64,000 nt of DNA from a virus: IMG/VR virus record IMGVR_UViG_3300046787_000130, positions 1 to 64,000 of that record; one strand, 5' to 3'. Position 1 is the first letter of the stretch, and every line of letters starts with the position of its first letter. The translations under genes were made by a program, and so were the position numbers. This document shows, piece by piece, positions 1 through 64,000 of this stretch. The notes under the pieces were generated by a model that did no database searches, was not told where the DNA came from, and saw only the letters and a program-made list of their open reading frames with translations.

Positions 1-533
1 AGTTACTGCAGATGGCCTCGGGGTTTGTGTATCAGTCCGAGACGGTTGCCACTGACACGCCGGGCAAGTTCAAGACGACGCAGACGCCCGTGTGGTTTTC
101 ACCGCACAAGTTCGACCTGCTGGATGAGGTGCTGGAGGAGAACCAGCGTGCCAACACCATACTGGTGTACCAGTTCGTCGAGCAGTTGGCGGAACTCAAG
201 CGCCGCTATCCGCAGTTGGTAACGCTGGTCGACCCCAATGCGATTGACCGCTGGAACGCAGGCAAGGTCGAGTTGCTGGCGGTACACCCCGCCTCGGCAG
301 GCCATGGCCTGAACCTGCAACACGGCGGCTGTCGCATGGTGTTCGTATCGCTGCCGTGGTCGTTGGAACTGTACGAGCAGGTCATCGGGCGACTGCACCG
401 CAGCGGGCAGCGCCATGAGGTTTGGGTCTACGTCTTGATGACCAACAAGACCGTGGACGAGAAGATTTTTGCCGCCCTGCAAGATAAGCGGGCGGTGGCT
501 GATGTTGCACTTGAAGAACTTAAAGGAGATTGA
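1..533 (+). CDS. SNF2-type DNA helicase, C-terminal part (5' end outside window)
   Basis: The frame is open from the first bases of the window (codons in phase with base 3), so the gene starts upstream and only its end is visible. What remains is the second RecA-like lobe of a superfamily 2 helicase/translocase. LLAVHPASAGHGLNLQ fits motif V, and EQVIGRLHRSGQ (about residues 122-133 counted from the ATG at 12) is motif VI with its conserved GRxxRxGQ. Phages use such SNF2-like helicases in DNA replication or recombination; which one cannot be told without the ATPase lobe. The gene is visibly richer in G+C than the fibre genes. The next gene follows within 2 bases. The family call is secure; the exact role is not. 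Confidence 0.85.
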   Translation, partial: LLQMASGFVYQSETVATDTPGKFKTTQTPVWFSPHKFDLLDEVLEENQRANTILVYQFVEQLAELKRRYPQLVTLVDPNAIDRWNAGKVELLAVHPASAGHGLNLQHGGCRMVFVSLPWSLELYEQVIGRLHRSGQRHEVWVYVLMTNKTVDEKIFAALQDKRAVADVALEELKGD

Positions 534-535
534 AT

Positions 536-739
536 ATGAACTATCCCGCTTTGCAGAAGTTGTTGGGCGTTGCTACCGAGCGCGACCTGGAGACGTTGTT
601 GGCGCGAGAGATTGAAGGCGAGCGCCGCTATACGTTCCTCGTCCGCATTCACCAGCGCCTGAGCGCCTTGCGCGCCAGCCGTGAACGTAAGGAACTGCTG
701 GTCAAGACCGGCTACGCCGACCGGGTGGCGCATGACTGA
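536..739 (+). CDS. Small unknown protein, 67 aa
   Basis: The ATG at 536 is preceded by a good AAAGGAG at 522-528, which makes it a better start than the in-frame TTG at 530. The product is charged and probably helical, with many Arg and Glu and no cysteine, membrane segment or recognised motif. It begins 2 bases after the helicase stop and its last codons overlap the next gene by 8 bases, so it is translationally coupled within the same transcript. No function is recognised. The compact arrangement and clean ribosome site argue that it is a real gene. Confidence 0.65.
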   Translation: MNYPALQKLLGVATERDLETLLAREIEGERRYTFLVRIHQRLSALRASRERKELLVKTGYADRVAHD

Positions 740-947
740 CGCAATTAACCCGCCGCACTACAAGCGCGGCGATGTGGAGTGTATAGACGCACTCAAGGCT
801 TGCATGACGCCCGAGGAGTTTCGGGGCTACTGCAAGGGGACTGCTATGGCGTACTTGTGGCGACTGGGCCAGAAGGACTACGCCGTGCAGGAGGCAAAGA
901 AAGCCGCCTGGTATGTGGCTTGGCTGGCAGGGAGTGACCCGCGATGA
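732..947 (+). CDS. DUF3310-family protein
   Basis: The start chosen is the ATG at 732, giving 71 residues; an in-frame upstream ATG at 681 would only add residues read out of frame through the previous gene. INPPHYKRGDVECIDAL at the N terminus and CKGTAMAYLWRLGQK in the middle are the hallmarks of the DUF3310 family. This small protein is common in phages and is often annotated as a nucleotide-kinase-like or SaV-like protein; its biochemical role is not established. The gene overlaps its neighbours at both ends (ATG inside the previous gene, stop overlapping the next ATG), as expected for a coupled early operon. Confidence 0.85.
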   Translation: MTDAINPPHYKRGDVECIDALKACMTPEEFRGYCKGTAMAYLWRLGQKDYAVQEAKKAAWYVAWLAGSDPR

Positions 948-1189
948 ACCGCGATGACATCATCCGCATGGCGCGGGAGGAAGGGGTTTTTGTTGAGCCT
1001 TCGGCATGGCTTGCACCTCCAACAACCGACCTAGAAGAGCGCGTTTACCAATTTGCCGCCCTCGTCGCCGCTGCCGAGCGGGAGGCGTGTGCGAAGGCTT
1101 GCGAGAACATTTGCGAATATGACGCTATGTGCGACGGTTACTACGCCAACACCTATGCCGCAGCCATCCGTGCGAGGAGCAAGAAATGA
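944..1189 (+). CDS. MNRDD-family small phage protein, copy 1
   Basis: The product has 81 residues and starts with an ATGA overlap on the preceding stop. It opens with MNRDDIIRMARE, has a central alanine-rich helix with LVAAAEREACAKACE and ends IRARSKK. The gene at 1551 has the same plan: the first 37 bases are identical and the C-terminal codons are very similar, so the two are paralogues. The family is familiar from phage genomes but its function is unknown. Three cysteines lie in the middle third. A truncated third copy begins exactly at this gene's stop. Confidence 0.7.
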   Translation: MNRDDIIRMAREEGVFVEPSAWLAPPTTDLEERVYQFAALVAAAEREACAKACENICEYDAMCDGYYANTYAAAIRARSKK

Positions 1190-1218
1190 ACCGCGATGAC
1201 ATTCTCCGCATGGCGTGA
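1186..1218 (+). pseudogene. Truncated copy of the MNRDD-family 5' end
   Basis: ATGAACCGCGATGACATTCT repeats the first bases of the MNRDD genes at 944 and 1551, with two substitutions near base 17. It reaches a TGA after only ten codons (MNRDDILRMA). It begins by overlapping the stop of copy 1, in the same way a complete gene would. It is best read as the remnant of a third tandem paralogue whose body was lost or replaced by the membrane protein gene that follows. It could still be translated as a coupling leader; nothing in the sequence decides this. Confidence 0.5.
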
Positions 1219-1249
1219 TGGCGTGATTAACTTTTTGGGGACACTACTG

Positions 1250-1495
1250 ATGATTGACACTGTTTCGTTGATGATTGTTTCCGCAATGCTTGGTGTGTGT
1301 CTAGGCATCTGGATTCAAAAGAAAACCATGCACAATATTATGCGATGCAAGACTATTGACGGCACTGCTGAGCATATTGGCAATGGCGAGTTTGTGTATA
1401 TTATGAAGTCGCAAGACTATCTTCGCATTGTGCTAGGAATTGAAGACAATGGCGCTTTGCGGTTGAGTAATGAGCAGGATAAAAACAATGGATAA
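1250..1495 (+). CDS. Small membrane-anchored protein
   Basis: An ORF runs in this frame from 1196, but its first 18 codons overlap the truncated MNRDD copy. The ATG at 1250, with GGGG nine bases upstream, gives a natural N terminus (MIDTVSLMIV). The 81-residue product starts with a hydrophobic stretch of about 20 residues ending GIWIQKKT, a typical single membrane anchor with positive residues on the inside. A soluble tail of about 55 residues with a YIMKSQDYLRIVLGIE segment follows. No family is recognised. Confidence 0.6.
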   Translation: MIDTVSLMIVSAMLGVCLGIWIQKKTMHNIMRCKTIDGTAEHIGNGEFVYIMKSQDYLRIVLGIEDNGALRLSNEQDKNNG

Positions 1496-1550
1496 TCCAG
1501 TAAACACGCTTCGTGTTCTAGAACATAAAATGTTCCAAGAGGGTCTTTAA
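1488..1550 (+). CDS. Possible 20-residue micro-ORF
   Basis: An ATG at 1488 overlaps the end of the previous gene and opens MDNPVNTLRVLEHKMFQEGL, ending in TAA directly against the ATG at 1551. The tight fit between two genes and the GAGGG near its 3' end, which serves the next gene, suggest a coupling ORF or a very small protein. There is no strong ribosome site of its own and no recognised homologue, so confidence is low. Confidence 0.3.
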   Translation: MDNPVNTLRVLEHKMFQEGL

Positions 1551-1841
1551 ATGAACCGCGATGACATCATCCGCATGGCGCGGGAGGCTACCCGTTATGC
1601 CTGCCACCAGACAAACGATAGTTACGAGTGGCAAGAGATACGGGACGAACGCTTCGCCAACCTTGTCGCCGCTGCGGAGCGTGACGCCATTCTTAGTGCT
1701 ACAGAGCGTCTTCGCGACCGCGAGATAAAGGCAGCAGCGCATCATGCTGGTCGAATGCAAGATGCTTACGAATGGCATATGACTCGGGAAGGTGCGTTTC
1801 GTGACGTTCTTGATTACATCCGTGCGAGGGGCGAGAAATGA
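1551..1841 (+). CDS. MNRDD-family small phage protein, copy 2
   Basis: The product has 96 residues and the same plan as the gene at 944: MNRDDIIRMAREAT at the start, a central LVAAAERDAILSATERL helix and IRARGEK at the end. GAGGG lies about 8 bases before the ATG. The first 37 bases are identical to copy 1 while the middle has diverged, including a YEWQEIRDER stretch and a later YEWHMTREG stretch that copy 1 lacks. Function unknown. It overlaps the next gene by 4 bases (ATGA). Confidence 0.7.
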   Translation: MNRDDIIRMAREATRYACHQTNDSYEWQEIRDERFANLVAAAERDAILSATERLRDREIKAAAHHAGRMQDAYEWHMTREGAFRDVLDYIRARGEK

Positions 1842-2158
1842 AATTGTCAAACAATTGGCAACAACACACAAAAAATGGTTACATTATGTGCTACCGAAAA
1901 GGTTTGCTTGGTGTATGGGACCAAATCCGTGCATGGGTAACTGGTAAAGAAAGATATTCTGTTGAGACTCCAATTACAATATCAGTTTGGGCAAAGAAAG
2001 ATAGCAATGATAATACAGAGCATTTAACAATGGACATTCCTTCTTTAAGAGAGGGATGGAAAATTGAGAGAACAAGTGACTACATAGTAGATAAGGATTC
2101 TGTTGTTAGTGATAACGTTCGTACTATAATTGGTGGTAAAAATAATGAACCGCGATAA
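1838..2158 (+). CDS. Unknown protein, 106 aa
   Basis: It starts with an ATGA overlap on the previous gene. From here the DNA turns clearly more A+T-rich than in the preceding genes, which hints at a different origin. The product is mixed alpha/beta in character, with CYRKGLLGVWDQIRAWVTG near the N terminus and a probable beta-rich second half. No signal peptide, zinc motif or recognised domain is visible. Its end overlaps the ATG of the following gene at 2145. Confidence 0.6.
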   Translation: MKLSNNWQQHTKNGYIMCYRKGLLGVWDQIRAWVTGKERYSVETPITISVWAKKDSNDNTEHLTMDIPSLREGWKIERTSDYIVDKDSVVSDNVRTIIGGKNNEPR

Positions 2159-2561
2159 GTTTCTCGAAAAGGCTGATGCTTATAACACAATGAAGAAGCA
2201 GCAGTTTGAATTGCTAAAAGAGTTCACTCTTGAGTACTGCGACTTGCGTGATGAGGATGGCTATCCAACTCCTGCTTGTCTTCAACTTATTCAAGAGTGG
2301 CATTGGGAAGACCCCACTGGCTGGTTTGAGTTTATTGAACAGCAGTGGTATTATGCCGATTGGGGTTGGGAGAGCAACGTCAAACCGCATCGGTTTAGAG
2401 AAAATAAATTCGTGACGGAGCATGCTATTTCTACTGCTGGATGGTCTGGCAATGAAGCCATCATCAAGGCAATGGAAAAGAACGATATACTCTGGGGGTC
2501 AACTTGGTACCAATCTCAACGTGGTGGACATTATATTTTCGAGGTAGAAAATGAAAACTGA
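2145..2561 (+). CDS. Unknown acidic, tryptophan-rich protein, 138 aa
   Basis: The ATG at 2145 is chosen because the product then begins MNRDKFLEKADAYN. Its first 12 bases match the start of the MNRDD genes, suggesting a shared translation-initiation segment. The in-frame start at 2130 would lie deeper in the previous gene. The protein is rich in Trp, Glu and Tyr (WEDPTGWFEFIEQQWYYADW) and contains no cysteine pair or catalytic motif I can name. It overlaps the next gene by 11 bases. Confidence 0.6.
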   Translation: MNRDKFLEKADAYNTMKKQQFELLKEFTLEYCDLRDEDGYPTPACLQLIQEWHWEDPTGWFEFIEQQWYYADWGWESNVKPHRFRENKFVTEHAISTAGWSGNEAIIKAMEKNDILWGSTWYQSQRGGHYIFEVENEN

Positions 2562-2736
2562 AGTTTATTGCTACGGTTGTCAAGAATCTCACAACACCAA
2601 GACTGTTGAGTTTCTCCACATCGAGGAAAATCCTGATAGCCATGACGTGATGACTTTCTTCTGTGCCAACAGTCAATACAAGGGTATTAGCAGCGTCAGA
2701 GGCAAGGCATTCGCCCGCACCAGTAACTGGTTCTGA
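2551..2736 (+). CDS. Small Cys-containing protein, possible zinc knuckle
   Basis: The product has 61 residues. CYGCQESH near the N terminus gives a CxxC plus His, and one further Cys (FFCANSQ) lies about 32 residues later. Metal binding is therefore possible, though the ligand set is not a standard complete one. The end is basic (VRGKAFARTSNWF). The ATG lies inside the end of the previous gene. No family recognised. Confidence 0.55.
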   Translation: MKTEVYCYGCQESHNTKTVEFLHIEENPDSHDVMTFFCANSQYKGISSVRGKAFARTSNWF

Positions 2737-2744
2737 CTAAATAA
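2737..2744 (+). promoter_or_regulatory. Candidate T4-like late promoter (CTAAATAA)
   Basis: CTAAATAAG lies in the short gap after the stop at 2736, 24 bases before the ATG at 2768. The same kind of octamer at the same distance occurs before 43281, 47417, 54261 and 62930. T4 late promoters consist only of a TATAAATA -10 element, so these fit that class as a variant. The leader also carries TTGAGG as a ribosome site. Confidence 0.4.
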
Positions 2745-2767
2745 GTGATTACTGATTGAGGTGATTT

Positions 2768-3076
2768 ATGACTGTTTCTAATATCAAGCGAGTTTCAAAT
2801 TTAGAATTGCGTTGGACTGCAACAGGTGCTGGCAAGCAGTATCCTGAGATTGTTCAGTGGCGTCAAGATGCCAAAGAGCCAACCAAGGAATGGTGCTACA
2901 CTCTTTGCTTGTGGAATGCCGATAAAGAGAATTGGAATCTGCGATTTGTTGGTGACCGTCCATTCGATTATTCCGTAGATGCAAAGTTGTTTTGGGCACT
3001 TGCTAAGTTTGGGCAGAAGATTGCTGATGCAACTTATGAGTTTGAAGAAGTGATGCGTAACGAAGGTTGGGACTAA
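2768..3076 (+). CDS. Unknown protein, 102 aa
   Basis: TTGAGGTG lies just before the ATG. The product is soluble and tryptophan-rich, with two cysteines close together (EWCYTLCLWNADKENW), and ends in an acidic helix (YEFEEVMRNEGWD). No known fold is recognised. It is followed immediately by the HNH endonuclease gene (3079), with which it is probably cotranscribed. Confidence 0.6.
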   Translation: MTVSNIKRVSNLELRWTATGAGKQYPEIVQWRQDAKEPTKEWCYTLCLWNADKENWNLRFVGDRPFDYSVDAKLFWALAKFGQKIADATYEFEEVMRNEGWD

Positions 3077-3078
3077 TC

Positions 3079-3645
3079 ATGTCTTATGTTCTTGTTGCGG
3101 ACAAGCAGGGTACTCCTAAAGATTGGGTAAACCATGAGTCAGCCGTAAACTATTACGTCAATGATAAGGTATTATGGGAGATTGGTAATCCTATCAAGAC
3201 TTTTTACGGCGGCGTAAACAAAACAGGTGAGCAGTCTACTCTGACTGTTTCATCTATCATTGGCGTGTCTGGTCCAGTTCTTGGTTCGAAGTTTTATGAC
3301 CGTGAGACGCAGTATGCTGAACGGATGGTGCTGTATGCCCGTGACCGCCATATCTGCGCATACTGCGGTGACCACTTCAACTGGCGTGAACTGACTATTG
3401 ACCACGTTCACCCAAAATCACGTGGCGGCAAGAACACTTGGACAAATACTGTATCTGCTTGCAAACCTTGCAATCTGCGGAAGGGTAACAAGACACCTGA
3501 AGAAGCCCGTATGCACCTGCTATTTGTGCCTTATGCCGTTAATGTATTTGAGCGCATGATTCTACAGAATCGCAACATCCTTGCTGACCAGATGGACTTT
3601 CTAATCAGTCGTGTTCCTAAGCATAGCCGACTATTACAGAATTGA
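3079..3645 (+). CDS. HNH endonuclease
   Basis: The ATG at 3079 gives 188 residues. A complete HNH (treble-clef) nuclease core is visible: CAYCGDHF (Cys93, Cys96), LTIDHVHPKSRGG (about 105-117) with the catalytic Asp-His and the family's Pro-x-Ser-x-Gly-Gly, and CKPCNLRKGNKTPEEA (Cys128, Cys131) as the second zinc pair. The N-terminal 85 residues look like a separate beta-rich domain and the C terminus is helical and basic. Such proteins cut DNA in a metal-dependent way. In phages they are either free-standing homing nucleases or packaging/recombination nucleases; no intron or split gene is seen around this one. Its stop overlaps a -35 box for the next transcript. Confidence 0.9.
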   Translation: MSYVLVADKQGTPKDWVNHESAVNYYVNDKVLWEIGNPIKTFYGGVNKTGEQSTLTVSSIIGVSGPVLGSKFYDRETQYAERMVLYARDRHICAYCGDHFNWRELTIDHVHPKSRGGKNTWTNTVSACKPCNLRKGNKTPEEARMHLLFVPYAVNVFERMILQNRNILADQMDFLISRVPKHSRLLQN

Positions 3646-3670
3646 CTTTACAAATACATTGAGGTATACT
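3642..3670 (+). promoter_or_regulatory. Sigma70-type promoter fused to a ribosome site
   Basis: TTGACT (3642-3647), a 17-base spacer and TATACT (3665-3670) form a near-perfect sigma70 promoter. GAGG (3661-3664) inside the spacer is also the ribosome site for the ATG at 3673. Transcription from this promoter would start near 3677, just past that ATG. It would therefore serve the gene at 3791 and those beyond, while the 42-residue gene would rely on read-through from upstream. Confidence 0.6.
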
Positions 3671-3672
3671 TT

Positions 3673-3801
3673 ATGTCTGGAAAAGGTAGTAAGCCACGCC
3701 CCATAAGCGTGCCGCAAAAACAGTTTGATGATAACTGGGATGCCATCTTCAAGCCCAAGGCAAAGAAGAAGCAATCACGGGAGAAGCCCAATGCAGTTTG
3801 A
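3673..3801 (+). CDS. Conserved 42-residue basic phage protein (MSGKGSKPRP family)
   Basis: An ATG at 3673 with GAGG eight bases upstream opens a 42-codon frame beginning MSGKGSKPRPISVPQKQF. It continues with DDNWDAIF and ends in a Lys-rich tail (KPKAKKKQSREKPNAV). Very small proteins starting MSGKGSKPRP followed by a NWDxIF motif recur in T4-like phages, so this is a real gene despite its size. Function unknown; the charge suggests nucleic acid or ribosome contact, which is inference. It overlaps the next gene by 11 bases. Confidence 0.75.
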   Translation: MSGKGSKPRPISVPQKQFDDNWDAIFKPKAKKKQSREKPNAV

Positions 3802-3991
3802 ATTTGAATCATATAATGAGAAGTGCGAGCGACTTGCTCAGTGGAAGAACTGGTTTGCTTGGCATCCTGTTTTTCTTTTTAATACTGAGAAGCCAACGCT
3901 AGTGTGGCTTGAAAAGATACAGCGTAGAAAGTATATGCCAACCAATACTTGGCATTATCGTTCTGTTCCTGATTTCGATTTGTTTATCTGA
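3791..3991 (+). CDS. Unknown protein, 66 aa
   Basis: The start is set at ATG 3791 (MQFEFESYNEKCERLAQW), inside the end of the small basic gene. An in-frame start at 3725 would add a Ser/Arg-rich stretch that is only the shifted reading of that gene. The sequence WFAWHPVFLFNTEKPTLVWLEKIQRRKY looks like a small aromatic-rich beta/alpha protein. Short phage proteins with an AWHPV-type motif are common; no role is known. Confidence 0.65.
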   Translation: MQFEFESYNEKCERLAQWKNWFAWHPVFLFNTEKPTLVWLEKIQRRKYMPTNTWHYRSVPDFDLFI

Positions 3992-3999
3992 GGTGTAAT

Positions 4000-4236
4000 A
4001 TGGCTAGTATGTTTTACGTTTATGACGCATCTGATGATGAGAAGTTTCCTATCATTGGCACTGAGAACATTGATATCAATGGCGATAAACTAATGTCTGA
4101 TGAGATGTTCAAGTTGTTTGCTGCTGATGTACTTATGGTGTTGGTGCGTTCCTGCCCTGACAAGCAGTTTGACATCGTTTGGGAAGATGCTCCAGACTTT
4201 AATGTTGAAGTTCCAATCTATCCGGTAGTGGAATAA
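4000..4236 (+). CDS. Unknown acidic protein, 78 aa
   Basis: TGAGGTGTAAT directly before the ATG is a good ribosome site and is of a type that recurs in this window. The product is strongly acidic, with a DASDDEKFPIIGTENIDING start and a hydrophobic central helix (MFKLFAADVLMVLVRSC). No catalytic motif recognised. It is followed after 1 base by the MazG-like gene. Confidence 0.6.
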   Translation: MASMFYVYDASDDEKFPIIGTENIDINGDKLMSDEMFKLFAADVLMVLVRSCPDKQFDIVWEDAPDFNVEVPIYPVVE

Positions 4237-4237
4237 C

Positions 4238-4495
4238 ATGATGAATCGTAGGGAAGAAGTCCTGACAATCTTCATGGAAGAGTGCGGTGAGGCAATCCAA
4301 GCCGCATCCAAGATTATTCGTTTTGGTGTTGATGATGCCAAGCGTGATGACTTAGAAAGGGAGATTGGCGACATCCTTGCGATGATGAAGTTGGTTGATG
4401 AGGAAGTTGGGCTAGACCAAGACCGCATCCTTGGCTATGCTGAAAAGAAATTAGTCAAGGTTGAACAGTTTATGACTAACAAGAGGGATGACTAA
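4238..4495 (+). CDS. MazG-like nucleotide pyrophosphohydrolase
   Basis: The product has 85 residues. The two metal-binding half-motifs of the all-alpha NTP pyrophosphatase superfamily are present: FMEECGEAIQAASK (Glu14, Glu15, Glu18) and LEREIGDILAMM (Glu42, Asp45). The length fits a single MazG-type protomer that works as a dimer or tetramer. These enzymes hydrolyse nucleoside triphosphates to monophosphates and pyrophosphate. Phage copies are thought to cleanse the nucleotide pool or affect (p)ppGpp, and the latter is debated. Two in-frame ATGs (4238, 4241) are possible starts. Its stop overlaps the glutaredoxin ATG (TAATG). Confidence 0.85.
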   Translation: MMNRREEVLTIFMEECGEAIQAASKIIRFGVDDAKRDDLEREIGDILAMMKLVDEEVGLDQDRILGYAEKKLVKVEQFMTNKRDD

Positions 4496-4722
4496 TGGTT
4501 GCAACTATCTGGAGTAAACCAAATTGCGTTTGGTGTGACCGTGCCAAGGATTTATTGACTCGCGAAAGCATCCCGTATATTGAAAAGGTTGTGGGCGTAG
4601 GAGCCACAAAAGAACAGTTGTTAGAAGCAGTTCCTGCTGCGCGCTCTGTTCCACAAATTCTTATTGATGGTGTACTCATTGGCGGATTCCAAGAATTACA
4701 GGAATATCTGCGCAAAAAGTAA
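4495..4722 (+). CDS. Glutaredoxin
   Basis: The product has 75 residues, the size of a minimal glutaredoxin. The active site is CVWC (Cys11, Cys14) after a first beta strand (VATIWSKPN). RSVPQILIDGVLIGGFQEL holds the conserved cis-Pro (after Ser-Val) and the GG motif that binds glutathione. Phage glutaredoxins (T4 NrdC type) donate electrons to ribonucleotide reductase; no reductase gene is in this window. It is translationally coupled to the MazG-like gene, giving a small nucleotide-metabolism pair. Confidence 0.92.
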   Translation: MVATIWSKPNCVWCDRAKDLLTRESIPYIEKVVGVGATKEQLLEAVPAARSVPQILIDGVLIGGFQELQEYLRKK

Positions 4723-4778
4723 GTGATTGATTTTACAGAAGTTTTTCCTATCGACTTTTTCTCAAAATCCAGTATTCT
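4721..4778 (+). promoter_or_regulatory. Early promoter cassette, copy 1
   Basis: AAGTGATTGATTTTACAG begins at 4721. The -35-like TCGACT is at 4751-4756 and TATTCT at 4773-4778, 16 bases apart. The upstream box lies exactly 30 bases before the -35, as in the copies at 5176 (30 bases) and 6544 (31 bases). Transcription would begin at about 4785, which is the A of the next gene's ATG, so this mRNA may lack a leader. Confidence 0.6.
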
Positions 4779-4784
4779 ATACCT

Positions 4785-5177
4785 ATGAAGAACGAATACA
4801 CTTTTGATGAAAACATTGTTTCTGACCTGCACAAGGACGCGCATGGGTATCGCCCTCGCGAGTGGTTCTGGGCTGATTGGCATGCCGCCGACAACGATGG
4901 CAAGCAGCGTATTTGGGACGAGTTGTTCGTAGACCTCTGCGAAAGCATCGAGCAGGAACAGCGTGCGCAGGCTGCAGCCATTGCTGCCACCGAAAAGCGC
5001 ATCCAGGAAATCCTGGACTTGGTGGCTGGCTCCACCCGCGCTGACGCCATCCGTTTCCTGGATGACGCCCACGATTGCCGTGGTGACATCTCTTTCCTGG
5101 AATTCCACCTGGGGGTGCCGTATGGCTACCTGAGTGGCGTGAAGCCCGGCTTCACGCTGGGTCCAGTGGTTCTCTAA
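4785..5177 (+). CDS. Conserved phage protein (SDLHKDA family), possibly leaderless
   Basis: The product has 130 residues. Its start, MKNEYTFDENIVSDLHKDAH, followed by YRPREWFW, is a recurring pattern in T4-like phages (VSDLHKDA plus an aromatic RP.. segment), which supports the ATG at 4785. An alanine- and glutamate-rich helix (about 50-80) and a globular C-terminal part follow. Function unknown. No Shine-Dalgarno sequence is present, and the -10 box of the upstream promoter ends only 7 bases before the ATG. G+C is higher than in the preceding genes. Confidence 0.75.
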   Translation: MKNEYTFDENIVSDLHKDAHGYRPREWFWADWHAADNDGKQRIWDELFVDLCESIEQEQRAQAAAIAATEKRIQEILDLVAGSTRADAIRFLDDAHDCRGDISFLEFHLGVPYGYLSGVKPGFTLGPVVL

Positions 5178-5233
5178 GTTATTGATTTTACAAGAAAATT
5201 TCGCATTGACTTTTTCGTAGATTTCAGTACAAT
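5176..5233 (+). promoter_or_regulatory. Early promoter cassette, copy 2
   Basis: AAGTTATTGATTTTACAAG starts at 5176, overlapping the stop of the previous gene. TTGACT is at 5206-5211 and TACAAT at 5228-5233 (16-base spacer). The expected start near 5240 leaves a 21-base leader with AAGGGA before the ATG at 5261. Confidence 0.65.
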
Positions 5234-5260
5234 ATAGGTATAGTGAGAGTTAAGGGAAAA

Positions 5261-5428
5261 ATGATGAAGCGATTCTTTTTGGGCAACGCCTGGTTTCAGC
5301 CACCGTTCTATGCAGATAGGTTTTGGGTGCAAGATGCTACGGGCAAGAAGGTGGCAGAAGCATTCAGCCAAGCGTTGGCTAAAGAAATTGCCGAGATGTT
5401 GAACGCCAAGACAAAGGGCGCAAAATAA
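5261..5428 (+). CDS. Unknown small protein, 55 aa
   Basis: ATG 5261 (MMKRFFLGNAW) follows AAGGGA at 5252-5257. A GTG at 5243 is also in frame but is too near the transcription start. The product is short, aromatic at the N terminus (NAWFQPPFYADRFW) and then an amphipathic helix with many Ala and Lys. Its stop overlaps the next ATG (TAATG). No family recognised. Confidence 0.6.
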   Translation: MMKRFFLGNAWFQPPFYADRFWVQDATGKKVAEAFSQALAKEIAEMLNAKTKGAK

Positions 5429-5625
5429 TGAATCATCGTTATCGCGTGGAAGTGCGTTCGGGCAACATTTCGGTTGTCGACACCAAGTTGTTCACTGCGG
5501 TCAATCCTAATGGCGTGACTGTTCTGTACATCGGCTGCGGCGACAATGCCAAAAAGTTGTCTGCTAATCTTCAGCGCGTCATTGCAGAGTACAGCGTTGC
5601 TCCGCAGAATGTCAAGTACATCTGA
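5428..5625 (+). CDS. Unknown protein, 65 aa
   Basis: A coupled start (TAATG) after the 55-residue gene. The product looks like a small alpha/beta protein: RYRVEVRSGNISVVDTKLF, then TVLYIGCGDNAKKLSANLQR. No catalytic residues can be assigned. TGAGGTATCATC after the gene is the ribosome site of the next one. Confidence 0.6.
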   Translation: MNHRYRVEVRSGNISVVDTKLFTAVNPNGVTVLYIGCGDNAKKLSANLQRVIAEYSVAPQNVKYI

Positions 5626-5634
5626 GGTATCATC

Positions 5635-5841
5635 ATGAGTTGGAATCTGGAAGGTTTGAAGGTTGTTGGCAAGTATCTGGGTGAATTCCCGGTGTCTGGC
5701 AAGGTTGAGTTGTCTCGCGTGAAGTATGGTGGCGGTATCACTCACCACATCGTGCTGGATGCGCCCATCCAGGTGTACGGTGCCACGCGTGACCGCGTGA
5801 TTCTTGAGCACAAGTACGTTAAGCAGGTTTGGGAGCATTAA
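5635..5841 (+). CDS. Conserved phage protein (SWNLEG..YLGEFPVSG family), 68 aa
   Basis: TGAGGTATCATC precedes the ATG. The pattern KVVGKYLGEFPVSGKVELSR, then YGGGITHHIVLD and QVYGATRDRVILEHK is a beta-rich small protein seen repeatedly in T4-like phages. No function is known. The even spacing of aromatic, Gly and charged residues suggests a single small barrel or sheet, which is inference only. Confidence 0.7.
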   Translation: MSWNLEGLKVVGKYLGEFPVSGKVELSRVKYGGGITHHIVLDAPIQVYGATRDRVILEHKYVKQVWEH

Positions 5842-5842
5842 T

Positions 5843-6094
5843 ATGTCGTATAATGGTTGGTCGAATTATGAGACGTGGCGCATCAATCTTGAGATGGTTG
5901 ATGGCATGTCGCTGGATGACCTGGGCTTCAGCGATGACGCTGACGTTGCTGACGTGGCTGGGCTGCTGGAATCGCTCTGCGAAGACCGGATTGAAGAACA
6001 GGCAACGGGGCTTGCCAAGGATTTGGCTTGCGCTTTCCTCCGCAAGGTGGACTGGCGTGAGATTGCTGAACGCATGATTGCTTATTACGCTTAA
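5843..6094 (+). CDS. Conserved phage protein with YNGWSNYETW start
   Basis: ATG 5843, just after the previous stop, gives 83 residues starting MSYNGWSNYETWRINLEM. That opening is a signature of a widespread phage and plasmid family of unknown function. The middle is acidic (DDADVADVAGLLESLCEDR) and the C terminus helical (FLRKVDWREIAERMIAYYA). In-frame codons upstream (5804) belong to the preceding gene's other frame. It may be a small regulatory or anti-host protein, as such early genes often are, but nothing here proves that. Confidence 0.72.
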   Translation: MSYNGWSNYETWRINLEMVDGMSLDDLGFSDDADVADVAGLLESLCEDRIEEQATGLAKDLACAFLRKVDWREIAERMIAYYA

Positions 6095-6104
6095 AGGGAA
6101 ATTT

Positions 6105-6545
6105 ATGAACACTCCAAGTTTCATGTTTGATGGCGTCAACATCCTCCAGCGCGTGCGGGAGATGAGCGACAATGACCTGATTCAGGTCGCATACCGTCTC
6201 GCTGAGATGCACCCGCACATGTTCTGCCGTCTGCTGACGGAAGACATGACCGTGGAATACGTCATCAACAGCACGCTGTACGGCAGCATTCCGGTCAAAA
6301 TCAGCCGCAAGCAGATGGACACTCTGCGTGCTTTCGAGGCTGGTGACAAGGTTCGCGCCATCAAGTGGCTGCGTGAAACCTATGGCATCGGGCTCAAGGA
6401 AGCCAAGGATGTCGGCGAATGGCTGGTGCGTGAAGGGCATCTGCCACACAAGAATTGGATTGGTGAATACTCTGTCGCCAGTCCCAGTTTGGCTGATATC
6501 ATCTCTGAGCAGATAAAGCGCAACAATTCTTGGAAGGATTGTTAA
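6105..6545 (+). CDS. Protein with ribosomal L7/L12-like C-terminal domain
   Basis: The ATG at 6105 follows AAAGGGAAATTT. The product has 146 residues. Residues about 80-107 (KVRAIKWLRETYGIGLKEAK, then DVGEWL) match the factor-binding helix-turn-helix of ribosomal protein bL12, whose usual form is KxxVIKxVRxxTGLGLKEAKDLVE. The N-terminal part (about 1-75) is not L12-like and includes a short DNDLIQVAYRLAEMHP helix. In bL12 this region recruits translation GTPases. A phage version could engage elongation factors or simply reuse the fold; this is inference. It stands last in the operon, before promoter copy 3. Confidence 0.75.
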   Translation: MNTPSFMFDGVNILQRVREMSDNDLIQVAYRLAEMHPHMFCRLLTEDMTVEYVINSTLYGSIPVKISRKQMDTLRAFEAGDKVRAIKWLRETYGIGLKEAKDVGEWLVREGHLPHKNWIGEYSVASPSLADIISEQIKRNNSWKDC

Positions 6546-6603
6546 GTGATTGATTTAGCAAGTGTTTTTTGCGCTTGACTTTTCAGCTGAAGTACCATAT
6601 CAT
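6544..6603 (+). promoter_or_regulatory. Early promoter cassette, copy 3
   Basis: AAGTGATTGATTTAGCAAG begins at 6544, overlapping the preceding stop. TTGACT is at 6575-6580 and TATCAT at 6598-6603, with a 17-base spacer. A start near 6610 gives a leader of about 30 bases containing GAGG before the ATG at 6642. Confidence 0.65.
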
Positions 6604-6641
6604 ATATTTGTAGTTTGTAATTTGTTAGTGAGGTTTTAATT

Positions 6642-7082
6642 ATGTCTATGTACAAGACCCAGATGCTGGTTGAAGCATTTAAGAGTGCTGAGGGCAATTA
6701 CGTGTCCAAGGCTGATATCGCCAAGTTGATGGGGATTCAGGAGCAGTCCGTTGCTCCCTACATTCATGACCTGAAGCGGCTGAACCGCTGCGAGTTTGAG
6801 GCTCGCAAGACGGGGCGTGTCGTTGACGGTTGGGTGCTGACCAATCCTTCCAAGGCACTTAGCCTGAAGTTGACGCAGAGCGCAAAGGGCAGCAAGACTG
6901 TCGCCAAGCCTGCTAAGGCTGCCAAGGCTGCGAAGCCTGCCAAGGTCGCCAAGACCAAGACTGTCGTCAAGAGCAAGCCGCAGGCTGACTCTTTCGATGT
7001 TCCCACGCTTGACCGTGACCTTGACATCAGCGAAGTCACCGACCGTGAGTTGGATGACCTCAAGGCTCAGTTGGGACTCTAA
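6642..7082 (+). CDS. Winged-helix protein with histone H1-like Lys/Ala/Pro linker
   Basis: The product has 146 residues. The first ~70 look like a winged helix: VSKADIAKLMGIQEQSVAPY as helix-turn-helix, then IHDLKRLNRCEFEARKTGRV and a DGWVLTNP wing. Residues ~85-115 form a low-complexity Lys/Ala/Pro tract of H1 type. The tail is acidic (DRDLDISEVTDRELDDL). A DNA-binding regulator or chromatin-like protein is likely; the target is unknown. It has its own promoter (copy 3), so it is probably made early. It could act on host or phage promoters. Confidence 0.7.
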   Translation: MSMYKTQMLVEAFKSAEGNYVSKADIAKLMGIQEQSVAPYIHDLKRLNRCEFEARKTGRVVDGWVLTNPSKALSLKLTQSAKGSKTVAKPAKAAKAAKPAKVAKTKTVVKSKPQADSFDVPTLDRDLDISEVTDRELDDLKAQLGL

Positions 7083-7097
7083 TAGAGGAATATTATC

Positions 7098-7445
7098 ATG
7101 AATATGATTGAACAGATTGTCCGCGAAGAAATTCGCAACGTTATCGTCAGCATCGTTCGTTCGGAACTTGCTAAGGTTGCCGGCACTACTCCGGTTGTCG
7201 AACAGGAACAGACAAATGTTCGTCCGGGTCGGCAGCGCAGCAAGTTGACTGCCCGTCTTTCCGAGTTGCAGCCTGGCTGGAGTATCTCTGTCCCGGCACG
7301 CAGCAAGAAGCGTGCACGCAATTCTGTAGCGTATGCCACCAAGAAGTTTGGTATGCGTTTCAGCATGCTGCAGCACGGCAAGGGTTATCGTATCCTCTGC
7401 CTGCAGGGTATGAGTTCTGCTAATCTAGAGAAGGTTTTCGCTTAA
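7098..7445 (+). CDS. Unknown basic protein, 115 aa
   Basis: AGAGGAATATTATC precedes the ATG. An N-terminal amphipathic helix (IEQIVREEIRNVIVSIVRSE) is followed by a basic globular part rich in Arg, Lys and Ser. The segment RNSVAYATKKFGMRFSML is typical of small nucleic-acid-binding phage proteins. No named domain. It shares the transcript of the winged-helix gene, and its stop overlaps the next ATG (TAATG). Confidence 0.6.
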   Translation: MNMIEQIVREEIRNVIVSIVRSELAKVAGTTPVVEQEQTNVRPGRQRSKLTARLSELQPGWSISVPARSKKRARNSVAYATKKFGMRFSMLQHGKGYRILCLQGMSSANLEKVFA

Positions 7446-8002
7446 TGAATATCTTTTACCTTCACCATGACCCAGAACAGGCTGCGCAGTTCCACTGTGA
7501 CAAGCATGTTGTCAAGATGATTCTAGAGAGTGCTCAGTTGCTCTCCACGGCTCATCGTGTGCTTGACGGGGTCATGGTGCAAGGTAAGAGTGTTTCTGGT
7601 CTTAGAAATGTTAAGCGTTGGAGACTTGATAATGAGTTTGATTCTGTCTACTATTCCGCAAGTCATGTCAACCACCCATCTGCTGTTTGGGTACGGACTT
7701 CCAGCGAGCATTACAGTTGGCTCCATGATTTGTTCAAATATCTTCTAATCGAGTACACATTCAGGTACGGCAAGATTCACAAGTGCGAAGGGTTGCTGGA
7801 ACCACTCCGGCGGTTTCCCTCCAACCAACCTTATGCTCCATTCGTTGAGCCGCCACAATGCATGCCTGATGATTGCAAGAACATTCTCTCAAGCGTTATA
7901 GCATACCGCAATTATTACAAGATTCATAAGGCGAGTTTTGCTAAGTGGTCTGTGCGACCTACACCGTCCTGGTGGGACGCGAATTATCTGAAGGCTGCGT
8001 GA
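7445..8002 (+). CDS. Conserved phage protein with HCDKHVVKM motif
   Basis: The product has 185 residues starting MNIFYLHHDPEQAAQFHCDK. The opening HHDPEQAAQFHCDKHVVKMI, then AQLLSTAHRVLDG, HVNHPSAVWVR and EYTFRYGKIHK are constant features of a family found in many phages. The invariant His, Cys and Asp residues look like a metal or catalytic site, so an enzyme is likely, but the reaction is not known to me. The stop codon lies in the loop of the following terminator. Confidence 0.8.
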   Translation: MNIFYLHHDPEQAAQFHCDKHVVKMILESAQLLSTAHRVLDGVMVQGKSVSGLRNVKRWRLDNEFDSVYYSASHVNHPSAVWVRTSSEHYSWLHDLFKYLLIEYTFRYGKIHKCEGLLEPLRRFPSNQPYAPFVEPPQCMPDDCKNILSSVIAYRNYYKIHKASFAKWSVRPTPSWWDANYLKAA

Positions 8003-8014
8003 GCAGCCTTTTTT
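7991..8014 (+). terminator. Rho-independent terminator
   Basis: AAGGCTGC (7991-7998), loop GTGA, GCAGCCTT (8003-8010) and a T run to 8014. The loop's TGA is the stop codon of the preceding gene, so the hairpin includes the last codons. Confidence 0.85.
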
Positions 8015-8016
8015 AT

Positions 8017-8024
8017 TATAAATA
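8017..8024 (+). promoter_or_regulatory. T4-like late promoter motif TATAAATA
   Basis: A perfect TATAAATA follows the terminator. In T4 the start lies about 6 bases after this octamer, here at or near base 8030, the A of the next ATG. The AAGGA between the two is close to that ATG, so the mRNA may be leaderless or the promoter little used. Confidence 0.55.
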
Positions 8025-8029
8025 AGGAA

Positions 8030-8629
8030 ATGGAAACATTCAAGTCATTCATACTAGAGCAATCTGCTCCACACTTGTTTATCTGGGATATAGATGAAAC
8101 TCTATTCCAGACCAAAGCCCGTATTCATGTTGTTAAGAATGGAAAGCGCATCAAGAGTCTTTCAAATACTGAATACAACACATACAAGTTCAAAAATGGC
8201 GAGCAGCCTGATTTTAGCGAATTTCGCAGTGCAGATATCTTTCATGATACCAGCGTTCCAATCATGCCAGTAATGCGTATTGCCGCTAAGTTGCTACAAT
8301 CAACTCTAAACAATCCAGGCTCCAAAATGATTGTTGTCACGGCTCGTGGCGACTTTGATGACAAGCAACTCTTCCTCAAGACATTTGAAAAGTACGGTTT
8401 GGATATGAAGAATGTCTATGTTGAGCGTTCAGGCAAACTGAATCTGCCAACTGCTGAGGGCAAGCGAGTTACTATTAAAAAGTACCTAGATAAAGGCGGG
8501 TACAAATTTGCTACCCTGTTTGATGATGCAGACGTCAACCTGCAGATGTTTAAGGGACTATCAAAAGAATACCCTGACATCAAATTTACGGCTTACAAAG
8601 CCCATCATGGTACTCTAACAAAGGTGTGA
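8030..8629 (+). CDS. HAD-superfamily phosphatase-like protein
   Basis: The product has 199 residues. IWDIDETLF carries motif I (Asp20, Asp22), IVVTARGDFDD carries motif II, VTIKKYL may provide the motif III lysine and ATLFDDADVNL carries motif IV. The fold is that of HAD phosphohydrolases such as polynucleotide 3'-phosphatases and nucleotidases. The substrate is unknown; DNA or RNA end repair is one possibility in a T4-like phage. The N terminus METFKSFILEQ resembles a short F-K-x-F-x-x-E tag seen on several T4-like phage proteins. Next come an FmdB-like protein and PhoH. Confidence 0.82.
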   Translation: METFKSFILEQSAPHLFIWDIDETLFQTKARIHVVKNGKRIKSLSNTEYNTYKFKNGEQPDFSEFRSADIFHDTSVPIMPVMRIAAKLLQSTLNNPGSKMIVVTARGDFDDKQLFLKTFEKYGLDMKNVYVERSGKLNLPTAEGKRVTIKKYLDKGGYKFATLFDDADVNLQMFKGLSKEYPDIKFTAYKAHHGTLTKV

Positions 8630-8630
8630 T

Positions 8631-8975
8631 ATGCCGAGTTATAATTTTCGTAATACTGAAACTGGTGAAGTGACTGAGGAATGGATGTCTATTTCGCAAA
8701 GGGAGGAATTCCTGAAAGCAAATAAGAATCTTGAGCCATACATTGACTCTCCTGCTGTTTTTTCCTATAGTACCATAGGAGATTCTCTTGGCGCAAGAAC
8801 CGATAATACATGGAAGGAGGTAATGTCTAAGATTGCTGAAGCCCATCCTGTTAGTGAACTCGCAAAACGCCATAGCACAAACAAATCAATCAAGCGCATT
8901 CAATCTGAACAGGCACTTGCGAAGTACCGCACCAAACAGGCTCAACTACAAAAAGACAAACAACAGAAACGGTGA
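8631..8975 (+). CDS. FmdB-like small protein without zinc cysteines
   Basis: The product has 114 residues. It begins MPSYNFRNTETGEV, like the phage family related to FmdB zinc-ribbon regulators (MPxYxFR), but it contains no cysteine, so the ribbon is absent. The middle has SISQREEFLKANKNLEPYI, and the C-terminal third is a long charged helix (LAKYRTKQAQLQKDKQQKR). It starts 1 base after the HAD gene's stop. Role unknown; the conserved position before phoH suggests the same transcript. Confidence 0.7.
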   Translation: MPSYNFRNTETGEVTEEWMSISQREEFLKANKNLEPYIDSPAVFSYSTIGDSLGARTDNTWKEVMSKIAEAHPVSELAKRHSTNKSIKRIQSEQALAKYRTKQAQLQKDKQQKR

Positions 8976-8978
8976 CAC

Positions 8979-9737
8979 GTGTCTACTAAAAGAAAAACCG
9001 CTAACTCATCACAAAACATAGAATCAACCGTCATTGTAGAGGAAAAGAAACTCTCTCGTCTTAAGCCTTCAGAACTTCAATTATTTGAACCCCTAACAGA
9101 AAATCAAGGTAAATTTTTCGATGCTTATGCCCGTGGTGATTATTTCATTATGCTTACTGGTTCAGCTGGTACTGGCAAATCTTTTATTGCATGCTACAAA
9201 GCCATCCAAGAAGTATACGACAAGACTAGTTCTTTTAAGCGGGTTGTTATTGTACGCTCTGCTGTTCAGTCTCGTGACGTGGGTTTTACTCCTGGCTCTC
9301 TAGAAGACAAGATGAGCCTGTATGAGCAACCTTATATGCAAATCTATCATACATTGTTCAATCGCAGAGATGCCTATGAAGCCCTAAAAGAATCCGGCAA
9401 GATTGAATTTGTTTCCACCAGTTTCATTCGTGGCTGTACATTTGACGATTCAATTGTAATCGTAGATGAATGTCAGAACATGAACTGGGAAGAACTCTCC
9501 ACCATCATCACTCGCGTTGGTAATCGTTCCAAGATTATCTTCTGTGGGGACTACAAGCAATCTGACTTGTACAGAAAGAAGGGTGATATGTCTGGTCTGA
9601 ACAAGTTTCACAATGTTGCCAAGACCATGCCATCCTTCACTAATGTAGAATTCAGTACAGATGACATTGTCCGTAGCAGTCTTGTAAAGGATTTCTTGAT
9701 TGCTGTAGAGAAGTATGAATTGTCGAACAATACTTGA
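8979..9737 (+). CDS. phoH: PhoH-like ATPase
   Basis: GTG at 8979, three bases after the previous stop, gives 252 residues. Walker A is GSAGTGKS (61-68), Walker B is IVIVDECQN (about 159-167), and GDYKQSDL serves as sensor. This is the ATPase core of the PhoH family, related to superfamily 1 helicases, without the KH-type C terminus. PhoH is frequent in phages of aquatic bacteria; it has been linked to phosphate starvation and to RNA handling, but its role is unproved. A sigma70 promoter overlaps its last codons. Confidence 0.9.
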   Translation: MSTKRKTANSSQNIESTVIVEEKKLSRLKPSELQLFEPLTENQGKFFDAYARGDYFIMLTGSAGTGKSFIACYKAIQEVYDKTSSFKRVVIVRSAVQSRDVGFTPGSLEDKMSLYEQPYMQIYHTLFNRRDAYEALKESGKIEFVSTSFIRGCTFDDSIVIVDECQNMNWEELSTIITRVGNRSKIIFCGDYKQSDLYRKKGDMSGLNKFHNVAKTMPSFTNVEFSTDDIVRSSLVKDFLIAVEKYELSNNT

Positions 9738-9762
9738 CTTTACAGCTGTACCCCAGTATAAT
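9734..9762 (+). promoter_or_regulatory. Consensus sigma70 promoter
   Basis: TTGACT (9734-9739), 17 bases, TATAAT (9757-9762). Start expected near 9769. The leader has AAAGGT before the GTG at 9796. The TTGACTTTACA opening is shared with the promoter at 3642. Confidence 0.8.
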
Positions 9763-9795
9763 AAGTATGTCGGCTTTGAAATAAAGGTATATTAA

Positions 9796-10494
9796 GTGTT
9801 ACTAGAAGAAGTTAAGTTTAATCACATCAGTCATTCTCTCCCTACTCTGGTCAGGGAACAGTCTGATGGTACTCGTTACTATGTTACAGAGGATGGTAAG
9901 AAGTACCCATCTGTCACTACTGTACTAGCCGACTATGGCAAGGAAGGTATCATGGCTTGGCGTAAGCGGGTTGGTGAAGAGAAAGCCAATCAGATTTCTC
10001 GTCAGGCTACTACTCGCGGTACTTCTGTGCACAAACTGGTTGAGAATTACCTAAGTAATAAGCCTGTTTATGAGAATGAAGAGGTCATGCCAACTGCTAA
10101 GTCTGTGTTTGTTGCCATGAAGAAGACTCTAGATAAGATAAATAATATTCACTGTCTGGAGTCTTTTTTGTTCTCTCATGAACTAGGGTTGGCTGGACAG
10201 GTAGACTGTATTGCCGAGTTTGATGGGGTTCTTTCTGTCATTGACTTTAAGACTTCCAAGCGTATGAAGAAGAAGGCTGACATTGCTAACTACTTCATGC
10301 AGACTTCAGCCTATGCTCAGATGTTTGAAGAGCGTACTGGGTTGAAGATTGAACAGTCTGTTATTATTATTGGAGGGGATTTTGCGCCATTTCCCCAAGT
10401 GATGAAAGAGAATCCAATGACGCATCGCGAAGAATTAATTTCATACATCAAGGCGTATAAGGAGAAACAATGGAATACGTTATCGCAGGTTTAA
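9796..10494 (+). CDS. PD-(D/E)XK nuclease (Cas4/MGME1-type exonuclease)
   Basis: GTG start at 9796 with AAAGGT upstream; 232 residues. YPSVTTVLADYG and RGTSVHKLVENYL at the front, ELGLAGQVDCIAEF (about 129-142), then VIDFKTSKR (about 147-155) and YFMQTSAYAQMFEERTG form the PD-(D/E)XK core: the Glu/Asp pair, D-x-K and the Q..AY motif IV. In phages this type is a 5'-3' or ssDNA exonuclease used in recombination or nucleotide recycling. No RecB helicase partner is seen. The last 25 bases overlap the next small gene. Confidence 0.88.
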   Translation: MLLEEVKFNHISHSLPTLVREQSDGTRYYVTEDGKKYPSVTTVLADYGKEGIMAWRKRVGEEKANQISRQATTRGTSVHKLVENYLSNKPVYENEEVMPTAKSVFVAMKKTLDKINNIHCLESFLFSHELGLAGQVDCIAEFDGVLSVIDFKTSKRMKKKADIANYFMQTSAYAQMFEERTGLKIEQSVIIIGGDFAPFPQVMKENPMTHREELISYIKAYKEKQWNTLSQV

Positions 10495-10628
10495 TCGCTC
10501 TAGTCTTTGTCGGCTTTATTGCTTGGCGAGTCTATTGGAACAAGAAGAATGCACCAGCATACCCACGTCTAGAGAAAGACACTAGTGGCGGCAATGCTAG
10601 TGGAAACGGCGACATCAACGTTCGTTAA
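10470..10628 (+). CDS. Small single-span membrane protein, 52 aa
   Basis: The ATG at 10470 lies within the exonuclease gene, 5 bases after AAGGAG, an excellent ribosome site. The 52-residue frame begins with a hydrophobic helix (YVIAGLIALVFVGFIAW), then a basic stop-transfer RVYWNKKN and a Gly/Asn-rich soluble tail. The topology is probably N-out or N-in with one span. It is adjacent to a secreted protein gene and upstream of the lysis genes, so a role in the envelope or lysis is possible. Confidence 0.65.
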   Translation: MEYVIAGLIALVFVGFIAWRVYWNKKNAPAYPRLEKDTSGGNASGNGDINVR

Positions 10629-10636
10629 GGCATAAT

Positions 10637-11014
10637 ATGAAAAACATTTTAATTATCTGTACTGCAATTGCTCTATTGTTTTCCGGTAGCGCATTAGCAG
10701 ACCGTCGTCACGGTGAACACCACCGTCGCGACAATCATCATGAAAGGGATAATCGCAGCCATCGTGGTGCTTGGATTGCTGGTGCTGCTGTTGTTGGCGG
10801 ATTGATTGGATACGCTATCGCAGATAGCAAGTCCCCTCAAGAACGTCGTAGCAACATTAAGGCATATTGCGAGAATCGTGTTCCTGAACGATACGCACAC
10901 AGCAAGCGTTTGACTACTCAGTGGGTCAAGGGTTGCATGCTCCGTGTTGAGGAAGAACTTGACGCGAAGGCAGAAGAAGCGTATAATGAGGGATATAGCA
11001 GTGGACATCCGTGA
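10637..11014 (+). CDS. Secreted His/Arg-rich protein with glycine-zipper segment
   Basis: The product has 125 residues. The N terminus is a classical Sec signal peptide (MKNILIICTAIALLFSGSALA, cut probably after ALA at 21). A His/Arg-rich segment of ~20 residues follows, then a glycine-zipper-like helix (IAGAAVVGGLIGYAIA), and the C-terminal part has two cysteines (AYCENRV, VKGCMLRV) that could bridge in the periplasm. Such glycine-zipper proteins sit in or near the outer membrane. For a phage this fits superinfection exclusion or lysis, but neither is shown. Confidence 0.68.
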   Translation: MKNILIICTAIALLFSGSALADRRHGEHHRRDNHHERDNRSHRGAWIAGAAVVGGLIGYAIADSKSPQERRSNIKAYCENRVPERYAHSKRLTTQWVKGCMLRVEEELDAKAEEAYNEGYSSGHP

Positions 11015-11246
11015 AACTTTAAAGTCTATTCCCGTTGATAAGGCATTTCACTTTATTGGCGGTTGGGCACTTGTTGCTACATTGTATCCATACTTCCCAG
11101 TATTCTCTTTCATTGCAGTAATTGCGGTTGCTGCTTGGAAGGAATGGGATGATGGCAATGGTCACGGAACCCGAGACTTTTGGGATTTCCTAGTGACTGT
11201 TGGCGGTGGTGCTGGTGCAGCACTAGTGCATACAATTTTGAATTAA
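10986..11246 (+). CDS. Small integral membrane protein, 86 aa
   Basis: ATG 10986, inside the end of the preceding gene, gives MRDIAVDIRETLKSIPVDKA. A hydrophobic hairpin (WALVATLYPYFPVFSFIAVIAV), then AAWKEWDDGNGHGTRDFWDFLVT and a final Gly/Ala helix follow. The arrangement of His after DKA, KEWxD and DFWDF resembles small bacterial membrane proteins of the YfiM/DUF2279 kind (HF...KExxD...DxxD), which is a family resemblance rather than an assignment. It ends directly before the tmRNA acceptor piece. Confidence 0.65.
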   Translation: MRDIAVDIRETLKSIPVDKAFHFIGGWALVATLYPYFPVFSFIAVIAVAAWKEWDDGNGHGTRDFWDFLVTVGGGAGAALVHTILN

Positions 11247-11541
11247 TGGTAGTAAACCTTTAACTAAAGGCATCTTGGACGGGGGTGCGATTCCCCCCAT
11301 CTCCACCAAACAACAGAACCCCCAACGCCTCTCATCGATGCGCACCATGGGGGTCACTTTGGGGATGACCAGTTTCGACAGGGTGAGTAATAACCTAGAG
11401 GCTACCAGTGAGGCGACTGACTTAATCAGCGCAAAAAAAGTAAATGCAAACGATAGCAATTACGAAATGAGAATCGCCGCCTAATAACGGTATGACTCTC
11501 GGGGTGTTTGGCGGTTTGACCTGGCAACAGAATCAAACCGC
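11247..11541 (+). ncRNA. ssrA: Circularly permuted (two-piece) tmRNA
   Basis: The 3' acceptor half comes first. A T arm GGGGG (11281-11285), 7-base loop TGCGATT and CCCCC (11293-11297) lead into CATCTCC, A and an encoded CCA (11306-11308). After a 52-base spacer the 5' half begins GGGGATG (11361-11367), then AGTTTCGAC. GGGGATG pairs with CATCTCC over 7 bp, with G-U as the third pair, the alanine identity element. AGGGTG (11380-11385) pairs with CATCTT (11271-11276), and CTACC (11402-11406) with GGTAG (11248-11252), giving the P2 helix. After an A-rich run, GCA at 11446 opens a tag frame reading ANDSNYEMRIAA and ends TAATAA (11482-11487). A perfect 9-bp hairpin (11511-11519/11533-11541) closes the coding piece. 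tmRNA rescues stalled ribosomes. Confidence 0.9.
11309..11360 (+). other. Intervening segment between tmRNA pieces
   Basis: These 52 bases separate the CCA of the acceptor piece from the GGGG of the coding piece and would be removed in maturation. CCCCC (11319-11323) and GGGGG (11349-11353) can pair across it, bringing the two cut sites together, as in other permuted tmRNA precursors. Confidence 0.6.
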
Positions 11542-11566
11542 TACTTTTCAACTACAGAGAGAAAGA

Positions 11567-11776
11567 ATGGATAATCAAAAGTTAGTAGCATACGCGCAGG
11601 TTGGATTGAGCGCACTATTCATTATTGGTTATTTCACTATTCTCATGATGTTCCTTACTGGGAATGTTTCTGTTTCCTTAGAGTGGAAAGACACCATTGC
11701 TGCATTGTTTGGTGTCGTTACTGCGGGCGTTGGAGTCATTCTAGCATACTGGTTCGCTAGACAACGCCCTGCCTAA
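11567..11776 (+). CDS. Holin-like membrane protein, 69 aa
   Basis: ATG 11567 (MDNQKLVAYAQVG) is chosen; the frame is open further upstream, but that part is the tmRNA coding piece. Two hydrophobic helices (VGLSALFIIGYFTILMMFLT and IAALFGVVTAGVGVILAYWF) are joined by a short SVSLEWKD turn, with a basic ARQRPA end. This class II holin-like topology, followed 12 bases later by a cell-wall hydrolase, indicates a lysis cassette. No holin family is matched by sequence, so the call rests on topology and context. Confidence 0.65.
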   Translation: MDNQKLVAYAQVGLSALFIIGYFTILMMFLTGNVSVSLEWKDTIAALFGVVTAGVGVILAYWFARQRPA

Positions 11777-11788
11777 CTGAGGTATATT

Positions 11789-12382
11789 ATGAAGTCTGTT
11801 GCGTTAAACGCACTTGATATGGTGCGTATGTGTGTCTTTTTGTTTATTTTTTCAGGCATGTTATTCTTTGCCAATGAGTTGTACCAAGCCAAGGTTCGAT
11901 ATGATAACCTTGAATATGAATTGTACAACAATCAAAAATCAGCCGATGAAATCATTCATGACTTGCGCAAGAAGTTGTCTCATGTTGATTTTGTGCGTAC
12001 AGAAACTGAATGCCTAGCCAAGAACATTTACTTTGAAGCAAATACAGAATCAGTAGAAGGTAAGTTGGCTGTTGCCACTGTAACTATGAATCGGGTTCAA
12101 AGTCGCATCTTCCCTCGTACTGTTTGCGGAGTTGTTCTTGATAGAAGTAGCAGAGGTTGTCAATTCTCTTGGGTATGTGATGGCAAGACTGATATCGTGC
12201 GTGACCGGCGCGGATATTTTGAATCGGTAAAAATTGCCGAAGAAGTTTTGCTTTCCAACAAACGTTCGCGTATAATAACCTCTGATGTTCTCTATTACCA
12301 TGCTGACTATGTTGAGCCAACGTGGGCTAAGACTATGAAGTTGTTTACAAAAATTGGTGCTCACCTATTCTATAGGAAATAA
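11789..12382 (+). CDS. SleB-type cell-wall hydrolase (endolysin) with N-terminal membrane anchor
   Basis: TGAGGTATATT precedes the ATG. The product has 197 residues. Residues ~12-30 (RMCVFLFIFSGMLFFANEL) form a membrane anchor or signal-arrest segment, ~31-65 a linker helix, and ~73-195 the Hydrolase_2/SleB fold. ECLAKNIYFEANTE holds the conserved catalytic Glu region, CQFSWVCDG is the usual Q-F-S-W core, and YYHADYVEPTWAK is the signature near the end. SleB-family enzymes cleave peptidoglycan glycan strands. A hydrolase held in the inner membrane and then released is a known endolysin strategy; the holin-like gene just before supports this. Confidence 0.87.
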   Translation: MKSVALNALDMVRMCVFLFIFSGMLFFANELYQAKVRYDNLEYELYNNQKSADEIIHDLRKKLSHVDFVRTETECLAKNIYFEANTESVEGKLAVATVTMNRVQSRIFPRTVCGVVLDRSSRGCQFSWVCDGKTDIVRDRRGYFESVKIAEEVLLSNKRSRIITSDVLYYHADYVEPTWAKTMKLFTKIGAHLFYRK

Positions 12383-12385
12383 ATT

Positions 12386-13411
12386 ATGACCTCAAAATTC
12401 TACAGTAATCAAGAAATGCTAGACTACTCTGACGTGCTAATTGTACCATGCGCAGGAGATGTTTCTAGTCGCAGTGAAGTTGACTTGACAACTGGCGCAG
12501 GAGTGGTTCCAATCATTGCTGCTAACATGGATGGTGTTGGTACATTTGAAATGGCACGGGCACTTGCTAAGCATAAGATGCTAACTGCTCTTGTCAAGCA
12601 CTATAGCCTTGAGGAACTGATTGAATTCTTTAAGGAAGATGATTCCCGATTTGCTTTCTATAGCATGGGCATTAGCAATGAAGATATTGCCAAGTATCAT
12701 GATTTTATTGATGCTGTAAATGCAGAGCAAACCAATGTTCCTTTTGGCGTTTGTATTGACGTTGCTAATGGCTATACTGAAAACTTCCTAGACAAACTTG
12801 ACCAAATCGTTGATATCTGCCCCAGTATGTTCTACATGGCAGGTAATGTTGTCACCCCAGAACAAGTTTATGCTCTATCTCAAAAGGGCATCGACATCAT
12901 CAAGGTTGGTATTGGTCCTGGTTCTGTTTGCACTACTCGCAAGATGACTGGTGTAGGCTTTCCTCAGTTCTCTGCGGTTCTTGATTGTGCAAAGACTGGC
13001 ATTGGTACTTGCGCTGATGGCGGTATCACTTGCGCTGGTGATGTTGCTAAGGGATTTGGCGCTGGTGCATCATATGTTATGATTGGTGGTATGTTTGCTG
13101 GTCATGAGGAAGGATTGCCGTCTGAGCATAAAGATAAGGTTGAATACATGAGCAATGTTCCTTTCTATGGGATGGCGTCAAAAGCCGCTCAAGAATTGCA
13201 CAATGGCGGTGTTGCTGACTATCGTGCATCTGAGGGTAAGGAAGTCATTCTCAAGTACAAGGGTCCAGTTGAAAAGACTGTGCAAGAAATTCTTGGTGGT
13301 CTGCGGTCTGCTTGTACATATGTTGGCGCAAGAAATTTGTATGAATTGGCAGAGAATTCGCAGTTCATTCGCGTCAACCGTCAACTCAATAACGTATTTG
13401 GAGTTAGTTAA
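12386..13411 (+). CDS. guaC: GMP reductase
   Basis: The product has 341 residues, the usual size for GMP reductase and without the CBS domains of IMP dehydrogenase. KVGIGPGSVCTTRKMTGVG holds the catalytic Cys182. CADGGITCAGDVAKGFGAGA and MIGGMFAGHEE are phosphate-binding and nucleotide-binding segments of the IMPDH/GMPR barrel. GPVEKTVQEILGGLRSACTY is the conserved C-terminal part, all close to bacterial GuaC. The enzyme converts GMP to IMP with NADPH. In an infection it would shift guanine nucleotides toward IMP and adenine nucleotides. It starts 3 bases after the endolysin, and its stop overlaps the gp33 ATG (TAATG). Confidence 0.93.
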   Translation: MTSKFYSNQEMLDYSDVLIVPCAGDVSSRSEVDLTTGAGVVPIIAANMDGVGTFEMARALAKHKMLTALVKHYSLEELIEFFKEDDSRFAFYSMGISNEDIAKYHDFIDAVNAEQTNVPFGVCIDVANGYTENFLDKLDQIVDICPSMFYMAGNVVTPEQVYALSQKGIDIIKVGIGPGSVCTTRKMTGVGFPQFSAVLDCAKTGIGTCADGGITCAGDVAKGFGAGASYVMIGGMFAGHEEGLPSEHKDKVEYMSNVPFYGMASKAAQELHNGGVADYRASEGKEVILKYKGPVEKTVQEILGGLRSACTYVGARNLYELAENSQFIRVNRQLNNVFGVS

Positions 13412-13632
13412 TGGCTACAGCAGATGAGAAGAACAGGTTCTCTCAAGACATTATTGAGATATCCACTACCAAGCGCATTCTATGCTTAGAAGCAATCACT
13501 AGTTATTGTGAAGATAACAACCTAGAGATTGAAGTTGCTGCTACGTTAATCAACAGCGTTCTCAAAGCAAAATTGGAGGAAGAGGCGCAGGAACTACGGT
13601 ATCTGCCAAGGTCTGCGCGATTGCCAATATGA
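13411..13632 (+). CDS. gp33: gp33-like late-transcription coactivator
   Basis: The product has 73 residues, shorter than T4 gp33 (112) but of the size found in other T4-like phages. LCLEAITSYCEDNNLEIEVA, then INSVLKAKLEEEAQELRYLP and a terminal RSARLPI match the compact gp33 pattern in which the C-terminal tail contacts the sliding clamp. In T4, gp33 bridges RNA polymerase and the gp45 clamp for late transcription. It is followed by gp59 with a 4-base overlap. The late-promoter-like octamers elsewhere in the window agree with this system. Confidence 0.75.
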   Translation: MATADEKNRFSQDIIEISTTKRILCLEAITSYCEDNNLEIEVAATLINSVLKAKLEEEAQELRYLPRSARLPI

Positions 13633-14240
13633 ATGGTTATGATGTGTATAGCATCTACCAAGCCATTAAGTTACACTTTACCAGTAAAGATTACAACTTC
13701 TTTACTTACAATGGTAAGACTAGGGTTTCAGTAGATGCTTTTCAAAAGCGAAAAGACAAGTACAACTTTCACAAACTTGCTCGTAAGTACTCAGAGACTG
13801 AGATTGTTCCTTTCTTTGTAGCAAACTTTGCTTACAATGATTCGCAATGGTCAAAGAGTCTACTACAAGATGATGCTGAGGAATTGTACGCAACCTGGAA
13901 GAAGATTACTGAATCAATGTCATACAACTTTATCAGTGATATCAAGTTGCTGATGGAGAACCGTACTGGCAAAGAGTTCAATGATTTGTTCAAGGTTACA
14001 AACGGGGAATACCCTGCACTTTTAACCAAAGTGATGCAGAAAGAAGTCTCACTAGAAACCCTAGTGATTCTTGACAAACTGTTCAACGTAATTGCTAAGT
14101 GGGACAAGCAGATTGAAGATACCTTCATCTACCCCAAACTGTCAATGAAGATTAAAAAGTACGGGGCATTTCTCAATGTTGATACTGCGAAATATAAATC
14201 GCAACTAAAGAGTTTACTCTTCACTACGGAAGATATATAA
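13629..14240 (+). CDS. gp59: gp59-like helicase loader
   Basis: The product has 203 residues (T4 gp59: 217) and starts MNGYDVYSIYQAIKLHFTSK, the gp59 opening of GY..Y..Y.A.KLHF. FFTYNGKTRVSVDAFQKRKD in the N-terminal HMG-like domain and the all-helical C-terminal half with SMSYNFISDIKLLM fit the family. gp59 loads the gp41 helicase onto gp32-coated forked DNA. The gene lies directly upstream of gp32 on the same strand, as expected for the replication partners. Confidence 0.85.
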   Translation: MNGYDVYSIYQAIKLHFTSKDYNFFTYNGKTRVSVDAFQKRKDKYNFHKLARKYSETEIVPFFVANFAYNDSQWSKSLLQDDAEELYATWKKITESMSYNFISDIKLLMENRTGKEFNDLFKVTNGEYPALLTKVMQKEVSLETLVILDKLFNVIAKWDKQIEDTFIYPKLSMKIKKYGAFLNVDTAKYKSQLKSLLFTTEDI

Positions 14241-14306
14241 TACTATGGTGATGAGTAAGTGGACAAACAAAATACAATCTATACTACAATACAAGGATAT
14301 ACTACA
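14241..14306 (+). promoter_or_regulatory. gp32 leader with direct repeats
   Basis: Between gp59 and the gp32 ATG, TATACTACAAT occurs twice (14279-14289 and 14297-14307), the second copy running into the ATG. AAGGA lies between them. In T4, gp32 represses its own translation by binding an unstructured A/U-rich leader and pseudoknot. This repeat could be the equivalent operator, which is inference. Confidence 0.45.
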
Positions 14307-15218
14307 ATGAACCTATCGTCCCTAAAGAAGAATAATTCCTTCGACAAGTTGAAGAAGGCTGTTGCCTCTACCGCATCTGGTGGTGGCGAAAAGAAGAGTT
14401 ACACCGATGACCGTGTATGGCAACCTGAAGTCGATAAGGCTGGTAATGGTTATGCCGTCATCCGTTTCCTAGACTCCCCCTCAGTTGATGGTGAAGATGG
14501 ACTGCCGTTTGTTCAGGTTTGGTCGCATGCTTTCCAGGGTCCAGGTGGTTGGTACATCGAGAACAGCCTCACCACTCTTGGTAAGAATGACCCTGTTTCT
14601 GAGTACAACACTCAACTCTGGAATAGCGGCGTTGAAGCAAACAAGGAAATTGCCCGTAAGCAGAAGCGCAAGTTGACTTACGTTGCTAACATCCTTGTTG
14701 TCTCTGACGCAAAGCATCCGGAGAATGAAGGCAAGGTCTTCCTGTTTAAGTTTGGCAAGAAGATTTTCGACAAGATTAACGAAAAGTTGAATCCCCAGTT
14801 TGAGGATGAGAAGCCTGTTAATCCGTTCGATTTCTGGAAGGGTGCTAACTTCAAGTTGAAGATTCGTAATGTTGAAGGCTATCGTAACTACGACAAGTCT
14901 GAGTTTGATGTTCAGTCTGCTCTGCTTGACGGTGATGATGCTGCGATTGAAAAGGTTTGGAAGTCGGCTTATTCCCTAAAGGAATTTGTCAGTGCCGATA
15001 ACTTTAAGACCTACGATGAACTCAAGACAAAACTGAATCGCGTTCTTGGTGCTGGCGGCACTGCTGCCGCTGTTGCCCCCAAGATTGATGATGAGGAATT
15101 GCCTTGGAATGAGCCAAAGGCTGCTGCGCCAAAGTCTCCTGCCAAGAAGGCTACCGCTGAGGATATCAGCGTTGAAGATGACGATATGTCATTCTTTGAG
15201 CAACTTGCTGGCGAGTAA
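14307..15218 (+). CDS. gp32: gp32 single-stranded DNA-binding protein, zinc site absent
   Basis: ATG 14307 (MNLSSLKKNNSFDKLKKAV) gives 303 residues, almost the T4 length (301). The N-terminal basic LAST-like segment, the OB-type core (GNGYAVIRFLDSP, FVQVWSHAFQGPGGWYIEN) and the acidic C-terminal tail (EDISVEDDDMSFFEQLAGE), which recruits partner proteins, are all present. T4 gp32 binds zinc through one His and three Cys. Here the whole protein lacks cysteine, so the core must be held without metal. A GTG at 14259 in frame would only add leader sequence. A strong terminator follows. Confidence 0.9.
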   Translation: MNLSSLKKNNSFDKLKKAVASTASGGGEKKSYTDDRVWQPEVDKAGNGYAVIRFLDSPSVDGEDGLPFVQVWSHAFQGPGGWYIENSLTTLGKNDPVSEYNTQLWNSGVEANKEIARKQKRKLTYVANILVVSDAKHPENEGKVFLFKFGKKIFDKINEKLNPQFEDEKPVNPFDFWKGANFKLKIRNVEGYRNYDKSEFDVQSALLDGDDAAIEKVWKSAYSLKEFVSADNFKTYDELKTKLNRVLGAGGTAAAVAPKIDDEELPWNEPKAAAPKSPAKKATAEDISVEDDDMSFFEQLAGE

Positions 15219-15221
15219 ACT

Positions 15222-15250
15222 GAGGGGGCTGAAAAGCCCCCTCTTTTTTT
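15222..15250 (+). terminator. Strong rho-independent terminator after gp32
   Basis: GAGGGGGCT (15222-15230), loop GAAA, AGCCCCCTC (15235-15243), then seven T. It ends the plus-strand block. The stop of the convergent minus-strand gene (15249-15251) lies within its T run. Confidence 0.92.
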
Positions 15251-18113
15251 ATGCCCATCTATCTCGACTGAATGCACTCTTGATTGAAGCATCAGCATTC
15301 TTGATATCAACTGGCGGTAACGGTGCTGGTGGCGTAGGAACAAAGCGGCAACCACCTCCTCCACCAGTAGCAGTTTGTTGAATGATAACTGGAGGAACAA
15401 CCGCAGCTGCGGCTTTGTTTAATTCTAACTCTACTGAACTTTGAGCGAGAGTTTCTCCGGCAATCTTTTGCTTAGGCTTAAGTTGTTCAAAGATTGAACG
15501 TGCTGTTTGTATTCCAGTAGCAACTCTTGGTGAGAAGCGATTTGCCACACGTTGGATATTGTTTAGCAAGTTGTTTGTGTTATTATTTGTATTGTTATTT
15601 ACAGTAGTTGCATCATCACTAACTGGAGTTATTGGTACGCTAGTTGTAATTACAGGAGCAGGGTTGCTAGTAGTTGCATTATTTGTAGTGTTTATTGACG
15701 TAATTTGATTTGCAGTTTGGGCAGTTACTGGCGCTACATTAGATGTATTGTTAGTTACTGTTTGGACTGGAGTTACTACTGGCGTAGGTGTTTCATTCAT
15801 CATGCCAAGTTGTTGCATCGCATAGGTTGCTTCATCTCTTGGCAATGGCTTATCTGCAATATCTACAGTTGCCACTTCATCAGGAGCCGTCGCAGTTTCA
15901 ACAGGTGCTGCAATCTTAGCCTTTTCTGCTGCCCAATTTGCTGGAGGATTAGCGAGTATAGAAGCAACTTCTGTTTTATATACAACAGGTACTTGCTGAA
16001 TTGTTGCTTGGTTTGAGTAAACTGACCATGCCCAATCTTTTGCAGCAACATTGTTAACAGGTTGAGCAGGAACCGCAACAGCAGGAGTGGCAGTTGGACT
16101 AGGAGGATTTCTGTTAATGACGCCAGTAGCAATTCCGCTAGGTGCAACTGGAGTTGTTCCAGTAGCCGCAGGAGCAGCAGTTGTTGCTGTTGGAGTGGTC
16201 CCTCTTGGACGTTGTGTTGACACCTTGTCCAGATACTTATCATCTAGCAACTGGTTAGCATAGTCAATACGTTTCTGTCGATGTAGTCCCGCAGAACGTT
16301 CATATTGAGCATCAACTATTGCGGCAGCAGTAGACGCATCAGTTGCTTTGCGCAAAGCATCTCCTGCACCTTTATGCGTATTGTTTAATTCCCAATTTAC
16401 AAACTCTAATTGTTCTTTAAATCCGGCTTTTTGAATAGGTTTGCCGTATTGTCTCTTAAAGTCTTCTTGTCTAGGTAGTCTCCATTGAGCAATACCGTAG
16501 GCTTGCTCTTGCGGATTGTAATCATCTGTTTTTAAATTAACACTAGATTCTGCCATTAAGTTGCCGACAATACCGGCGGCTTGCTCTTTTGTCCAACCCT
16601 TGTCTTGGAAGAATTTCATTGCTTCCTTAGCAGAACCGGATTCGCTTACACCCTTAAGTTCTTGTCCAGATGCTCCTACTGTACCAACAGCGGCTTCAGG
16701 AGAAGTTGCTGGTTTAGCAGCAGGCGCACCTCGACCCCCGCGTGAACCGCGACTTTGACGGTTATATTTTTCTGCGGCAGTAGCATTAGATGTATCAGAA
16801 GATAACTGCTTGTTTTGTTTTTTGTCTTCTGGAACCGTATCCTCAGCATTTTCGTATTGGAGTTTTTCCTCTTCGTTTAGAGCATTATACTCTTTCCAGA
16901 GGTCATAAACTTCACCCATTACCAAACCTAAACCAAGAATGTTAAAGCCAGCTGCTACCCAACCAATACCTGGAACAGCAGCAAGACCTGCGGATGTAGC
17001 AAGTCTTGTTCCAACTCTAGCGGCTAATTTTGGAGACTTCTTAGCAACAAATTTGAGGAATCTTTGCCATACTCTATTTTGTCTAGATGTACCTTTTAAC
17101 GCATCAGGATTTGCTCTGCGCATTCTAGCAAGACGGCTTGCGGCTTGCGTTTTCTTTCTAGCATCTTGCACAGACTTAACGGCATTTCTACCAAAGTATG
17201 CAGCACCAGCAGTATTAACAGCAGCATCAATAGCAATATCACTCTTGTCGCGATTAGGGTCAAATTGACGTAGTGAGTTGTATGCGCCTAATCCGGCACC
17301 AACAAGTAGACCGCCAGCAGCGCCGGCAACGCCTTTACCCATACTGCCGAGTCTTGTTGACCCGCCTCTTCCCGGTTTAGCACCTGGCTTACCGCGACCT
17401 AGCAAATCTAAAGGGTTCAATCCCAGACCACCAGAGTTGTTTATGACAAGGGCGCGCAGTTCTTTAAGTTGCTTAAAGACCTTAGCAAAGTTCTTGTCCA
17501 TCGACTTCTTGAGAAGGTAAACAGGGTCATCCTCCTCCATCTCATAGGCAAGTTTCTTGTATGTTTCAGTGAAGTCTTTCTTTTCTGGTTGGTCCGCAAC
17601 CGACTTCATCATCTTGGCTCTGACTGATGCCTTCTTGTTCTTGGTAGGCATCTTCTCTTTTTTAGCAACGGTGTTACGGTTTTCAATCTCTTGATTAAAG
17701 ATGTATGCTGCTTTCTTAAGGACAACCTCAATATCTTTCTTAGTTGCGCCAACAGATGCTTTACCTGTTCTGGAAAGTTTTGTTACTTGCTTTCCTGCGG
17801 GGGCTAGTGGGTCATATTGAAACTGACCCTGCTCACCAAGATTAAATGTTCTTGGAGCCAGTCTAGCATTAATCTGTTCAAGCGTTTGCTTGATGTCAGT
17901 AGGCTGGTCTGCGCTCGCAAGTTTTTGTACAACAAGACTTAGACCAAGAAGTTGCTTATCGGCTTTTCTCTGCCACTTCTGCATATCCTTGAGGCGAGTG
18001 AGAATCTCCCTAGTCTTCTTTAGGGATTTCTCTTTTTCCTCATCTTTAGGCTCAACTCTTTTTTGTTGAGAGAGTGCCTTGATTACGGTTGCAAGCGGAT
18101 TGTTTAATGCCAT
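15249..18113 (-). CDS. Tail protein with phage lysozyme domain; tape-measure candidate
   Basis: The product has 954 residues. Residues 1-250 are highly charged and helical (LTRLKDMQKWQRKADKQLLG). Two Gly/Ala-rich hydrophobic segments follow (about 257-278, VAGAAGGLLVGAGLGAYNSL; and about 369-398). Residues ~495-625 match the phage tail lysozyme fold: AMKFFQDKGWTKEQAAGIVG, then NLMAESSVN with the catalytic-type Glu and YGIAQWRLPRQEDFKR. Beyond ~640 the chain is Pro/Thr/Ala/Asn-rich. Hydrophobic segments, a muralytic domain and a place directly after a frameshifted tail chaperone are typical of tape measure proteins (T4 gp29 is the equivalent). It could otherwise be a hub lysozyme replacing the domain missing from gp5. 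Confidence 0.75.
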   Translation of the reverse strand: MALNNPLATVIKALSQQKRVEPKDEEKEKSLKKTREILTRLKDMQKWQRKADKQLLGLSLVVQKLASADQPTDIKQTLEQINARLAPRTFNLGEQGQFQYDPLAPAGKQVTKLSRTGKASVGATKKDIEVVLKKAAYIFNQEIENRNTVAKKEKMPTKNKKASVRAKMMKSVADQPEKKDFTETYKKLAYEMEEDDPVYLLKKSMDKNFAKVFKQLKELRALVINNSGGLGLNPLDLLGRGKPGAKPGRGGSTRLGSMGKGVAGAAGGLLVGAGLGAYNSLRQFDPNRDKSDIAIDAAVNTAGAAYFGRNAVKSVQDARKKTQAASRLARMRRANPDALKGTSRQNRVWQRFLKFVAKKSPKLAARVGTRLATSAGLAAVPGIGWVAAGFNILGLGLVMGEVYDLWKEYNALNEEEKLQYENAEDTVPEDKKQNKQLSSDTSNATAAEKYNRQSRGSRGGRGAPAAKPATSPEAAVGTVGASGQELKGVSESGSAKEAMKFFQDKGWTKEQAAGIVGNLMAESSVNLKTDDYNPQEQAYGIAQWRLPRQEDFKRQYGKPIQKAGFKEQLEFVNWELNNTHKGAGDALRKATDASTAAAIVDAQYERSAGLHRQKRIDYANQLLDDKYLDKVSTQRPRGTTPTATTAAPAATGTTPVAPSGIATGVINRNPPSPTATPAVAVPAQPVNNVAAKDWAWSVYSNQATIQQVPVVYKTEVASILANPPANWAAEKAKIAAPVETATAPDEVATVDIADKPLPRDEATYAMQQLGMMNETPTPVVTPVQTVTNNTSNVAPVTAQTANQITSINTTNNATTSNPAPVITTSVPITPVSDDATTVNNNTNNNTNNLLNNIQRVANRFSPRVATGIQTARSIFEQLKPKQKIAGETLAQSSVELELNKAAAAVVPPVIIQQTATGGGGGCRFVPTPPAPLPPVDIKNADASIKSAFSRDRWA

Positions 18114-18116
18114 TTA

Positions 18117-18310
18117 TTATCTTCTTGATTGTTGCTGTAACTTTAGTCTGTCATTCTCTTCCTTAATGTACTCACTTAGCATCATTAGGTACACTTGTCG
18201 CTCCCAAGCAATCATGCTATCAATATCATTATAACCGTATTTGTGATGTTGCATCAACGCAAAATTGGTCTGCATAAAATTGCTTAGGCTGTCATATCCA
18301 AAGGTTAGAT
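18117..18310 (-). CDS. -1 frame extension of the hub assembly chaperone
   Basis: Read in the -1 frame from the T7 run, codons continue without stop from 18311 to TAA at 18119-18117, adding about 64 residues. FGYDSLSNFMQTNFALMQHH, then KYGYNDIDSMIAWERQVYLM and EYIKEENDRLKLQQQSRR form a helical, chaperone-like tail. The only internal ATG with useful length (18275) has no Shine-Dalgarno sequence, so translation most likely depends on frameshifting from the upstream gene. The tape-measure candidate starts 3 bases after its stop, as in siphophage G-GT-H gene order. Confidence 0.75.
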
Positions 18311-19036
18311 AAAAAAACTGTACAAATCCTCCGCATAAATCTTATGCTCGTTTTTGCACTTCTTGCAAATTGCGGTATCTTCAAGAACAACCTTTGGAGC
18401 CGTGATGAAGAAATTTAGAACCTTGTCAAGTTGGTCTGATGACAGACTGTTAACAAACTCTTCAACCTCTGCTGGGGTAAAGGTATCATAGACGCCATCC
18501 TCATCAAATACAAATTCTAGATGTTCAGTAATTAGTTTGAGGGAGTCATCAAGCAAATCCTCACTCTCAGCAAGTTTGCTGGTTATGGTAGGATAGCGAA
18601 GCGTAACGCCAATCTTATCAGTAATTTGAATAGTTCTGCTATGACCAGGACCAATCTCATACTTTACTTTGGTTAGGTCTAGATTATAAGTGTTTTCTTG
18701 ACCACACTCAGTTTCATCTTCAAGAACATTAGTGCAAGTAAATTCAAGAGCCACTGACTCGCCAATAGACTTCATGCGGAGATGAGTAAAGAGCATCTGA
18801 ACATCAAACAACGGTAACGTGTCAATATCAACAGGTTTCTTTGTTTTAGGGGATTCAATGATGCAGTTTTGAATAACTTGCTTGATTGCGTTCAAACTTG
18901 CATCATTGTCCTCTGACTCTCTAGCAATGAGAAGCAGTTTCTCTTCTTTGACAAGAAATGGACGAAATTTGACCTTCTTGTCTAATGATTTTAGATACAC
19001 TTCAAATACAGGTTGTTGTACGATAGGTAAAGCCAT
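18305..19036 (-). CDS. T4-family baseplate hub assembly chaperone (gp26/gp51 type)
   Basis: The product has 243 residues. It starts MALPIVQQPVFEVYLKSLDK, followed by VKFRPFLVKEEKLLLIARES, the conserved N-terminal pattern of the T4 baseplate hub assembly protein family. A cysteine pair set (FTCTNVLEDETEC and CKKCKNEH) may hold a zinc ribbon. In T4 these proteins help build the baseplate hub and are not retained in the virion. The last codons AGT TTT TTT ATC TAA contain a slippery heptamer, preceded by GGAGG at the distance known to stimulate -1 shifting. Ordinary termination gives 243 residues; shifted ribosomes give about 305. Confidence 0.82.
   Translation of the reverse strand: MALPIVQQPVFEVYLKSLDKKVKFRPFLVKEEKLLLIARESEDNDASLNAIKQVIQNCIIESPKTKKPVDIDTLPLFDVQMLFTHLRMKSIGESVALEFTCTNVLEDETECGQENTYNLDLTKVKYEIGPGHSRTIQITDKIGVTLRYPTITSKLAESEDLLDDSLKLITEHLEFVFDEDGVYDTFTPAEVEEFVNSLSSDQLDKVLNFFITAPKVVLEDTAICKKCKNEHKIYAEDLYSFFI
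18311..18332 (-). promoter_or_regulatory. Programmed -1 frameshift signal (internal SD + U7)
   Basis: On the minus strand GGAGG (18332-18328) is followed by 10 bases and then TTTTTTT (18317-18311). In the zero frame this reads T TTT TTT before ATC TAA. An internal Shine-Dalgarno about 10 bases before the heptamer is the stimulator used by E. coli dnaX. Confidence 0.75.
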
Positions 19037-19058
19037 AATTTTTTCGCCTCATTCAAAT

Positions 19059-19733
19059 TTAAGAAACTTTGCCGGAATTTTGATAATTCTCAAGTCCGCT
19101 AGTGCCGGCTTCTAGAGGATTTAGTCCATCAAGATTATTAGGTACTGGTGGAGCGCCTGTTTCTTGATATGATGCAGCAAGTCCTCTACCCCACTTACGG
19201 TACTTGAAGGTTACTGAAAGTCTGTGTAAACCATCTTCACCCCAGTTTAGAGGGAGTGGTGCAATGCTTGTAGGGAATGCATCAAATACTAGAACCCGAT
19301 ACGGAATTTCTAGAGTATTGTTCTTGCTATATTCTGTATACTGGTCAATCGTAATTGTTGACAAGTAGTTGTCGCGGTATTCTGCGTGAGGAGATTCCTC
19401 ATCTAGAGTTACATTGCCAGTAGGTACAATTTTTTGCATCCAGTCATCAAAATACTTCTTTTCCCACATATCAGACGCACAAACAAATGTTAATGTGAGG
19501 TCAGTATATACTGGAACAGAAGCAATGTGCCAAGATGGTCCATAGACTTTTGCTTCAAGTGTATTGATAGAAAAGCCAGGAAGTTCAGTGGCTTCACACT
19601 GAAAACTTAGACCCTTAACCGCTGCCACATCAGGAGCCGTGCTGCGCATAATCATCACTTGAAATTTGGATGACTTGGCAAAGTCTCCATGCTTAGCAAA
19701 ATGTTGTCTAAATTGGTCTACTGAGAATGCCAT
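19059..19733 (-). CDS. Tail tube-fold protein (gp54/gp19 type, tube initiator)
   Basis: ATG at 19733 (MAFSVDQFRQHFAKHGDFAK) gives 224 residues; the extra codons upstream lie in the preceding gene. SSKFQVMIMRS, LSFQCEATELPGFSINTLEA, YGPSWHIASVPVYTDLTLTF and YRVLVFDAFPTSIAPLPLNW are the tail-tube (gp19-like) beta-barrel pattern shared by gp19, gp48 and gp54. With the gp48 homologue just across the divergent start, this is most likely the gp54 baseplate tube initiator. It is longer than a tube protein and shorter than T4 gp54 (320). The gene start overlaps the previous stop (TAATG). Confidence 0.72.
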   Translation of the reverse strand: MAFSVDQFRQHFAKHGDFAKSSKFQVMIMRSTAPDVAAVKGLSFQCEATELPGFSINTLEAKVYGPSWHIASVPVYTDLTLTFVCASDMWEKKYFDDWMQKIVPTGNVTLDEESPHAEYRDNYLSTITIDQYTEYSKNNTLEIPYRVLVFDAFPTSIAPLPLNWGEDGLHRLSVTFKYRKWGRGLAASYQETGAPPVPNNLDGLNPLEAGTSGLENYQNSGKVS

Positions 19734-20278
19734 TAGTTGTACACCATCTTTTCCGTAGGCAGGAAGATAGCGGTTTCCCAACTATCCGGTTCAATGTAAA
19801 TCATTGAAGACATGATATGCTCAAACAGGTACTTCTTAATACAAGGTTGGATAAACTTAAATCTTTTGGCTGATGCCAATGTAGAATATGCCAACTTGAA
19901 TCGAGTACTGTCATCATATTTAGTGTTGGTAATAAAATCCTGTAACATATCTAGCAGATATAAACGGTTGTATGGGTCTAGATAGTGCAGGTTTAACCCC
20001 AGAAATGAGTTAGGATATACTTCCATTGGCAGAACTAATGGAAAGCGGTCATAGACGGGAAGAGTATCTTTGTACTTTGGGTCATAGTGGAAGAAGTACA
20101 TTCTTCCAACAACAGCAAAACCTGTTGACCGATTAGGGTCATTGAGTAGATTTGCTCTGTTGCTAGGAATCTTAAGCGCACCAATCTTACCGCGAAGCCA
20201 TTGCTTAGCAGCCTGAGTGCGGGGTTTGATACCCGCTGCTTTCATCTCTTTGCTGAGTTTTTCGTATAGGGATGGCAT
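19733..20278 (-). CDS. Conserved T4-like assembly protein of unknown role
   Basis: The product has 181 residues. MYFFHYDPKYKDTLPVYDRF, then PLVLPMEVYPNSFLGLNLHY and DDSTRFKLAYSTL are constant motifs in homologues that sit beside gp4 and tail genes in T4-like phages of aquatic hosts. The N-terminal 50 residues are basic (KQWLRGKIGALKIPSNRAN) and probably disordered. It is coupled on both sides by 1-base overlaps. A structural or assembly factor is inferred from position; no fold is recognised. Confidence 0.68.
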   Translation of the reverse strand: MPSLYEKLSKEMKAAGIKPRTQAAKQWLRGKIGALKIPSNRANLLNDPNRSTGFAVVGRMYFFHYDPKYKDTLPVYDRFPLVLPMEVYPNSFLGLNLHYLDPYNRLYLLDMLQDFITNTKYDDSTRFKLAYSTLASAKRFKFIQPCIKKYLFEHIMSSMIYIEPDSWETAIFLPTEKMVYN

Positions 20279-20700
20279 TACTTTTTAAATAGTTCCTTTT
20301 CCGTCACAACCTTAAACTTCCACTTCCGGTCAGCGCAGTATTCTTCTGCGGCTTTCCATTTAGCCTGATTGACGCCATACGTCATCACCTCATTTAGATA
20401 TCTCTTTGTCACCTTTGACTTTTTGGTTGGAGGAACTGACTGACTATATGGCTTTACTTCAAGCAATATTGTATCAGACCCTGTTTTAATCAAAAAATCA
20501 GGAAAGTATCGGTGCCATCTGTTATCTACAGGCGATAAATAAGGTATGACAATTTCTTCACTAGACCATTCAAGAACACTGCGACTTTTATCTAAATGGA
20601 CCATGACACTACGTTCCCACAAACTTCTATACCAGATATTTGTAGGGTCACCAAGATACTTCTTGGGGTTTTCGGGTGTATAACGTCCTGAATAAGCCAT
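20278..20700 (-). CDS. gp4: gp4-like head completion protein
   Basis: ATG at 20700 gives 140 residues (T4 gp4: 150), starting MAYSGRYTPENPKKYLGD as T4-like gp4 proteins do. WYRSLWERSVMVHLDKSRSV, then EWSSEEIVIPYLSP, FPDFLIKTG and LLEVKPYSQS form a TnsA/PD-(D/E)XK-like fold: Glu in WE, D in PDF and the E-x-K triad. In T4 gp4 acts in head completion after packaging. A TATAAATA octamer lies only 4 bases before the ATG, too close to leave the ATG in the transcript if used in the T4 manner. Confidence 0.87.
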   Translation of the reverse strand: MAYSGRYTPENPKKYLGDPTNIWYRSLWERSVMVHLDKSRSVLEWSSEEIVIPYLSPVDNRWHRYFPDFLIKTGSDTILLEVKPYSQSVPPTKKSKVTKRYLNEVMTYGVNQAKWKAAEEYCADRKWKFKVVTEKELFKK

Positions 20701-20723
20701 ACCAGTATTTATAGAGGAATCAA
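20701..20723. promoter_or_regulatory. Divergent start region between gp4 and gp48
   Basis: Only 23 bases separate two divergent ATGs. On the minus strand it contains TATAAATA (20711-20704), a T4 late octamer. On the plus strand it contains AGAGGA, the ribosome site of gp48. No plus-strand promoter is evident within it, so the gp48 transcript probably starts inside the gp4 gene. Confidence 0.45.
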
Positions 20724-22064
20724 ATGGCAGCACCAGCAGGTCAACAAGTATCATCTACTCCAGTAGGGCGCGGAAGTCCGGCATTTCAACAAGGAACTCC
20801 CGACAATAAGGATGGTGGACCGCAGGTTGTTAGCGACGGCAAGACCAATCCCGTTCCAACTGCTACTGGACCATTAGCAGCACTAGGCAAGAACAAGTAT
20901 TTCACTAGTGACAGTCTAAAGTATCCTCGCGACTTAAATACAGAACGTTTCCCGCACTTCCTCCGTTTCCATATTAACATCCCCGGTAAGTCTGCGTTTA
21001 GCACTAACTTTCAACAAACAGGTGAGGCTACGGTATCTGATACCAATAGACAAACGTTTGGTCAGATTGGAGGTAGCGCAGACCCATTTCAAGTGCTCGG
21101 CGCTGGCGGCGTTGGTGGCGCTATAACTGGCGCACTATATGGGGCTACTCAACTTCTAAATGATATGGCGCGTAATGCTAATGACGGAACCGTAAAACAA
21201 CAAGGGGCTGATACTTTAGGCGCAGGTCTTGGCGCTATTGGCGCAGGAATAATTGGCGCAACTGTTCTCGCTAATGTTGACGTAACCAGAAAGACCAAAA
21301 GATTAGTGCAATCAATTGATTTGTACATTCCCGACCAAGTTATAATGCAATCGCAAAACAAATATGGTGAAGTTTCCCTAACTTCAGCACTTGGTTTAGC
21401 AGGTCTTGCTGGACAAGGCGCTGGTGCTGTCGGTAATAGCATTAGCGCAGTTACAAATAGAATTAAGTCCGGCTTAGGTGCAGGAAATGCTCAAGCCGCA
21501 GCAAGTGCTGGTGGAGTTGGTCGTCAAAATGGTGCTGGCGGATTTCTAGCAGAAACCCTTGCATCTATTGTTGGCGGTGCAGGTAAAGAATTAGGAATTG
21601 TTGGTGAAGGAGTTGAAAATGTTATTCTGCAATCTTATGGTGTAGCGCAAAATCCTCAGATTGAAGTTCTATTTGAAACCATTGACAATAGAAGTTTTGA
21701 GTTCAACTTTGCTTTCCATCCAAGAAACGAAAAAGAAGCCGAGGATGTACTGAAGATTATTCGTATGTTCCGCTACCATGCTGCACCAGAATTGGCGCAG
21801 GGTACAGGCGGTAGATACTTTGTTCCTCCTTCAGAGTTTGATATTGAGTATCGTTTCAAACCAGGCAAGAATGAAAATGATATTGAAAATGAATCGCTTC
21901 ACAAATTTGCAACTTGTGTATTGGAAGCAATTGACGTAAACTACGTTGGTCAATCAGGACAGTTTGTTACATTCAAGGACGGCAAACCAGTTAACATTGA
22001 AATGCGTCTACGATTCAAAGAAGTTGAGATTATCCACAAGGGTCTTGTTGAGGCAGGTTACTAA
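20724..22064 (+). CDS. gp48: gp48-like baseplate tube cap protein
   Basis: AGAGGA precedes the ATG. The product has 446 residues (T4 gp48: 364). The first ~75 are Gly/Pro-rich. Long Gly/Ala stretches in the middle (GLGAIGAGIIGATVLANVD) separate LRFHINIPGKSAF from the C-terminal tube-like domain: NPQIEVLFETIDNRSFEFNF, then AFHPRNEKEAEDVLKIIRMF and FVTFKDGKPVNIEMRLRFKE. In T4, gp48 caps the hub and with gp54 starts the tail tube. Its stop overlaps the gp53 ATG. Confidence 0.78.
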   Translation: MAAPAGQQVSSTPVGRGSPAFQQGTPDNKDGGPQVVSDGKTNPVPTATGPLAALGKNKYFTSDSLKYPRDLNTERFPHFLRFHINIPGKSAFSTNFQQTGEATVSDTNRQTFGQIGGSADPFQVLGAGGVGGAITGALYGATQLLNDMARNANDGTVKQQGADTLGAGLGAIGAGIIGATVLANVDVTRKTKRLVQSIDLYIPDQVIMQSQNKYGEVSLTSALGLAGLAGQGAGAVGNSISAVTNRIKSGLGAGNAQAAASAGGVGRQNGAGGFLAETLASIVGGAGKELGIVGEGVENVILQSYGVAQNPQIEVLFETIDNRSFEFNFAFHPRNEKEAEDVLKIIRMFRYHAAPELAQGTGGRYFVPPSEFDIEYRFKPGKNENDIENESLHKFATCVLEAIDVNYVGQSGQFVTFKDGKPVNIEMRLRFKEVEIIHKGLVEAGY

Positions 22065-22747
22065 TGGCTGGTTACTTTTCATATTTTGGCAAGATTGCTT
22101 ACAATCTTGAAGACAATGTCACCTCAACTCAGCTGGTTACCAATCTGCTACAACGCTCGGCATTCCTTAAGGAAGTTGCTGAGAATACCGCTATAGCCTA
22201 TGAGTACCAACTATCTGACGGTGATACTCCAGAAACTATCGCACATAAACTCTACGGCGATTCCAATCGTCACTGGATTATTCTGCTATTTAACAAACTA
22301 ATTAATCCGCAGTATGAGTTCCCTCTTGCGGGTGCTGCACTGGACAAATATATTACAAACAAGTATGACATAACTCTATCTCAAGCCTTATCATTAGTGT
22401 ATAAAACTCGTAAAGTGATTACAAAGACTTTAAGCCAATATGGCGTGGTAAAATATCGCACTACTGAAAAATATGAGATGAGTTCAACTCAAGCAGATTT
22501 TGATACGGGCGTAACTAGCGAACTTCCTGAAGTAAGCATTGGTGTTCCGTATCCTGTAGTCGCTGAATCATTTGAGCAGACATTTGATGATGGCACCACA
22601 CTTACTCAAACGGTAACACTTGAAGCCTTGAGTTATTATGATTATGAAGTTGAGCAGAATGAGGCAAAGAGAACCATTAAACTTCTTGATGTATCATACA
22701 TTTCGCGTGTTGAGGATGAATTTATGAAGTTGATGTCTAATGGCTGA
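22064..22747 (+). CDS. gp53: gp53-like baseplate wedge protein
   Basis: The product has 227 residues (T4: 196). YFSYFGKIAYNLEDN at the start, YQLSDGDTPETIAHKLYGDS and NRHWIILLFNKLINPQYEFP are the gp53 core, which contains a LysM-like element, followed by a beta-rich C-terminal part. gp53 joins the baseplate wedges to the hub. It is coupled on both sides: the start overlaps the gp48 stop and the end overlaps gp27 by 8 bases. Confidence 0.87.
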   Translation: MAGYFSYFGKIAYNLEDNVTSTQLVTNLLQRSAFLKEVAENTAIAYEYQLSDGDTPETIAHKLYGDSNRHWIILLFNKLINPQYEFPLAGAALDKYITNKYDITLSQALSLVYKTRKVITKTLSQYGVVKYRTTEKYEMSSTQADFDTGVTSELPEVSIGVPYPVVAESFEQTFDDGTTLTQTVTLEALSYYDYEVEQNEAKRTIKLLDVSYISRVEDEFMKLMSNG

Positions 22748-24020
22748 GTTAGATACTCCCGGTATGGGTACAGCCAGAGATTATGAACTTAAATCTCTGG
22801 ACCTAATAAACTCTTCCGGTAAACTAGTACCATTAATGCCACAGTTGGTTGAATTAGAAATTCACCAAAGCATTGATGCGCCTACAATGTTTGGCACTCT
22901 TGTTCTTGTTGATGGTCAAGACATTCTTAACAGTTTCTACGTCAACGGCAATGAGTTGCTGCGCGTCAAGATTGACCAACCCAGTCTCAATCTGCCAATT
23001 GAAAAAGACTTTAAGATTTTCAAGATTACCGACAGAAAACACAACAACAACTCTGGCTCAATGTACGTTTTGCATTTCTGCTCTCCTGAATTAATAGATT
23101 CAAACTCTAAAGCAATTAGCAAAGCCTATATGGGTAAACGCTACTCAGACATTGCCAATGACATTCTCAGAAATGTAATAAAGCCAAAGAAGATTAATCG
23201 CGTTGAGAACACTACAGGTTCTTTTGATGTTATTGTTCCTGGGTATCGTCCATTAGAAGCCCTAAATTGGTTAGCCTCTAGGTCTTACAGCGGCACAACA
23301 AACACCAACTTTCTATTCTTTGAACATCGCGATGGGTATGAGTTTGTATCATTGCAGACACTTTACACTCAAAGAGTCCTCAAAAATCTAGTGTACGACA
23401 TCAAGAGCGTTAATGATGCGCCAAATTCCTCATCAGATATCAAACGCAATAGAAACTCTATTGAAAAACTAGAGATACTGCATGATTTTGACATTCTCGC
23501 TACAAACAACAAAGGCGGGTTTGCTAGTAAGTTGATGACAGTAAATTTGTTCAATCGCGAGTTTAAGAACTACGATTATAGCCTAGAGAAGATACAGGGT
23601 ACGTTGTTAAATAAGAACATGCCTGTTAATGACAAGTCTCTAGTGCGGTCGCATTTTGCGTTCTATAAAACGCATATCATGACATCAGATGTAAAGGTTG
23701 AAAAGGAAAATGCAGTTGACAAATGGTTAATGCCTCGTCAGATGCATAGTGCGTTACTAGATAACTTTGCCTTGCGAGTTGTATTACCTCTAGATATCAC
23801 TACCAAAGCAGGGGATATCGTGAAGATTGATATGCCCAAGTTTGTTGCTGCTGATGAGAAAGGCAAACAACTTGATGAATTCCGCACGGCTAAGTACTTG
23901 GTTCGTTCAGTATCTCACGTGTTCAAACAAAAGGGAACTGGTGATACTATTCTAGAATTAGTGACCGACTCTTTTGCTCGCGCATTGCCAACAGAGACAG
24001 TAAAGGCAGCATCATCATGA
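22740..24020 (+). CDS. gp27: gp27-like baseplate hub protein
   Basis: The product has 426 residues (T4 gp27: 391). LEIHQSIDAPTMFGTLVLVD, then LRVKIDQPS, YSDIANDILRNVIKPKKINR, VPGYRPLEALNWLASRSYSG and TKAGDIVKIDMPKF fit the two tube-like barrels plus the hub domain shared by gp27 and Mu gp44. gp27 forms the trimeric torus that holds the gp5 spike, and its gene overlaps gp5 by 4 bases. The end carries DTILELVTDSFARAL, typical of the final hub strand. Confidence 0.88.
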   Translation: MAELDTPGMGTARDYELKSLDLINSSGKLVPLMPQLVELEIHQSIDAPTMFGTLVLVDGQDILNSFYVNGNELLRVKIDQPSLNLPIEKDFKIFKITDRKHNNNSGSMYVLHFCSPELIDSNSKAISKAYMGKRYSDIANDILRNVIKPKKINRVENTTGSFDVIVPGYRPLEALNWLASRSYSGTTNTNFLFFEHRDGYEFVSLQTLYTQRVLKNLVYDIKSVNDAPNSSSDIKRNRNSIEKLEILHDFDILATNNKGGFASKLMTVNLFNREFKNYDYSLEKIQGTLLNKNMPVNDKSLVRSHFAFYKTHIMTSDVKVEKENAVDKWLMPRQMHSALLDNFALRVVLPLDITTKAGDIVKIDMPKFVAADEKGKQLDEFRTAKYLVRSVSHVFKQKGTGDTILELVTDSFARALPTETVKAASS

Positions 24021-25492
24021 CAGGTGACCAATATACAGTAGGTAAAGACGGATTTGTTTGGTTTATTGGCGTAGTCGAAGACCGCCAAGACCCTGAACAA
24101 TTAGGGCGTCTCCGTGTCCGTTGCTTTGGTTACCATACAGAAAATAAAGAACTAATTCCAACTGCCGCATTGCCTTGGGCACACATCGTGCAACCTCCTA
24201 ATCTTCCAGCATCATATACTGCCAAGGAAGGCGATATGGTGTTTGGATTCTTCCTTGACGCAAACTCAGCCCAGTTGCCAATGATTGTTGGCGTCATTCC
24301 TGGCAAGCCTTCTGCCAAACCTGATGCGTCAGTAGGATTTGCTGACCCTAATGGTAAGTACCCAACACGCATTGGGGAATCAACCTTCTCTCGTCTTGCG
24401 AGAGGGGCAAAGTATCCTTACAGTTACGTTCATGAGACGGAATCTGGTCACACGTTTGAACTAGATGACAATGGCAAAGGTCGCATCAAGTTATCACATA
24501 ACAATGGAACTTATGTTGAGTTTGATACTGAAGGCAATCAGATTAACGTTGTCAAGAAGAACAACAAGGTCACTATCTCTGGTGATGATACAGTAAGTGT
24601 TGGCGGTAACTGTAAGTTGTCTGTTGGCGGAGATATGACCCTAAGCGTTACAGGAAGCCTAAACATTAAAGCAGCTGCTATCAATATGGTATCTGGTGCT
24701 ATCAATATGCAGGGTTCATCCTTTGGCGTAGATGCTGCTGGCGCAATTAACATAAGTTCAGGCGCAGCAACTAAGATTAAATCTAGTGGAGTGTTGAGCA
24801 TGGATGGTACCATGACTACGCTTAGCGGTGGCGTGGTTGACGTTGCCGGCGCTCTGGTAAACATTCAGATGGGCTCACCTGAAACACCAGATGCCCTAGA
24901 CATTCCAGATTTTGAGGCTGATATTTTAGCCGATGCTGCGTCTGTTGCAGGAGTCTCTACTGGCGGCGGGTTCCTTGATGGTCTTAAGGGCAATCTTGGT
25001 AAGGTTCTTGATACCGTACAAACAGTTGTTGATACTGTACAAGCCGTTAAGTCTGGAAACTACTTGGGCGCACTTGGCGGATTAAGTCAACTAAATCCTG
25101 CTATCGGAAAATCGCTTGGTCCACTTACTGAAACAATTGACAAGGTTCAGGGTACTCTTAACGTTGTAACAACTGCTGTTAATGATGCTCTAACCGTAGT
25201 AGATTCTGTTGGCGTAATTATTGGCAAAGACCTATATCCGAAGACAAGTTTCCTACGGAATACGTTAGGTGAGTTGAATAGCGTTTCATACAAGGTTGAT
25301 GAGGCTTATTATGCTCTATCTACTATGGCAGATGGTACATATGATTTGCACTCGCAAACTTCCGCAATGCCATCTTTCAGAGAATCTGTAGCAACTACAA
25401 TTTATGCAGTTGACAACACTATTAACACATATAATGAATATGCTAAACCAAACCAAAAGATTGCGACTGTGGCTAGTCGCGTGAATATCTAG
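24017..25492 (+). CDS. gp5: gp5-like hub spike without lysozyme domain
   Basis: The product has 491 residues. Residues 1-95 form the OB fold (VWFIGVVEDRQDPEQLGRLR, then GDMVFGFFLDANSAQLPMIV). Residues ~130-290 are the beta-helix spike with short repeats (KVTISGDDTVSVGGNCKLSV, GSLNIKAAAINMVSGAINMQ). The final 200 residues are alpha-helical with Val/Asp repeats (VLDTVQTVVDTVQAVKSG). The T4 protein has a lysozyme domain between OB fold and beta-helix; here the two join directly. A muralytic domain is instead found in the 954-residue tail protein on the other strand. The spike pierces the outer membrane. Confidence 0.88.
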   Translation: MTGDQYTVGKDGFVWFIGVVEDRQDPEQLGRLRVRCFGYHTENKELIPTAALPWAHIVQPPNLPASYTAKEGDMVFGFFLDANSAQLPMIVGVIPGKPSAKPDASVGFADPNGKYPTRIGESTFSRLARGAKYPYSYVHETESGHTFELDDNGKGRIKLSHNNGTYVEFDTEGNQINVVKKNNKVTISGDDTVSVGGNCKLSVGGDMTLSVTGSLNIKAAAINMVSGAINMQGSSFGVDAAGAINISSGAATKIKSSGVLSMDGTMTTLSGGVVDVAGALVNIQMGSPETPDALDIPDFEADILADAASVAGVSTGGGFLDGLKGNLGKVLDTVQTVVDTVQAVKSGNYLGALGGLSQLNPAIGKSLGPLTETIDKVQGTLNVVTTAVNDALTVVDSVGVIIGKDLYPKTSFLRNTLGELNSVSYKVDEAYYALSTMADGTYDLHSQTSAMPSFRESVATTIYAVDNTINTYNEYAKPNQKIATVASRVNI

Positions 25493-25500
25493 GAGGCATC

Positions 25501-25986
25501 ATGGCTCTAGGAATATCAGCAGTAAAATCTATTGTCCTAAGTATGATTGGCGGTAATGTGCTAATGCCAGTTCCTACGACTACTATCGCAGGTTCACCTA
25601 CTGTTACTCAGTTATCGCTAGGAACTCTGGTGTCATTAGCATCAGCTGCCACTGAGATTGCTGGGTCTGTAGGAACACTCTCCGCAGTTGTACAAAATCC
25701 TGTTGGCGGGATTGCTGGTGAATTGGGCGCAACTGTAGGCGATTTAACCGCGAATAATTTCCAGAACTTAGATACAACTTTGAGCACAGTTGCGGGTAAT
25801 GGCGCATTAACTGACTCTTACAATAACCTGAAAAAGGCTCTTGGTGGCGGTGATGGTACTTCCGGATTAAACTCAACTGTAACTAAGTTCCAAGAACATA
25901 CTGATAAGATATCAGGTGTAACGCTAACTAGCAATAGTGATTTGAGTAAGCCTTTGACTATTCCGCAGACTCCTGGTGGTAGATAA
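25501..25986 (+). CDS. Unknown baseplate-region protein, 161 aa
   Basis: AGGAGGCATC before the ATG is a near-perfect ribosome site. The product is Ser/Thr/Gly/Ala-rich with little charge. Hydrophobic runs (AVKSIVLSMIGGNVLMPVP) and VSLASAATEIAGSVGTLSAV suggest a helical or beta-solenoid structural protein rather than an enzyme. It lies between gp5 and another unknown protein, so a spike-tip, hub or assembly role is possible. No PAAR signature (the usual spike tip) is seen. Confidence 0.55.
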   Translation: MALGISAVKSIVLSMIGGNVLMPVPTTTIAGSPTVTQLSLGTLVSLASAATEIAGSVGTLSAVVQNPVGGIAGELGATVGDLTANNFQNLDTTLSTVAGNGALTDSYNNLKKALGGGDGTSGLNSTVTKFQEHTDKISGVTLTSNSDLSKPLTIPQTPGGR

Positions 25987-26732
25987 TGCCTGTACAATCT
26001 GACCTGTTTTATCTTGGACTGAACGGCGGTCCAAACGCAATCGCGCAGTTTAGCAAAACTGAGTATCGTTCTGCGCGTATCACTGTGCAGTCTTCATCAA
26101 ATGTTGAACACCAGTTGTCAGAAGTATACCTCATTCACGACAACAATCTAGTATACATCCGACAGATGGACTTCATTTATACTACCGACCCATTTGTGTC
26201 CTATACGGCTATAATTGATGGCAATAACGTATACTTACAGGCTAATACAAGTTTGCCTAATACCGATTTGGTGCTATTTGCCAATCTGTTTGATAATCCT
26301 GTAACTGCATCAGATAAGACAATAGATTTTGCGTCTATCGTGGCTAATGCAACGGCTATGGCATCATTAGCCCCAAGTGACAACACCAACTATGCTACCG
26401 CAATGACAGCAAGTCTCGATAAGCATGAAGATTTAACGGTACTGAAGCGTCAGATTGAAACTTCTATTGCGCATATGCAGACTTCTGAGTTCGCGACTAG
26501 AACAGATGCTGAAAAGAATGATTACATCAACAATCTTGCAAACACTATAAATAGTACGGCTAATACACTAGACCAAACTGTACAGTCTGATGTTCAGACT
26601 TATTATGATGTAAGTAAGCAGGTTGAATCCGTATCCTCATTGACAAACATCAATCTGGGTATGTCCAATCCGAAGGTCAAGGTATTAATGGAAAAGGTTC
26701 TAAATGAAACTGGAAAGAGCATATTCAAGTAA
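25986..26732 (+). CDS. Unknown virion-type protein, 248 aa
   Basis: It starts with a 1-base overlap. The N-terminal ~110 residues are beta-rich (ARITVQSSSNVEHQLSEVYL, VYIRQMDFIYTTDPFVSYTA), and the C-terminal half is helical with Asn/Thr/Asp. The arrangement resembles small virion proteins attached to baseplates. It ends directly before gp25 (adjacent ATG). An internal CTATAAATAGT lies at about 26545. Function not recognised. Confidence 0.6.
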   Translation: MPVQSDLFYLGLNGGPNAIAQFSKTEYRSARITVQSSSNVEHQLSEVYLIHDNNLVYIRQMDFIYTTDPFVSYTAIIDGNNVYLQANTSLPNTDLVLFANLFDNPVTASDKTIDFASIVANATAMASLAPSDNTNYATAMTASLDKHEDLTVLKRQIETSIAHMQTSEFATRTDAEKNDYINNLANTINSTANTLDQTVQSDVQTYYDVSKQVESVSSLTNINLGMSNPKVKVLMEKVLNETGKSIFK

Positions 26733-27125
26733 ATGTCGCTAATAACAAGAACTTACAAAGACCTTGACCTAAACTTCACGAAGCATCCTGTAACAAAGGA
26801 TATCGCGAAGAAAACTGACATTGCTGCGATTGCTGGTGCAATGCAGAACCTATTCCAGACATCAAATTACGAAAGACTGTTTCATCCAGATATTGGATGC
26901 AGTCTAAAGCAGATGCTCTTCCAGCCTGTTGACAGCGGAAGTTCATCGCAAATCGAGTATATCGTTAAACAGACCATCATCAATTTTGAACCAAGAGTCA
27001 AACTTGAAGGTGTATTAGTTGAACCCAATCCAGACTACAACGGGTACAATGTATTTGTCACTTTCTTCTATGTGAATAACCCAGAACCAGTCACCATCAG
27101 AGTATTCCTAGAAAGAGTAAGATAA
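26733..27125 (+). CDS. gp25: gp25-like baseplate wedge protein
   Basis: The product has 130 residues (T4 gp25: 132). FTKHPVTKDIAKKTDIAAIA, then AMQNLFQTSNYERLFHPDIG and VTIRVFLERVR are the gp25 pattern, including the EPR-like FEPRVKL motif (residues about 87-93) conserved from phage to type VI secretion TssE. gp25 forms the wedge core with gp6 and gp53. The gene begins immediately after the preceding stop and gp6 follows after 1 base. Confidence 0.92.
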   Translation: MSLITRTYKDLDLNFTKHPVTKDIAKKTDIAAIAGAMQNLFQTSNYERLFHPDIGCSLKQMLFQPVDSGSSSQIEYIVKQTIINFEPRVKLEGVLVEPNPDYNGYNVFVTFFYVNNPEPVTIRVFLERVR

Positions 27126-27126
27126 C

Positions 27127-29187
27127 ATGGCAAATCCTGACGCAAAATTGAAGGTTGCTGAATTAGACTTTGACACAATCAAGTCTAACCTTAAGGCATT
27201 CCTGAAGAGCCAAAGCGAATTTTCAGACTATAACTTTGAAGGTTCAGGTCTGTCTGTTCTACTTGACATTCTAGCGTACAACACCCATTACATGGGCTAC
27301 TACATGAATATGGTAGCCAATGAAATGTTTATGGACACTGCTCTGTTGCGCAGTTCTGTAGTTTCTCATGCAAAACTTCTAGGCTATACGCCACGTTCAA
27401 GAGCAGCCTCGCAAGCAACCGTCAACGTAGCCTTTAACATTATTACTAGCGATGCTAATAGCAGCATTACTCTGCCAAGATTTAGCCGATTCATTTCAGG
27501 TGAGAAAGATGGTAAAAATTACATCTTTGTTAACTCAGAGCAAACAACAGCAACAAAGAACTCAGCTGGCGGATTCTTCTTTGAAAATTTAAACATTAAG
27601 GAAGGTCAACCAGTATCATATAGTTTTACTTATGATGTAACAAACAATCCTAAGCAAATTTTCGAACTTCCTGATTTAGGTATTGATACATCAACAATGA
27701 AGGTTCAGGTGCAGACTTCATCTCAGAACTCTACCAAAGAAACCTTTATTATAGCCCAAGACTCTACATCAGTTGCTGCAACTTCTCCTGTGTATTATCT
27801 TGAAGAGAATCGCAACGGCAAGTATCAAATCTACTTTGGTGATAATATTGTCGGCAAGAAGTTGACAGATGGAAACATCGTTATTGTCACCTATATCGTA
27901 TCAAGTGGTCTTGATGCTAACGGCATCAAGACCTTTAAGTTGGTTGATAACATTACTGGATACACTCCAATCGTAAGTCTAGTATCAGAATCTGCTTCAG
28001 GTAATCTTGAAGAAGGTATTGATGAGATTCGACTAGTTGCTCCAAAGTCATTTATTGCACAAAATCGCGCAGTAACAAAGAATGACTACATCTCATTAAT
28101 CAATCGCGATTACCCATACTTTAGCGCAGTTACTGTTTGGGGCGGTGAAGAAAATAGCCCACCTATTTACGGCAAGGTATTCTTCTCTGTTAAGCCAACA
28201 AGCAATTATGAAGTAACCTCAACGGAAGTTGAGTATGTTGCTAACAAGATTATCAAGCCATTTAGCGTAGTAACAGTAAAGCCTGAGTACGTTGCTCCAG
28301 ATTATAACTTTATCAATCTTGAGGTTAACGTAACCTACGACCCAACTAAGACCTCTAAGACTGAGGGTCAGATTGAAACTGCTGTCCGCAATGCAATCCT
28401 AACTTACTCAGAAGCAAATCTAAACACGTTTGACAATACTCTTAAGACATCAAAGTTGATGCGAGAGATTGACAACGCAGATACTGCTATTGAAAATAAT
28501 GAAGTATTTGTGACCTTAGAAAAGCGTTTCCGTCCAACATTAAACGCAACTAAGGATTATGCAATTGATTTTGGCGTAGCCTTAAGTCCTGGCAACAGCC
28601 TAAAGAGACTGTTTGCATCACCAAGTTTCAAGGTATATGATAGCACTGGCGTATTGCGCGACGCATACATTGAAGAGATTCCGCAATCATTCACCGGCAT
28701 AACAGAGATTAACATTACAAATCCTGGTAGCGGTTACACAGAAACTCCAACAATCACTTTGCTGGGTGATGGTAAGGGCGCAGAACTTGAACCAGTATTG
28801 GTAAATGGCAAACTGAAGTCAATTACTGTTGTCAAATCAGGTATTGACTACACGACAGCAGCAATTAGCATTACAGGCGGTAATGGTGCTGGTGCTGAAG
28901 CAGTTCCAGTTCTTCAAGCAAAATCTGGTAAACTTCGCATCTACTATTATGATGATAACAAGATTAAGAAGAGTGTTACTGAAGATGCTGGTACAGTCTA
29001 TTATGATACCGGCATCGTGGATATTACGAACTTTAATCCAGTCCTAGTACAAGATGCTTATGGTACTATGGTTGTTAAAGCCATACCTAAGAATACGGTA
29101 TTCTCTGTAACTAAGAATAAAATATTGACTATAGATAGTACTGACCCAGAATCAATTAAGATTAACGTAACAGCGGTAGCACTGTAA
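27127..29187 (+). CDS. gp6: gp6-like baseplate wedge protein
   Basis: The product has 686 residues (T4 gp6: 660). The front, NLKAFLKSQSEFSDYNFEGS, then GLSVLLDILAYNTHYMGYYM and NEMFMDTALLRSSVVSHAKL, is the classic gp6/baseplate J opening. VAPKSFIAQNRAVTKNDYIS in the middle is the conserved J-like core. The last ~180 residues hold a GSGYTETPTITLLGDGKGAE repeat-like beta segment that recurs in the next two genes. gp6 dimers form the continuous ring of the baseplate. It stands between gp25 and the gp7-like gene, as in T4-like order. Confidence 0.92.
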   Translation: MANPDAKLKVAELDFDTIKSNLKAFLKSQSEFSDYNFEGSGLSVLLDILAYNTHYMGYYMNMVANEMFMDTALLRSSVVSHAKLLGYTPRSRAASQATVNVAFNIITSDANSSITLPRFSRFISGEKDGKNYIFVNSEQTTATKNSAGGFFFENLNIKEGQPVSYSFTYDVTNNPKQIFELPDLGIDTSTMKVQVQTSSQNSTKETFIIAQDSTSVAATSPVYYLEENRNGKYQIYFGDNIVGKKLTDGNIVIVTYIVSSGLDANGIKTFKLVDNITGYTPIVSLVSESASGNLEEGIDEIRLVAPKSFIAQNRAVTKNDYISLINRDYPYFSAVTVWGGEENSPPIYGKVFFSVKPTSNYEVTSTEVEYVANKIIKPFSVVTVKPEYVAPDYNFINLEVNVTYDPTKTSKTEGQIETAVRNAILTYSEANLNTFDNTLKTSKLMREIDNADTAIENNEVFVTLEKRFRPTLNATKDYAIDFGVALSPGNSLKRLFASPSFKVYDSTGVLRDAYIEEIPQSFTGITEINITNPGSGYTETPTITLLGDGKGAELEPVLVNGKLKSITVVKSGIDYTTAAISITGGNGAGAEAVPVLQAKSGKLRIYYYDDNKIKKSVTEDAGTVYYDTGIVDITNFNPVLVQDAYGTMVVKAIPKNTVFSVTKNKILTIDSTDPESIKINVTAVAL

Positions 29188-29188
29188 T

Positions 29189-32100
29189 ATGGCTCTAGAT
29201 AAAACAATTTCTGGATTGATTGCATCCCAACTTCCAGATTTTATCAACGCAAAATATGAGGCTAATGCGCCATCATTTAGACGTTTTATTGAACTGTACT
29301 ATGAATGGCTTGAAGTAAACTCTACAACAGGCGTCTCTAATACTGCTGGCAACACAATATATCACATTATGAACTCAGACAAGTATCGTGATGTTGATAC
29401 AACTGAAGAAGGGTTTCTAACATACTTCAAGAGTGAACTCCTACCATTCTTTCCAGAAAGAACAGAACTTGAACTAACCAAGATTCTCAAAGGCGCTAAG
29501 GAATTCTACCTCAAGAAAGGTACTGAAGATTCTATCAAGTGGCTATTCCGCGTGTTGTTTAACAAGGAAGCCAATATCTTCTATCCAAAAGAGGACATCC
29601 TCAAAGCCTCAGATGGTAAGTGGCAATTACCAAAATCAATCAAGGTAAGTGATTCTCCATTCTTCGTACAAACTGCCGGCTCAACTAGAAATTTCTACGC
29701 AGCCAATGCAGCACCTGCGACATATCATTCTGCTAACACATTTATCAACAACGTAGAGTTTGATAACAATCTCCGTCGCAATTCTACTTTGCTTGGATTT
29801 GCATCATACAAAATTTGGGTTGATACTGTAACATCTGGCACTACCATTTACAATGATGTAGTTGCGTATCTAACTAGCAGTCAGATTACTGGCACAATGA
29901 CTGACTCCGCAGGTTCAGCATTTACAAACTTGCTGTCAACTCCTAGCGTGAGCACAAATCGTTCAGGATATAGTAGTCGGGTTATGCTTGAGGTTATGGA
30001 GGCTTTCTATCTCCAAGATATAACCAGTGATGCAACAAGAATCACCTACAACAATAATTTGTCCAAGACCACGCTTGAAGCGGTACTAGGAACCGGACTA
30101 AACACAGTAACATTACAGTTTGATGGTATCCAAGTATTTGAAATTGGTAATCTAGAACCAGTTGACGTAATTGCCTCAAACAGCATTTTCCGATATGCTA
30201 CAACATCAGCTGACATTCTTGTGTCTGTTGATGCCGCAAATACTCCAGCCTATGTCTTTACATTTGGCAAAGAAGAGCGCGGAACAACGCTAAATGTAGA
30301 TACTGCAAACAACTCAACTCTGGCTAACAGTAAGTTTGGCGACGACAAGTTTGTCCTAGAATACGGTAAGGTTTATCGCGCCGCTAACAATCTTGGCATC
30401 GTTAAGTCTGCATCTGCCGCAAACGTTGGATTGATTAGTTTTGCGTTCAAAGAAAAGCAAAGAACTCCTACCAACCTTGTTGAACGTAGAATTGTTACTG
30501 GATTAGTATCAAAAGCAACGGCTACTGTTGAAAAAGCATTTACTAAAATTGATGAGTTTACCAAGTCTCCATACACAGAAATGTTCTTATCAAACATTCG
30601 CGGAGAATTTGTTAACAACGAATTAATTGAAGTTGAGTACGTTGATGCTGACGGTAATGACAGAATCTTTACAGAAAGAATCTTTGGGTTTGTTGGTAGC
30701 GTTATAGTTGACCCCAATAGAAGAGGACTAACCTATAAGGTTAATGACCCTGTTGTAATTTTCGGTGGTTCGAATGGCACAGATGCAACATCAACGGCAG
30801 GGTTCTCTCAGGCTACTGCATATGTTTCATCAGTAACTAGTGGTCGCGTTGTTTCGCTAGATGTAATTAACGGCGGCTTTGGTTACAGAGCAGACCCGCA
30901 AACGACTGTTACAGTAGTTAATGACCCCTCAAATCCTGAAGGAGTTGAGGGCAGTATTTCTATTGGCAGCGTGCTAACATCTAGCCCAATTGCATTAAGT
31001 TTGGCTAATGATACAATCCAACCTTATGCTACCAAGGCATTAAATCTTGCTGGTGGTTGGGGGTTGCCTGCTTGTACCTCGGCTAATATTACTGGCACTC
31101 AAGCCCTCTCAACGTTGTTTAGATTTGAAAATATTTCATTCTATCCAATTGAATCTCTTGTCATTAATAATGGTGGTCACGATTATAGCACTCCACCAAC
31201 GCTATTGTTTAATACAGTGTTCCAAGTTGATGGCACTAATAATGTTGCAATCTCCTCGCTTGGTATGATTGCTAATGTTACTGTTATAAATGGCGGCGCA
31301 GGGTACTCTTCTGGTGATACCGTAAACTTTATAGGAAGCGGTATTGGAGCAGTTGGTACATTAACTGTGTCTAGCGGCAGCGTTGTAAGTGTAACTTTTG
31401 CGTCTCAAGCCGCAAGAGGATTTGGTTATACTACAATGCCAGAAGTAACAATTACAAGTTCTGGCGGTAGTGGCGCAATCCTTAAAGCATATGGGTTCAA
31501 TGATGGCGCAGAAGTAGCCCTCTCTGTTGATGACGTTGGTAAGATTAACGAAATTACTATGGACAATCTTGGATTTGGATATACATCTACTCCATCAGCG
31601 TCTCTCAAGATAATTGATGTATACGTTTCAGACTTGGCTACAAGCATCCAAAGTGACCAAGAGTTGACTGTATACCAAGGCGCAAGTTTGTCAACAGCAG
31701 ACTTTACAGGTAATGTTGATGCGTATTATACGTCACTTGATACCGCAACACTATCATCTAACAATACAATTCGCATTTACGACTACAACGGTGCAATCAA
31801 CGTTGCAAACAGCATAGTCATCACTCAGACAAGTACGAATTTAACTGTCTTAAACTACAAGATTTACGGCAATGGTCAAGCCCGTGCTAATGTAAATTTC
31901 GTAGATGGTACTGTTTCATATCCTGGTTATTTCTTGAATACTGATGGATTCTTATCAGCTGATAAGAAATTACAAAACAAGGATAAGTACCATAACTTCT
32001 CATATGTCCTAGAATCTGAAAAGCAACTTAACGATTTTAATCAGACTATGTTTAACATTGTGCATCCTGCTGGAATGCAGTTAATTGCGCATACAAAGAT

Positions 32101-32719
32101 AAGTGACGCAGTTGACGCCGCAACAGACCCTGCTATCGGAGAGTATATCAAGGTTCACCAGAATACAGGTAACATTAATGCTGGTGCAATGTTGTTCTCT
32201 GGTTACTACGCAGGTAGCAATGCAAACGCAAATCTAAACACTGCAAATACTCGCAACATTACCTCAAACAGCGTATCCACAACCAACTTTAGCACAATGG
32301 GACCAAGCGGAGGTTCACTAGCCGCTGGTGACACCATTATTCTAAACTACACAGATACTTACAGACAAGTTACTTTGACTATTGAGAGTGTGGCTTCAAG
32401 TACCCGCCTAAATACAACTCAACCTGTAATCATTAGTGGATTTGGATTGCTAAGTCTGAATAGCGCATCTGTATATGCAACTTGCAGTGAGAATGTAGCA
32501 GGAAAGATTCTAGTTAATGACTACTTGAGAATCTTTGATAGATTTGACTATGATGTAACCGGAAATGATAATCACGTTGTTGTTCGCAGAGTTGCTGTGT
32601 CACCAACTAATAACATCATTCAGTTAGTATCTGCACCGCCAATAAGTAATTCAAATCTGGGATATTGGATTGACCCTGATTTCAGAAACGTACCAATTAA
32701 GATTGAGAGAAACATCTAA
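29189..32719 (+). CDS. gp7-like baseplate wedge initiator candidate
   Basis: The product has 1176 residues (T4 gp7: 1032). The front is gp7-like in position and in its helical PSFRRFIELYYEWLEVNSTT and KGAKEFYLKKGTEDSIKWLF. Most of the rest is beta-rich with repeated NGGxGY segments (INGGFGYRADPQTTVTVVND, INGGAGYSSGDTVNFIGSGI, DNLGFGYTSTPSASLKIIDV). The C-terminal part has LNDFNQTMFNIVHPAGMQLI, seen in homologues. Identification rests mainly on the location between gp6 and gp8 and on similarity to the corresponding large protein of other T4-like phages. It overlaps gp8 by 1 base. Confidence 0.72.
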   Translation: MALDKTISGLIASQLPDFINAKYEANAPSFRRFIELYYEWLEVNSTTGVSNTAGNTIYHIMNSDKYRDVDTTEEGFLTYFKSELLPFFPERTELELTKILKGAKEFYLKKGTEDSIKWLFRVLFNKEANIFYPKEDILKASDGKWQLPKSIKVSDSPFFVQTAGSTRNFYAANAAPATYHSANTFINNVEFDNNLRRNSTLLGFASYKIWVDTVTSGTTIYNDVVAYLTSSQITGTMTDSAGSAFTNLLSTPSVSTNRSGYSSRVMLEVMEAFYLQDITSDATRITYNNNLSKTTLEAVLGTGLNTVTLQFDGIQVFEIGNLEPVDVIASNSIFRYATTSADILVSVDAANTPAYVFTFGKEERGTTLNVDTANNSTLANSKFGDDKFVLEYGKVYRAANNLGIVKSASAANVGLISFAFKEKQRTPTNLVERRIVTGLVSKATATVEKAFTKIDEFTKSPYTEMFLSNIRGEFVNNELIEVEYVDADGNDRIFTERIFGFVGSVIVDPNRRGLTYKVNDPVVIFGGSNGTDATSTAGFSQATAYVSSVTSGRVVSLDVINGGFGYRADPQTTVTVVNDPSNPEGVEGSISIGSVLTSSPIALSLANDTIQPYATKALNLAGGWGLPACTSANITGTQALSTLFRFENISFYPIESLVINNGGHDYSTPPTLLFNTVFQVDGTNNVAISSLGMIANVTVINGGAGYSSGDTVNFIGSGIGAVGTLTVSSGSVVSVTFASQAARGFGYTTMPEVTITSSGGSGAILKAYGFNDGAEVALSVDDVGKINEITMDNLGFGYTSTPSASLKIIDVYVSDLATSIQSDQELTVYQGASLSTADFTGNVDAYYTSLDTATLSSNNTIRIYDYNGAINVANSIVITQTSTNLTVLNYKIYGNGQARANVNFVDGTVSYPGYFLNTDGFLSADKKLQNKDKYHNFSYVLESEKQLNDFNQTMFNIVHPAGMQLIAHTKISDAVDAATDPAIGEYIKVHQNTGNINAGAMLFSGYYAGSNANANLNTANTRNITSNSVSTTNFSTMGPSGGSLAAGDTIILNYTDTYRQVTLTIESVASSTRLNTTQPVIISGFGLLSLNSASVYATCSENVAGKILVNDYLRIFDRFDYDVTGNDNHVVVRRVAVSPTNNIIQLVSAPPISNSNLGYWIDPDFRNVPIKIERNI

Positions 32720-34305
32720 TGCATAGATATTCCAAATCTACTGCCCTAAACGGGATTGTAATGGCAAGAGCCTATGAAGATGCTCTGACAAATGACACTG
32801 GAAATACCTATGTCGGTCTTGGTCAAGTTTCCTCATCATTCGGAACACCAGTTGTAGATGAATCACTTAACAGTTACAGCGACTTGTTCCAGAATTTAGT
32901 AGCAATCAAGAAGATTACCTCCTCTGATATCAATCTTGTTGTTCCTGACGTAGTTTGGACTAACTCTACTGTCTATGACCAGTTTAACAGCGGCGATGAG
33001 ATGTATTCTCATGAAACCATTACACAATTAACTGGTAATGTTAATATTAGTTCCGGTTCAACGGGAATGTCAAATGGAACTAGCGCAACATTGTTTACTA
33101 GCGAACTCAGTGTTGGCGATATCATCCAACTATCTGGTATCGGCAATGAAACATATCCGGTTCGCAGAGAGATTGTTATAATTGATTCTGATACGAATCT
33201 AACAGTAAATACATCATCTGAAACTACCTATACCAACAACCTTGCGTATAAGGTTGCAGACGCATATCCATACTACGGCAAGAGTTTCTATGCTAGAAAT
33301 TCATATGACCAAGTATTCATCTGCATTTTTAATAATGGCGATACCGCATCAACAGTTGAACCAGTGCTGCGCCCAGAAAACTTTTCAATGGGCAAACTAG
33401 TGCAGTCTACAACTGATGGGTATATTTGGCGTTACCTTTACACCATTCCATCAGGATTAAAAGAAAAGTTCCTCTTTACTGATGCTGATAGCAATTCTTG
33501 GATGCCTGTTGCTACAGACGCAATCGTATCATCTACTGCAACAGATGGTGCAATTGAACACATTCGAATTCTAGACAGCGGTTCAGGATACAACTCAAAC
33601 ACCGCTTGCACAAGTGCTGACATCATCACTATCTCTGGTGATGGTACAGGCGCAAGTTATGTTGCTAATGTTTATCAGTCTGCTGCGCTAGACTCTACAA
33701 CTATCTCTGAACTACTATCTGCAAATAATGGTGCAGGTTACAGTTTTGCTAATGTCACTTCATCTGATGTTAGCGGAACTGGTGCGTTGTTTGAAGCATT
33801 AATTGGACCTCCTGGCGGGTTCGGATATGACCCTGCTAAGGATTTGGGTGCAAAGTTCGTTGCACTAAGCGTCGAATTTGCATCAAACGTGTCAGGCACC
33901 CTACCAATAAGTTCTTCAGCAGGGTCTGTTGCATTTAGACAGGTTTCCGTTATTCGGAATCCGCAGTATGCTAATAACGCATATATTTCAGTTGGTGAAG
34001 TTGCTCTAACATCAAACCTTGAAGTTGCAGTCAGTTCCACTCCAACAGTTGGAACTCGTGTTGCTCAAAATGATGGTTACGAAGGTACAGTTGTCGCATT
34101 TACCAACCCATATTTGCTACTAAATAACACTAAAGGTACATTTGCAAATACTGGTCCATTTGTTTCAGGAGTTATTGGAAATGCCCAAACTCTGAATACT
34201 TCTGGAGTGAAGCGTTCTGGTGATATCCTGTTTATGGAAAATATCGCAGCTGTTACCAGAACAACTAATCAAGCCGAACAGATTAAACTCGTATTTAAGT
34301 TTTAG
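32719..34305 (+). CDS. gp8: gp8-like baseplate wedge protein
   Basis: The product has 528 residues, much longer than T4 gp8 (334). PEPF-like landmarks are VFICIFNNGDTASTVEPVLR, DGYIWRYLYTIPSGLKEKFL, FRQVSVIRNPQYANNAYISV and the end SGDILFMENIAAVTRTTNQA followed by EQIKLVFKF, which follow T4 gp8 motif for motif. The extra length comes from an inserted beta-rich segment (about 280-400) containing GSGYNSNTACTSADIITISG. gp8 is a wedge component bound by gp7 and gp10. The start overlaps the preceding stop. Confidence 0.9.
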   Translation: MHRYSKSTALNGIVMARAYEDALTNDTGNTYVGLGQVSSSFGTPVVDESLNSYSDLFQNLVAIKKITSSDINLVVPDVVWTNSTVYDQFNSGDEMYSHETITQLTGNVNISSGSTGMSNGTSATLFTSELSVGDIIQLSGIGNETYPVRREIVIIDSDTNLTVNTSSETTYTNNLAYKVADAYPYYGKSFYARNSYDQVFICIFNNGDTASTVEPVLRPENFSMGKLVQSTTDGYIWRYLYTIPSGLKEKFLFTDADSNSWMPVATDAIVSSTATDGAIEHIRILDSGSGYNSNTACTSADIITISGDGTGASYVANVYQSAALDSTTISELLSANNGAGYSFANVTSSDVSGTGALFEALIGPPGGFGYDPAKDLGAKFVALSVEFASNVSGTLPISSSAGSVAFRQVSVIRNPQYANNAYISVGEVALTSNLEVAVSSTPTVGTRVAQNDGYEGTVVAFTNPYLLLNNTKGTFANTGPFVSGVIGNAQTLNTSGVKRSGDILFMENIAAVTRTTNQAEQIKLVFKF

Positions 34306-34315
34306 GTAGAAATAC

Positions 34316-37300
34316 ATGGCAAACACCAGTTTTAATTTTAACATTGACCCGTACTACGATGATTTTGAGTCATCAGGCGGCGCAAGAGAGCAAAACTACA
34401 TGCGCATCCTGTTTAGACCAGGAAAGGCAGTACAGGCTCGTGAACTAACTCAGATTCAATCTATTCTACAGAATCAGATTAAATCATTCGGTGACCATAT
34501 TTTCAAGGATGGTTCTCCTGTTCAAGGCGGTCATCTAACCCTAGATGCTAATGCCAAGTCTGTCAAATTGCTACCGCAATATAATAACATTGACATTGAC
34601 TTGACCGATTTCAACGGCAACTTAATCAAGGATACTGGAACTGCTAATGTAAAAGCAGTAGTTGTTGCCGTAGATGATTCTCAGGTAAACCCAACTCTAG
34701 TTGTTAAGTATCTAACCGCGAATGAGTTTACCACTAGTCAGAATCTGCAAGTAGCAAACACTACAATTAACGCTACAACAACTGCTTCTGATGCCTCGGC
34801 TTCCGCATCAACAGTTTCTATCAACGAAGGTATTTTCTACGTTGATGGTTATTTCGTATATGTTGCTGCGCAAACAATTGTTCTAGACCCATACAACAGA
34901 ACACCTAGTTACAAGGTTGGTTTGCAGATTGTTGATGGTATCGTCAATGAATCAACTGACTCATCATTGCTAGACCCTGCTCAAGAATCCTTTAACTTCC
35001 AAGCCCCTGGAGCAACTCGCTATCAGTTTGATTTGGAACTAACAAAGCGCACTCTCACTTCTACTGATGATAGCAAGTTTTTTGAATTGCTGCGCGTCGA
35101 GAATGGAATTATTACAAAGCAGATTGAGTATCCAGTCTACTCAGAGATTGAAAAGACTCTTGCTCGTCGCACATACGATGAATCAGGCGATTACACTGTT
35201 AAGCCATTCCGTGTTACAGTATCTGAAAACCAATCAACCGCAAACACCTTCAAGGTTAACGTTGAACCGGGCAAGGCGTATGTTAAGGGTTATGAGTTTG
35301 AAACATTTGGTACAATCTCATTGGTTAATGACAAAGCCAATACTTCTGCTACAACAAAAGACTACAGTTTCTCGCTAGACTACGGCAGTTATGTAATTAC
35401 ATCAAATGTATACTCAGGCGGCGCTAACGGCTTCTTTGACATTGCATCATACGAATCCGTAGACTTACATACTGTTCCGGTAGCAAGCATTAACACTAAG
35501 TCTTCAGCAGTTTATAGCAACACCAAGATTGGTACGGCTAGAGTTCGCAACATTGACCTAGCAAGCGGTACAGATTACTACGCATATCTTGTTGATATTA
35601 ACACTGCTCCAAAGAACATTACTGTTACCACAGTTACCGCAAACGCGCAGTCCGTAAATCTAGGTAGCACATTCTCTGCATTAGATGATGCGTATAAGGG
35701 TGTCAATCTAAGAACTGTGTCAGGTACTGGAACAGACTCGTATACCAGAACAATCACTTCATACAACGGTACAACTAAGATTGCTGTTGTTGACATTCCA
35801 TTTGCAACTGCACTGGATACGTCATCACCATCTATAGTCAGCCTAGTCTACAATATTAAAGATTGCGACTCCATCGTAAGAGCGCCAACTGTATTTACAA
35901 GCAATATGTATGTCGGACAGGATGCCACAACGCCATTCCTACCATCTATGGATATTGCGTACAACGGTAAGAGCGTTGATGGTAAGGCAGTCCTATTTGA
36001 TGGCAATCGTGGTGGAGTGGTGTATCCTCTTCCTGAGACTTATGTTACTGCATCGGCTTTCTCGGATATCACATACTACAAAAAGAAAGTCTTCACCTCA
36101 ACCAGCGCAGTACCAAGCGGAAGTAACGTAACATTTACTCTTGCTGCTACTGGTAATGAAAAGTTCTTCTTTGGTAATGGCGATTTGTCATCAACAACGG
36201 CAAAGGCTAACTTTATTGTTGTTAACCGTTTTGATGGCAAAACTATGGATTTGGGTGCAACACCAAACCTAGTAAGCCAAGTCTCTGATACCTCATTGAC
36301 CATTCGTATCAAGGGCACATATGCTTCAGCGCAAACTGCTGACATCATTGCTACCTTGCAAGTGCTTGATGCGGGTTCTAGCGGTAAGACTCTCAAGGGT
36401 AACACTTCAAACGCAACTCTAATCGTATCTGATACCTACACAACAGGTGCCGCAGTTCTTAGCACCAGCAGCGGTGTCTATATTAACAAGACTAAGGATG
36501 CGCAAGTTTGGTTTAAGAGTCCATCATACATCCAAAAGACTCCCGGTGTTCCGCAGTCTTTGTATGTAACTGACGTAATTCGTCTGATTAAAGCCTTTGA
36601 CTCAGGTAACATTTCTTGGGCGCCAAACTCAACAAATCAAATTGATATTACAGAACGTTATGTTCTAGATGGTGGTCAGCGTGATAACTACTATGACTTT
36701 GCTACTGTAACTTTAAGAAATGGTTACGCAGCACCAACTGGTCAGACAGTATTCTTGCTCCAGTGCTTTGAGCACAGCGGCTCAACTTACTTCAACTCAG
36801 CGTCATACAGCCCTTACTATACTACAAATCAGATTCCAAACTATGCTACTAAGAATGGCGTAATATCTTTGCGTGATGCTGTTGACTTCCGTCCAACAAG
36901 AGCCAACTCAATCACGACAGACCCAACTACATTTGCACTCTCAACTCGCGACATACCTAGCCCAGACTTCTTCTTCCAAGCAACATACAACTACTATGTG
37001 CCTAGAATTGACAAGTTGGTGCTAACTCGCGATAAGGAGTTCAAGATTGTTAAGGGTGTAGCATCTATTGCTCCAGTAATGCCACCAAACTCTGATGATG
37101 GCATGACGCTCTACAATCTCTACATTCCACCATACACAGCAAACGTTGCTGAGATTGGTATTGAATACGTTGAGAACAAGCGTTACACGATGCGTGATAT
37201 TGGCGCACTAGAGAAGCGTGTAGAGAATATTGAATACTACACATCACTAAATGTTCTAGAACTACAAGCAAGAAATGAAACTATTCTTTATGAAGACAAT

Positions 37301-37984
37301 GTTCTAGAAAAGGAAAAGTATGGTATTGTTACTGATGATTTTACTGACTTTACTGTGGCTGATGGAACTAGTGCCGACCTAGTGTGCAACATCTCCAAGG
37401 CTAGACTTGGACCTTATCGCGCACAGAAGCCTTTCAAACTAGATTATCAATCAGTATCAGGTTCAATCAGCATTAATGATAGAACCATTTCGTTAGCATA
37501 TTCACAAGAAGCCTGCATTACGCAGAATACCGCAACCAAGGCAATTACTGTGCAGCCATATGAGTTTGCTCAGTTCTATGGCTCAATGAAGTTGTTCCCA
37601 GAAACTGACTACTGGTACAGCACTCAATTGGTTCCAGAAGTATTAACTGCATCAACGCAGATTTCTCCGCATTTAGAACGACCGCCATCACCGCCAGAGC
37701 CAACCCCAGCACCAGAAATTAATCCTTCTGCAAATTTGGTAAGCGCACCTGTTACAGTTGGTCTACCAAACTTCTGGCAGAATCAGATTAACCCTGTTGA
37801 CGGATTTGGTACTATAGATATCAATAGCAACTGGTTTGGTGCAGGACTTGCTACGCCTTGGATTGCTCCTAGCGTATCCAACTTTGACATAACTTTTGGT
37901 AGCAATATTCCAGGCATAAGTGGTGTTAGCGGCGGTCTTAGTGGAATAAATCGTTTAACTGGCGGCACAGTCGCCCAAGTTTAA
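34316..37984 (+). CDS. Large virion protein with DUF4815-type domain
   Basis: The product has 1222 residues starting MANTSFNFNIDPYYDDFESS. REQNYMRILFRPGKAVQARE and LTQIQSILQNQIKSFGDHIF are the DUF4815 opening known from T4-like phages of aquatic bacteria. The body is beta-rich (about 150-900). A conserved segment, VENKRYTMRDIGALEKRVEN and IEYYTSLNVLELQARNETIL, begins near 960, and a Pro-rich tail (ERPPSPPEPTPAPEINPS) and Gly-rich end follow. Position after gp8 matches T4 gp9/gp10, the connectors of baseplate and fibres, so it likely anchors fibres. That assignment is inference. Confidence 0.78.
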   Translation: MANTSFNFNIDPYYDDFESSGGAREQNYMRILFRPGKAVQARELTQIQSILQNQIKSFGDHIFKDGSPVQGGHLTLDANAKSVKLLPQYNNIDIDLTDFNGNLIKDTGTANVKAVVVAVDDSQVNPTLVVKYLTANEFTTSQNLQVANTTINATTTASDASASASTVSINEGIFYVDGYFVYVAAQTIVLDPYNRTPSYKVGLQIVDGIVNESTDSSLLDPAQESFNFQAPGATRYQFDLELTKRTLTSTDDSKFFELLRVENGIITKQIEYPVYSEIEKTLARRTYDESGDYTVKPFRVTVSENQSTANTFKVNVEPGKAYVKGYEFETFGTISLVNDKANTSATTKDYSFSLDYGSYVITSNVYSGGANGFFDIASYESVDLHTVPVASINTKSSAVYSNTKIGTARVRNIDLASGTDYYAYLVDINTAPKNITVTTVTANAQSVNLGSTFSALDDAYKGVNLRTVSGTGTDSYTRTITSYNGTTKIAVVDIPFATALDTSSPSIVSLVYNIKDCDSIVRAPTVFTSNMYVGQDATTPFLPSMDIAYNGKSVDGKAVLFDGNRGGVVYPLPETYVTASAFSDITYYKKKVFTSTSAVPSGSNVTFTLAATGNEKFFFGNGDLSSTTAKANFIVVNRFDGKTMDLGATPNLVSQVSDTSLTIRIKGTYASAQTADIIATLQVLDAGSSGKTLKGNTSNATLIVSDTYTTGAAVLSTSSGVYINKTKDAQVWFKSPSYIQKTPGVPQSLYVTDVIRLIKAFDSGNISWAPNSTNQIDITERYVLDGGQRDNYYDFATVTLRNGYAAPTGQTVFLLQCFEHSGSTYFNSASYSPYYTTNQIPNYATKNGVISLRDAVDFRPTRANSITTDPTTFALSTRDIPSPDFFFQATYNYYVPRIDKLVLTRDKEFKIVKGVASIAPVMPPNSDDGMTLYNLYIPPYTANVAEIGIEYVENKRYTMRDIGALEKRVENIEYYTSLNVLELQARNETILYEDNVLEKEKYGIVTDDFTDFTVADGTSADLVCNISKARLGPYRAQKPFKLDYQSVSGSISINDRTISLAYSQEACITQNTATKAITVQPYEFAQFYGSMKLFPETDYWYSTQLVPEVLTASTQISPHLERPPSPPEPTPAPEINPSANLVSAPVTVGLPNFWQNQINPVDGFGTIDINSNWFGAGLATPWIAPSVSNFDITFGSNIPGISGVSGGLSGINRLTGGTVAQV

Positions 37985-38000
37985 TAGGTAAAAAGCAAAT

Positions 38001-40754
38001 ATGGCTACACAAAATCCAATTACGGTTACTTCAGGTCAGTTTCTAGTTGACACCAGCATCGTACCTTTCATCAGAAAGAACGATGTTGAGTTTGCAGCTG
38101 GTGACCTTAAGCCATACAAAACTGCAAACTTCTTTTTTGATGAAACAGATGTTAGCCGATTTGTTCAGAATCCTTCAGTACTAACAGCAAGTGAAACTAC
38201 AGACCTTGGACTATCTCGCGGCAACAAACTCTACAACCTAACAACTAAAGCATATGCTAGTGTTGTTGATGCCTCCCCAAACAATACAATCTCGCTAAAT
38301 GAAGATTACTTAACGGTCAATATTGCTGGCGTCCTACTAACATCATCATCCTACGCTAGAGGCGATGTTGTTTATCAGAATGGCGCTGCAACTGGTGCTG
38401 CTAATGCTGACTCAAATACCTTTATGGCTAGAGTTGAGTATTGGGATGTTGCAAACACCATTCTAATCCTGACACCGCAGCACGGTACATTAAATTATGC
38501 GTCAGGTGTTGGCAACACTTTGTTTAAGGTTCCTAGCACAAGCGCAACAAGCAATGTTCGTAGTGTTGTTGGTGCTACGCCAAGTGCTAGATTTACAAGT
38601 GGTCAGACTGTAGTAAATCTTGATGCGCCGGCAACAACTCTAACAGTAGCAACATATCAGCACTACTCAGGACAAGTCCTAGTTGTTGATGGTGCAACTA
38701 GCACAATTAATGTAACATCAAATCTAATTAACACTGGAGTTGGTTCTGGTAATCTAATTCGCATTACATCAGGAACTGGCTTGGGTCAACTGCGTAGCAT
38801 TTCTAGCATTGACTCTACTGGTATGAAGATTACCCTAAACTCCGCACTTAGCGTAGCCGTAACTAGCAACTCAAGATACTCCATTGCTACACCTACAGTT
38901 AACCAGTATGGTAGAATCTCTGGTATCTTTACAATTCCAGAAGACTCTTTGCTCAAGTTCAGAACTGGCGAAAGACTGTTCACCATTACTGACGCATCAA
39001 CAGCAACTGACCAAGATGCTGAAATGCGCTCAACAGCAAAGTATGTTGCTTCAGGTCTGTTAAACAGAACTCAAGAACTAAGAATTACTCCAATTGTACA
39101 AGTGCCACCGCCACCAGCGCCAACACCTCCACCAATCGTACAACCTCCAACTCCAGTAATTCCTCGTCTTCGTCGCGACCCTGTTGCGCAAACATTCTTC
39201 ACGCCAAAGCCAAAGAGCCAAAAGCAAAATTACGGTATCTTTGTATCTTCTGTAGACTTATTCTTCAAGAGCAAGCCATCATTAAGCGTTGGTGCACCTC
39301 AACTGCCAGTAACTGTTCGATTGGTTAAAACCGCAAATGGTTTTCCAACACAAGATGTTCTAGCATCCGCAACTGTTTATCCTGCAAGCGTTAATACGAC
39401 AAACGGCATAGATGTATTACCAGACTCAACAAATTCTTCAACATATACCAGATTTACTTTTGGTGACCCAGTATATCTTGAAGCCTCATCTGAGTATGCG
39501 TTGGTTGTTGCATCAGAATCACCTGACTATGAAGTTTGGATTTCTGAACTAGGTCAGAACATTCTTGGCACAAACCGTCGCGTTTCTGAGCAGCCATACG
39601 CAGGAAGTTTCTTCCGCAGTCAGAATGCTTCAACCTGGACACCATTCCAGAACCAAGACTTGATGTTTGTTGTTAACAAAGCAGTCTTTACAACAAGTCC
39701 TGCAACACTAACATACAGCATTCAACCTGCTACAGCAAATTCATATGCCGATGAAATTCTAGTTCACGCATCTGATGTTACCTTCCCAGTAGCAAATGTG
39801 TCTTACTTTGCAAAGACAACGTTGGCAAGTGACCTAAGCAAGGATGCTGCATACTTCCAAATCACTCCTAATGAACTGTACAAGTTTGGTAAGGATTTGA
39901 AGAATTCTTCTAAGAATAACAATCGCAGAAGAATTATTCAGGCTGGTGATAAGAACACGCTAAACGTACAGGTTTCGTTGCTAACAAGCGACTCAGATGT
40001 ATCACCAATCTTTAATGCTGAAAGATTAAGTGTTGTTGCTATTGAGAATCAGATTAATGCTGGCTCACTAACAAGCAACAATGTTACCATTACTAATGGC
40101 GGTGGACAGCACTCAACCAATACTGGAATTGTAGTTACTGTTTCTGCACCGCAGTTGGCTAATGGCACAACCGCAACCGCAGTAGTTCTCAACTCGCAGA
40201 TTGTTGGCGGCAACATTACTGGCGTATTTGTAACAAGCGCAGGTTCAGGATATGTTGAAGCCCCAACAATTACAATTACAGACACTGCTGTAGCATCTCC
40301 ATATGCTAACGCAACCGCAGTAGTTGCTGGTGAGAACTCTAACTATGGCGGTAACGCTAAGGCTAGATATATCACAAGAAAGATTACTCTTGCTGACGGA
40401 TTTGATGCTGGCGATTTAAGAATGTATATTCGCGCAGCACGTCCGCAAGGCACTAATGTTGTGGCATACTATAAGGTTCTTTCAACTGAAGACCCTGCAA
40501 ACTTCTTTGACAAGAAGTGGCAGAGATTAAACTTGGTTAAAGATTTGTATTCTCCTGACCAGGATACAACAGTTGAACTACAGTATCGTCCTTCAACAAA
40601 TAGCGGTAAGTTAGCATACACTGAGAATGGAGTAATCTATCCTCTTGGCGGTAAGTTTAAGCAATTTGCAATCAAACTTGTTCTTCTTGCGGATGACCCA
40701 TCGGTTGTTCCATATGTAAAGAACATGAGAGTGATTGCAACACCTGAAGGCTAA
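38001..40754 (+). CDS. Large baseplate/fibre-attachment protein, 917 aa
   Basis: The front is FLVDTSIVPFIRKNDVEFAA and DLKPYKTANFFFDETDVSRF. A Pro-rich hinge (VPPPPAPTPPPIVQPPTPVI, about 371-390) separates it from RLRRDPVAQTFFTPKPKSQK, which continues as a beta domain resembling adhesin/carbohydrate modules (SVDLFFKSKPSLSVGAPQLP). Late in the protein AGSGYVEAPTITITDTAVAS repeats the GSGY element of gp6 to gp8. It follows the DUF4815 protein in many T4-like phages of aquatic bacteria. A structural role at the baseplate rim is likely; no T4 homologue can be named. Confidence 0.72.
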   Translation: MATQNPITVTSGQFLVDTSIVPFIRKNDVEFAAGDLKPYKTANFFFDETDVSRFVQNPSVLTASETTDLGLSRGNKLYNLTTKAYASVVDASPNNTISLNEDYLTVNIAGVLLTSSSYARGDVVYQNGAATGAANADSNTFMARVEYWDVANTILILTPQHGTLNYASGVGNTLFKVPSTSATSNVRSVVGATPSARFTSGQTVVNLDAPATTLTVATYQHYSGQVLVVDGATSTINVTSNLINTGVGSGNLIRITSGTGLGQLRSISSIDSTGMKITLNSALSVAVTSNSRYSIATPTVNQYGRISGIFTIPEDSLLKFRTGERLFTITDASTATDQDAEMRSTAKYVASGLLNRTQELRITPIVQVPPPPAPTPPPIVQPPTPVIPRLRRDPVAQTFFTPKPKSQKQNYGIFVSSVDLFFKSKPSLSVGAPQLPVTVRLVKTANGFPTQDVLASATVYPASVNTTNGIDVLPDSTNSSTYTRFTFGDPVYLEASSEYALVVASESPDYEVWISELGQNILGTNRRVSEQPYAGSFFRSQNASTWTPFQNQDLMFVVNKAVFTTSPATLTYSIQPATANSYADEILVHASDVTFPVANVSYFAKTTLASDLSKDAAYFQITPNELYKFGKDLKNSSKNNNRRRIIQAGDKNTLNVQVSLLTSDSDVSPIFNAERLSVVAIENQINAGSLTSNNVTITNGGGQHSTNTGIVVTVSAPQLANGTTATAVVLNSQIVGGNITGVFVTSAGSGYVEAPTITITDTAVASPYANATAVVAGENSNYGGNAKARYITRKITLADGFDAGDLRMYIRAARPQGTNVVAYYKVLSTEDPANFFDKKWQRLNLVKDLYSPDQDTTVELQYRPSTNSGKLAYTENGVIYPLGGKFKQFAIKLVLLADDPSVVPYVKNMRVIATPEG

Positions 40755-40758
40755 TATA

Positions 40759-40968
40759 ATGAAGTATATGAAAGTAAAAGATGAAACTCACTTGGTTAGG
40801 GATGTCTATAGTAAAGCAATCCTTAACACTGACAAGGACATCTTAAAGAAACACGACATGAAGATGCGTCAGGTTGAACGAGATAAGCGTCAGAACGAAG
40901 AAATAAATAGTTTGAAAGACGAAATCAATGAGTTAAGAAAACTCATTGAAAATATGCTCAAGAGGTAG
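40759..40968 (+). CDS. Small coiled-coil protein, 69 aa
   Basis: ATG 40759 follows the previous stop by 2 bases; the in-frame TTG at 40735 lies within the preceding gene. MKYMKVKDETHLVRDVYSKA, then ILNTDKDILKKHD are the opening of a family of short phage tail proteins. The C-terminal half is a heptad helix (IDSLKDE-like NSLKDEINELRKLIENMLKR). The coiled coil and position before the first collagen fibre suggest a fibre trimer organiser. An AATAAATA octamer lies inside the gene before the fibre. Confidence 0.72.
   Translation: MKYMKVKDETHLVRDVYSKAILNTDKDILKKHDMKMRQVERDKRQNEEINSLKDEINELRKLIENMLKR
40902..40909 (+). promoter_or_regulatory. Late-promoter-like AATAAATA
   Basis: GAAATAAATAGTTTG lies 65 bases upstream of the fibre ATG at 40974, inside the coiled-coil gene. 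It matches NATAAATA. Alone it is weak evidence, but the motif is repeated before other fibre genes. Confidence 0.3.
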
Positions 40969-40973
40969 AGTAG

Positions 40974-42089
40974 ATGGCTAATGCAAATATTAGTGAAATT
41001 GTCTTATCAGACACATTTAATACATGGGTGCAAAGACACAATGTAGTAGCAAATACTATCAATGTCCTCCGCAATGGTGCTTACTATAAGGATGGGGGCA
41101 GTCTCACTCTAAATGTTGCTACTACCATTTCTGATAATGGCACCTTAACGTTGTCTAAGACTACCGGTACAGTTCTTTCTGTTGCCGGTAATACCTCCAT
41201 ATCCAAGGATTTGTTCTTAGGACCAACCAGTATTAATGTTAATTCTGTATTAGCAAATACACCTAATACTGCTAGAGTTTCTGCTAACGGCAGCTCAACG
41301 CTATCAGCACAACAAATTAATTTTGTCAATACTGCAACCATTCAAGTATCAGTAGTTTCAGGAGCAGGTGCTGCAGCAGGTAATGCTAATGTATCTTTCT
41401 CTGTTGTTGGCGGTGCTGGAACACAAGGTGCTCAAGGTACTCAAGGTCTTCAGGGTTTGCAAGGGCGCCAAGGTGTTCAAGGAACACAAGGAATAGGTTC
41501 TCAAGGCGTACAAGGTCTTCAGGGTGTTCAAGGAACAGGTTCACAAGGTACTCAAGGCGCGCAAGGTTCTGGCTCGCAAGGTTCTCAAGGTGCTCAAGGT
41601 GCTGGTTCTCAGGGTCTACAAGGTCTTCAGGGCGTTCAAGGAACAACTGGACCAGTAGCAGGTTCAACCGGACAATTAATATACAACAATGCTGGTAGTG
41701 CTGGTGGCGCAAGTGGAACAAGTTTCGATTCATCAACAACTACATTAACAGCAACAGCAAATGTTCGATACACGGGAACAATTGTTGACACTCCAATCGT
41801 CTCTACTAGCGCAAGTGCTACCTATAGCGAAAATGCTGCTGGTAAGGTTGTTATTGTTGATACTTCAATTGGCGCAAGAACAATCACCTTTGCTGCGGCT
41901 GCATATGCTGGATTTAGCACTACAGTAATTCGCGCAGGTACTGGCAATGTAACCATTGCTCCCGGTGCTGGTGTTACAAAGCAAAACAGTTCAAGTTTCT
42001 CAACTGCAAATATCGCAACCTCATATTCAGCTGCAACAGTTATATACTCAGCAACTAATGAAATTATCTTGGTGGGAGATATTCTGTAA
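40974..42089 (+). CDS. Collagen-like fibre protein 1
   Basis: The product has 371 residues. The N-terminal ~145 (SEIVLSDTFNTWVQRHNVVA, KDLFLGPTSINVN) attach to the tail in related phages. Residues ~148-227 are about 27 collagen triplets of Gly-X-Gln type ([20 protein letters not shown]). After PVAGSTGQLIYNN, a C-terminal beta domain (TIVDTPIVSTSASATYSENA, then GKVVIVDTS and ATNEIILVGDIL) is a diverged copy of the module repeated in the fibre gene at 54261. Proline is almost absent from the triplets. The gene overlaps the next by 1 base. Confidence 0.82.
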   Translation: MANANISEIVLSDTFNTWVQRHNVVANTINVLRNGAYYKDGGSLTLNVATTISDNGTLTLSKTTGTVLSVAGNTSISKDLFLGPTSINVNSVLANTPNTARVSANGSSTLSAQQINFVNTATIQVSVVSGAGAAAGNANVSFSVVGGAGTQGAQGTQGLQGLQGRQGVQGTQGIGSQGVQGLQGVQGTGSQGTQGAQGSGSQGSQGAQGAGSQGLQGLQGVQGTTGPVAGSTGQLIYNNAGSAGGASGTSFDSSTTTLTATANVRYTGTIVDTPIVSTSASATYSENAAGKVVIVDTSIGARTITFAAAAYAGFSTTVIRAGTGNVTIAPGAGVTKQNSSSFSTANIATSYSAATVIYSATNEIILVGDIL

Positions 42090-42541
42090 TGACTTTTTTG
42101 CGACGTGGAGCATCATTTAAGTCTGACAAATATAGAGTTGAACTTGGCGAGTTTATCAGTCCACAAGTTAACTCTTATGGTGCAGGCGGTTCAGGCGGAG
42201 TTGGATTGTACATTTATAATAACGGCTTTATGGATGCTACTGGAACTAAAAGCAGACCTGAAGGTGTAATTTTAAATACTTTTACCAATAGAAAGTGGAA
42301 ATTATCACAAAGTCTTGCAAGCACCTACTACGTTAGAGCCACTGATAATGGAAGTATTGACGTTCCTGGTGGTAGCGGATTTGATACTTGGTTGCAATTA
42401 AATACAACTAGAAGTTGGACATTGTCAACATCAGCAAATGATGTAAGTTCAGATTTTATAATTGAAATTGCAGCTGATTCTGGCGGACAAAGAATACTAG
42501 ATACAGTAGGCGTTCATTTTGAAGTATTTGTATCAGGGTAA
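42089..42541 (+). CDS. Unknown tail-region protein, 150 aa
   Basis: ATG overlaps the fibre stop. The product starts MTFLRRGASFKSDKYRVELG and is beta-rich with Gly, Ser and Thr (INSYGAGGSGGVGLYIYNNG-like region, then RKWKLSQSLASTYYVRATDN). No membrane segment or catalytic motif. Lying between two fibre-type genes, it is probably a small virion or receptor-binding protein. The call is by context only. Confidence 0.6.
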   Translation: MTFLRRGASFKSDKYRVELGEFISPQVNSYGAGGSGGVGLYIYNNGFMDATGTKSRPEGVILNTFTNRKWKLSQSLASTYYVRATDNGSIDVPGGSGFDTWLQLNTTRSWTLSTSANDVSSDFIIEIAADSGGQRILDTVGVHFEVFVSG

Positions 42542-42544
42542 TCT

Positions 42545-43249
42545 ATGAGACATCAATTATTGTTCGGAACAACTCGCGGATATCAAGTTGACCTTAACCC
42601 AGGTGGAGGTTCGTTTTCTGCTACAACCTATGATACATTAGGTATTGCTGGAACTACAATTGGTACTAGCGGAAGTTTAACTATTCCTTCCGGCGCTGCG
42701 CAGATTGTCGTAGAAATCTGGGGCGGCGGCGGTGGCGGTGCTGGCGGCTATTATGACACTAACGATTATGGTGGCGGTGGCGGCGGTTCTGGTGGTTACA
42801 CTAAGATAACACGCGCTCTTGTTTCTGGAGATGTAGGTAAAAGCGTATCTTGGTCTAGAGGCGCAAAAGGTGTTGCTGGAACAAATGAAATTGCACCTAA
42901 TTCTTCAGTTGTTTGTCCCGGTACTAATGGCGGGCAATCTACCTCTGCTGGCGCTACGTTAACAAATAGTTTTAGCATCACTGCGGGCGGCGGTCAAGGT
43001 GGTCAAATTGATACCACGGCACCATTTACGAGTGGCGGCAGTGCCGGTACTACTTCTGGCGGTGATGCCGGCAGCAGTGCTGGTACAGCAGGAACTACTG
43101 GTAGCACTGATACTATTGGTCTCGGAGGTGCCGCTAAAGTTGGCATTAGTAGCAGAAGTGCTGGTGCTGCAGGTGATGGTGGATTATATTTGGGTGGAGA
43201 TATTCCAACTGATGGTGGAGATGGTAGAGTTATTATCTATCTCACCTAA
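42545..43249 (+). CDS. Glycine-rich fibre-tip type protein (polyglycine)
   Basis: The product has 234 residues, with glycine making up a very large share of the second half. SGSLTIPSGAAQIVVEIWGG, then GGGGGAGGYYDTNDYGGGGG form a glycine-rich domain opening known from tail proteins. Later runs such as AGGGQGGQIDTTAPFTSGGS and AGAAGDGGLYLGGDIPTDGG continue to the end GDGRVIIYLT. Packed polyglycine-II helices form the host-binding tip of T2/Salmonella phage S16 gp38; the present composition fits that idea but the strand pattern has not been modelled. Confidence 0.68.
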   Translation: MRHQLLFGTTRGYQVDLNPGGGSFSATTYDTLGIAGTTIGTSGSLTIPSGAAQIVVEIWGGGGGGAGGYYDTNDYGGGGGGSGGYTKITRALVSGDVGKSVSWSRGAKGVAGTNEIAPNSSVVCPGTNGGQSTSAGATLTNSFSITAGGGQGGQIDTTAPFTSGGSAGTTSGGDAGSSAGTAGTTGSTDTIGLGGAAKVGISSRSAGAAGDGGLYLGGDIPTDGGDGRVIIYLT

Positions 43250-43253
43250 ATAC
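43246..43253 (+). promoter_or_regulatory. Late-promoter-like CTAAATAC
   Basis: CCTAAATAC overlaps the stop of the glycine-rich gene and lies 27 bases before the ATG at 43281. It is a one-base variant of NATAAATA at the usual distance. Confidence 0.35.
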
Positions 43254-43280
43254 ATGATACTCTAACGCAGAGACGCTATC

Positions 43281-43613
43281 ATGGCATATGTAGAACTTAC
43301 CATCGACCAAGGCACCACATTCGAAACTTCTGTAAGTTTGACGAATGATGACCAGACCGCAATTAATATCACAAATTATGGGTTTGCATCCCAAATTCGC
43401 AAATCATACTACTCAACAAATCCTGTTGCTAACCTTACAGTAACCATTGCGGATGCTGCTACAGGTAATGTTAAACTATCTATGACGGCTGCTAATACCG
43501 CTAATGTTAGGGCTGGTAGATACCTTTATGACCTAATAATGACTGATACTGGCGGCGTAAAAACTAGGGTGATTGAAGGAATTATTACCGTCACTCCACA
43601 GGTTACTAGATGA
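43281..43613 (+). CDS. Small beta-sandwich virion protein, 110 aa
   Basis: VELTIDQGTTFETSVSLTND, then NYGFASQIRKSYYSTNPVAN and RAGRYLYDLIMTDTGGVKTR form a clear Ig-like or jelly-type beta pattern, ending VIEGIITVTPQVTR. Homologues of this opening are common in T4-like phages of aquatic bacteria, always next to fibre genes. A fibre base or connector is likely; enzymatic function is not. Its end overlaps the next collagen gene by 4 bases. Confidence 0.72.
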   Translation: MAYVELTIDQGTTFETSVSLTNDDQTAINITNYGFASQIRKSYYSTNPVANLTVTIADAATGNVKLSMTAANTANVRAGRYLYDLIMTDTGGVKTRVIEGIITVTPQVTR

Positions 43614-44386
43614 AAATTAATGTAACGAATAACAATAAAGTTGGTGGCGTTACAGTATCAACATCGCCATCAGTAGATAAGGTTAGCCTTAAAAGCGGCG
43701 CACCTGGTCCTGTAGGTTTAACTGGCGCACAAGGCACTCAAGGTACACAAGGTGCTGGTAGCCCCGGTTCTCAGGGCGCTCAAGGTGCTCAGGGCGCACA
43801 AGGCGTACAGGGTTCAGGTAGCCAAGGTATTCAAGGACTACAAGGTGTACAAGGCTTAACAGGCGCTGGTAGTCAAGGCGCTCAAGGAACTGCAGGTTCT
43901 GGTGTTCAAGGCGCTCAAGGTGTTCAAGGGACGTCAATCCAAGGGGCTCAAGGAACAAGCGTCCAAGGCGTTCAAGGAACTTATGGACCCCAAGGAACTC
44001 AAGGAATTCAAGGGATAACTGGAAGCGTCTCTCTTTGGTCAAGAAAAACTAGTAATTATACTACCTCAAGTAAAGATAGAATTATCGCGGATACATCAGG
44101 CGGTGCATTTACTATTACGCTTCCAGCAACTCCTGTAACTGGTGATTTTATTTCTATCTATGATGGTGCAGATTTTAGTGCAAATCCTCCAATAGTAGAC
44201 AGAAATGGTTCTACAATTGAAGGATATGCTGATAACGTTGCGCTGGATATCGGTGGAACAACATACGATTTTGTTTATGACGGGACGACTTGGGAAATTA
44301 CTGCTGCATTAGGAAAACAAGGCATACAAGGTGCTACTGGTACTGGCGGTACTGGATTAGATATTTTTATGCTGATGGGAGTTTAA
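43610..44386 (+). CDS. Collagen-like fibre protein 2
   Basis: The product has 258 residues. MKINVTNNNKVGGVTVSTSP at the front, then Gly-X-Gln triplets from ~30 to ~140, interrupted by short GSG spacers. The C-terminal ~115 residues (WSRKTSNYTTSSKDRIIADT, then AFTITLPATPVTGDFISIYD and NVALDIGGTTYDFVYDGTTW) resemble the beta-barrel trimerisation domain found at fibre ends, followed by a short final collagen piece. It overlaps the preceding gene by 4 bases. Confidence 0.8.
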   Translation: MKINVTNNNKVGGVTVSTSPSVDKVSLKSGAPGPVGLTGAQGTQGTQGAGSPGSQGAQGAQGAQGVQGSGSQGIQGLQGVQGLTGAGSQGAQGTAGSGVQGAQGVQGTSIQGAQGTSVQGVQGTYGPQGTQGIQGITGSVSLWSRKTSNYTTSSKDRIIADTSGGAFTITLPATPVTGDFISIYDGADFSANPPIVDRNGSTIEGYADNVALDIGGTTYDFVYDGTTWEITAALGKQGIQGATGTGGTGLDIFMLMGV

Positions 44387-44390
44387 GGGA

Positions 44391-44717
44391 ATGGCAACAA
44401 CATATAAGGTGCTTGGTCAATCTGCACCATCAGCAACAACCAATACAGATTTGTATACCGTTCCGTCAGCAAATTCTGCGGTGTGCTCTACAATAGCAAT
44501 CTGTAATCGCAGCACTTCAGCAAACTATAGAGTAGCAGTTAGACCAGCAGGTGCGGCAATCGCAAATCAGCACTACATCATATATGACAATTATGTAAAT
44601 CAATATGATACGGTATTTTTAACTTTGGGCATAACTCTCGCAGAAACAGATGTTGTTACAGTATATGCTGGTAGCGCAAACCTTTCATTTTCGCTATTTG
44701 GTTCGGAAATAGCCTAA
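44391..44717 (+). CDS. Conserved virion protein, 108 aa
   Basis: TAAGGGA precedes the ATG. MATTYKVLGQSAPSATTNTD, then LYTVPSANSAVCSTIAICNR and NYVNQYDTVFLTLGITLAET are conserved in small structural proteins of T4-like phages of aquatic bacteria. The pattern is a compact beta sandwich. Its role is unknown; it appears wherever long fibres occur. The next gene starts 1 base after its stop. Confidence 0.75.
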   Translation: MATTYKVLGQSAPSATTNTDLYTVPSANSAVCSTIAICNRSTSANYRVAVRPAGAAIANQHYIIYDNYVNQYDTVFLTLGITLAETDVVTVYAGSANLSFSLFGSEIA

Positions 44718-44718
44718 T

Positions 44719-47187
44719 ATGAGCATTAGAACGGGGCTAACATCTGGATTATCATCTAGACACACGTTCAATGTAACACCGCCATTAGCCGATGGAATTC
44801 CAGCATCCCCCGTAGATACCTGGGTTCGCAATCCATCTTGGCCAACACTAACTGAAGTTGGCGCTAGTGAGCAAAAATTAATTGGGTTAATGGCAGTCTT
44901 TCCAAAATCAAACTTTGCTGCAGTTAATGCTACTGGCAATTACACGGTTGATTGGGGTGATGGTACTGTCACCAATTATAGCAGTGGCGTACAAGCAAAC
45001 TACTCACATAGTTTTGCTAGTGCTGCATTAGCAAATACGGATGCGCCGGTAACACTTACTGCATCAACTGACTTGGTTTCTAGAACTGCTCACGGTTACT
45101 CAAATGGTATGATAGTAACCTTATGGAATCTTAGCGGCGGCGCAGGTCTAACTGATGCGCAACAATATTATGTCGTTAACGCAACCGCAGATACATTTCA
45201 AGTAAGTTCATCCGTTGGCGGAGCAGCCATTGATATTACTACAGATGGCACTGCTACGCTATTACCATATAAGATTGCTATTGTAACAATTACGCCACAG
45301 GCTGGTGCAAATCTTACTACCTTCAATCTTAACGTTAAAAATAGCACTAGCGGATTGTTGTTATATGAAACTGGTTGGTTGGATATTAGCGTAGGAAGCC
45401 CTAATTTTAGCGCAACAATAACTTCGATTAGCATAACTGATGGCGCTGGCGTAGAGAATGTAGCCAAAAATATGCTTGAGCGAGTCTCTGTAGTCAACTT
45501 AGGCTCGGCTACCGCTTGTTCTTTTAGATTGTTACGCGGGTTAAGACGTATTGTTATGGGAAGTACGTCTAACATTACTAGCACGGCTAATATGTTTAAC
45601 GGATGCACGGCTTTACAAACTATCCCGCTGTTTGATACTTCAAAAGTAACCAGTGTTAACAATATGCACAATAATTGTGCGGCATTAACTTCAGTTCCTT
45701 TATATAATCTTCCGCTGTGTACTGACTTCAATCTTATGTTTAGTTCATGCTACTCATTGACGTCAGTACCTGCATATAACACGTCCAATGCAACCTCAAT
45801 GATACAGACGTTTCAAAACTGTTATTCATTAATAACTGTACCCTTATTTGATACCGCAAAAGTCACTACTATGGCTAACATGTTTAGCAATTGCTTTTCA
45901 TTAACGTCTGTTCCGTTGTTTAATACGGCTGCAGTTACAAATATGGGGGCTATGTTTCAAAATTGCCTAACGCTAAAATTAGCACCATTGTTTAATACCG
46001 CAAACGTAACTAGCATGGGTAGCATGTTCTTAAACTGCACTTTGCTAACTACGGTGCCATTATTTGATACCGCAAAAGTTACCAGCATGTCTAGTATGTT
46101 TCAAGGTTGCTTTGAATTAAAGACGGTTCCATTTTTTAACACTGCCGCAGTAACCAGTATGGCTACCATGTTTGCAAACTGCTCAGCATTAACTGAGGTA
46201 CCATTTTTTAGTACTGCAGCAGTTACTGCTATGAATTCTATGTTTAGCGGTTGTAGCGCATTGACTACTGTTCCATTATTTAATACATCTAATGTAACTA
46301 CAATGCAACAGATGTTCCAGAACTGCTATTCTTTATTATCCGTACCATTATTTGACACAGTAAAAGTTAATAATATGGCTAGCATGTTTAGCGGCTGTAA
46401 AACTTTGCTTAATGTTCCTCTATTTAATACAGTTGCCGTAACAAATATGGGAAGTATGTTTAATAGTTGTGCCGTATTATTATCAGTTCCTTCGTTTAAT
46501 ACAGTTGCCGTAACAAATATGGGAAGTATGTTTTTAGGATGTTCTGCGCTATTAACCGTCCCGTTGTTTAATACTTCTCTTGTAACTGATTTTTCGTATA
46601 TGTTTAGCGGTTGCACCACTTTACAATCGGTTCCATTATTTGATACGTCTAAAGCAACAAGTATGCTTGCAATGTTCGTTAGTTGCTATTCTCTTAGAAC
46701 AATACCGCAATTTAACACGCCGCTAGTGTTAAATTGCAATAATATGTTTTTAGGGTGCTATAACCTAATATCGGTGCCATTATTCAACACGGCAAATGTT
46801 ACTACTATGAATTTGATGTTTAATGGATGTGCTGCTCTTAGAAAAATTCCAGCATTTAATACATCAAAAGTTACTGATTTCGGTAATATATTTCAAAACT
46901 GTACTACATTGTTAGAAATACCTGCGTTAAGCGGTGCTGCCGCAACGTCTGCAACAACATATTCAAACATGTTCCTTTCATGTCCCTCTGTTTCTAGGAT
47001 TGCAATTACAGGATTTAAATATACATTTAGCGTTGCAAGTTGCAAACTTAGCGCGACTGAACTGGATGAAATATATACAAATTTGGCAACTGTTGTAGGT
47101 CAAACAATAACCGTAACAGGTAATTATGGGGTAACATCAGATACCCCATCTATCGCTACTGCTAAAGGTTGGACGGTGACAGGATAA
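44719..47187 (+). CDS. BspA-type leucine-rich repeat fibre/adhesin protein
   Basis: The product has 822 residues. Near residue 75 a PKD-like piece (NYTVDWGDGTVTNYSSGVQA) follows a virion-type N terminus. From about 285 to 757 the chain is an array of about 20 repeats of 24 residues (72 bases) with consensus VPLFNTxxVTxMxxMFxxCxxL, each carrying one Cys that would stack as a ladder. This is the DUF285/BspA leucine-rich type. The end (LSATELDEIYTNLATVVGQT, then ITVTGNYGVTSDTPSIATAK) closes the solenoid. BspA-type repeats bind host surface molecules in bacteria; here a host-receptor role is inferred. Confidence 0.85.
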   Translation: MSIRTGLTSGLSSRHTFNVTPPLADGIPASPVDTWVRNPSWPTLTEVGASEQKLIGLMAVFPKSNFAAVNATGNYTVDWGDGTVTNYSSGVQANYSHSFASAALANTDAPVTLTASTDLVSRTAHGYSNGMIVTLWNLSGGAGLTDAQQYYVVNATADTFQVSSSVGGAAIDITTDGTATLLPYKIAIVTITPQAGANLTTFNLNVKNSTSGLLLYETGWLDISVGSPNFSATITSISITDGAGVENVAKNMLERVSVVNLGSATACSFRLLRGLRRIVMGSTSNITSTANMFNGCTALQTIPLFDTSKVTSVNNMHNNCAALTSVPLYNLPLCTDFNLMFSSCYSLTSVPAYNTSNATSMIQTFQNCYSLITVPLFDTAKVTTMANMFSNCFSLTSVPLFNTAAVTNMGAMFQNCLTLKLAPLFNTANVTSMGSMFLNCTLLTTVPLFDTAKVTSMSSMFQGCFELKTVPFFNTAAVTSMATMFANCSALTEVPFFSTAAVTAMNSMFSGCSALTTVPLFNTSNVTTMQQMFQNCYSLLSVPLFDTVKVNNMASMFSGCKTLLNVPLFNTVAVTNMGSMFNSCAVLLSVPSFNTVAVTNMGSMFLGCSALLTVPLFNTSLVTDFSYMFSGCTTLQSVPLFDTSKATSMLAMFVSCYSLRTIPQFNTPLVLNCNNMFLGCYNLISVPLFNTANVTTMNLMFNGCAALRKIPAFNTSKVTDFGNIFQNCTTLLEIPALSGAAATSATTYSNMFLSCPSVSRIAITGFKYTFSVASCKLSATELDEIYTNLATVVGQTITVTGNYGVTSDTPSIATAKGWTVTG
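45580..46990 (+). repeat. 72-bp leucine-rich repeat array
   Basis: About 20 tandem 72-base units encode the 24-residue repeat. Codons differ between units, so most copies are old, but the two units near 46430-46530 share a long identical stretch (GTTGCCGTAACAAATATGGG), suggesting recent duplication or gene conversion. Confidence 0.8.
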
Positions 47188-47191
47188 AAAA

Positions 47192-47380
47192 ATGGAAGAC
47201 ACATCAGGTTTTTATAAATTAGATGGAACACTGCTATACGGACCAAATTTCGTATATAATGCAAATTATACGCTACTTCGCGAAGAGCACGCTAATCATT
47301 CCTATCCTATAGATGGTTGGTACTGGTTTGATTCAGAAAATGCTGCTCGTTTGTTTTTTGAATTACCTATTGAAACGTGA
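47192..47380 (+). CDS. Conserved small protein, 62 aa
   Basis: The product starts MEDTSGFYKLDGTLLYGPNF and continues NYTLLREEHANHSYPIDGWY, WFDSENAARLFFELP. The GFYK and DGWYWFDS motifs are a frequent small-protein family next to phage tail genes. Role unknown. The following 36 bases contain a late-promoter-like octamer. Confidence 0.7.
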   Translation: MEDTSGFYKLDGTLLYGPNFVYNANYTLLREEHANHSYPIDGWYWFDSENAARLFFELPIET

Positions 47381-47383
47381 TGG

Positions 47384-47391
47384 AATAAATA
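47384..47391 (+). promoter_or_regulatory. Late-promoter-like AATAAATA
   Basis: GGAATAAATAAG lies 26 bases before the ATG of the long fibre gene at 47417, in the intergenic space. Confidence 0.45.
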
Positions 47392-47416
47392 AGTAACCCT
47401 TGTATGGATACCTAGA

Positions 47417-50400
47417 ATGACAATAAACGTTTCAACAATAATCGGAGCAAACATACCAGCAGGTGCGCAAGGTGTTCAAGGCGCTACTGGTAACCAAGGT
47501 TTGCAAGGTTCCGGTGCGCAGGGCGCAACTGGTTCTCAAGGCGCGCAAGGTTTACAAGGGTCTGGCGCTCAAGGTTCTCAGGGCGCACAAGGTCTTCAAG
47601 GTTCCGGTTCTCAAGGAACTCAAGGACTACAAGGCGTTCAAGGTCTACAAGGTCTACAAGGTTTACAAGGGTCTGGCGCCCAAGGAACTACAGGTAGCCA
47701 AGGCACTACGGGTTTTCAAGGCGTTCAGGGTTCTCAAGGACTACAAGGCAACCAAGGCGTTCAGGGTTCTCAAGGACTACAAGGCAACCAAGGCGCTCAG
47801 GGTTCTCAAGGACTACAAGGTTTACAAGGTCTTCAAGGCTTACAAGGTCGCCAAGGACCACAAGGTTCTCAAGGCTTAACTGGCAATCAAGGCTCCCAAG
47901 GTTCTCAGGGTGCAACTGGTAACCAAGGTGCTCAAGGTTCAGGAAGTCAAGGTTCTCAAGGAACTCAAGGCGCTCAAGGCTTAGGTTCTCAAGGTACTCA
48001 AGGTCCAGCAGGAACAGCATCATCTCAAGGTTCTCAAGGAACTCAAGGCACTCAGGGTACACAAGGTTCAGGTTCTCAAGGTACTCAAGGTCCAGCAGGA
48101 ACAGCATCATCTCAAGGTTCTCAAGGAACTCAAGGCACTCAGGGTACACAAGGTTCAGGTTCTCAAGGCACTACGGGTTCTACTGGTAATCAGGGTGCGC
48201 AAGGAACTCAAGGCTTAACTGGCAATCAAGGTGCTCAGGGTTCGCAAGGGTTAACTGGTAACCAAGGTACTACCGGCACTACGGGTTCTCAAGGCGCACA
48301 AGGTCTTCAAGGCAACCAAGGCGCTCAGGGTTTACAAGGAACGCAAGGCGTACAAGGACCACAGGGATTAACTGGCAACCAAGGTACTACAGGCACTACG
48401 GGTTCTCAAGGCGCTCAAGGTTCTCAAGGCAACCAAGGTGCTCAGGGTTCCCAAGGACCGCAAGGTACGCAAGGATTACAAGGCGCGCAAGGTTTACAGG
48501 GCACTCAAGGTCTTCAAGGCAACCAAGGTACTCAGGGTCTTCAAGGTCTTCAAGGTCGCTTAGGTTCTCAAGGCGCTCAAGGTTCCCAGGGACCACAAGG
48601 CGTGCAGGGTCTACAAGGCAACCAAGGCGCTCAAGGTCTTCAGGGTATTCAAGGCGCGCAAGGCGCATTAGGTGTTCAAGGTACTCAAGGCGCAGATGCA
48701 GGTTATACGGCTATTGCCGCTGCTACCGGCGACGTACATGGGGTTGTAAGCAGAAGCGCAGCAACACTATCCTTTAATGATGGTACAAGACAGTTTACAA
48801 TTGCGCCAGTATCTGGCTCTTGGACATTCTATCATAAGGGTGTGCTACACACTATCAGCACCTCTTTGTCAATAACGATTGCCAATACTTCTGGCGCAAG
48901 ATTTATTCGTATTGACCCTAACACCGATACTCTTGTTGAAGGCGGGTCTGTTCCTGACTTTAAGAATGATACTATCGTTGCATACATTTACTACAATGCT
49001 GCAACTGGTAAGGGTTTAATTCTTGGTGATGAACGTCACGGATTTGAACGTGATACAACATGGCACTCAAATCAACATCTAAACGTAGGAACAATCTGGC
49101 GTTCTGGCGGTACGATATCATACACATTAGCAGATGATACTGCTGTTAATATCGGAGTTGGAACACCACTTCTAATTGCTGACGAAGATTTGTTGCATAC
49201 AATTACCCACTCAGCATCTCCATCAGCTGACTATGAACAGATTCTAACGACATCTGCATCATTGCAAGTATTGTATCTTGATGGTAATGGTTACTATGCT
49301 AACACTGCACCAAGTACAACTCCATGGGTTGCTGGTACATCTCTAGCAAGATACAATTCAGTATCAGCAGGATTAGGTTCTCTAGTAGATGCAACTGAAG
49401 GTGAGTATATCACTTACTGGTTGATTGCAACTAATGACACTAGAAATCCTGTTAAGTTGGTAATGGGTCGCGCATCACACGCAAGTATTGATGATGCTTA
49501 CGCTGAAGAATTCCAAGAGTATGGATTGTCATTTGCTGAACAGGTATTCATGTACCAGATTGTTCTGCAAACAAGTTCAGCATTTACTAACAATACACCT
49601 AGAGTAGAGATTGCTGCTGTTCGTAAGGTGCTAAGCAAGTTAGCAACTTCAGCATCTACTGTAACTGCTTCTTCACACGGAAGTTTGACTGGTCGCGATT
49701 CCGCAGACCAGCACCCAACTTCTGCGATTACAGGACTAGACTCTACATTAACTAGCATCTATACTGCGGCAAACGGTGCTGCTAATGCTGTTATGGTATC
49801 GGCTAACAGTGGTTCTACTCTAGCAGGCAAGCAACTAAACTTTGTCAATACATCTACAATTCTTGTTTCTGTTGGAGCAGGAACTGGTAGCAACGCAAAT
49901 ATCTCCTTTACAGTAGATAACACTAATCCTGCACTACTTGGTCCGCAAGGTGTTCAGGGTGTCCAAGGAACACAAGGATTACAAGGTTTACAAGGCGCAG
50001 AAGGACCACCTCCTGCCACTACAACATATACTGCACAGTCAATATCTTTGACAGATGGCGTTTATGTTTCTGGCGCTTTGTCTGACATTCAAACATTTAA
50101 TGATGGTAACCAATACATTCTAACTGACGGTTCAACCGCCGGACCAGCATGGATTGTTACTGTTGGATTTACTGGTGTTACATCCTTCAATCAAGTTGAT
50201 TTGAATATTGCATATACTCAATCTTCCGGTCACACTATCTATATCCAATTATGGAATTACAATACTTCTACTTATGATAACATTGGTTACTATAATGGTC
50301 TTGGCGGATATCAACAATTCCAACTTGGCGTAATCTCTTATACCAATTACATTAGCGGCGGCGCTGTAACTGTAAGATTGTACCACAGCAATACCGGTAA

Positions 50401-52024
50401 TCCTGCGCACCAAACAAATATTGACTTTGTTGCTATCTTAGATACGCCAGCTGGTGGTCAGGGTCTAAGAGGACTACAAGGTACTACTGGTTCTCAAGGT
50501 GCTCAGGGCTTACAAGGAACGCAAGGTAATCAAGGTCTTCAAGGTTTAACTGGCTCTACAGGTTCTCAGGGTTCCCAAGGCGCTCAAGGCAACCAAGGAT
50601 TGCAGGGACTACAAGGACTTCAGGGACGTCAAGGTCCACAGGGACCACAGGGATTACAAGGACTAACTGGCTCTCAGGGTTCCCAAGGTGCTCAAGGACT
50701 AATCGGTACTACGGGCAATCAAGGCGCTCAAGGCACTCAGGGCTTAACTGGTAACCAAGGTGCTCAGGGTACTATTGGTACAACTGGCTCTCAAGGTTCT
50801 CAAGGTACAACTGGTTCTACTGGTAATCAGGGTGCGCAAGGAACTCAGGGCGCTCAAGGTTTACAGGGTCTTCAAGGTTTACAAGGACTAATCGGTACTA
50901 CGGGCAATCAAGGTGCTCAAGGCGCTCAGGGTAATCAAGGACTACAAGGATTACAAGGCGCTCAGGGTAATCAAGGGCTTCAGGGGTTACAGGGGTTACA
51001 GGGACGCCAAGGACCGCAAGGTTCACAAGGGCTACAAGGATTAACTGGCAATCAGGGTGCTCAAGGTTCTCAAGGTACTACTGGTAGCCAAGGTGCACAA
51101 GGCACTCAGGGATTACAGGGTCTTCAGGGTTCAGGCGCTCAGGGGTTACAAGGATTACAAGGTTTAATTGGTACTACGGGCAATCAGGGTGCTCAAGGTT
51201 CTCAAGGTTTGCAAGGCTTAACTGGTGTTGGTAGTCAAGGCGCTCAAGGTACTCAAGGACCACAAGGACTTCAAGGATTGCAGGGTTCTGGCGCGCAAGG
51301 TTCTACTGGTACTACAGGCTCTCAGGGTTCTCAAGGTGCTCAGGGTCTAACTGGTACTGGTAGCCAAGGTTCTCAAGGTCCACAAGGATTACAGGGACTT
51401 CAAGGTTTACAGGGATTACAGGGACTCCAAGGTCTAACTGGTACTGGTAGCCAAGGTTCTCAAGGTCCACAAGGATTACAGGGTTTACAAGGACTACAAG
51501 GCAACCAAGGGCTACAAGGTCTACAGGGACTACAAGGTCGCCAAGGACCACAGGGTCCACAAGGCTTACAGGGATTAACTGGTACTGGTAGCCAAGGTTC
51601 TCAAGGTCCACAAGGCTTGCAAGGTCTACAAGGTCTTACTGGTTCTGGTTCTCAGGGCGCTCAAGGTGCTACTGGTGGTGGCGGCGGTGGCGCAACATAC
51701 TTCACCTTTGGTGGTACAGGAACACCAACAACAGGCACAGACAAGACGCCATATCTTCTCGTGCCAGGAACTCTAACTGCATCATTAGGTAGTTTGGTTG
51801 CTAAGACGGCTCCTAGTGGCGGCAGTTTTACTGCATCAGTACTAAAATCTTCTGACAATGGTGCAACTTTCCCATCTACTGTAGCATATGTTGAAGTGAC
51901 AACTGGTAACAAGGTAAACACTAATACAACAACAATGTCTCTTGCATCTGGTGATTTATTAAGACTAGATATATCTGCGGTTAATGGCGCAGCAGATTGG
52001 ACATTTACGGTATCCTCATCATGA
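47417..52024 (+). CDS. Collagen-like fibre protein 3 (1535 aa)
   Basis: A short N terminus ([17 protein letters not shown]) leads into ~135 collagen triplets (about residues 15-428), nearly all Gly-X-Gln. A middle domain (about 430-845) begins [20 protein letters not shown] and has a beta-rich core with [18 protein letters not shown]-like segments. A short collagen link, a second beta domain (about 867-1013, jelly-roll-like [20 protein letters not shown]) and a second collagen block (about 1014-1420) follow. The end is a small beta domain ([20 protein letters not shown]). Such rods are long trimeric fibres. The DNA is highly repetitive. Its stop overlaps the next ATG. Confidence 0.83.
47462..48695 (+). 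repeat. Collagen-type DNA repeat block, fibre 3 first rod
   Basis: 9-base GGT/GGC-NNN-CAA units in continuous tandem, with longer near-identical subrepeats such as the [20 protein letters not shown] unit occurring twice (48015-48075 and 48105-48160). Such DNA is prone to unequal recombination, which would change rod length. Confidence 0.85.
50458..51670 (+). repeat. Collagen-type DNA repeat block, fibre 3 second rod
   Basis: A second tandem block of Gly-X-Gln codons, with repeated segments such as [20 protein letters not shown] at about 50605 and 51525. It is separated from the first block by two globular domains. Confidence 0.82.
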
Positions 52025-52200
52025 CATTACTAGCAACTAAAATATCTGAACTTGTAGATGCAGCAATAGCAAATAATGAAGTGTCTGTATGGAGAGGTAT
52101 TCTCTCAACTCAAGAGTGGAAAATTCTTGCTCAGTCTGATGGTAGAGAAGTTCATGTTAAAGCAGTGCGTCGGGATGATGGAGAAGGGGAACCTGAATAA
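52021..52200 (+). CDS. Small acidic protein, 59 aa
   Basis: ATG 52021 overlaps the fibre stop; codons upstream belong to the fibre in another frame. The product starts [20 protein letters not shown], then VSVWRGILSTQEWKILAQSD, and ends VRRDDGEGEPE. A mostly helical small protein; its role is unknown. Its stop overlaps the next ATG by 1 base (TAATG). The tight coupling argues it is real. Confidence 0.6.
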   Translation: MTLLATKISELVDAAIANNEVSVWRGILSTQEWKILAQSDGREVHVKAVRRDDGEGEPE

Positions 52201-54218
52201 TGGCTATTAGAACAAAAACTATTGAATACGCTTTTCCATTTTCTACTGCTACTAGAGGAACTGCTGCTGCAACATCATTTACTCAAATTGCAGCACTTGC
52301 TATTCCAGAAACAACTAGTAGAACTTTCCGTTCAGTAATCCTTCAATTTTTTGTTCCTGATGCTGATGATACTGCAACAAGTACTACTGCTGTTGCAATG
52401 AGCATTACTCTTGGTGGTGCTGGCGCAAGTGCCGCTACTCTTACGCAGACTTTAACTAATTCTGGCGAAAACTATTCTATGATGTTTTGGAGAGACGTAA
52501 CTGCGTATTTCCAAACTAACTATACAGGCACATCTATGACTTGTGATGCGTCTGTTACTATTACTGGTCCGCAGACTATTAATCATTGCGCAAAACTTAT
52601 CATTACATATGAATATGACGATAGCGCAGCAACAACAAGAATTAAAACAGTTAAGATACCAATTGATGGTAACATTGGCGCATTAACTACCGCATTAACA
52701 ACTGTTGGGCAGGCTAGCCAGATTCCAGCATTAGATACATTCTTACCAGAATCAACTAAAACATATAGAGACATATTTTTTGAAGTTTGGGGGCATACTG
52801 GTACGACGGCAGCGCAGTCTGGTACATTAACAATGCGTTATAATGGCGCAACGTCATTAACATCCGGACAGTACTCTGACGTTACAGGTAACACTAACAC
52901 GCCCAGCCTTAATACTGATAGAACTATTATCCGCATAGATAAATTGCTAGGTACTCTAGGCACAGCAGGCGCAAATACCGTTGAAGCAAGCGTCACTAGC
53001 GTAACAGCATGTCCATTTAACTGTATTGGTGGTGTTTTAGTTGTCACATATGAATATGACCATTCTGCTTCTACTACTATTCTAAACTCTTTACAGATTC
53101 CAATTATTGACGAAGCCGGATGGATAGGCGGACCGACTTCTGCTGACAAGACTAGATTTAAAGCATCATACTTTGTGCAAGAACCTGGTACTATCTCTTT
53201 AGTGCAATCTGGTGTATTGTTTTCATGCACTGATGCTGGCGCAATAACCTATGTTTTTAATGCTGGAGCGCAGGCAGATAGAACATTTGTACACCCAACA
53301 ACCTTAAGGTCTGGTTGCGTTTTTAGCACTAGAAGAGTAGACTCTGGAGCAACTGGTGGTGCTGGTATAACGCTAGCCAGAGGGTTAAATGACTTTACTT
53401 TTGACTACTATGCAACTTCTGCAACCGCAGGTAACATTGGTTCTAATGCTAGCGGATTGTTATATCTAAATTACACTAGCGGCAAGCATGCTAATGGTGA
53501 TGGTGTGCATGCGCATACTACAAGTTGGATTAATAGACCATATCTAACTGGCGGTTTGGTGCAACGATTGCAATATACCCCTAATACAGTACCGATTATT
53601 AACGAAACAAATTATTGGATTGTATCTACAGGTTTTGAACTTATCATGATGACATCTGGCACTGCTGCAGACGCATTTGGTCTATCATTTCAAGCCGAGT
53701 TATTAGCAGGTGAATCTCAAGGAGCAGGTTGGCAAGACTTTTACAGTTCTATATACGCTTCTGACTCTGAAATGGGCACTTCTGTAATTTGGGCTAGAGC
53801 AAGACCAAACTATAAACGTTATCCAAATGATACTGATACCGATAGAATTAACATAGAAACTTCAAGAGACTTTAGGTTTGACATTCCTATTAACACCGCA
53901 GCGATATTCCAAGCACGTCAACTAGCAACTTGGCATAGTATTACATACACAATTGCAGGTACTATCTCAGGGTCTAATGGTGGCACAGTATCCATTTCAG
54001 CATTTAGAACTGACACTGGAGAAAAGATTGATACCACATCAAGAACTGGCGATGGCGCATACTCAATAACTTGGTATGATAACACCATTCCTATTATTGT
54101 AACAGCATATGAAAGCGCAACTTATAAAGGCATATCAGCAAATCAAGTTGCAGAAAACACTTTTGATATTGATTTGGCTAGTGGTGGTGGTGGACCAACG
54201 TATTATTCTTACATCTAG
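52200..54218 (+). CDS. Large beta-rich virion protein, 672 aa
   Basis: IRTKTIEYAFPFSTATRGTA at the start. Two similar beta domains follow, recognised by repeated phrases: CAKLIITYEYDDSAATTRIK with TVKIPIDGNIGAL (about 137-170), and GGVLVVTYEYDHSASTTILN with SLQIPIIDEAGWI (about 277-310), which indicates an internal duplication. The last ~90 residues (YTIAGTISGSNGGTVSISAF, then RTDTGEKIDTTSRTGDGAYS) look like a carboxypeptidase-regulatory-type beta sandwich. A virion attachment or fibre-associated protein is likely; specific role unknown. Confidence 0.72.
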   Translation: MAIRTKTIEYAFPFSTATRGTAAATSFTQIAALAIPETTSRTFRSVILQFFVPDADDTATSTTAVAMSITLGGAGASAATLTQTLTNSGENYSMMFWRDVTAYFQTNYTGTSMTCDASVTITGPQTINHCAKLIITYEYDDSAATTRIKTVKIPIDGNIGALTTALTTVGQASQIPALDTFLPESTKTYRDIFFEVWGHTGTTAAQSGTLTMRYNGATSLTSGQYSDVTGNTNTPSLNTDRTIIRIDKLLGTLGTAGANTVEASVTSVTACPFNCIGGVLVVTYEYDHSASTTILNSLQIPIIDEAGWIGGPTSADKTRFKASYFVQEPGTISLVQSGVLFSCTDAGAITYVFNAGAQADRTFVHPTTLRSGCVFSTRRVDSGATGGAGITLARGLNDFTFDYYATSATAGNIGSNASGLLYLNYTSGKHANGDGVHAHTTSWINRPYLTGGLVQRLQYTPNTVPIINETNYWIVSTGFELIMMTSGTAADAFGLSFQAELLAGESQGAGWQDFYSSIYASDSEMGTSVIWARARPNYKRYPNDTDTDRINIETSRDFRFDIPINTAAIFQARQLATWHSITYTIAGTISGSNGGTVSISAFRTDTGEKIDTTSRTGDGAYSITWYDNTIPIIVTAYESATYKGISANQVAENTFDIDLASGGGGPTYYSYI

Positions 54219-54222
54219 CGCA

Positions 54223-54230
54223 GATAAATA
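54223..54230 (+). promoter_or_regulatory. Late-promoter-like GATAAATA
   Basis: GATAAATAG lies 30 bases before the ATG at 54261, directly after the preceding gene, matching NATAAATA. Confidence 0.45.
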
Positions 54231-54260
54231 GTTGCTGAATTCCTTATTTAAGAGCGCATA

Positions 54261-57200
54261 ATGGCAGATTTTCCAGCTGGTCCATATAACGGTCAAACCT
54301 TTACTGCTGATGACAGTACCATTTGGACATGGAACGGATACGCATGGAAGGCAACTGGCTGGTCCGGAACTGGCGGCAGTTCTCAAGGCGTACAAGGTAC
54401 ACAAGGTGCTCAAGGTTCCGGAAGTCAAGGCGTACAAGGTTCTCAGGGACTTCAAGGTTCTGGTGCCCAAGGTTCTACTGGTAATCAAGGCGTACAAGGT
54501 TCTCAGGGACTTCAAGGTTTACAAGGCGCTCAAGGGTTAGGTTCCCAAGGCGCTCAAGGTCCAGCAGGCGCTGCATCATCTCAAGGTGCTCAGGGCGCAC
54601 AAGGGTTAGGTTCCCAAGGCGCTCAGGGTCTTCAAGGTATTCAGGGTTTGCAAGGTCTTCAAGGGTTTGGTGCTCAGGGTACGCAAGGTGTTCAGGGTCT
54701 AACTGGACCTATTGCAGGTAGCAACAAACAACTTATCTTTAATGACGGTGGCACTGCTCAAGGCGTAACTACCCTAACATATGAAAAGTCAAACACTACA
54801 CTGTTCTATACTGGCAATGTAGTATATAATGGTACTACACCAAACATTGCATTTAGAAACGGTTCTAGCACCGAAATCTTAATGAGAATGTATCCGCAGT
54901 CTAACGGAACATTGTCTTTTGAAGGTAATGCTGGTCAATTATTCTCTATTACAAACGATTTAACTGGCTCTATATTTTCAGTTAATGACGTATCTGGTAT
55001 TCCTTCTATTGAAGTGTTTGCTAATGGCGTCATAGAACTTGCGCGTTATAATGGTAACGTCAGACTAGGCAATCTTGCTGTAACATATGAATCGTCAAAC
55101 AACACTACCATCTATTCAAGTAATGTTGTATACACTAGCAATATTGTAGACTTACCAACTGTTACTGTAACTGGTAATTATACTGTAACAGAAAACACTG
55201 CTGGTAAACTTATTATTGTTAACAACGGTTCATCAGATGTAACAATCACCTTCAATTCTGCTGCTACTGCCGGATTTGCTACTAGCGTATTCCGTAAGGG
55301 TACAGGTAACGTAACGATTGCAACTGGTGCTGGTGTTACCAAAATTAACTCAGCCAGTTTCATCTCTAGTAACATTGCAGCAACTAATGCTACTGCAACA
55401 ATTGTATACTCTGCTACAAATGAAATATTATTACTAGGTGACATTCAGACTAATGGTATTGGCGGACCTCAAGGCGTTCAAGGCGTACAGGGTCTACAAG
55501 GTGTTCAGGGTTTTGGTGGCACTTCAGGCGGTACTGGCTCACAAGGTTCTCAGGGCACGCAGGGTTCACAAGGAACTCAAGGCTTACAAGGCAACCAAGG
55601 TGCTCAAGGTAATCAGGGACTACAAGGTTTACAAGGTCTACAGGGTCGCCAAGGACCACAAGGACCACAAGGGTTGCAAGGACTTCAAGGAACACAAGGC
55701 TTAACTGGACCAATAGCAGGGTCTACAACCCAATTTATTTACAATGATGGCGGTGTTGCTCAAGGCACTAATACAGTAAATTACTACCGCGCTAATACCA
55801 CGATGGTATCAACTGGTAATGTTGTATTTACTGGTAACATTGTTGACTTGCCCACTGTTACTGTAACTGGTAATTATACTGTAACAGAAAACACTGCTGG
55901 TAAGTTGATTATCGTTAACAATGGCGTATCAGATGTAACCATTACATTTAACTCTGCTGCTACTGCCGGATTTGCTACCAGCGTATTCCGTAAGGGTACT
56001 GGTAATGTAACCATCGCAGCAGGCGCTGGTGTCACTAAGATTAATTCGGCTTCCTTTATTTCAAGTAATATTGCGGCAACTAATGCTACAGCAACTGTAG
56101 TTTACTCAGCAACTAACGAAATACTATTGCTTGGTGACATTCAAACTAATGGTATTGGTGGACCTCAAGGAACACAAGGTGTTCAGGGTTTACAAGGCGT
56201 TCAGGGTTTTGGTGGCACTTCAGGTGGAACTGGTTCACAAGGTTCTCAGGGTACTCAAGGCTTACAAGGAACTCAAGGTCTACAAGGATTGCAGGGACTA
56301 CAGGGACTTCAAGGTCGTCAAGGCGTTCAGGGTCCACAAGGACCACAAGGGTTACAGGGATTACAGGGTCTACAAGGAAACCAAGGAGCGACTGGTCCGT
56401 CTACTGCAATCAATGCTACACTAACAACTGGCGGTACAAACTATCGTCTAGTTGGCGTTTCAGCAACTGGCTCAAACCAAACACCATTTGCAAACAATTC
56501 AGTATACATTAACGGTGAAGTTCTTACTGCAACAAATCTAACCGCAACACGTATCACTAATGTATATCAAGCCGCAGGTGACGTAAGAACTAATCTTGGC
56601 GCACCATCAGTAGAAGAAAGTGCAATCTTTGACGGAATGTTTAGCAATAAGTTTAGATTCATTGCTCCAACAACGCAAGAAGAATCTAGCGACGGGACAA
56701 CTTGGGTATCTTCTTCTAGAGCAACTGCAACTCAGTTAGCCGATATGATGATTGGTGGCGGGCAAACAACATCATTTAATATTATTCCAGGTGGAACAAT
56801 TGGTGTTGCAGATTATTACAGACTAACTTGGGATGTAACGGCAACAACGTCGTATGTTTTCTTAAACCATTTCTATGCGTATATGTCTACGCAAGGAAAC
56901 ACGCTTACCTTTACCATCGAAGCATTTAACAATACAACTGCGACGTGGTCAACTCTTGCTACCGGTACTGGTTCTTCTTGGCCAGGGCATCACAGCATTA
57001 AGCACACTACTGTTGCTTACAATTCTGGCACGGGTTCTGCATCATATTGCGATAAGGTGAGAGTAACATTCTCCACTACAAGAGCGACAGTTAATTCTAT
57101 AATTCTTGGTGGCATAGAGTGGTTTGGTGGATATCCTGCTGGCAGAAGAACTGTAGAGTCTTACGACAGATACAAGAATATCACTCTTGCTAACGGCATG

Positions 57201-60200
57201 TTCGTAACAGGGTCTACTGCCAACGTCGGTATCAATACAGGAAGTCCAACAGAAAAATTACATGTTGTTGGCAACATTAATGTAACCGGACGAGTTCAAT
57301 CTCCAACTTCAACATACTACTTTGATGCCACTAATGGTAATGCTAATTTTACGAACGCATACTTTGCAAACTGGTATGGTGCAGATTCTGTATTAAGAAT
57401 AGTAGCAGCATCAGGAAGAACTTATTTTCCTGATACAGCAGGTAATGTCGGTATTGGTACTACAACGCCAACTTACACTCTTGACATTGGCGGTTCACTC
57501 AGAGCAAGCGGCAATGTTAATTTTACAAGCAATATTGTTGACCTTCCTTCGGTAACAGTTACAGGCAACTATACTGTAACTGAAAATACCGCCGGTAAGA
57601 TTATCATTGTTAACAACGGTGCATCAGACGCTACAATTACCTTTAATCCTGCAATAACAGCCGGGTTTGCGACATCGGTATTCCGTAAGGGTACTGGCAA
57701 TGTTATAATTGCTGCTGGTGCTGGTGTTACTAAAATTAACAGCGCATCTTTCATTAGCGGCAACATTGCAATTGCTAATGCTACAGCAACTGTTGTATAT
57801 TCAGCAACCAATGAAATTATTCTCCTTGGTGATATTCAAACTAATGGTATTACTGGACCTCAAGGAACGCAAGGTGTTCAGGGCGTACAGGGTCTACAAG
57901 GTGTTCAGGGTTTCGGTGGCACTTCAGGCGGTACTGGCTCACAAGGTTCTCAGGGCGTTCAGGGTACGCAAGGTCTACAAGGCAATCAAGGATTACAGGG
58001 TTTGCAGGGACGTCAAGGCGTTCAAGGACCACAAGGCTTACAGGGTCTTCAAGGTAATCAAGGTCCACAGGGACCACAGGGCTTACAGGGACTTCAAGGC
58101 GTCCAAGGACCGCAAGGATTACAAGGTCTTCAAGGCTTACAGGGCTTGCAAGGTCTGCAGGGACTTCAAGGTCGTCAAGGTGTTCAGGGTCCACAAGGAC
58201 TTCAAGGTTTGCAAGGCGTCCAAGGCTTAACTGGACCAATAGCAGGGTCTACTACCCAATTCATCTATAACGATGGCGGTGTTGCTCAAGGCACTAATAC
58301 AGTAAACTATTATCGTGCTAACACTACGATGGTATCAACTGGTAATGTTGTATTTACTAGTAACATTGTTGACTTGCCTACTTTAACCATTACATCTAGT
58401 TCATCATTTAGTGATAACGTTGCCGGTAAACTTATCATTGTCAACAATGGTGTATCTGATGTGACGTTAACATTTGCAACTGCCTTGGAAGACGGTTTTG
58501 CTACATCAGTGTTTCGCAAAGGAACCGGTAATGTAACCATTGCTGCCGGCGCTGGTGTTACAAAGATTAATTCTGCATCATTCATTAGCGGTAACATTGC
58601 GGCAACAAATGCAACGGCAACAATTGTATACTCTGCTACAAATGAAATATTGCTACTTGGTGACATTCAGACTAATGGTATTGGTGGACCTCAAGGTACT
58701 CAGGGCACTCAAGGCGTCCAAGGTTTTGGTGGCAGTTCAGGCGGCACTGGCACGCAAGGCTCTCAAGGAACTCAAGGTCTGCAAGGATTGCAAGGCGCTC
58801 AAGGTCTACAAGGCTTGCAAGGTCTACAAGGCTTGCAAGGTCTACAAGGTTTGCAAGGACGCCAAGGCGTTCAAGGACCACAAGGATTGCAAGGTATTTT
58901 GGGTCCACAGGGACTCCAAGGATTGCAAGGTCTACAAGGAACGCAAGGATTAGGTTCTCAGGGTCCACAAGGTGCAACTGGTCCTTCAACCCTATTAAAC
59001 GCTACTGCAACAACTGGTGGTACAAATTATTACGTTGTTGGCGTAGCCGCAACAGGTAGCAATCAAACTCCAACTGCCAATACATTATTATCATTTAATG
59101 GTGCAAACGTTGGTATTGGCACAACGTCGGCTGCAGCAAGACTTGATGTTAAGTCTGATGTTCTAGCAGGAACTCACGTTGCCCGAAACATGACAATTTG
59201 GCGCGACATTTATAATGGTGGCGGTAATGGTCAAGACCTTGTATTAAACTCTTTGACTAGTGGCGGCGCTTTTGCTGGATGGAATTTCTCTGCTGACTGG
59301 GATGGTAGACTATCGTTTGGTGCATGGTCTGGTACTACGTTTAATACAACACCAAATGAATTTCTCGTCATTCGTCCTAATGGTAATATTGGTATTGGTA
59401 CAATTTCGCCAACATATAAACTAGATGTACAAAATACTGCCACCCAATTAGCGCAGTTTATGTATGCTGATGGTACATACAATCCTAGAGTACAAATTAC
59501 AGGTTCTGCTGATGGTATCACGTTTAACGAAACGTATACAACACTTGCATCTAACCTTATGTTCTCTATTGCCGGTAGCGAAAAGGTTCGCCTCACTAGT
59601 GGTGGCAATTTAGGTATCGGCACTACTTCTCCTGCTGGCGCATTAGAAGTAATGAATGGCGGTAATCTCTACGTTCGTAGCAGTAAAGCGGCTAGTGCAA
59701 TTTCAGGAGGAAGATTACTTTTTGGAGCATATACCGGAAATCCATTTACAGGCGTATATGGATATGGAGATAGCGCAGATAATCAGGTACTGATAGGTGG
59801 TGGTACATCTGTAGGCGAACCTGCATCTGTTATTAGATTTTTTACTGGAACTATTGGAACTACGAGTACTGGCACAGAACGCGCAAGATTTGATATTAAT
59901 GGTAACTTGGTTATCGGCACATCATCTACGTTATCTAAACTACAAACTACAGGTGCAGCTGCGACAACTTCACCAACTAGCGGAAGTGCCGGAGGTTCTG
60001 GATTATACGTTACAAATGTTGACCCTGCTTATGGCATGATGTTTGGTGTTGCCGGTTCAGGCAAAGGCTGGATACAGCAGCAACGTTCAGATGGAACAGG
60101 TACTCAGTACGATTTGTCAATAAATCCAATTGGCGGTAATGTTGCTATAGGAACAACTTCATATTATGATGCAACGCTTACGCTACTAAAGACTTCTGGT

Positions 60201-60809
60201 AATTTTGTATTTGATATTGTAAACGGCACAGAAGCAGGATTTAAACTTCGCACATTTAATCATGGCAGTGCAACGCTTCAAGATAAAGTATTTACTACAG
60301 GTTTGTATTATGGCACTACGGAAAATGCATCTGTAAGATACAATAGAGGTGGTGGCGGTACTGACGGTTTCTTAACTTTTGCTACTAATGGTTCTGAACA
60401 AGTAAGAATTACTGCAGCAGGAAATCTTGGTGTCGGTACTAGCACTCCTGCATACAAACTAGAAGTTAATGGTTCATTTGCTGCTACAACCAAGTCATTC
60501 GTAATTCCTCACCCAACTAAGCCTGATAAGAAGTTGCGTTATGCATCTCTTGAAGGACCAGAAAATGGCGTGTATATTCGTGGTAGAGAGCAAACAACCA
60601 CCATCCAACTTCCTGACTACTGGGAAGCACTGGTTGATATGAACAGCATTACAGTTAACCTAACTCCAGTTGGACACTTCCAGACGCTTTCTGTTGTTGC
60701 TATATCTAATACGCATATTACGATTGGTTCTTCGCATGATGAGGTAGATTACTACTACACCGTATATGCTGAACGTAAGGATGTAGAGAAACTGCAGGTG
60801 GAAATCTAA
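54261..60809 (+). CDS. Giant collagen-like fibre protein 4 (2182 aa)
   Basis: The start (MADFPAGPYNGQTFTADDST) is followed by WTWNGYAWKATGW. Five collagen blocks (about residues 40-153, 402-485, 633-713, 1199-1323, 1476-1575) alternate with globular domains. A ~110-residue beta module (NIVDLPTVTVTGNYTVTENT, then AGKLIIVNNG and [15 protein letters not shown]) occurs four times and a PIAGSTTQFIYNDGG linker three times. Later, VGIGTTTPTYTLDIGG-like motifs recur. The C-terminal ~120 residues (FVIPHPTKPDKKLRYASLEG, then PENGVYIRGRE and YTVYAERKDVEKLQVEI) are a conserved fibre-end domain of T4-like phages. It is likely a trimeric long tail fibre with the receptor end in the final domains. Confidence 0.85.
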   Translation: MADFPAGPYNGQTFTADDSTIWTWNGYAWKATGWSGTGGSSQGVQGTQGAQGSGSQGVQGSQGLQGSGAQGSTGNQGVQGSQGLQGLQGAQGLGSQGAQGPAGAASSQGAQGAQGLGSQGAQGLQGIQGLQGLQGFGAQGTQGVQGLTGPIAGSNKQLIFNDGGTAQGVTTLTYEKSNTTLFYTGNVVYNGTTPNIAFRNGSSTEILMRMYPQSNGTLSFEGNAGQLFSITNDLTGSIFSVNDVSGIPSIEVFANGVIELARYNGNVRLGNLAVTYESSNNTTIYSSNVVYTSNIVDLPTVTVTGNYTVTENTAGKLIIVNNGSSDVTITFNSAATAGFATSVFRKGTGNVTIATGAGVTKINSASFISSNIAATNATATIVYSATNEILLLGDIQTNGIGGPQGVQGVQGLQGVQGFGGTSGGTGSQGSQGTQGSQGTQGLQGNQGAQGNQGLQGLQGLQGRQGPQGPQGLQGLQGTQGLTGPIAGSTTQFIYNDGGVAQGTNTVNYYRANTTMVSTGNVVFTGNIVDLPTVTVTGNYTVTENTAGKLIIVNNGVSDVTITFNSAATAGFATSVFRKGTGNVTIAAGAGVTKINSASFISSNIAATNATATVVYSATNEILLLGDIQTNGIGGPQGTQGVQGLQGVQGFGGTSGGTGSQGSQGTQGLQGTQGLQGLQGLQGLQGRQGVQGPQGPQGLQGLQGLQGNQGATGPSTAINATLTTGGTNYRLVGVSATGSNQTPFANNSVYINGEVLTATNLTATRITNVYQAAGDVRTNLGAPSVEESAIFDGMFSNKFRFIAPTTQEESSDGTTWVSSSRATATQLADMMIGGGQTTSFNIIPGGTIGVADYYRLTWDVTATTSYVFLNHFYAYMSTQGNTLTFTIEAFNNTTATWSTLATGTGSSWPGHHSIKHTTVAYNSGTGSASYCDKVRVTFSTTRATVNSIILGGIEWFGGYPAGRRTVESYDRYKNITLANGMFVTGSTANVGINTGSPTEKLHVVGNINVTGRVQSPTSTYYFDATNGNANFTNAYFANWYGADSVLRIVAASGRTYFPDTAGNVGIGTTTPTYTLDIGGSLRASGNVNFTSNIVDLPSVTVTGNYTVTENTAGKIIIVNNGASDATITFNPAITAGFATSVFRKGTGNVIIAAGAGVTKINSASFISGNIAIANATATVVYSATNEIILLGDIQTNGITGPQGTQGVQGVQGLQGVQGFGGTSGGTGSQGSQGVQGTQGLQGNQGLQGLQGRQGVQGPQGLQGLQGNQGPQGPQGLQGLQGVQGPQGLQGLQGLQGLQGLQGLQGRQGVQGPQGLQGLQGVQGLTGPIAGSTTQFIYNDGGVAQGTNTVNYYRANTTMVSTGNVVFTSNIVDLPTLTITSSSSFSDNVAGKLIIVNNGVSDVTLTFATALEDGFATSVFRKGTGNVTIAAGAGVTKINSASFISGNIAATNATATIVYSATNEILLLGDIQTNGIGGPQGTQGTQGVQGFGGSSGGTGTQGSQGTQGLQGLQGAQGLQGLQGLQGLQGLQGLQGRQGVQGPQGLQGILGPQGLQGLQGLQGTQGLGSQGPQGATGPSTLLNATATTGGTNYYVVGVAATGSNQTPTANTLLSFNGANVGIGTTSAAARLDVKSDVLAGTHVARNMTIWRDIYNGGGNGQDLVLNSLTSGGAFAGWNFSADWDGRLSFGAWSGTTFNTTPNEFLVIRPNGNIGIGTISPTYKLDVQNTATQLAQFMYADGTYNPRVQITGSADGITFNETYTTLASNLMFSIAGSEKVRLTSGGNLGIGTTSPAGALEVMNGGNLYVRSSKAASAISGGRLLFGAYTGNPFTGVYGYGDSADNQVLIGGGTSVGEPASVIRFFTGTIGTTSTGTERARFDINGNLVIGTSSTLSKLQTTGAAATTSPTSGSAGGSGLYVTNVDPAYGMMFGVAGSGKGWIQQQRSDGTGTQYDLSINPIGGNVAIGTTSYYDATLTLLKTSGNFVFDIVNGTEAGFKLRTFNHGSATLQDKVFTTGLYYGTTENASVRYNRGGGGTDGFLTFATNGSEQVRITAAGNLGVGTSTPAYKLEVNGSFAATTKSFVIPHPTKPDKKLRYASLEGPENGVYIRGREQTTTIQLPDYWEALVDMNSITVNLTPVGHFQTLSVVAISNTHITIGSSHDEVDYYYTVYAERKDVEKLQVEI
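55143..55475 (+). repeat. Fibre beta-module, copy 1 of 4 in the giant gene
   Basis: Encodes NIVDLPTVTVTGNYTVTENT to [10 protein letters not shown]. Further copies begin near 55837, 57535 and 58366, with a fifth in the gene at 62930 and a more diverged one ending the gene at 40974. DNA identity is high between the first two copies and lower in the fourth (ITSSSSFSDNVAGKLIIVNN). Confidence 0.85.
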
Positions 60810-61486
60810 TGGGAACGCGATATAATCCTGGAATTGTTACTAGCGGATTGGTATTGGCGCTAGATGCTGCCAACGTTAAAAGTTATCCCGGAAGCGGCAC
60901 TACTTGGACTGATTTAAGCGGATATAGGCATAATGCTACGTTGTTTAATTCACCAACCTACGCAAACGGTAGATTAACATTTGATGGCGTTAGTACATAT
61001 GCAACAATTCCTTCTACAGCTGCACTAACTACCACAACTCCTACAGTTATTGTTGGTTGTACTACGAATAGCGGCACTGTTTTAGCCAAAGGTGCATACG
61101 GAGTATATTGGAACTACGGTATATTAGGTGCAACTGGTAACAGCAATACAACATTTGCCGCTAGAAATAATGGCGGGGACTTAGTTAGTCCTGCGTTTGC
61201 AGCAACTACTACAGGTAGCATGAACATATACGGTGCTGTATATAATGGTTCTGCTTGTGTGTTCTATAGAAACGGTTCTTCCTCAGGCACTAACTCAACT
61301 AGTTACGGACCAAATGCAACTAACAGCCAAAATATTACTATCGGTTGCGCTAGAAACAATACTAATAGCACTAATTCAGAATTTTACACAGGAAGTATTG
61401 CATTTATATTAGTATATAATCGTGCGCTTTCTGCAGACGAAATGTCGCAAGTGCATTATGCGATGCGCGGGAGATATAGCGTATGA
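60809..61486 (+). CDS. LamG/concanavalin-like lectin-fold protein, copy 1
   Basis: The product has 225 residues. VTSGLVLALDAANVKSYPGS, then TTWTDLSGYRHNATLFNSPT and LTFDGVSTYATIPSTAALTT are the usual front of phage LamG-type domains. GSIAFILVYNRALSADEMSQ, then VHYAMRGRYSV form the end. The concanavalin-like sandwich binds glycans in many proteins; in phages these small lectin-fold proteins sit at tail fibres. Its start overlaps the fibre 4 stop. It is similar in plan to the next two genes. Confidence 0.82.
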   Translation: MGTRYNPGIVTSGLVLALDAANVKSYPGSGTTWTDLSGYRHNATLFNSPTYANGRLTFDGVSTYATIPSTAALTTTTPTVIVGCTTNSGTVLAKGAYGVYWNYGILGATGNSNTTFAARNNGGDLVSPAFAATTTGSMNIYGAVYNGSACVFYRNGSSSGTNSTSYGPNATNSQNITIGCARNNTNSTNSEFYTGSIAFILVYNRALSADEMSQVHYAMRGRYSV

Positions 61487-61511
61487 GTACTAAACCAATG
61501 GAGTTTATGTA

Positions 61512-62162
61512 ATGGGACTTGCTCACAGCCCTAGAATAGTCACTAATGGTTTGCGCGTTTGTACAGACATTAACAACGCAAAATCGTACTCTGGAAGCGG
61601 AACTACCATTACTGATATGATAACCAAAGGAAGCGGTTCAAACAACATTCCTAATTCTTATGTTTCTTGGATGAATGCTGGCGTAAACGCCGCATCATTT
61701 GTTGTTGTAATTAAACGGCTCACTAACAATGCCGGTTATGCGCTTAACCCATTCTTTAAGTATGCTGACACTACAAACAACACATTTAACATGTATATGT
61801 TTGGTAATTTTGCTGGCGCTAGTCCTGCTGATGAAGGCAGAATTATGTGGTATGCTAATAGAGGCGGCACTTGGGGTCAAATTTCAGGCAGTTATGTTAC
61901 TGCTATAAATGAAACTGTTATTGTACAGTTGCAATACAATTCCTCTACTGGCGGGCAACTTTGGATTAATGGAACATCAACTGGTTCTAGAACAGGGTCT
62001 GGTATTCTAGGTGGTTCAACAAATACATCAAACTTGACAATCTATACTCCAGGAACTTCTTCAGTTGCTACAATATACTATACTGCCATATATGACAAAG
62101 AACTTAGTTCATCTGAAGTACTACAAAACTATGCAGCACTTAGAGGGAGATTTGGGGTATGA
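61512..62162 (+). CDS. LamG/concanavalin-like lectin-fold protein, copy 2
   Basis: The product has 216 residues with the same opening plan (RIVTNGLRVCTDINNAKSYS, GSGTTITDM) and end (YYTAIYDKELSSSEVLQNYA, ALRGRFGV) as its neighbours. The middle differs (FNMYMFGNFAGASPADEGRI). Sequence identity to copies 1 and 3 is moderate, so the duplications are not recent. GGTATGAG at the end couples it to copy 3. Confidence 0.78.
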   Translation: MGLAHSPRIVTNGLRVCTDINNAKSYSGSGTTITDMITKGSGSNNIPNSYVSWMNAGVNAASFVVVIKRLTNNAGYALNPFFKYADTTNNTFNMYMFGNFAGASPADEGRIMWYANRGGTWGQISGSYVTAINETVIVQLQYNSSTGGQLWINGTSTGSRTGSGILGGSTNTSNLTIYTPGTSSVATIYYTAIYDKELSSSEVLQNYAALRGRFGV

Positions 62163-62902
62163 GTGTATACGGTTCTCCTAATATTGTAAAAAATGGATTG
62201 TTTTTATGCATAGACCCGGCAAACCCAAAATCATGGACAGGCAGTGGCACTAGCGTTGTAGATTTAATAAGCAAAAATTCTAATACGCTTGCTGGCACAT
62301 ATGGATATGATACTAGTTCTTATGCTGTACCTGTTATGACTATGAATAATAATGGAACTAATAGCGATGGTACTTTAACAGGAACCCCGTCTGTTAATTT
62401 AGACACTCTTGCGCAATCCTATAATTTTAGCGTCATGTTTGCAGTTAAAAAAAATTATTACGGTATTGGCGGAAATAACACTGGTGATAGCACTTTTTTA
62501 GAAGGTGCTACGAATGGGTATAACACTGGTTGGAGAATTACAGAAGGTCGAACAGGCACTCCAGGAGCAGCATATAGCAGTGCTCACATATTTTACTTCA
62601 ATTTTCCCGGTATTAACACACTATTTCAGATAACGGATAGCGGTTCTACAAACAGAATGTCTGTCGTAGGATTTACTGTTACATCTTCAACCATAACTGG
62701 TTTTATTAATGGGGCTATAACTACGACATCAAATCCGCAAACGTATGTTACGGGAACATCTTCATTTAGGATATCGCGTAATGGATACGGTACTGGTTCG
62801 TGGAACGGATTAGTTGGTTTCATTTATCTCTATTCTAGAGCATTAAGTCAAGCAGAACTGAATCAAAATTTTGCTGCTGTTCGCGGACGTTATGGTCTAT
62901 AA
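62159..62902 (+). CDS. LamG/concanavalin-like lectin-fold protein, copy 3
   Basis: The product has 247 residues. NIVKNGLFLCIDPANPKSWT, then GSGTSVVDLISKNSN mark the front, and FIYLYSRALSQAELNQNFAA, VRGRYGL the end. The loop region (YGIGGNNTGDSTFLEGATNG) is longest of the three. It starts with a 4-base overlap on copy 2. Divergent loops on a shared sandwich fit separate receptor specificities, which is inference. Confidence 0.78.
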   Translation: MSVYGSPNIVKNGLFLCIDPANPKSWTGSGTSVVDLISKNSNTLAGTYGYDTSSYAVPVMTMNNNGTNSDGTLTGTPSVNLDTLAQSYNFSVMFAVKKNYYGIGGNNTGDSTFLEGATNGYNTGWRITEGRTGTPGAAYSSAHIFYFNFPGINTLFQITDSGSTNRMSVVGFTVTSSTITGFINGAITTTSNPQTYVTGTSSFRISRNGYGTGSWNGLVGFIYLYSRALSQAELNQNFAAVRGRYGL

Positions 62903-62905
62903 ATA
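62898..62905 (+). promoter_or_regulatory. T4-like late promoter TATAAATA
   Basis: A perfect TATAAATA overlaps the stop of lectin copy 3 and lies 24 bases before the ATG at 62930. Start expected near 62911; the leader has CTGAGA and a run of A. Confidence 0.6.
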
Positions 62906-62929
62906 AAGTATCTCTGAGAAAAAAAGACT

Positions 62930-64000
62930 ATGCCAACAAGTTATAAAGATATCATCATAACGCCAAATCGGGCATCTGCAACAGACAGCCCGAACATTTC
63001 GTTTAGAAGCGGTAACACTGCATCTAACACGGAAATTACTTTGCGCGTCTATCCTGAATCTAATGGAACATTGTCATTTGAAGGCAATGCAGGTCAGCTG
63101 TTCTCTATTACTAATGACTTGTCAGGTTCAATCTTTTCTGTTAATGACGTATCAGGCATTCCTTCTATTGAAGTATTTGCCAATGGCGTAGTTGAACTAG
63201 CCCGATACAACGGTAATGTTAGACTAGGCAATCTATCACTTGTATATGAAAGTTCAAACAATACCATCCTATATGGCGGTAATGTAACCTATACAAGTAA
63301 TATTGTAGACTTGCCAACGCAAACTATCACTACAAGCACTTCATTCTCAGAAAATTCAGCTGGTAAGATTATCATTGTTAACAATGGTTCATCAGATGTC
63401 ACTTTAACATTTGCTGCTGCTTCTACTTCCGGATTTGCCACCAGTGTGTTCCGTAAAGGAACTGGTAACGTAACTATCAATGCTGGCGCTGGCGTTACAA
63501 AGATTAACTCAGCCAGTTTCATTAGCGGCAACATTGCGATATCAAATGCTTCTGCTACAGTAGTATACTCAGCAACTAATGAAATTATTCTACTAGGTGA
63601 CATTCAGACTAATGGTATTGGCGGACCTCAAGGAACGCAAGGTGTTCAAGGTGTTCAGGGTCTACAAGGCGTACAAGGTTTTGGCGGCACTTCAGGTGGT
63701 ACTGGTAGCCAAGGCTCTCAAGGAACTCAGGGCACACAAGGAACCCAAGGTTTACAGGGATTACAAGGTCTACAGGGTCGCCAAGGACCACAAGGTCCAC
63801 AAGGGCTACAGGGTTTACAAGGCTTACAAGGACTAACTGGCGCAACTGGTTCTCAAGGTGCTCAAGGTCCACAAGGACTCCAAGGTTTACAGGGCAACCA
63901 AGGTCTTCAAGGTTTACAAGGACTACAAGGCGCTCAAGGTAATCAGGGACTTCAAGGTCTGCAGGGACTTCAAGGTCGCCAGGGTGTACAGGGTGCGCAA
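62930..64000 (+). CDS. Collagen-like fibre protein 5 (3' end outside window)
   Basis: ATG at 62930 opens [20 protein letters not shown] and the frame stays open to the window end, at least 357 codons. [20 protein letters not shown] and [20 protein letters not shown] closely repeat a segment of fibre 4. The fibre beta-module ([20 protein letters not shown] to [10 protein letters not shown], about residues 125-232) then follows, and Gly-X-Gln triplets run from about residue 233 to the last base. The C-terminal receptor domain is not seen. This is a paralogue of fibre 4 under its own late promoter. Confidence 0.85.

Follow-up and report, generated by a model that had tools for sequence, protein, structure and literature searches.

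An orphan abiF RNA in the spacer of a permuted phage tmRNA gene: a candidate decoy antitoxin against host AbiF

Introduction

AbiF, a HEPN ribonuclease with single-stranded RNA as its substrate, has been proposed as the ancestor of Cas13 (PMC12737573). RCd22, the abiF RNA of C. difficile, binds the AbiF toxin there and neutralises it both in cis and in trans; its stems are needed for this (PMC12373285). A comparable activity encoded by a phage has been demonstrated experimentally for a different toxin: the pseudo-ToxI RNA of phage PhiTE mimics the ToxIN antitoxin, and the phage thereby escapes abortive infection (PMC3475682). Among phage tmRNA genes, 53 two-piece tmRNAs have been counted (PMC9004378), and tmRNA_permuted is a family in Rfam (PMC11915505). 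Permuted phage tmRNAs, phage abiF RNAs and phage mimics of antitoxin RNAs are each already known.

The stretch of DNA considered here (the window, 64,000 nucleotides) comprises positions 1-64,000 of a 161,237-bp virus record (IMGVR_UViG_3300046787_000130). A preliminary description, made from its letters, had read a permuted, two-piece tmRNA gene of a T4-like phage in it and had named ARAGORN and the Rfam covariance models as the means of checking this.

Results

Both checks returned strong matches to a permuted tmRNA with the acceptor half first. ARAGORN called a permuted tmRNA at 11216-11575 with the tag ANDSNYEMRIAA, and found no other tRNA or tmRNA over the window. An Rfam covariance scan matched RF04321 at about 11248-11541 (137.8 bits, E = 6e-27, cut-off 47) and RF01850 on the same stretch (126.2 bits, E = 5e-38, cut-off 84). 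The alignments to these two families, ARAGORN and the sequence itself place the 3' (acceptor) half at 11248-11308 on the plus strand, ahead of the 5' half; it consists of a P2 strand, the T arm (GGGGG/CCCCC), the acceptor strand, the discriminator A and an encoded CCA, and terminates in CATCTCC-A-CCA. The 5' half (11361-11541, plus strand, 3' limit approximate; sequence, ARAGORN, Rfam) starts with GGGGATG and comprises the mRNA-like part together with a terminal hairpin. Between them the halves form a 7-bp acceptor stem with a G-U third pair, and P2 pairs GGTAG with CTACC. The tag frame ANDSNYEMRIAA (11446-11481) followed by TAATAA (11482-11487) corresponds to the coding part given by ARAGORN (11446-11487, plus strand). 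Coordinates, halves, stems and tag frame thus all agree with the preliminary description. The 52 nt between the CCA end and GGGGATG (11309-11360, plus strand) form the spacer, which is expected to be excised during maturation. Judging from the gene, cleavage into two pieces, charging with alanine and use in trans-translation are predicted for this tmRNA.

The assignment to a T4-like phage was also borne out. The baseplate protein is nearest to those of phage Melnitz (43% identity) and Pelagibacter phage HTVC008M (40%), which infect Methylophilales and Pelagibacter, respectively, and which both have a permuted tmRNA. The view that such a gene is unusual in a T4-like myovirus did not hold: cases in phages have been published, the T4-like Stenotrophomonas Menderavirus has an annotated two-piece tmRNA, and three pattern scans of IMG/VR yielded permuted tmRNAs in 163 viral loci, or 164 with the window. 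In Melnitz (L311, around 1501-1833), the tmRNA spacer is long and holds an open frame that starts with MFKWLSKTRLVVITRDYF after GGAG. The glutamine riboswitch of Melnitz was considered as spacer content and rejected, as it lies downstream of the tmRNA.

A lysis cassette had been proposed beside the tmRNA, of which one gene is supported by family matches. Downstream, on the plus strand, a cell wall hydrolase or endolysin family protein is encoded at 11789-12382 (PF07486, E = 4e-24; PHROG endolysin, E = 7e-21), while the 69-aa hydrophobic protein translated from 11567-11776 (plus strand) is holin-like by appearance only, with no family match above cut-off. Further along the window, the product of 12386-13411 belongs to the IMP dehydrogenase / GMP reductase family (PF00478, E = 5e-60), and the proteins encoded at 47417-52024 and 54261-60809 are very long, contain many GxQG repeats of collagen-like type and are probably tail fibres.

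The most informative element of the locus had been overlooked: an abiF RNA that lies wholly within the 52-nt spacer. It is the third Rfam match (RF03085 at 11319-11354, plus strand, 41.5 bits, gathering score 37). In the RF03085 alignment, an outer stem (11319-11324/11348-11353) and an inner stem (11326-11328/11340-11342) enclose the loop CUCUCAUCGAU (11329-11339), and the bulge CACCA (11343-11347) separates the two stems on the 3' side, all on the plus strand. The element has the features of an abiF RNA, namely an outer stem of 6-7 bp, an inner stem of 3 bp, CA in the bulge and a score above the Rfam cut-off, and for each of the ten stem pairs in the model it keeps that pair or an equivalent one. 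A chance match was rejected: the E-value for the whole 161-kb record is 2e-7, and abiF RNAs above the cut-off are rare in Burkholderiales (9 of 300 genomes).

For comparison with RNAs that accompany a toxin gene we used a covariance model (R1) built solely from 19 bacterial AbiF-linked RNAs of equal length (alignment A2), a restriction made because variation in bulge length mis-registered the 3' stem in a MAFFT alignment of 35 bacterial RNAs (A1). The training RNAs covary, with 98% of cells paired and six pairs changed on both sides, while slid controls all stayed below 50% paired. Model R1 matched the window spacer at 11314-11358 with 46.1 bits (E = 5e-10 in 524 kb), far above everything else in the surrounding kilobase. 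A second model (R2) consisted of R1 and four Burkholderiales RNAs, among them L319 and L321, which have no AbiF gene in the stretch examined. By a count made by eye, 33 of 35 hairpin bases are common to the window RNA and the RNA upstream of the AbiF gene in L207.

Ten of the eleven loop letters match CUCUCAACGAU, the loop of most AbiF-linked RNAs; among Burkholderiales RNAs, loops vary. The differing letter turns CAACGAU into CAUCGAU, a variant absent from all other stem-bearing viral sites and from the AbiF-linked RNAs compared. The element falls within Rfam's definition of an abiF RNA, with a question mark over this one loop letter, which leaves any toxin partner putative and makes decay of the copy possible.

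The spacer element differs from a complete AbiF system in lacking the toxin. A profile search with PF07751 (Abi_2) gave no match in the window's 161-kb record or in those of L162, L167, L288, L289 and L143. Because the toxin gene is missing from its record, the window element is an abiF-family RNA and not an AbiF toxin-antitoxin system. The same distinction separates viral from bacterial loci in general. A scan for the conserved loop across bacterial genomes yielded 120 loci, 119 of them usable; 67 of the 119 had an Abi_2-family gene (family checked against Pfam) within 2.5 kb, placed directly downstream in the same orientation in 66 cases. None of 119 viral contig loci with a loop match had such a gene nearby. 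Whole viral records likewise contained no Abi_2 gene (0/35 and 0/11), an absence that need not hold for every virus, as many viral contigs are fragments. The viral RNAs are not chance matches, since a perfect 6-bp outer stem is present at 58 of 105 non-redundant viral sites versus 1.3 expected from shuffled flanks, and since R1 matched most of the first 100 viral loci at E ≤ 0.01. Lactococcal phage sk1, in which Rince and colleagues are said to have described an AbiF-protective region in 2000, gave no match with model R2. Two loci, one in a viral contig (L048, 2900-2995) and one in a Burkholderiales genome (L322, 1497-1695), have abiF RNAs in tandem whose loops differ, an arrangement reminiscent of RCd22 with its two motifs.

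The content of the spacer is exchanged among relatives of the window. L289, which is 88% identical over 1.5 kb, has the same tmRNA with a spacer of 4 nt. In L288 (85% identical) the spacer measures about 95 nt, is unrelated to that of the window and contains a possible frame of 26 codons. This frame, MKKLKEKFLTFIEMLAEALKGVGQSL, has AAAGG upstream, ends at the 5' half and lies just before GTTTCGAC near 2582; L288 is on the same contig as L396. Further possible mini-ORFs were seen in the spacers of L338 and L405, which are related to each other, and of L365. The spacers of L292 and L293 hold an unrelated long hairpin. No other Rfam family was found in the spacers of relatives, and a SNORD26 match in L162 was below its cut-off and dismissed as noise.

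Including the window, abiF-like spacers recur in four of the 164 permuted phage tmRNAs, and the remaining spacers gave no abiF-like match. The spacer of L162 scored 26.7 bits with model R1 (E = 2e-4); weaker matches came from model R2, with 24.9 bits for L143 (E = 4e-4) and 20.9 bits for L167 (E = 6e-3). The L162 loop CUCUUCUUGAAA resembles CUCUGCUUGCAA of the AbiF-linked L323; the L143 loop CUCUUGACAAU resembles CUCUUAACAAU of L319 and CUCUUAAUAAU of the AbiF-linked L320; and the L167 loop CUAUCAAAGAA has CUAUC and GAA in common with one RNA of L322. These differing loops would fit adaptation to different toxins. Model matches of 24-34 nt in other tmRNA loci were set aside: none falls in a spacer, and they resemble hairpins of terminators. 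Spacers of bacterial ssrA genes were rejected as a source: a pattern with the abiF loop placed after an encoded CTCCACCA end was found in none of 399 Burkholderiales genomes.

Phage abiF RNAs are also found next to tRNA genes. Twenty-six of 95 stem-bearing viral sites lie within 10 nt of a tRNA gene on the same strand, versus 1.25 expected and a maximum of 5 in 1000 trials of random placement in the same loci. One group of related phages dominates this count (21 of the 26 sites), and 6 of 54 sequence clusters show the adjacency. Most of these RNAs are 5' leaders, and three follow a CCA end. Cyanophage S-CREM1 has its abiF RNA between two tRNA genes. In L024 and L029 the order is CCA (or tRNA end), AACAGAACCC, abiF RNA, similar to CCA, AACAACAGAACCC, abiF RNA in the window. 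Among bacterial abiF sites, 1 of 108 is tRNA-adjacent. This copy (L267, 3335-3380, minus strand) is flanked by tRNA-Trp and tRNA-Phe, lacks a neighbouring Abi_2 gene and may be phage-derived. In L458 (8076-8143) and L459 (12642-12709), both on the minus strand, an abiF-like RNA directly follows a one-piece tmRNA and is itself followed by tRNA-Ser; the match of these two loci to the permuted pattern was due to chance, as ARAGORN calls the tmRNA one-piece. The simplest reading of the adjacency is that tRNA-type maturation cuts the phage abiF RNA free.

Finally, the end of the tag varies within the group. In the close relatives L288, L289 and L293 the tag ends in ALAA, while in the window (11446-11481) and in Menderavirus it ends in RIAA, which for the window appears to be a local change relative to its closest relatives. 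Of 161 phage tags, 119 end in LAA, 14 in IAA and 4 in RIAA; an RIAA end is uncommon, IAA ends are not. With these numbers and the ALAA of the closest relatives, the suggestion that RIAA lets tagged peptides escape ClpXP is unsupported.

Discussion

This permuted phage tmRNA gene carries an orphan abiF RNA in its spacer, and we consider it fairly probable that this RNA is freed by processing and acts as a decoy antitoxin against a host AbiF. The tmRNA precursor would be transcribed as a single RNA. As in other permuted tmRNAs, host tRNA-processing enzymes would trim the CCA end at 11308 and RNase P would cut before 11361, setting the 52-nt spacer free as a small hairpin RNA. This hairpin would then bind the host AbiF HEPN ribonuclease in the manner of its cognate antitoxin RNA, and abortive infection would be blocked or delayed, to the benefit of the phage. 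The tmRNA would in turn rescue ribosomes stalled on mRNAs that the toxin had already cut, so that one transcript would supply both antidote and repair. A tmRNA would be a sensible partner because an mRNA-cutting RNase is expected to leave stalled ribosomes for tmRNA rescue.

Alternatively, the gene may be an ordinary two-piece tmRNA whose spacer hairpin aids folding or processing of the precursor, a stable hairpin having been recruited with no toxin binding involved. Some stem-loop is present in many permuted phage spacers, and the structure predicted for the entire precursor includes the spacer hairpin. However, the antitoxin family is matched in the letters of loop and bulge and not in stems alone, the relative L289 manages with a 4-nt spacer and no hairpin, and other phages have the same RNA beside ordinary tRNAs or standing alone. 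We therefore regard this alternative as unlikely.

Likewise improbable is a reading in which the abiF RNA has no function today: a chance copy, taken from a host or some other phage into an insert-tolerant spacer, and now neutral or in decay. Spacer content does turn over fast among close relatives, and one loop letter is off the consensus, but the RNA retains 10 of 11 loop letters and each of the model's ten stem pairs or an equivalent, and similar elements occupy three other permuted tmRNA spacers and sites at many tRNA genes. We give very little weight to a third possibility, that the RNA triggers AbiF, works against competing phages or prophages that bear AbiF, or binds a phage protein. 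Prophages also carry AbiF systems (PMC12373285) and the RNA could have a partner not found here; yet the abiF RNAs known so far act as inhibitors of their toxin (PMC12373285, PMC12737573), and the phages in question are without an Abi_2 gene. That the RIAA tag is the main point of the tmRNA, letting tagged proteins evade host ClpXP, is hardly credible, for although the tag differs from the relatives' ALAA and recurs in Menderavirus, 14 of the 161 phage tags end in IAA and the abiF RNA would be left unexplained.

More tentatively, the decoy model might extend beyond this locus: maturation of tRNAs and tmRNAs could be a general route by which phages release decoy antitoxin RNAs, with the spacer as a swappable cargo slot (holding several abiF loop types, mini-ORFs or nothing) and a single transcript providing both the antidote to an RNase defence and the RNA that rescues ribosomes. 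We hold this wider proposal to be possible, though not the likelier outcome. If decoy action holds, the locus would be of high interest. Should antitoxin RNAs for AbiF, the proposed Cas13 ancestor (PMC12737573), indeed be released by phages from precursors of tmRNAs and tRNAs, they would be a natural counter-defence against this toxin. Such release would also offer a reason why phage abiF RNAs adjoin tRNA genes, and would give a purpose to a part of permuted tmRNA genes usually regarded as waste. A literature search, with preprints and most subscription journals outside its scope, revealed no abiF RNA in a tmRNA gene, no exchangeable spacer and no tie between phage abiF RNAs and tRNAs.

Compared with known systems, the tmRNAs of Melnitz (PMC9004378) and Menderavirus (RF04321 / RF01850) are like that of the window in gene order, acceptor stem, T arm, CCA, tag frame and T4-like carriers, but their spacers hold other sequence instead of an abiF RNA. 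The type III-like abiF RNA/AbiF systems (RF03085; RCd22-AbiFCd, PMC12373285; AbiFr, PMC12737573) share with the window RNA the hairpin architecture, the letters of loop and bulge and the pattern of stem covariation; the window RNA differs in having no toxin gene in its record, in its position inside a tmRNA gene and in one changed loop letter. The abiF sRNA of cyanophage S-CREM1 (PMC9964418) is likewise an orphan in a T4-like phage and lies directly beside tRNA genes; unlike that of the window it is outside a tmRNA gene, and its authors assigned no mechanism to it (PMC9964418). Pseudo-ToxI of PhiTE concerns another toxin family and another RNA fold, is built of tandem repeats and has no tie to tmRNA or tRNA processing. 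It nevertheless offers an experimental precedent for the proposed decoy: in PhiTE (PMC3475682), as in the window, a phage RNA resembles a host antitoxin RNA while the toxin gene is absent.
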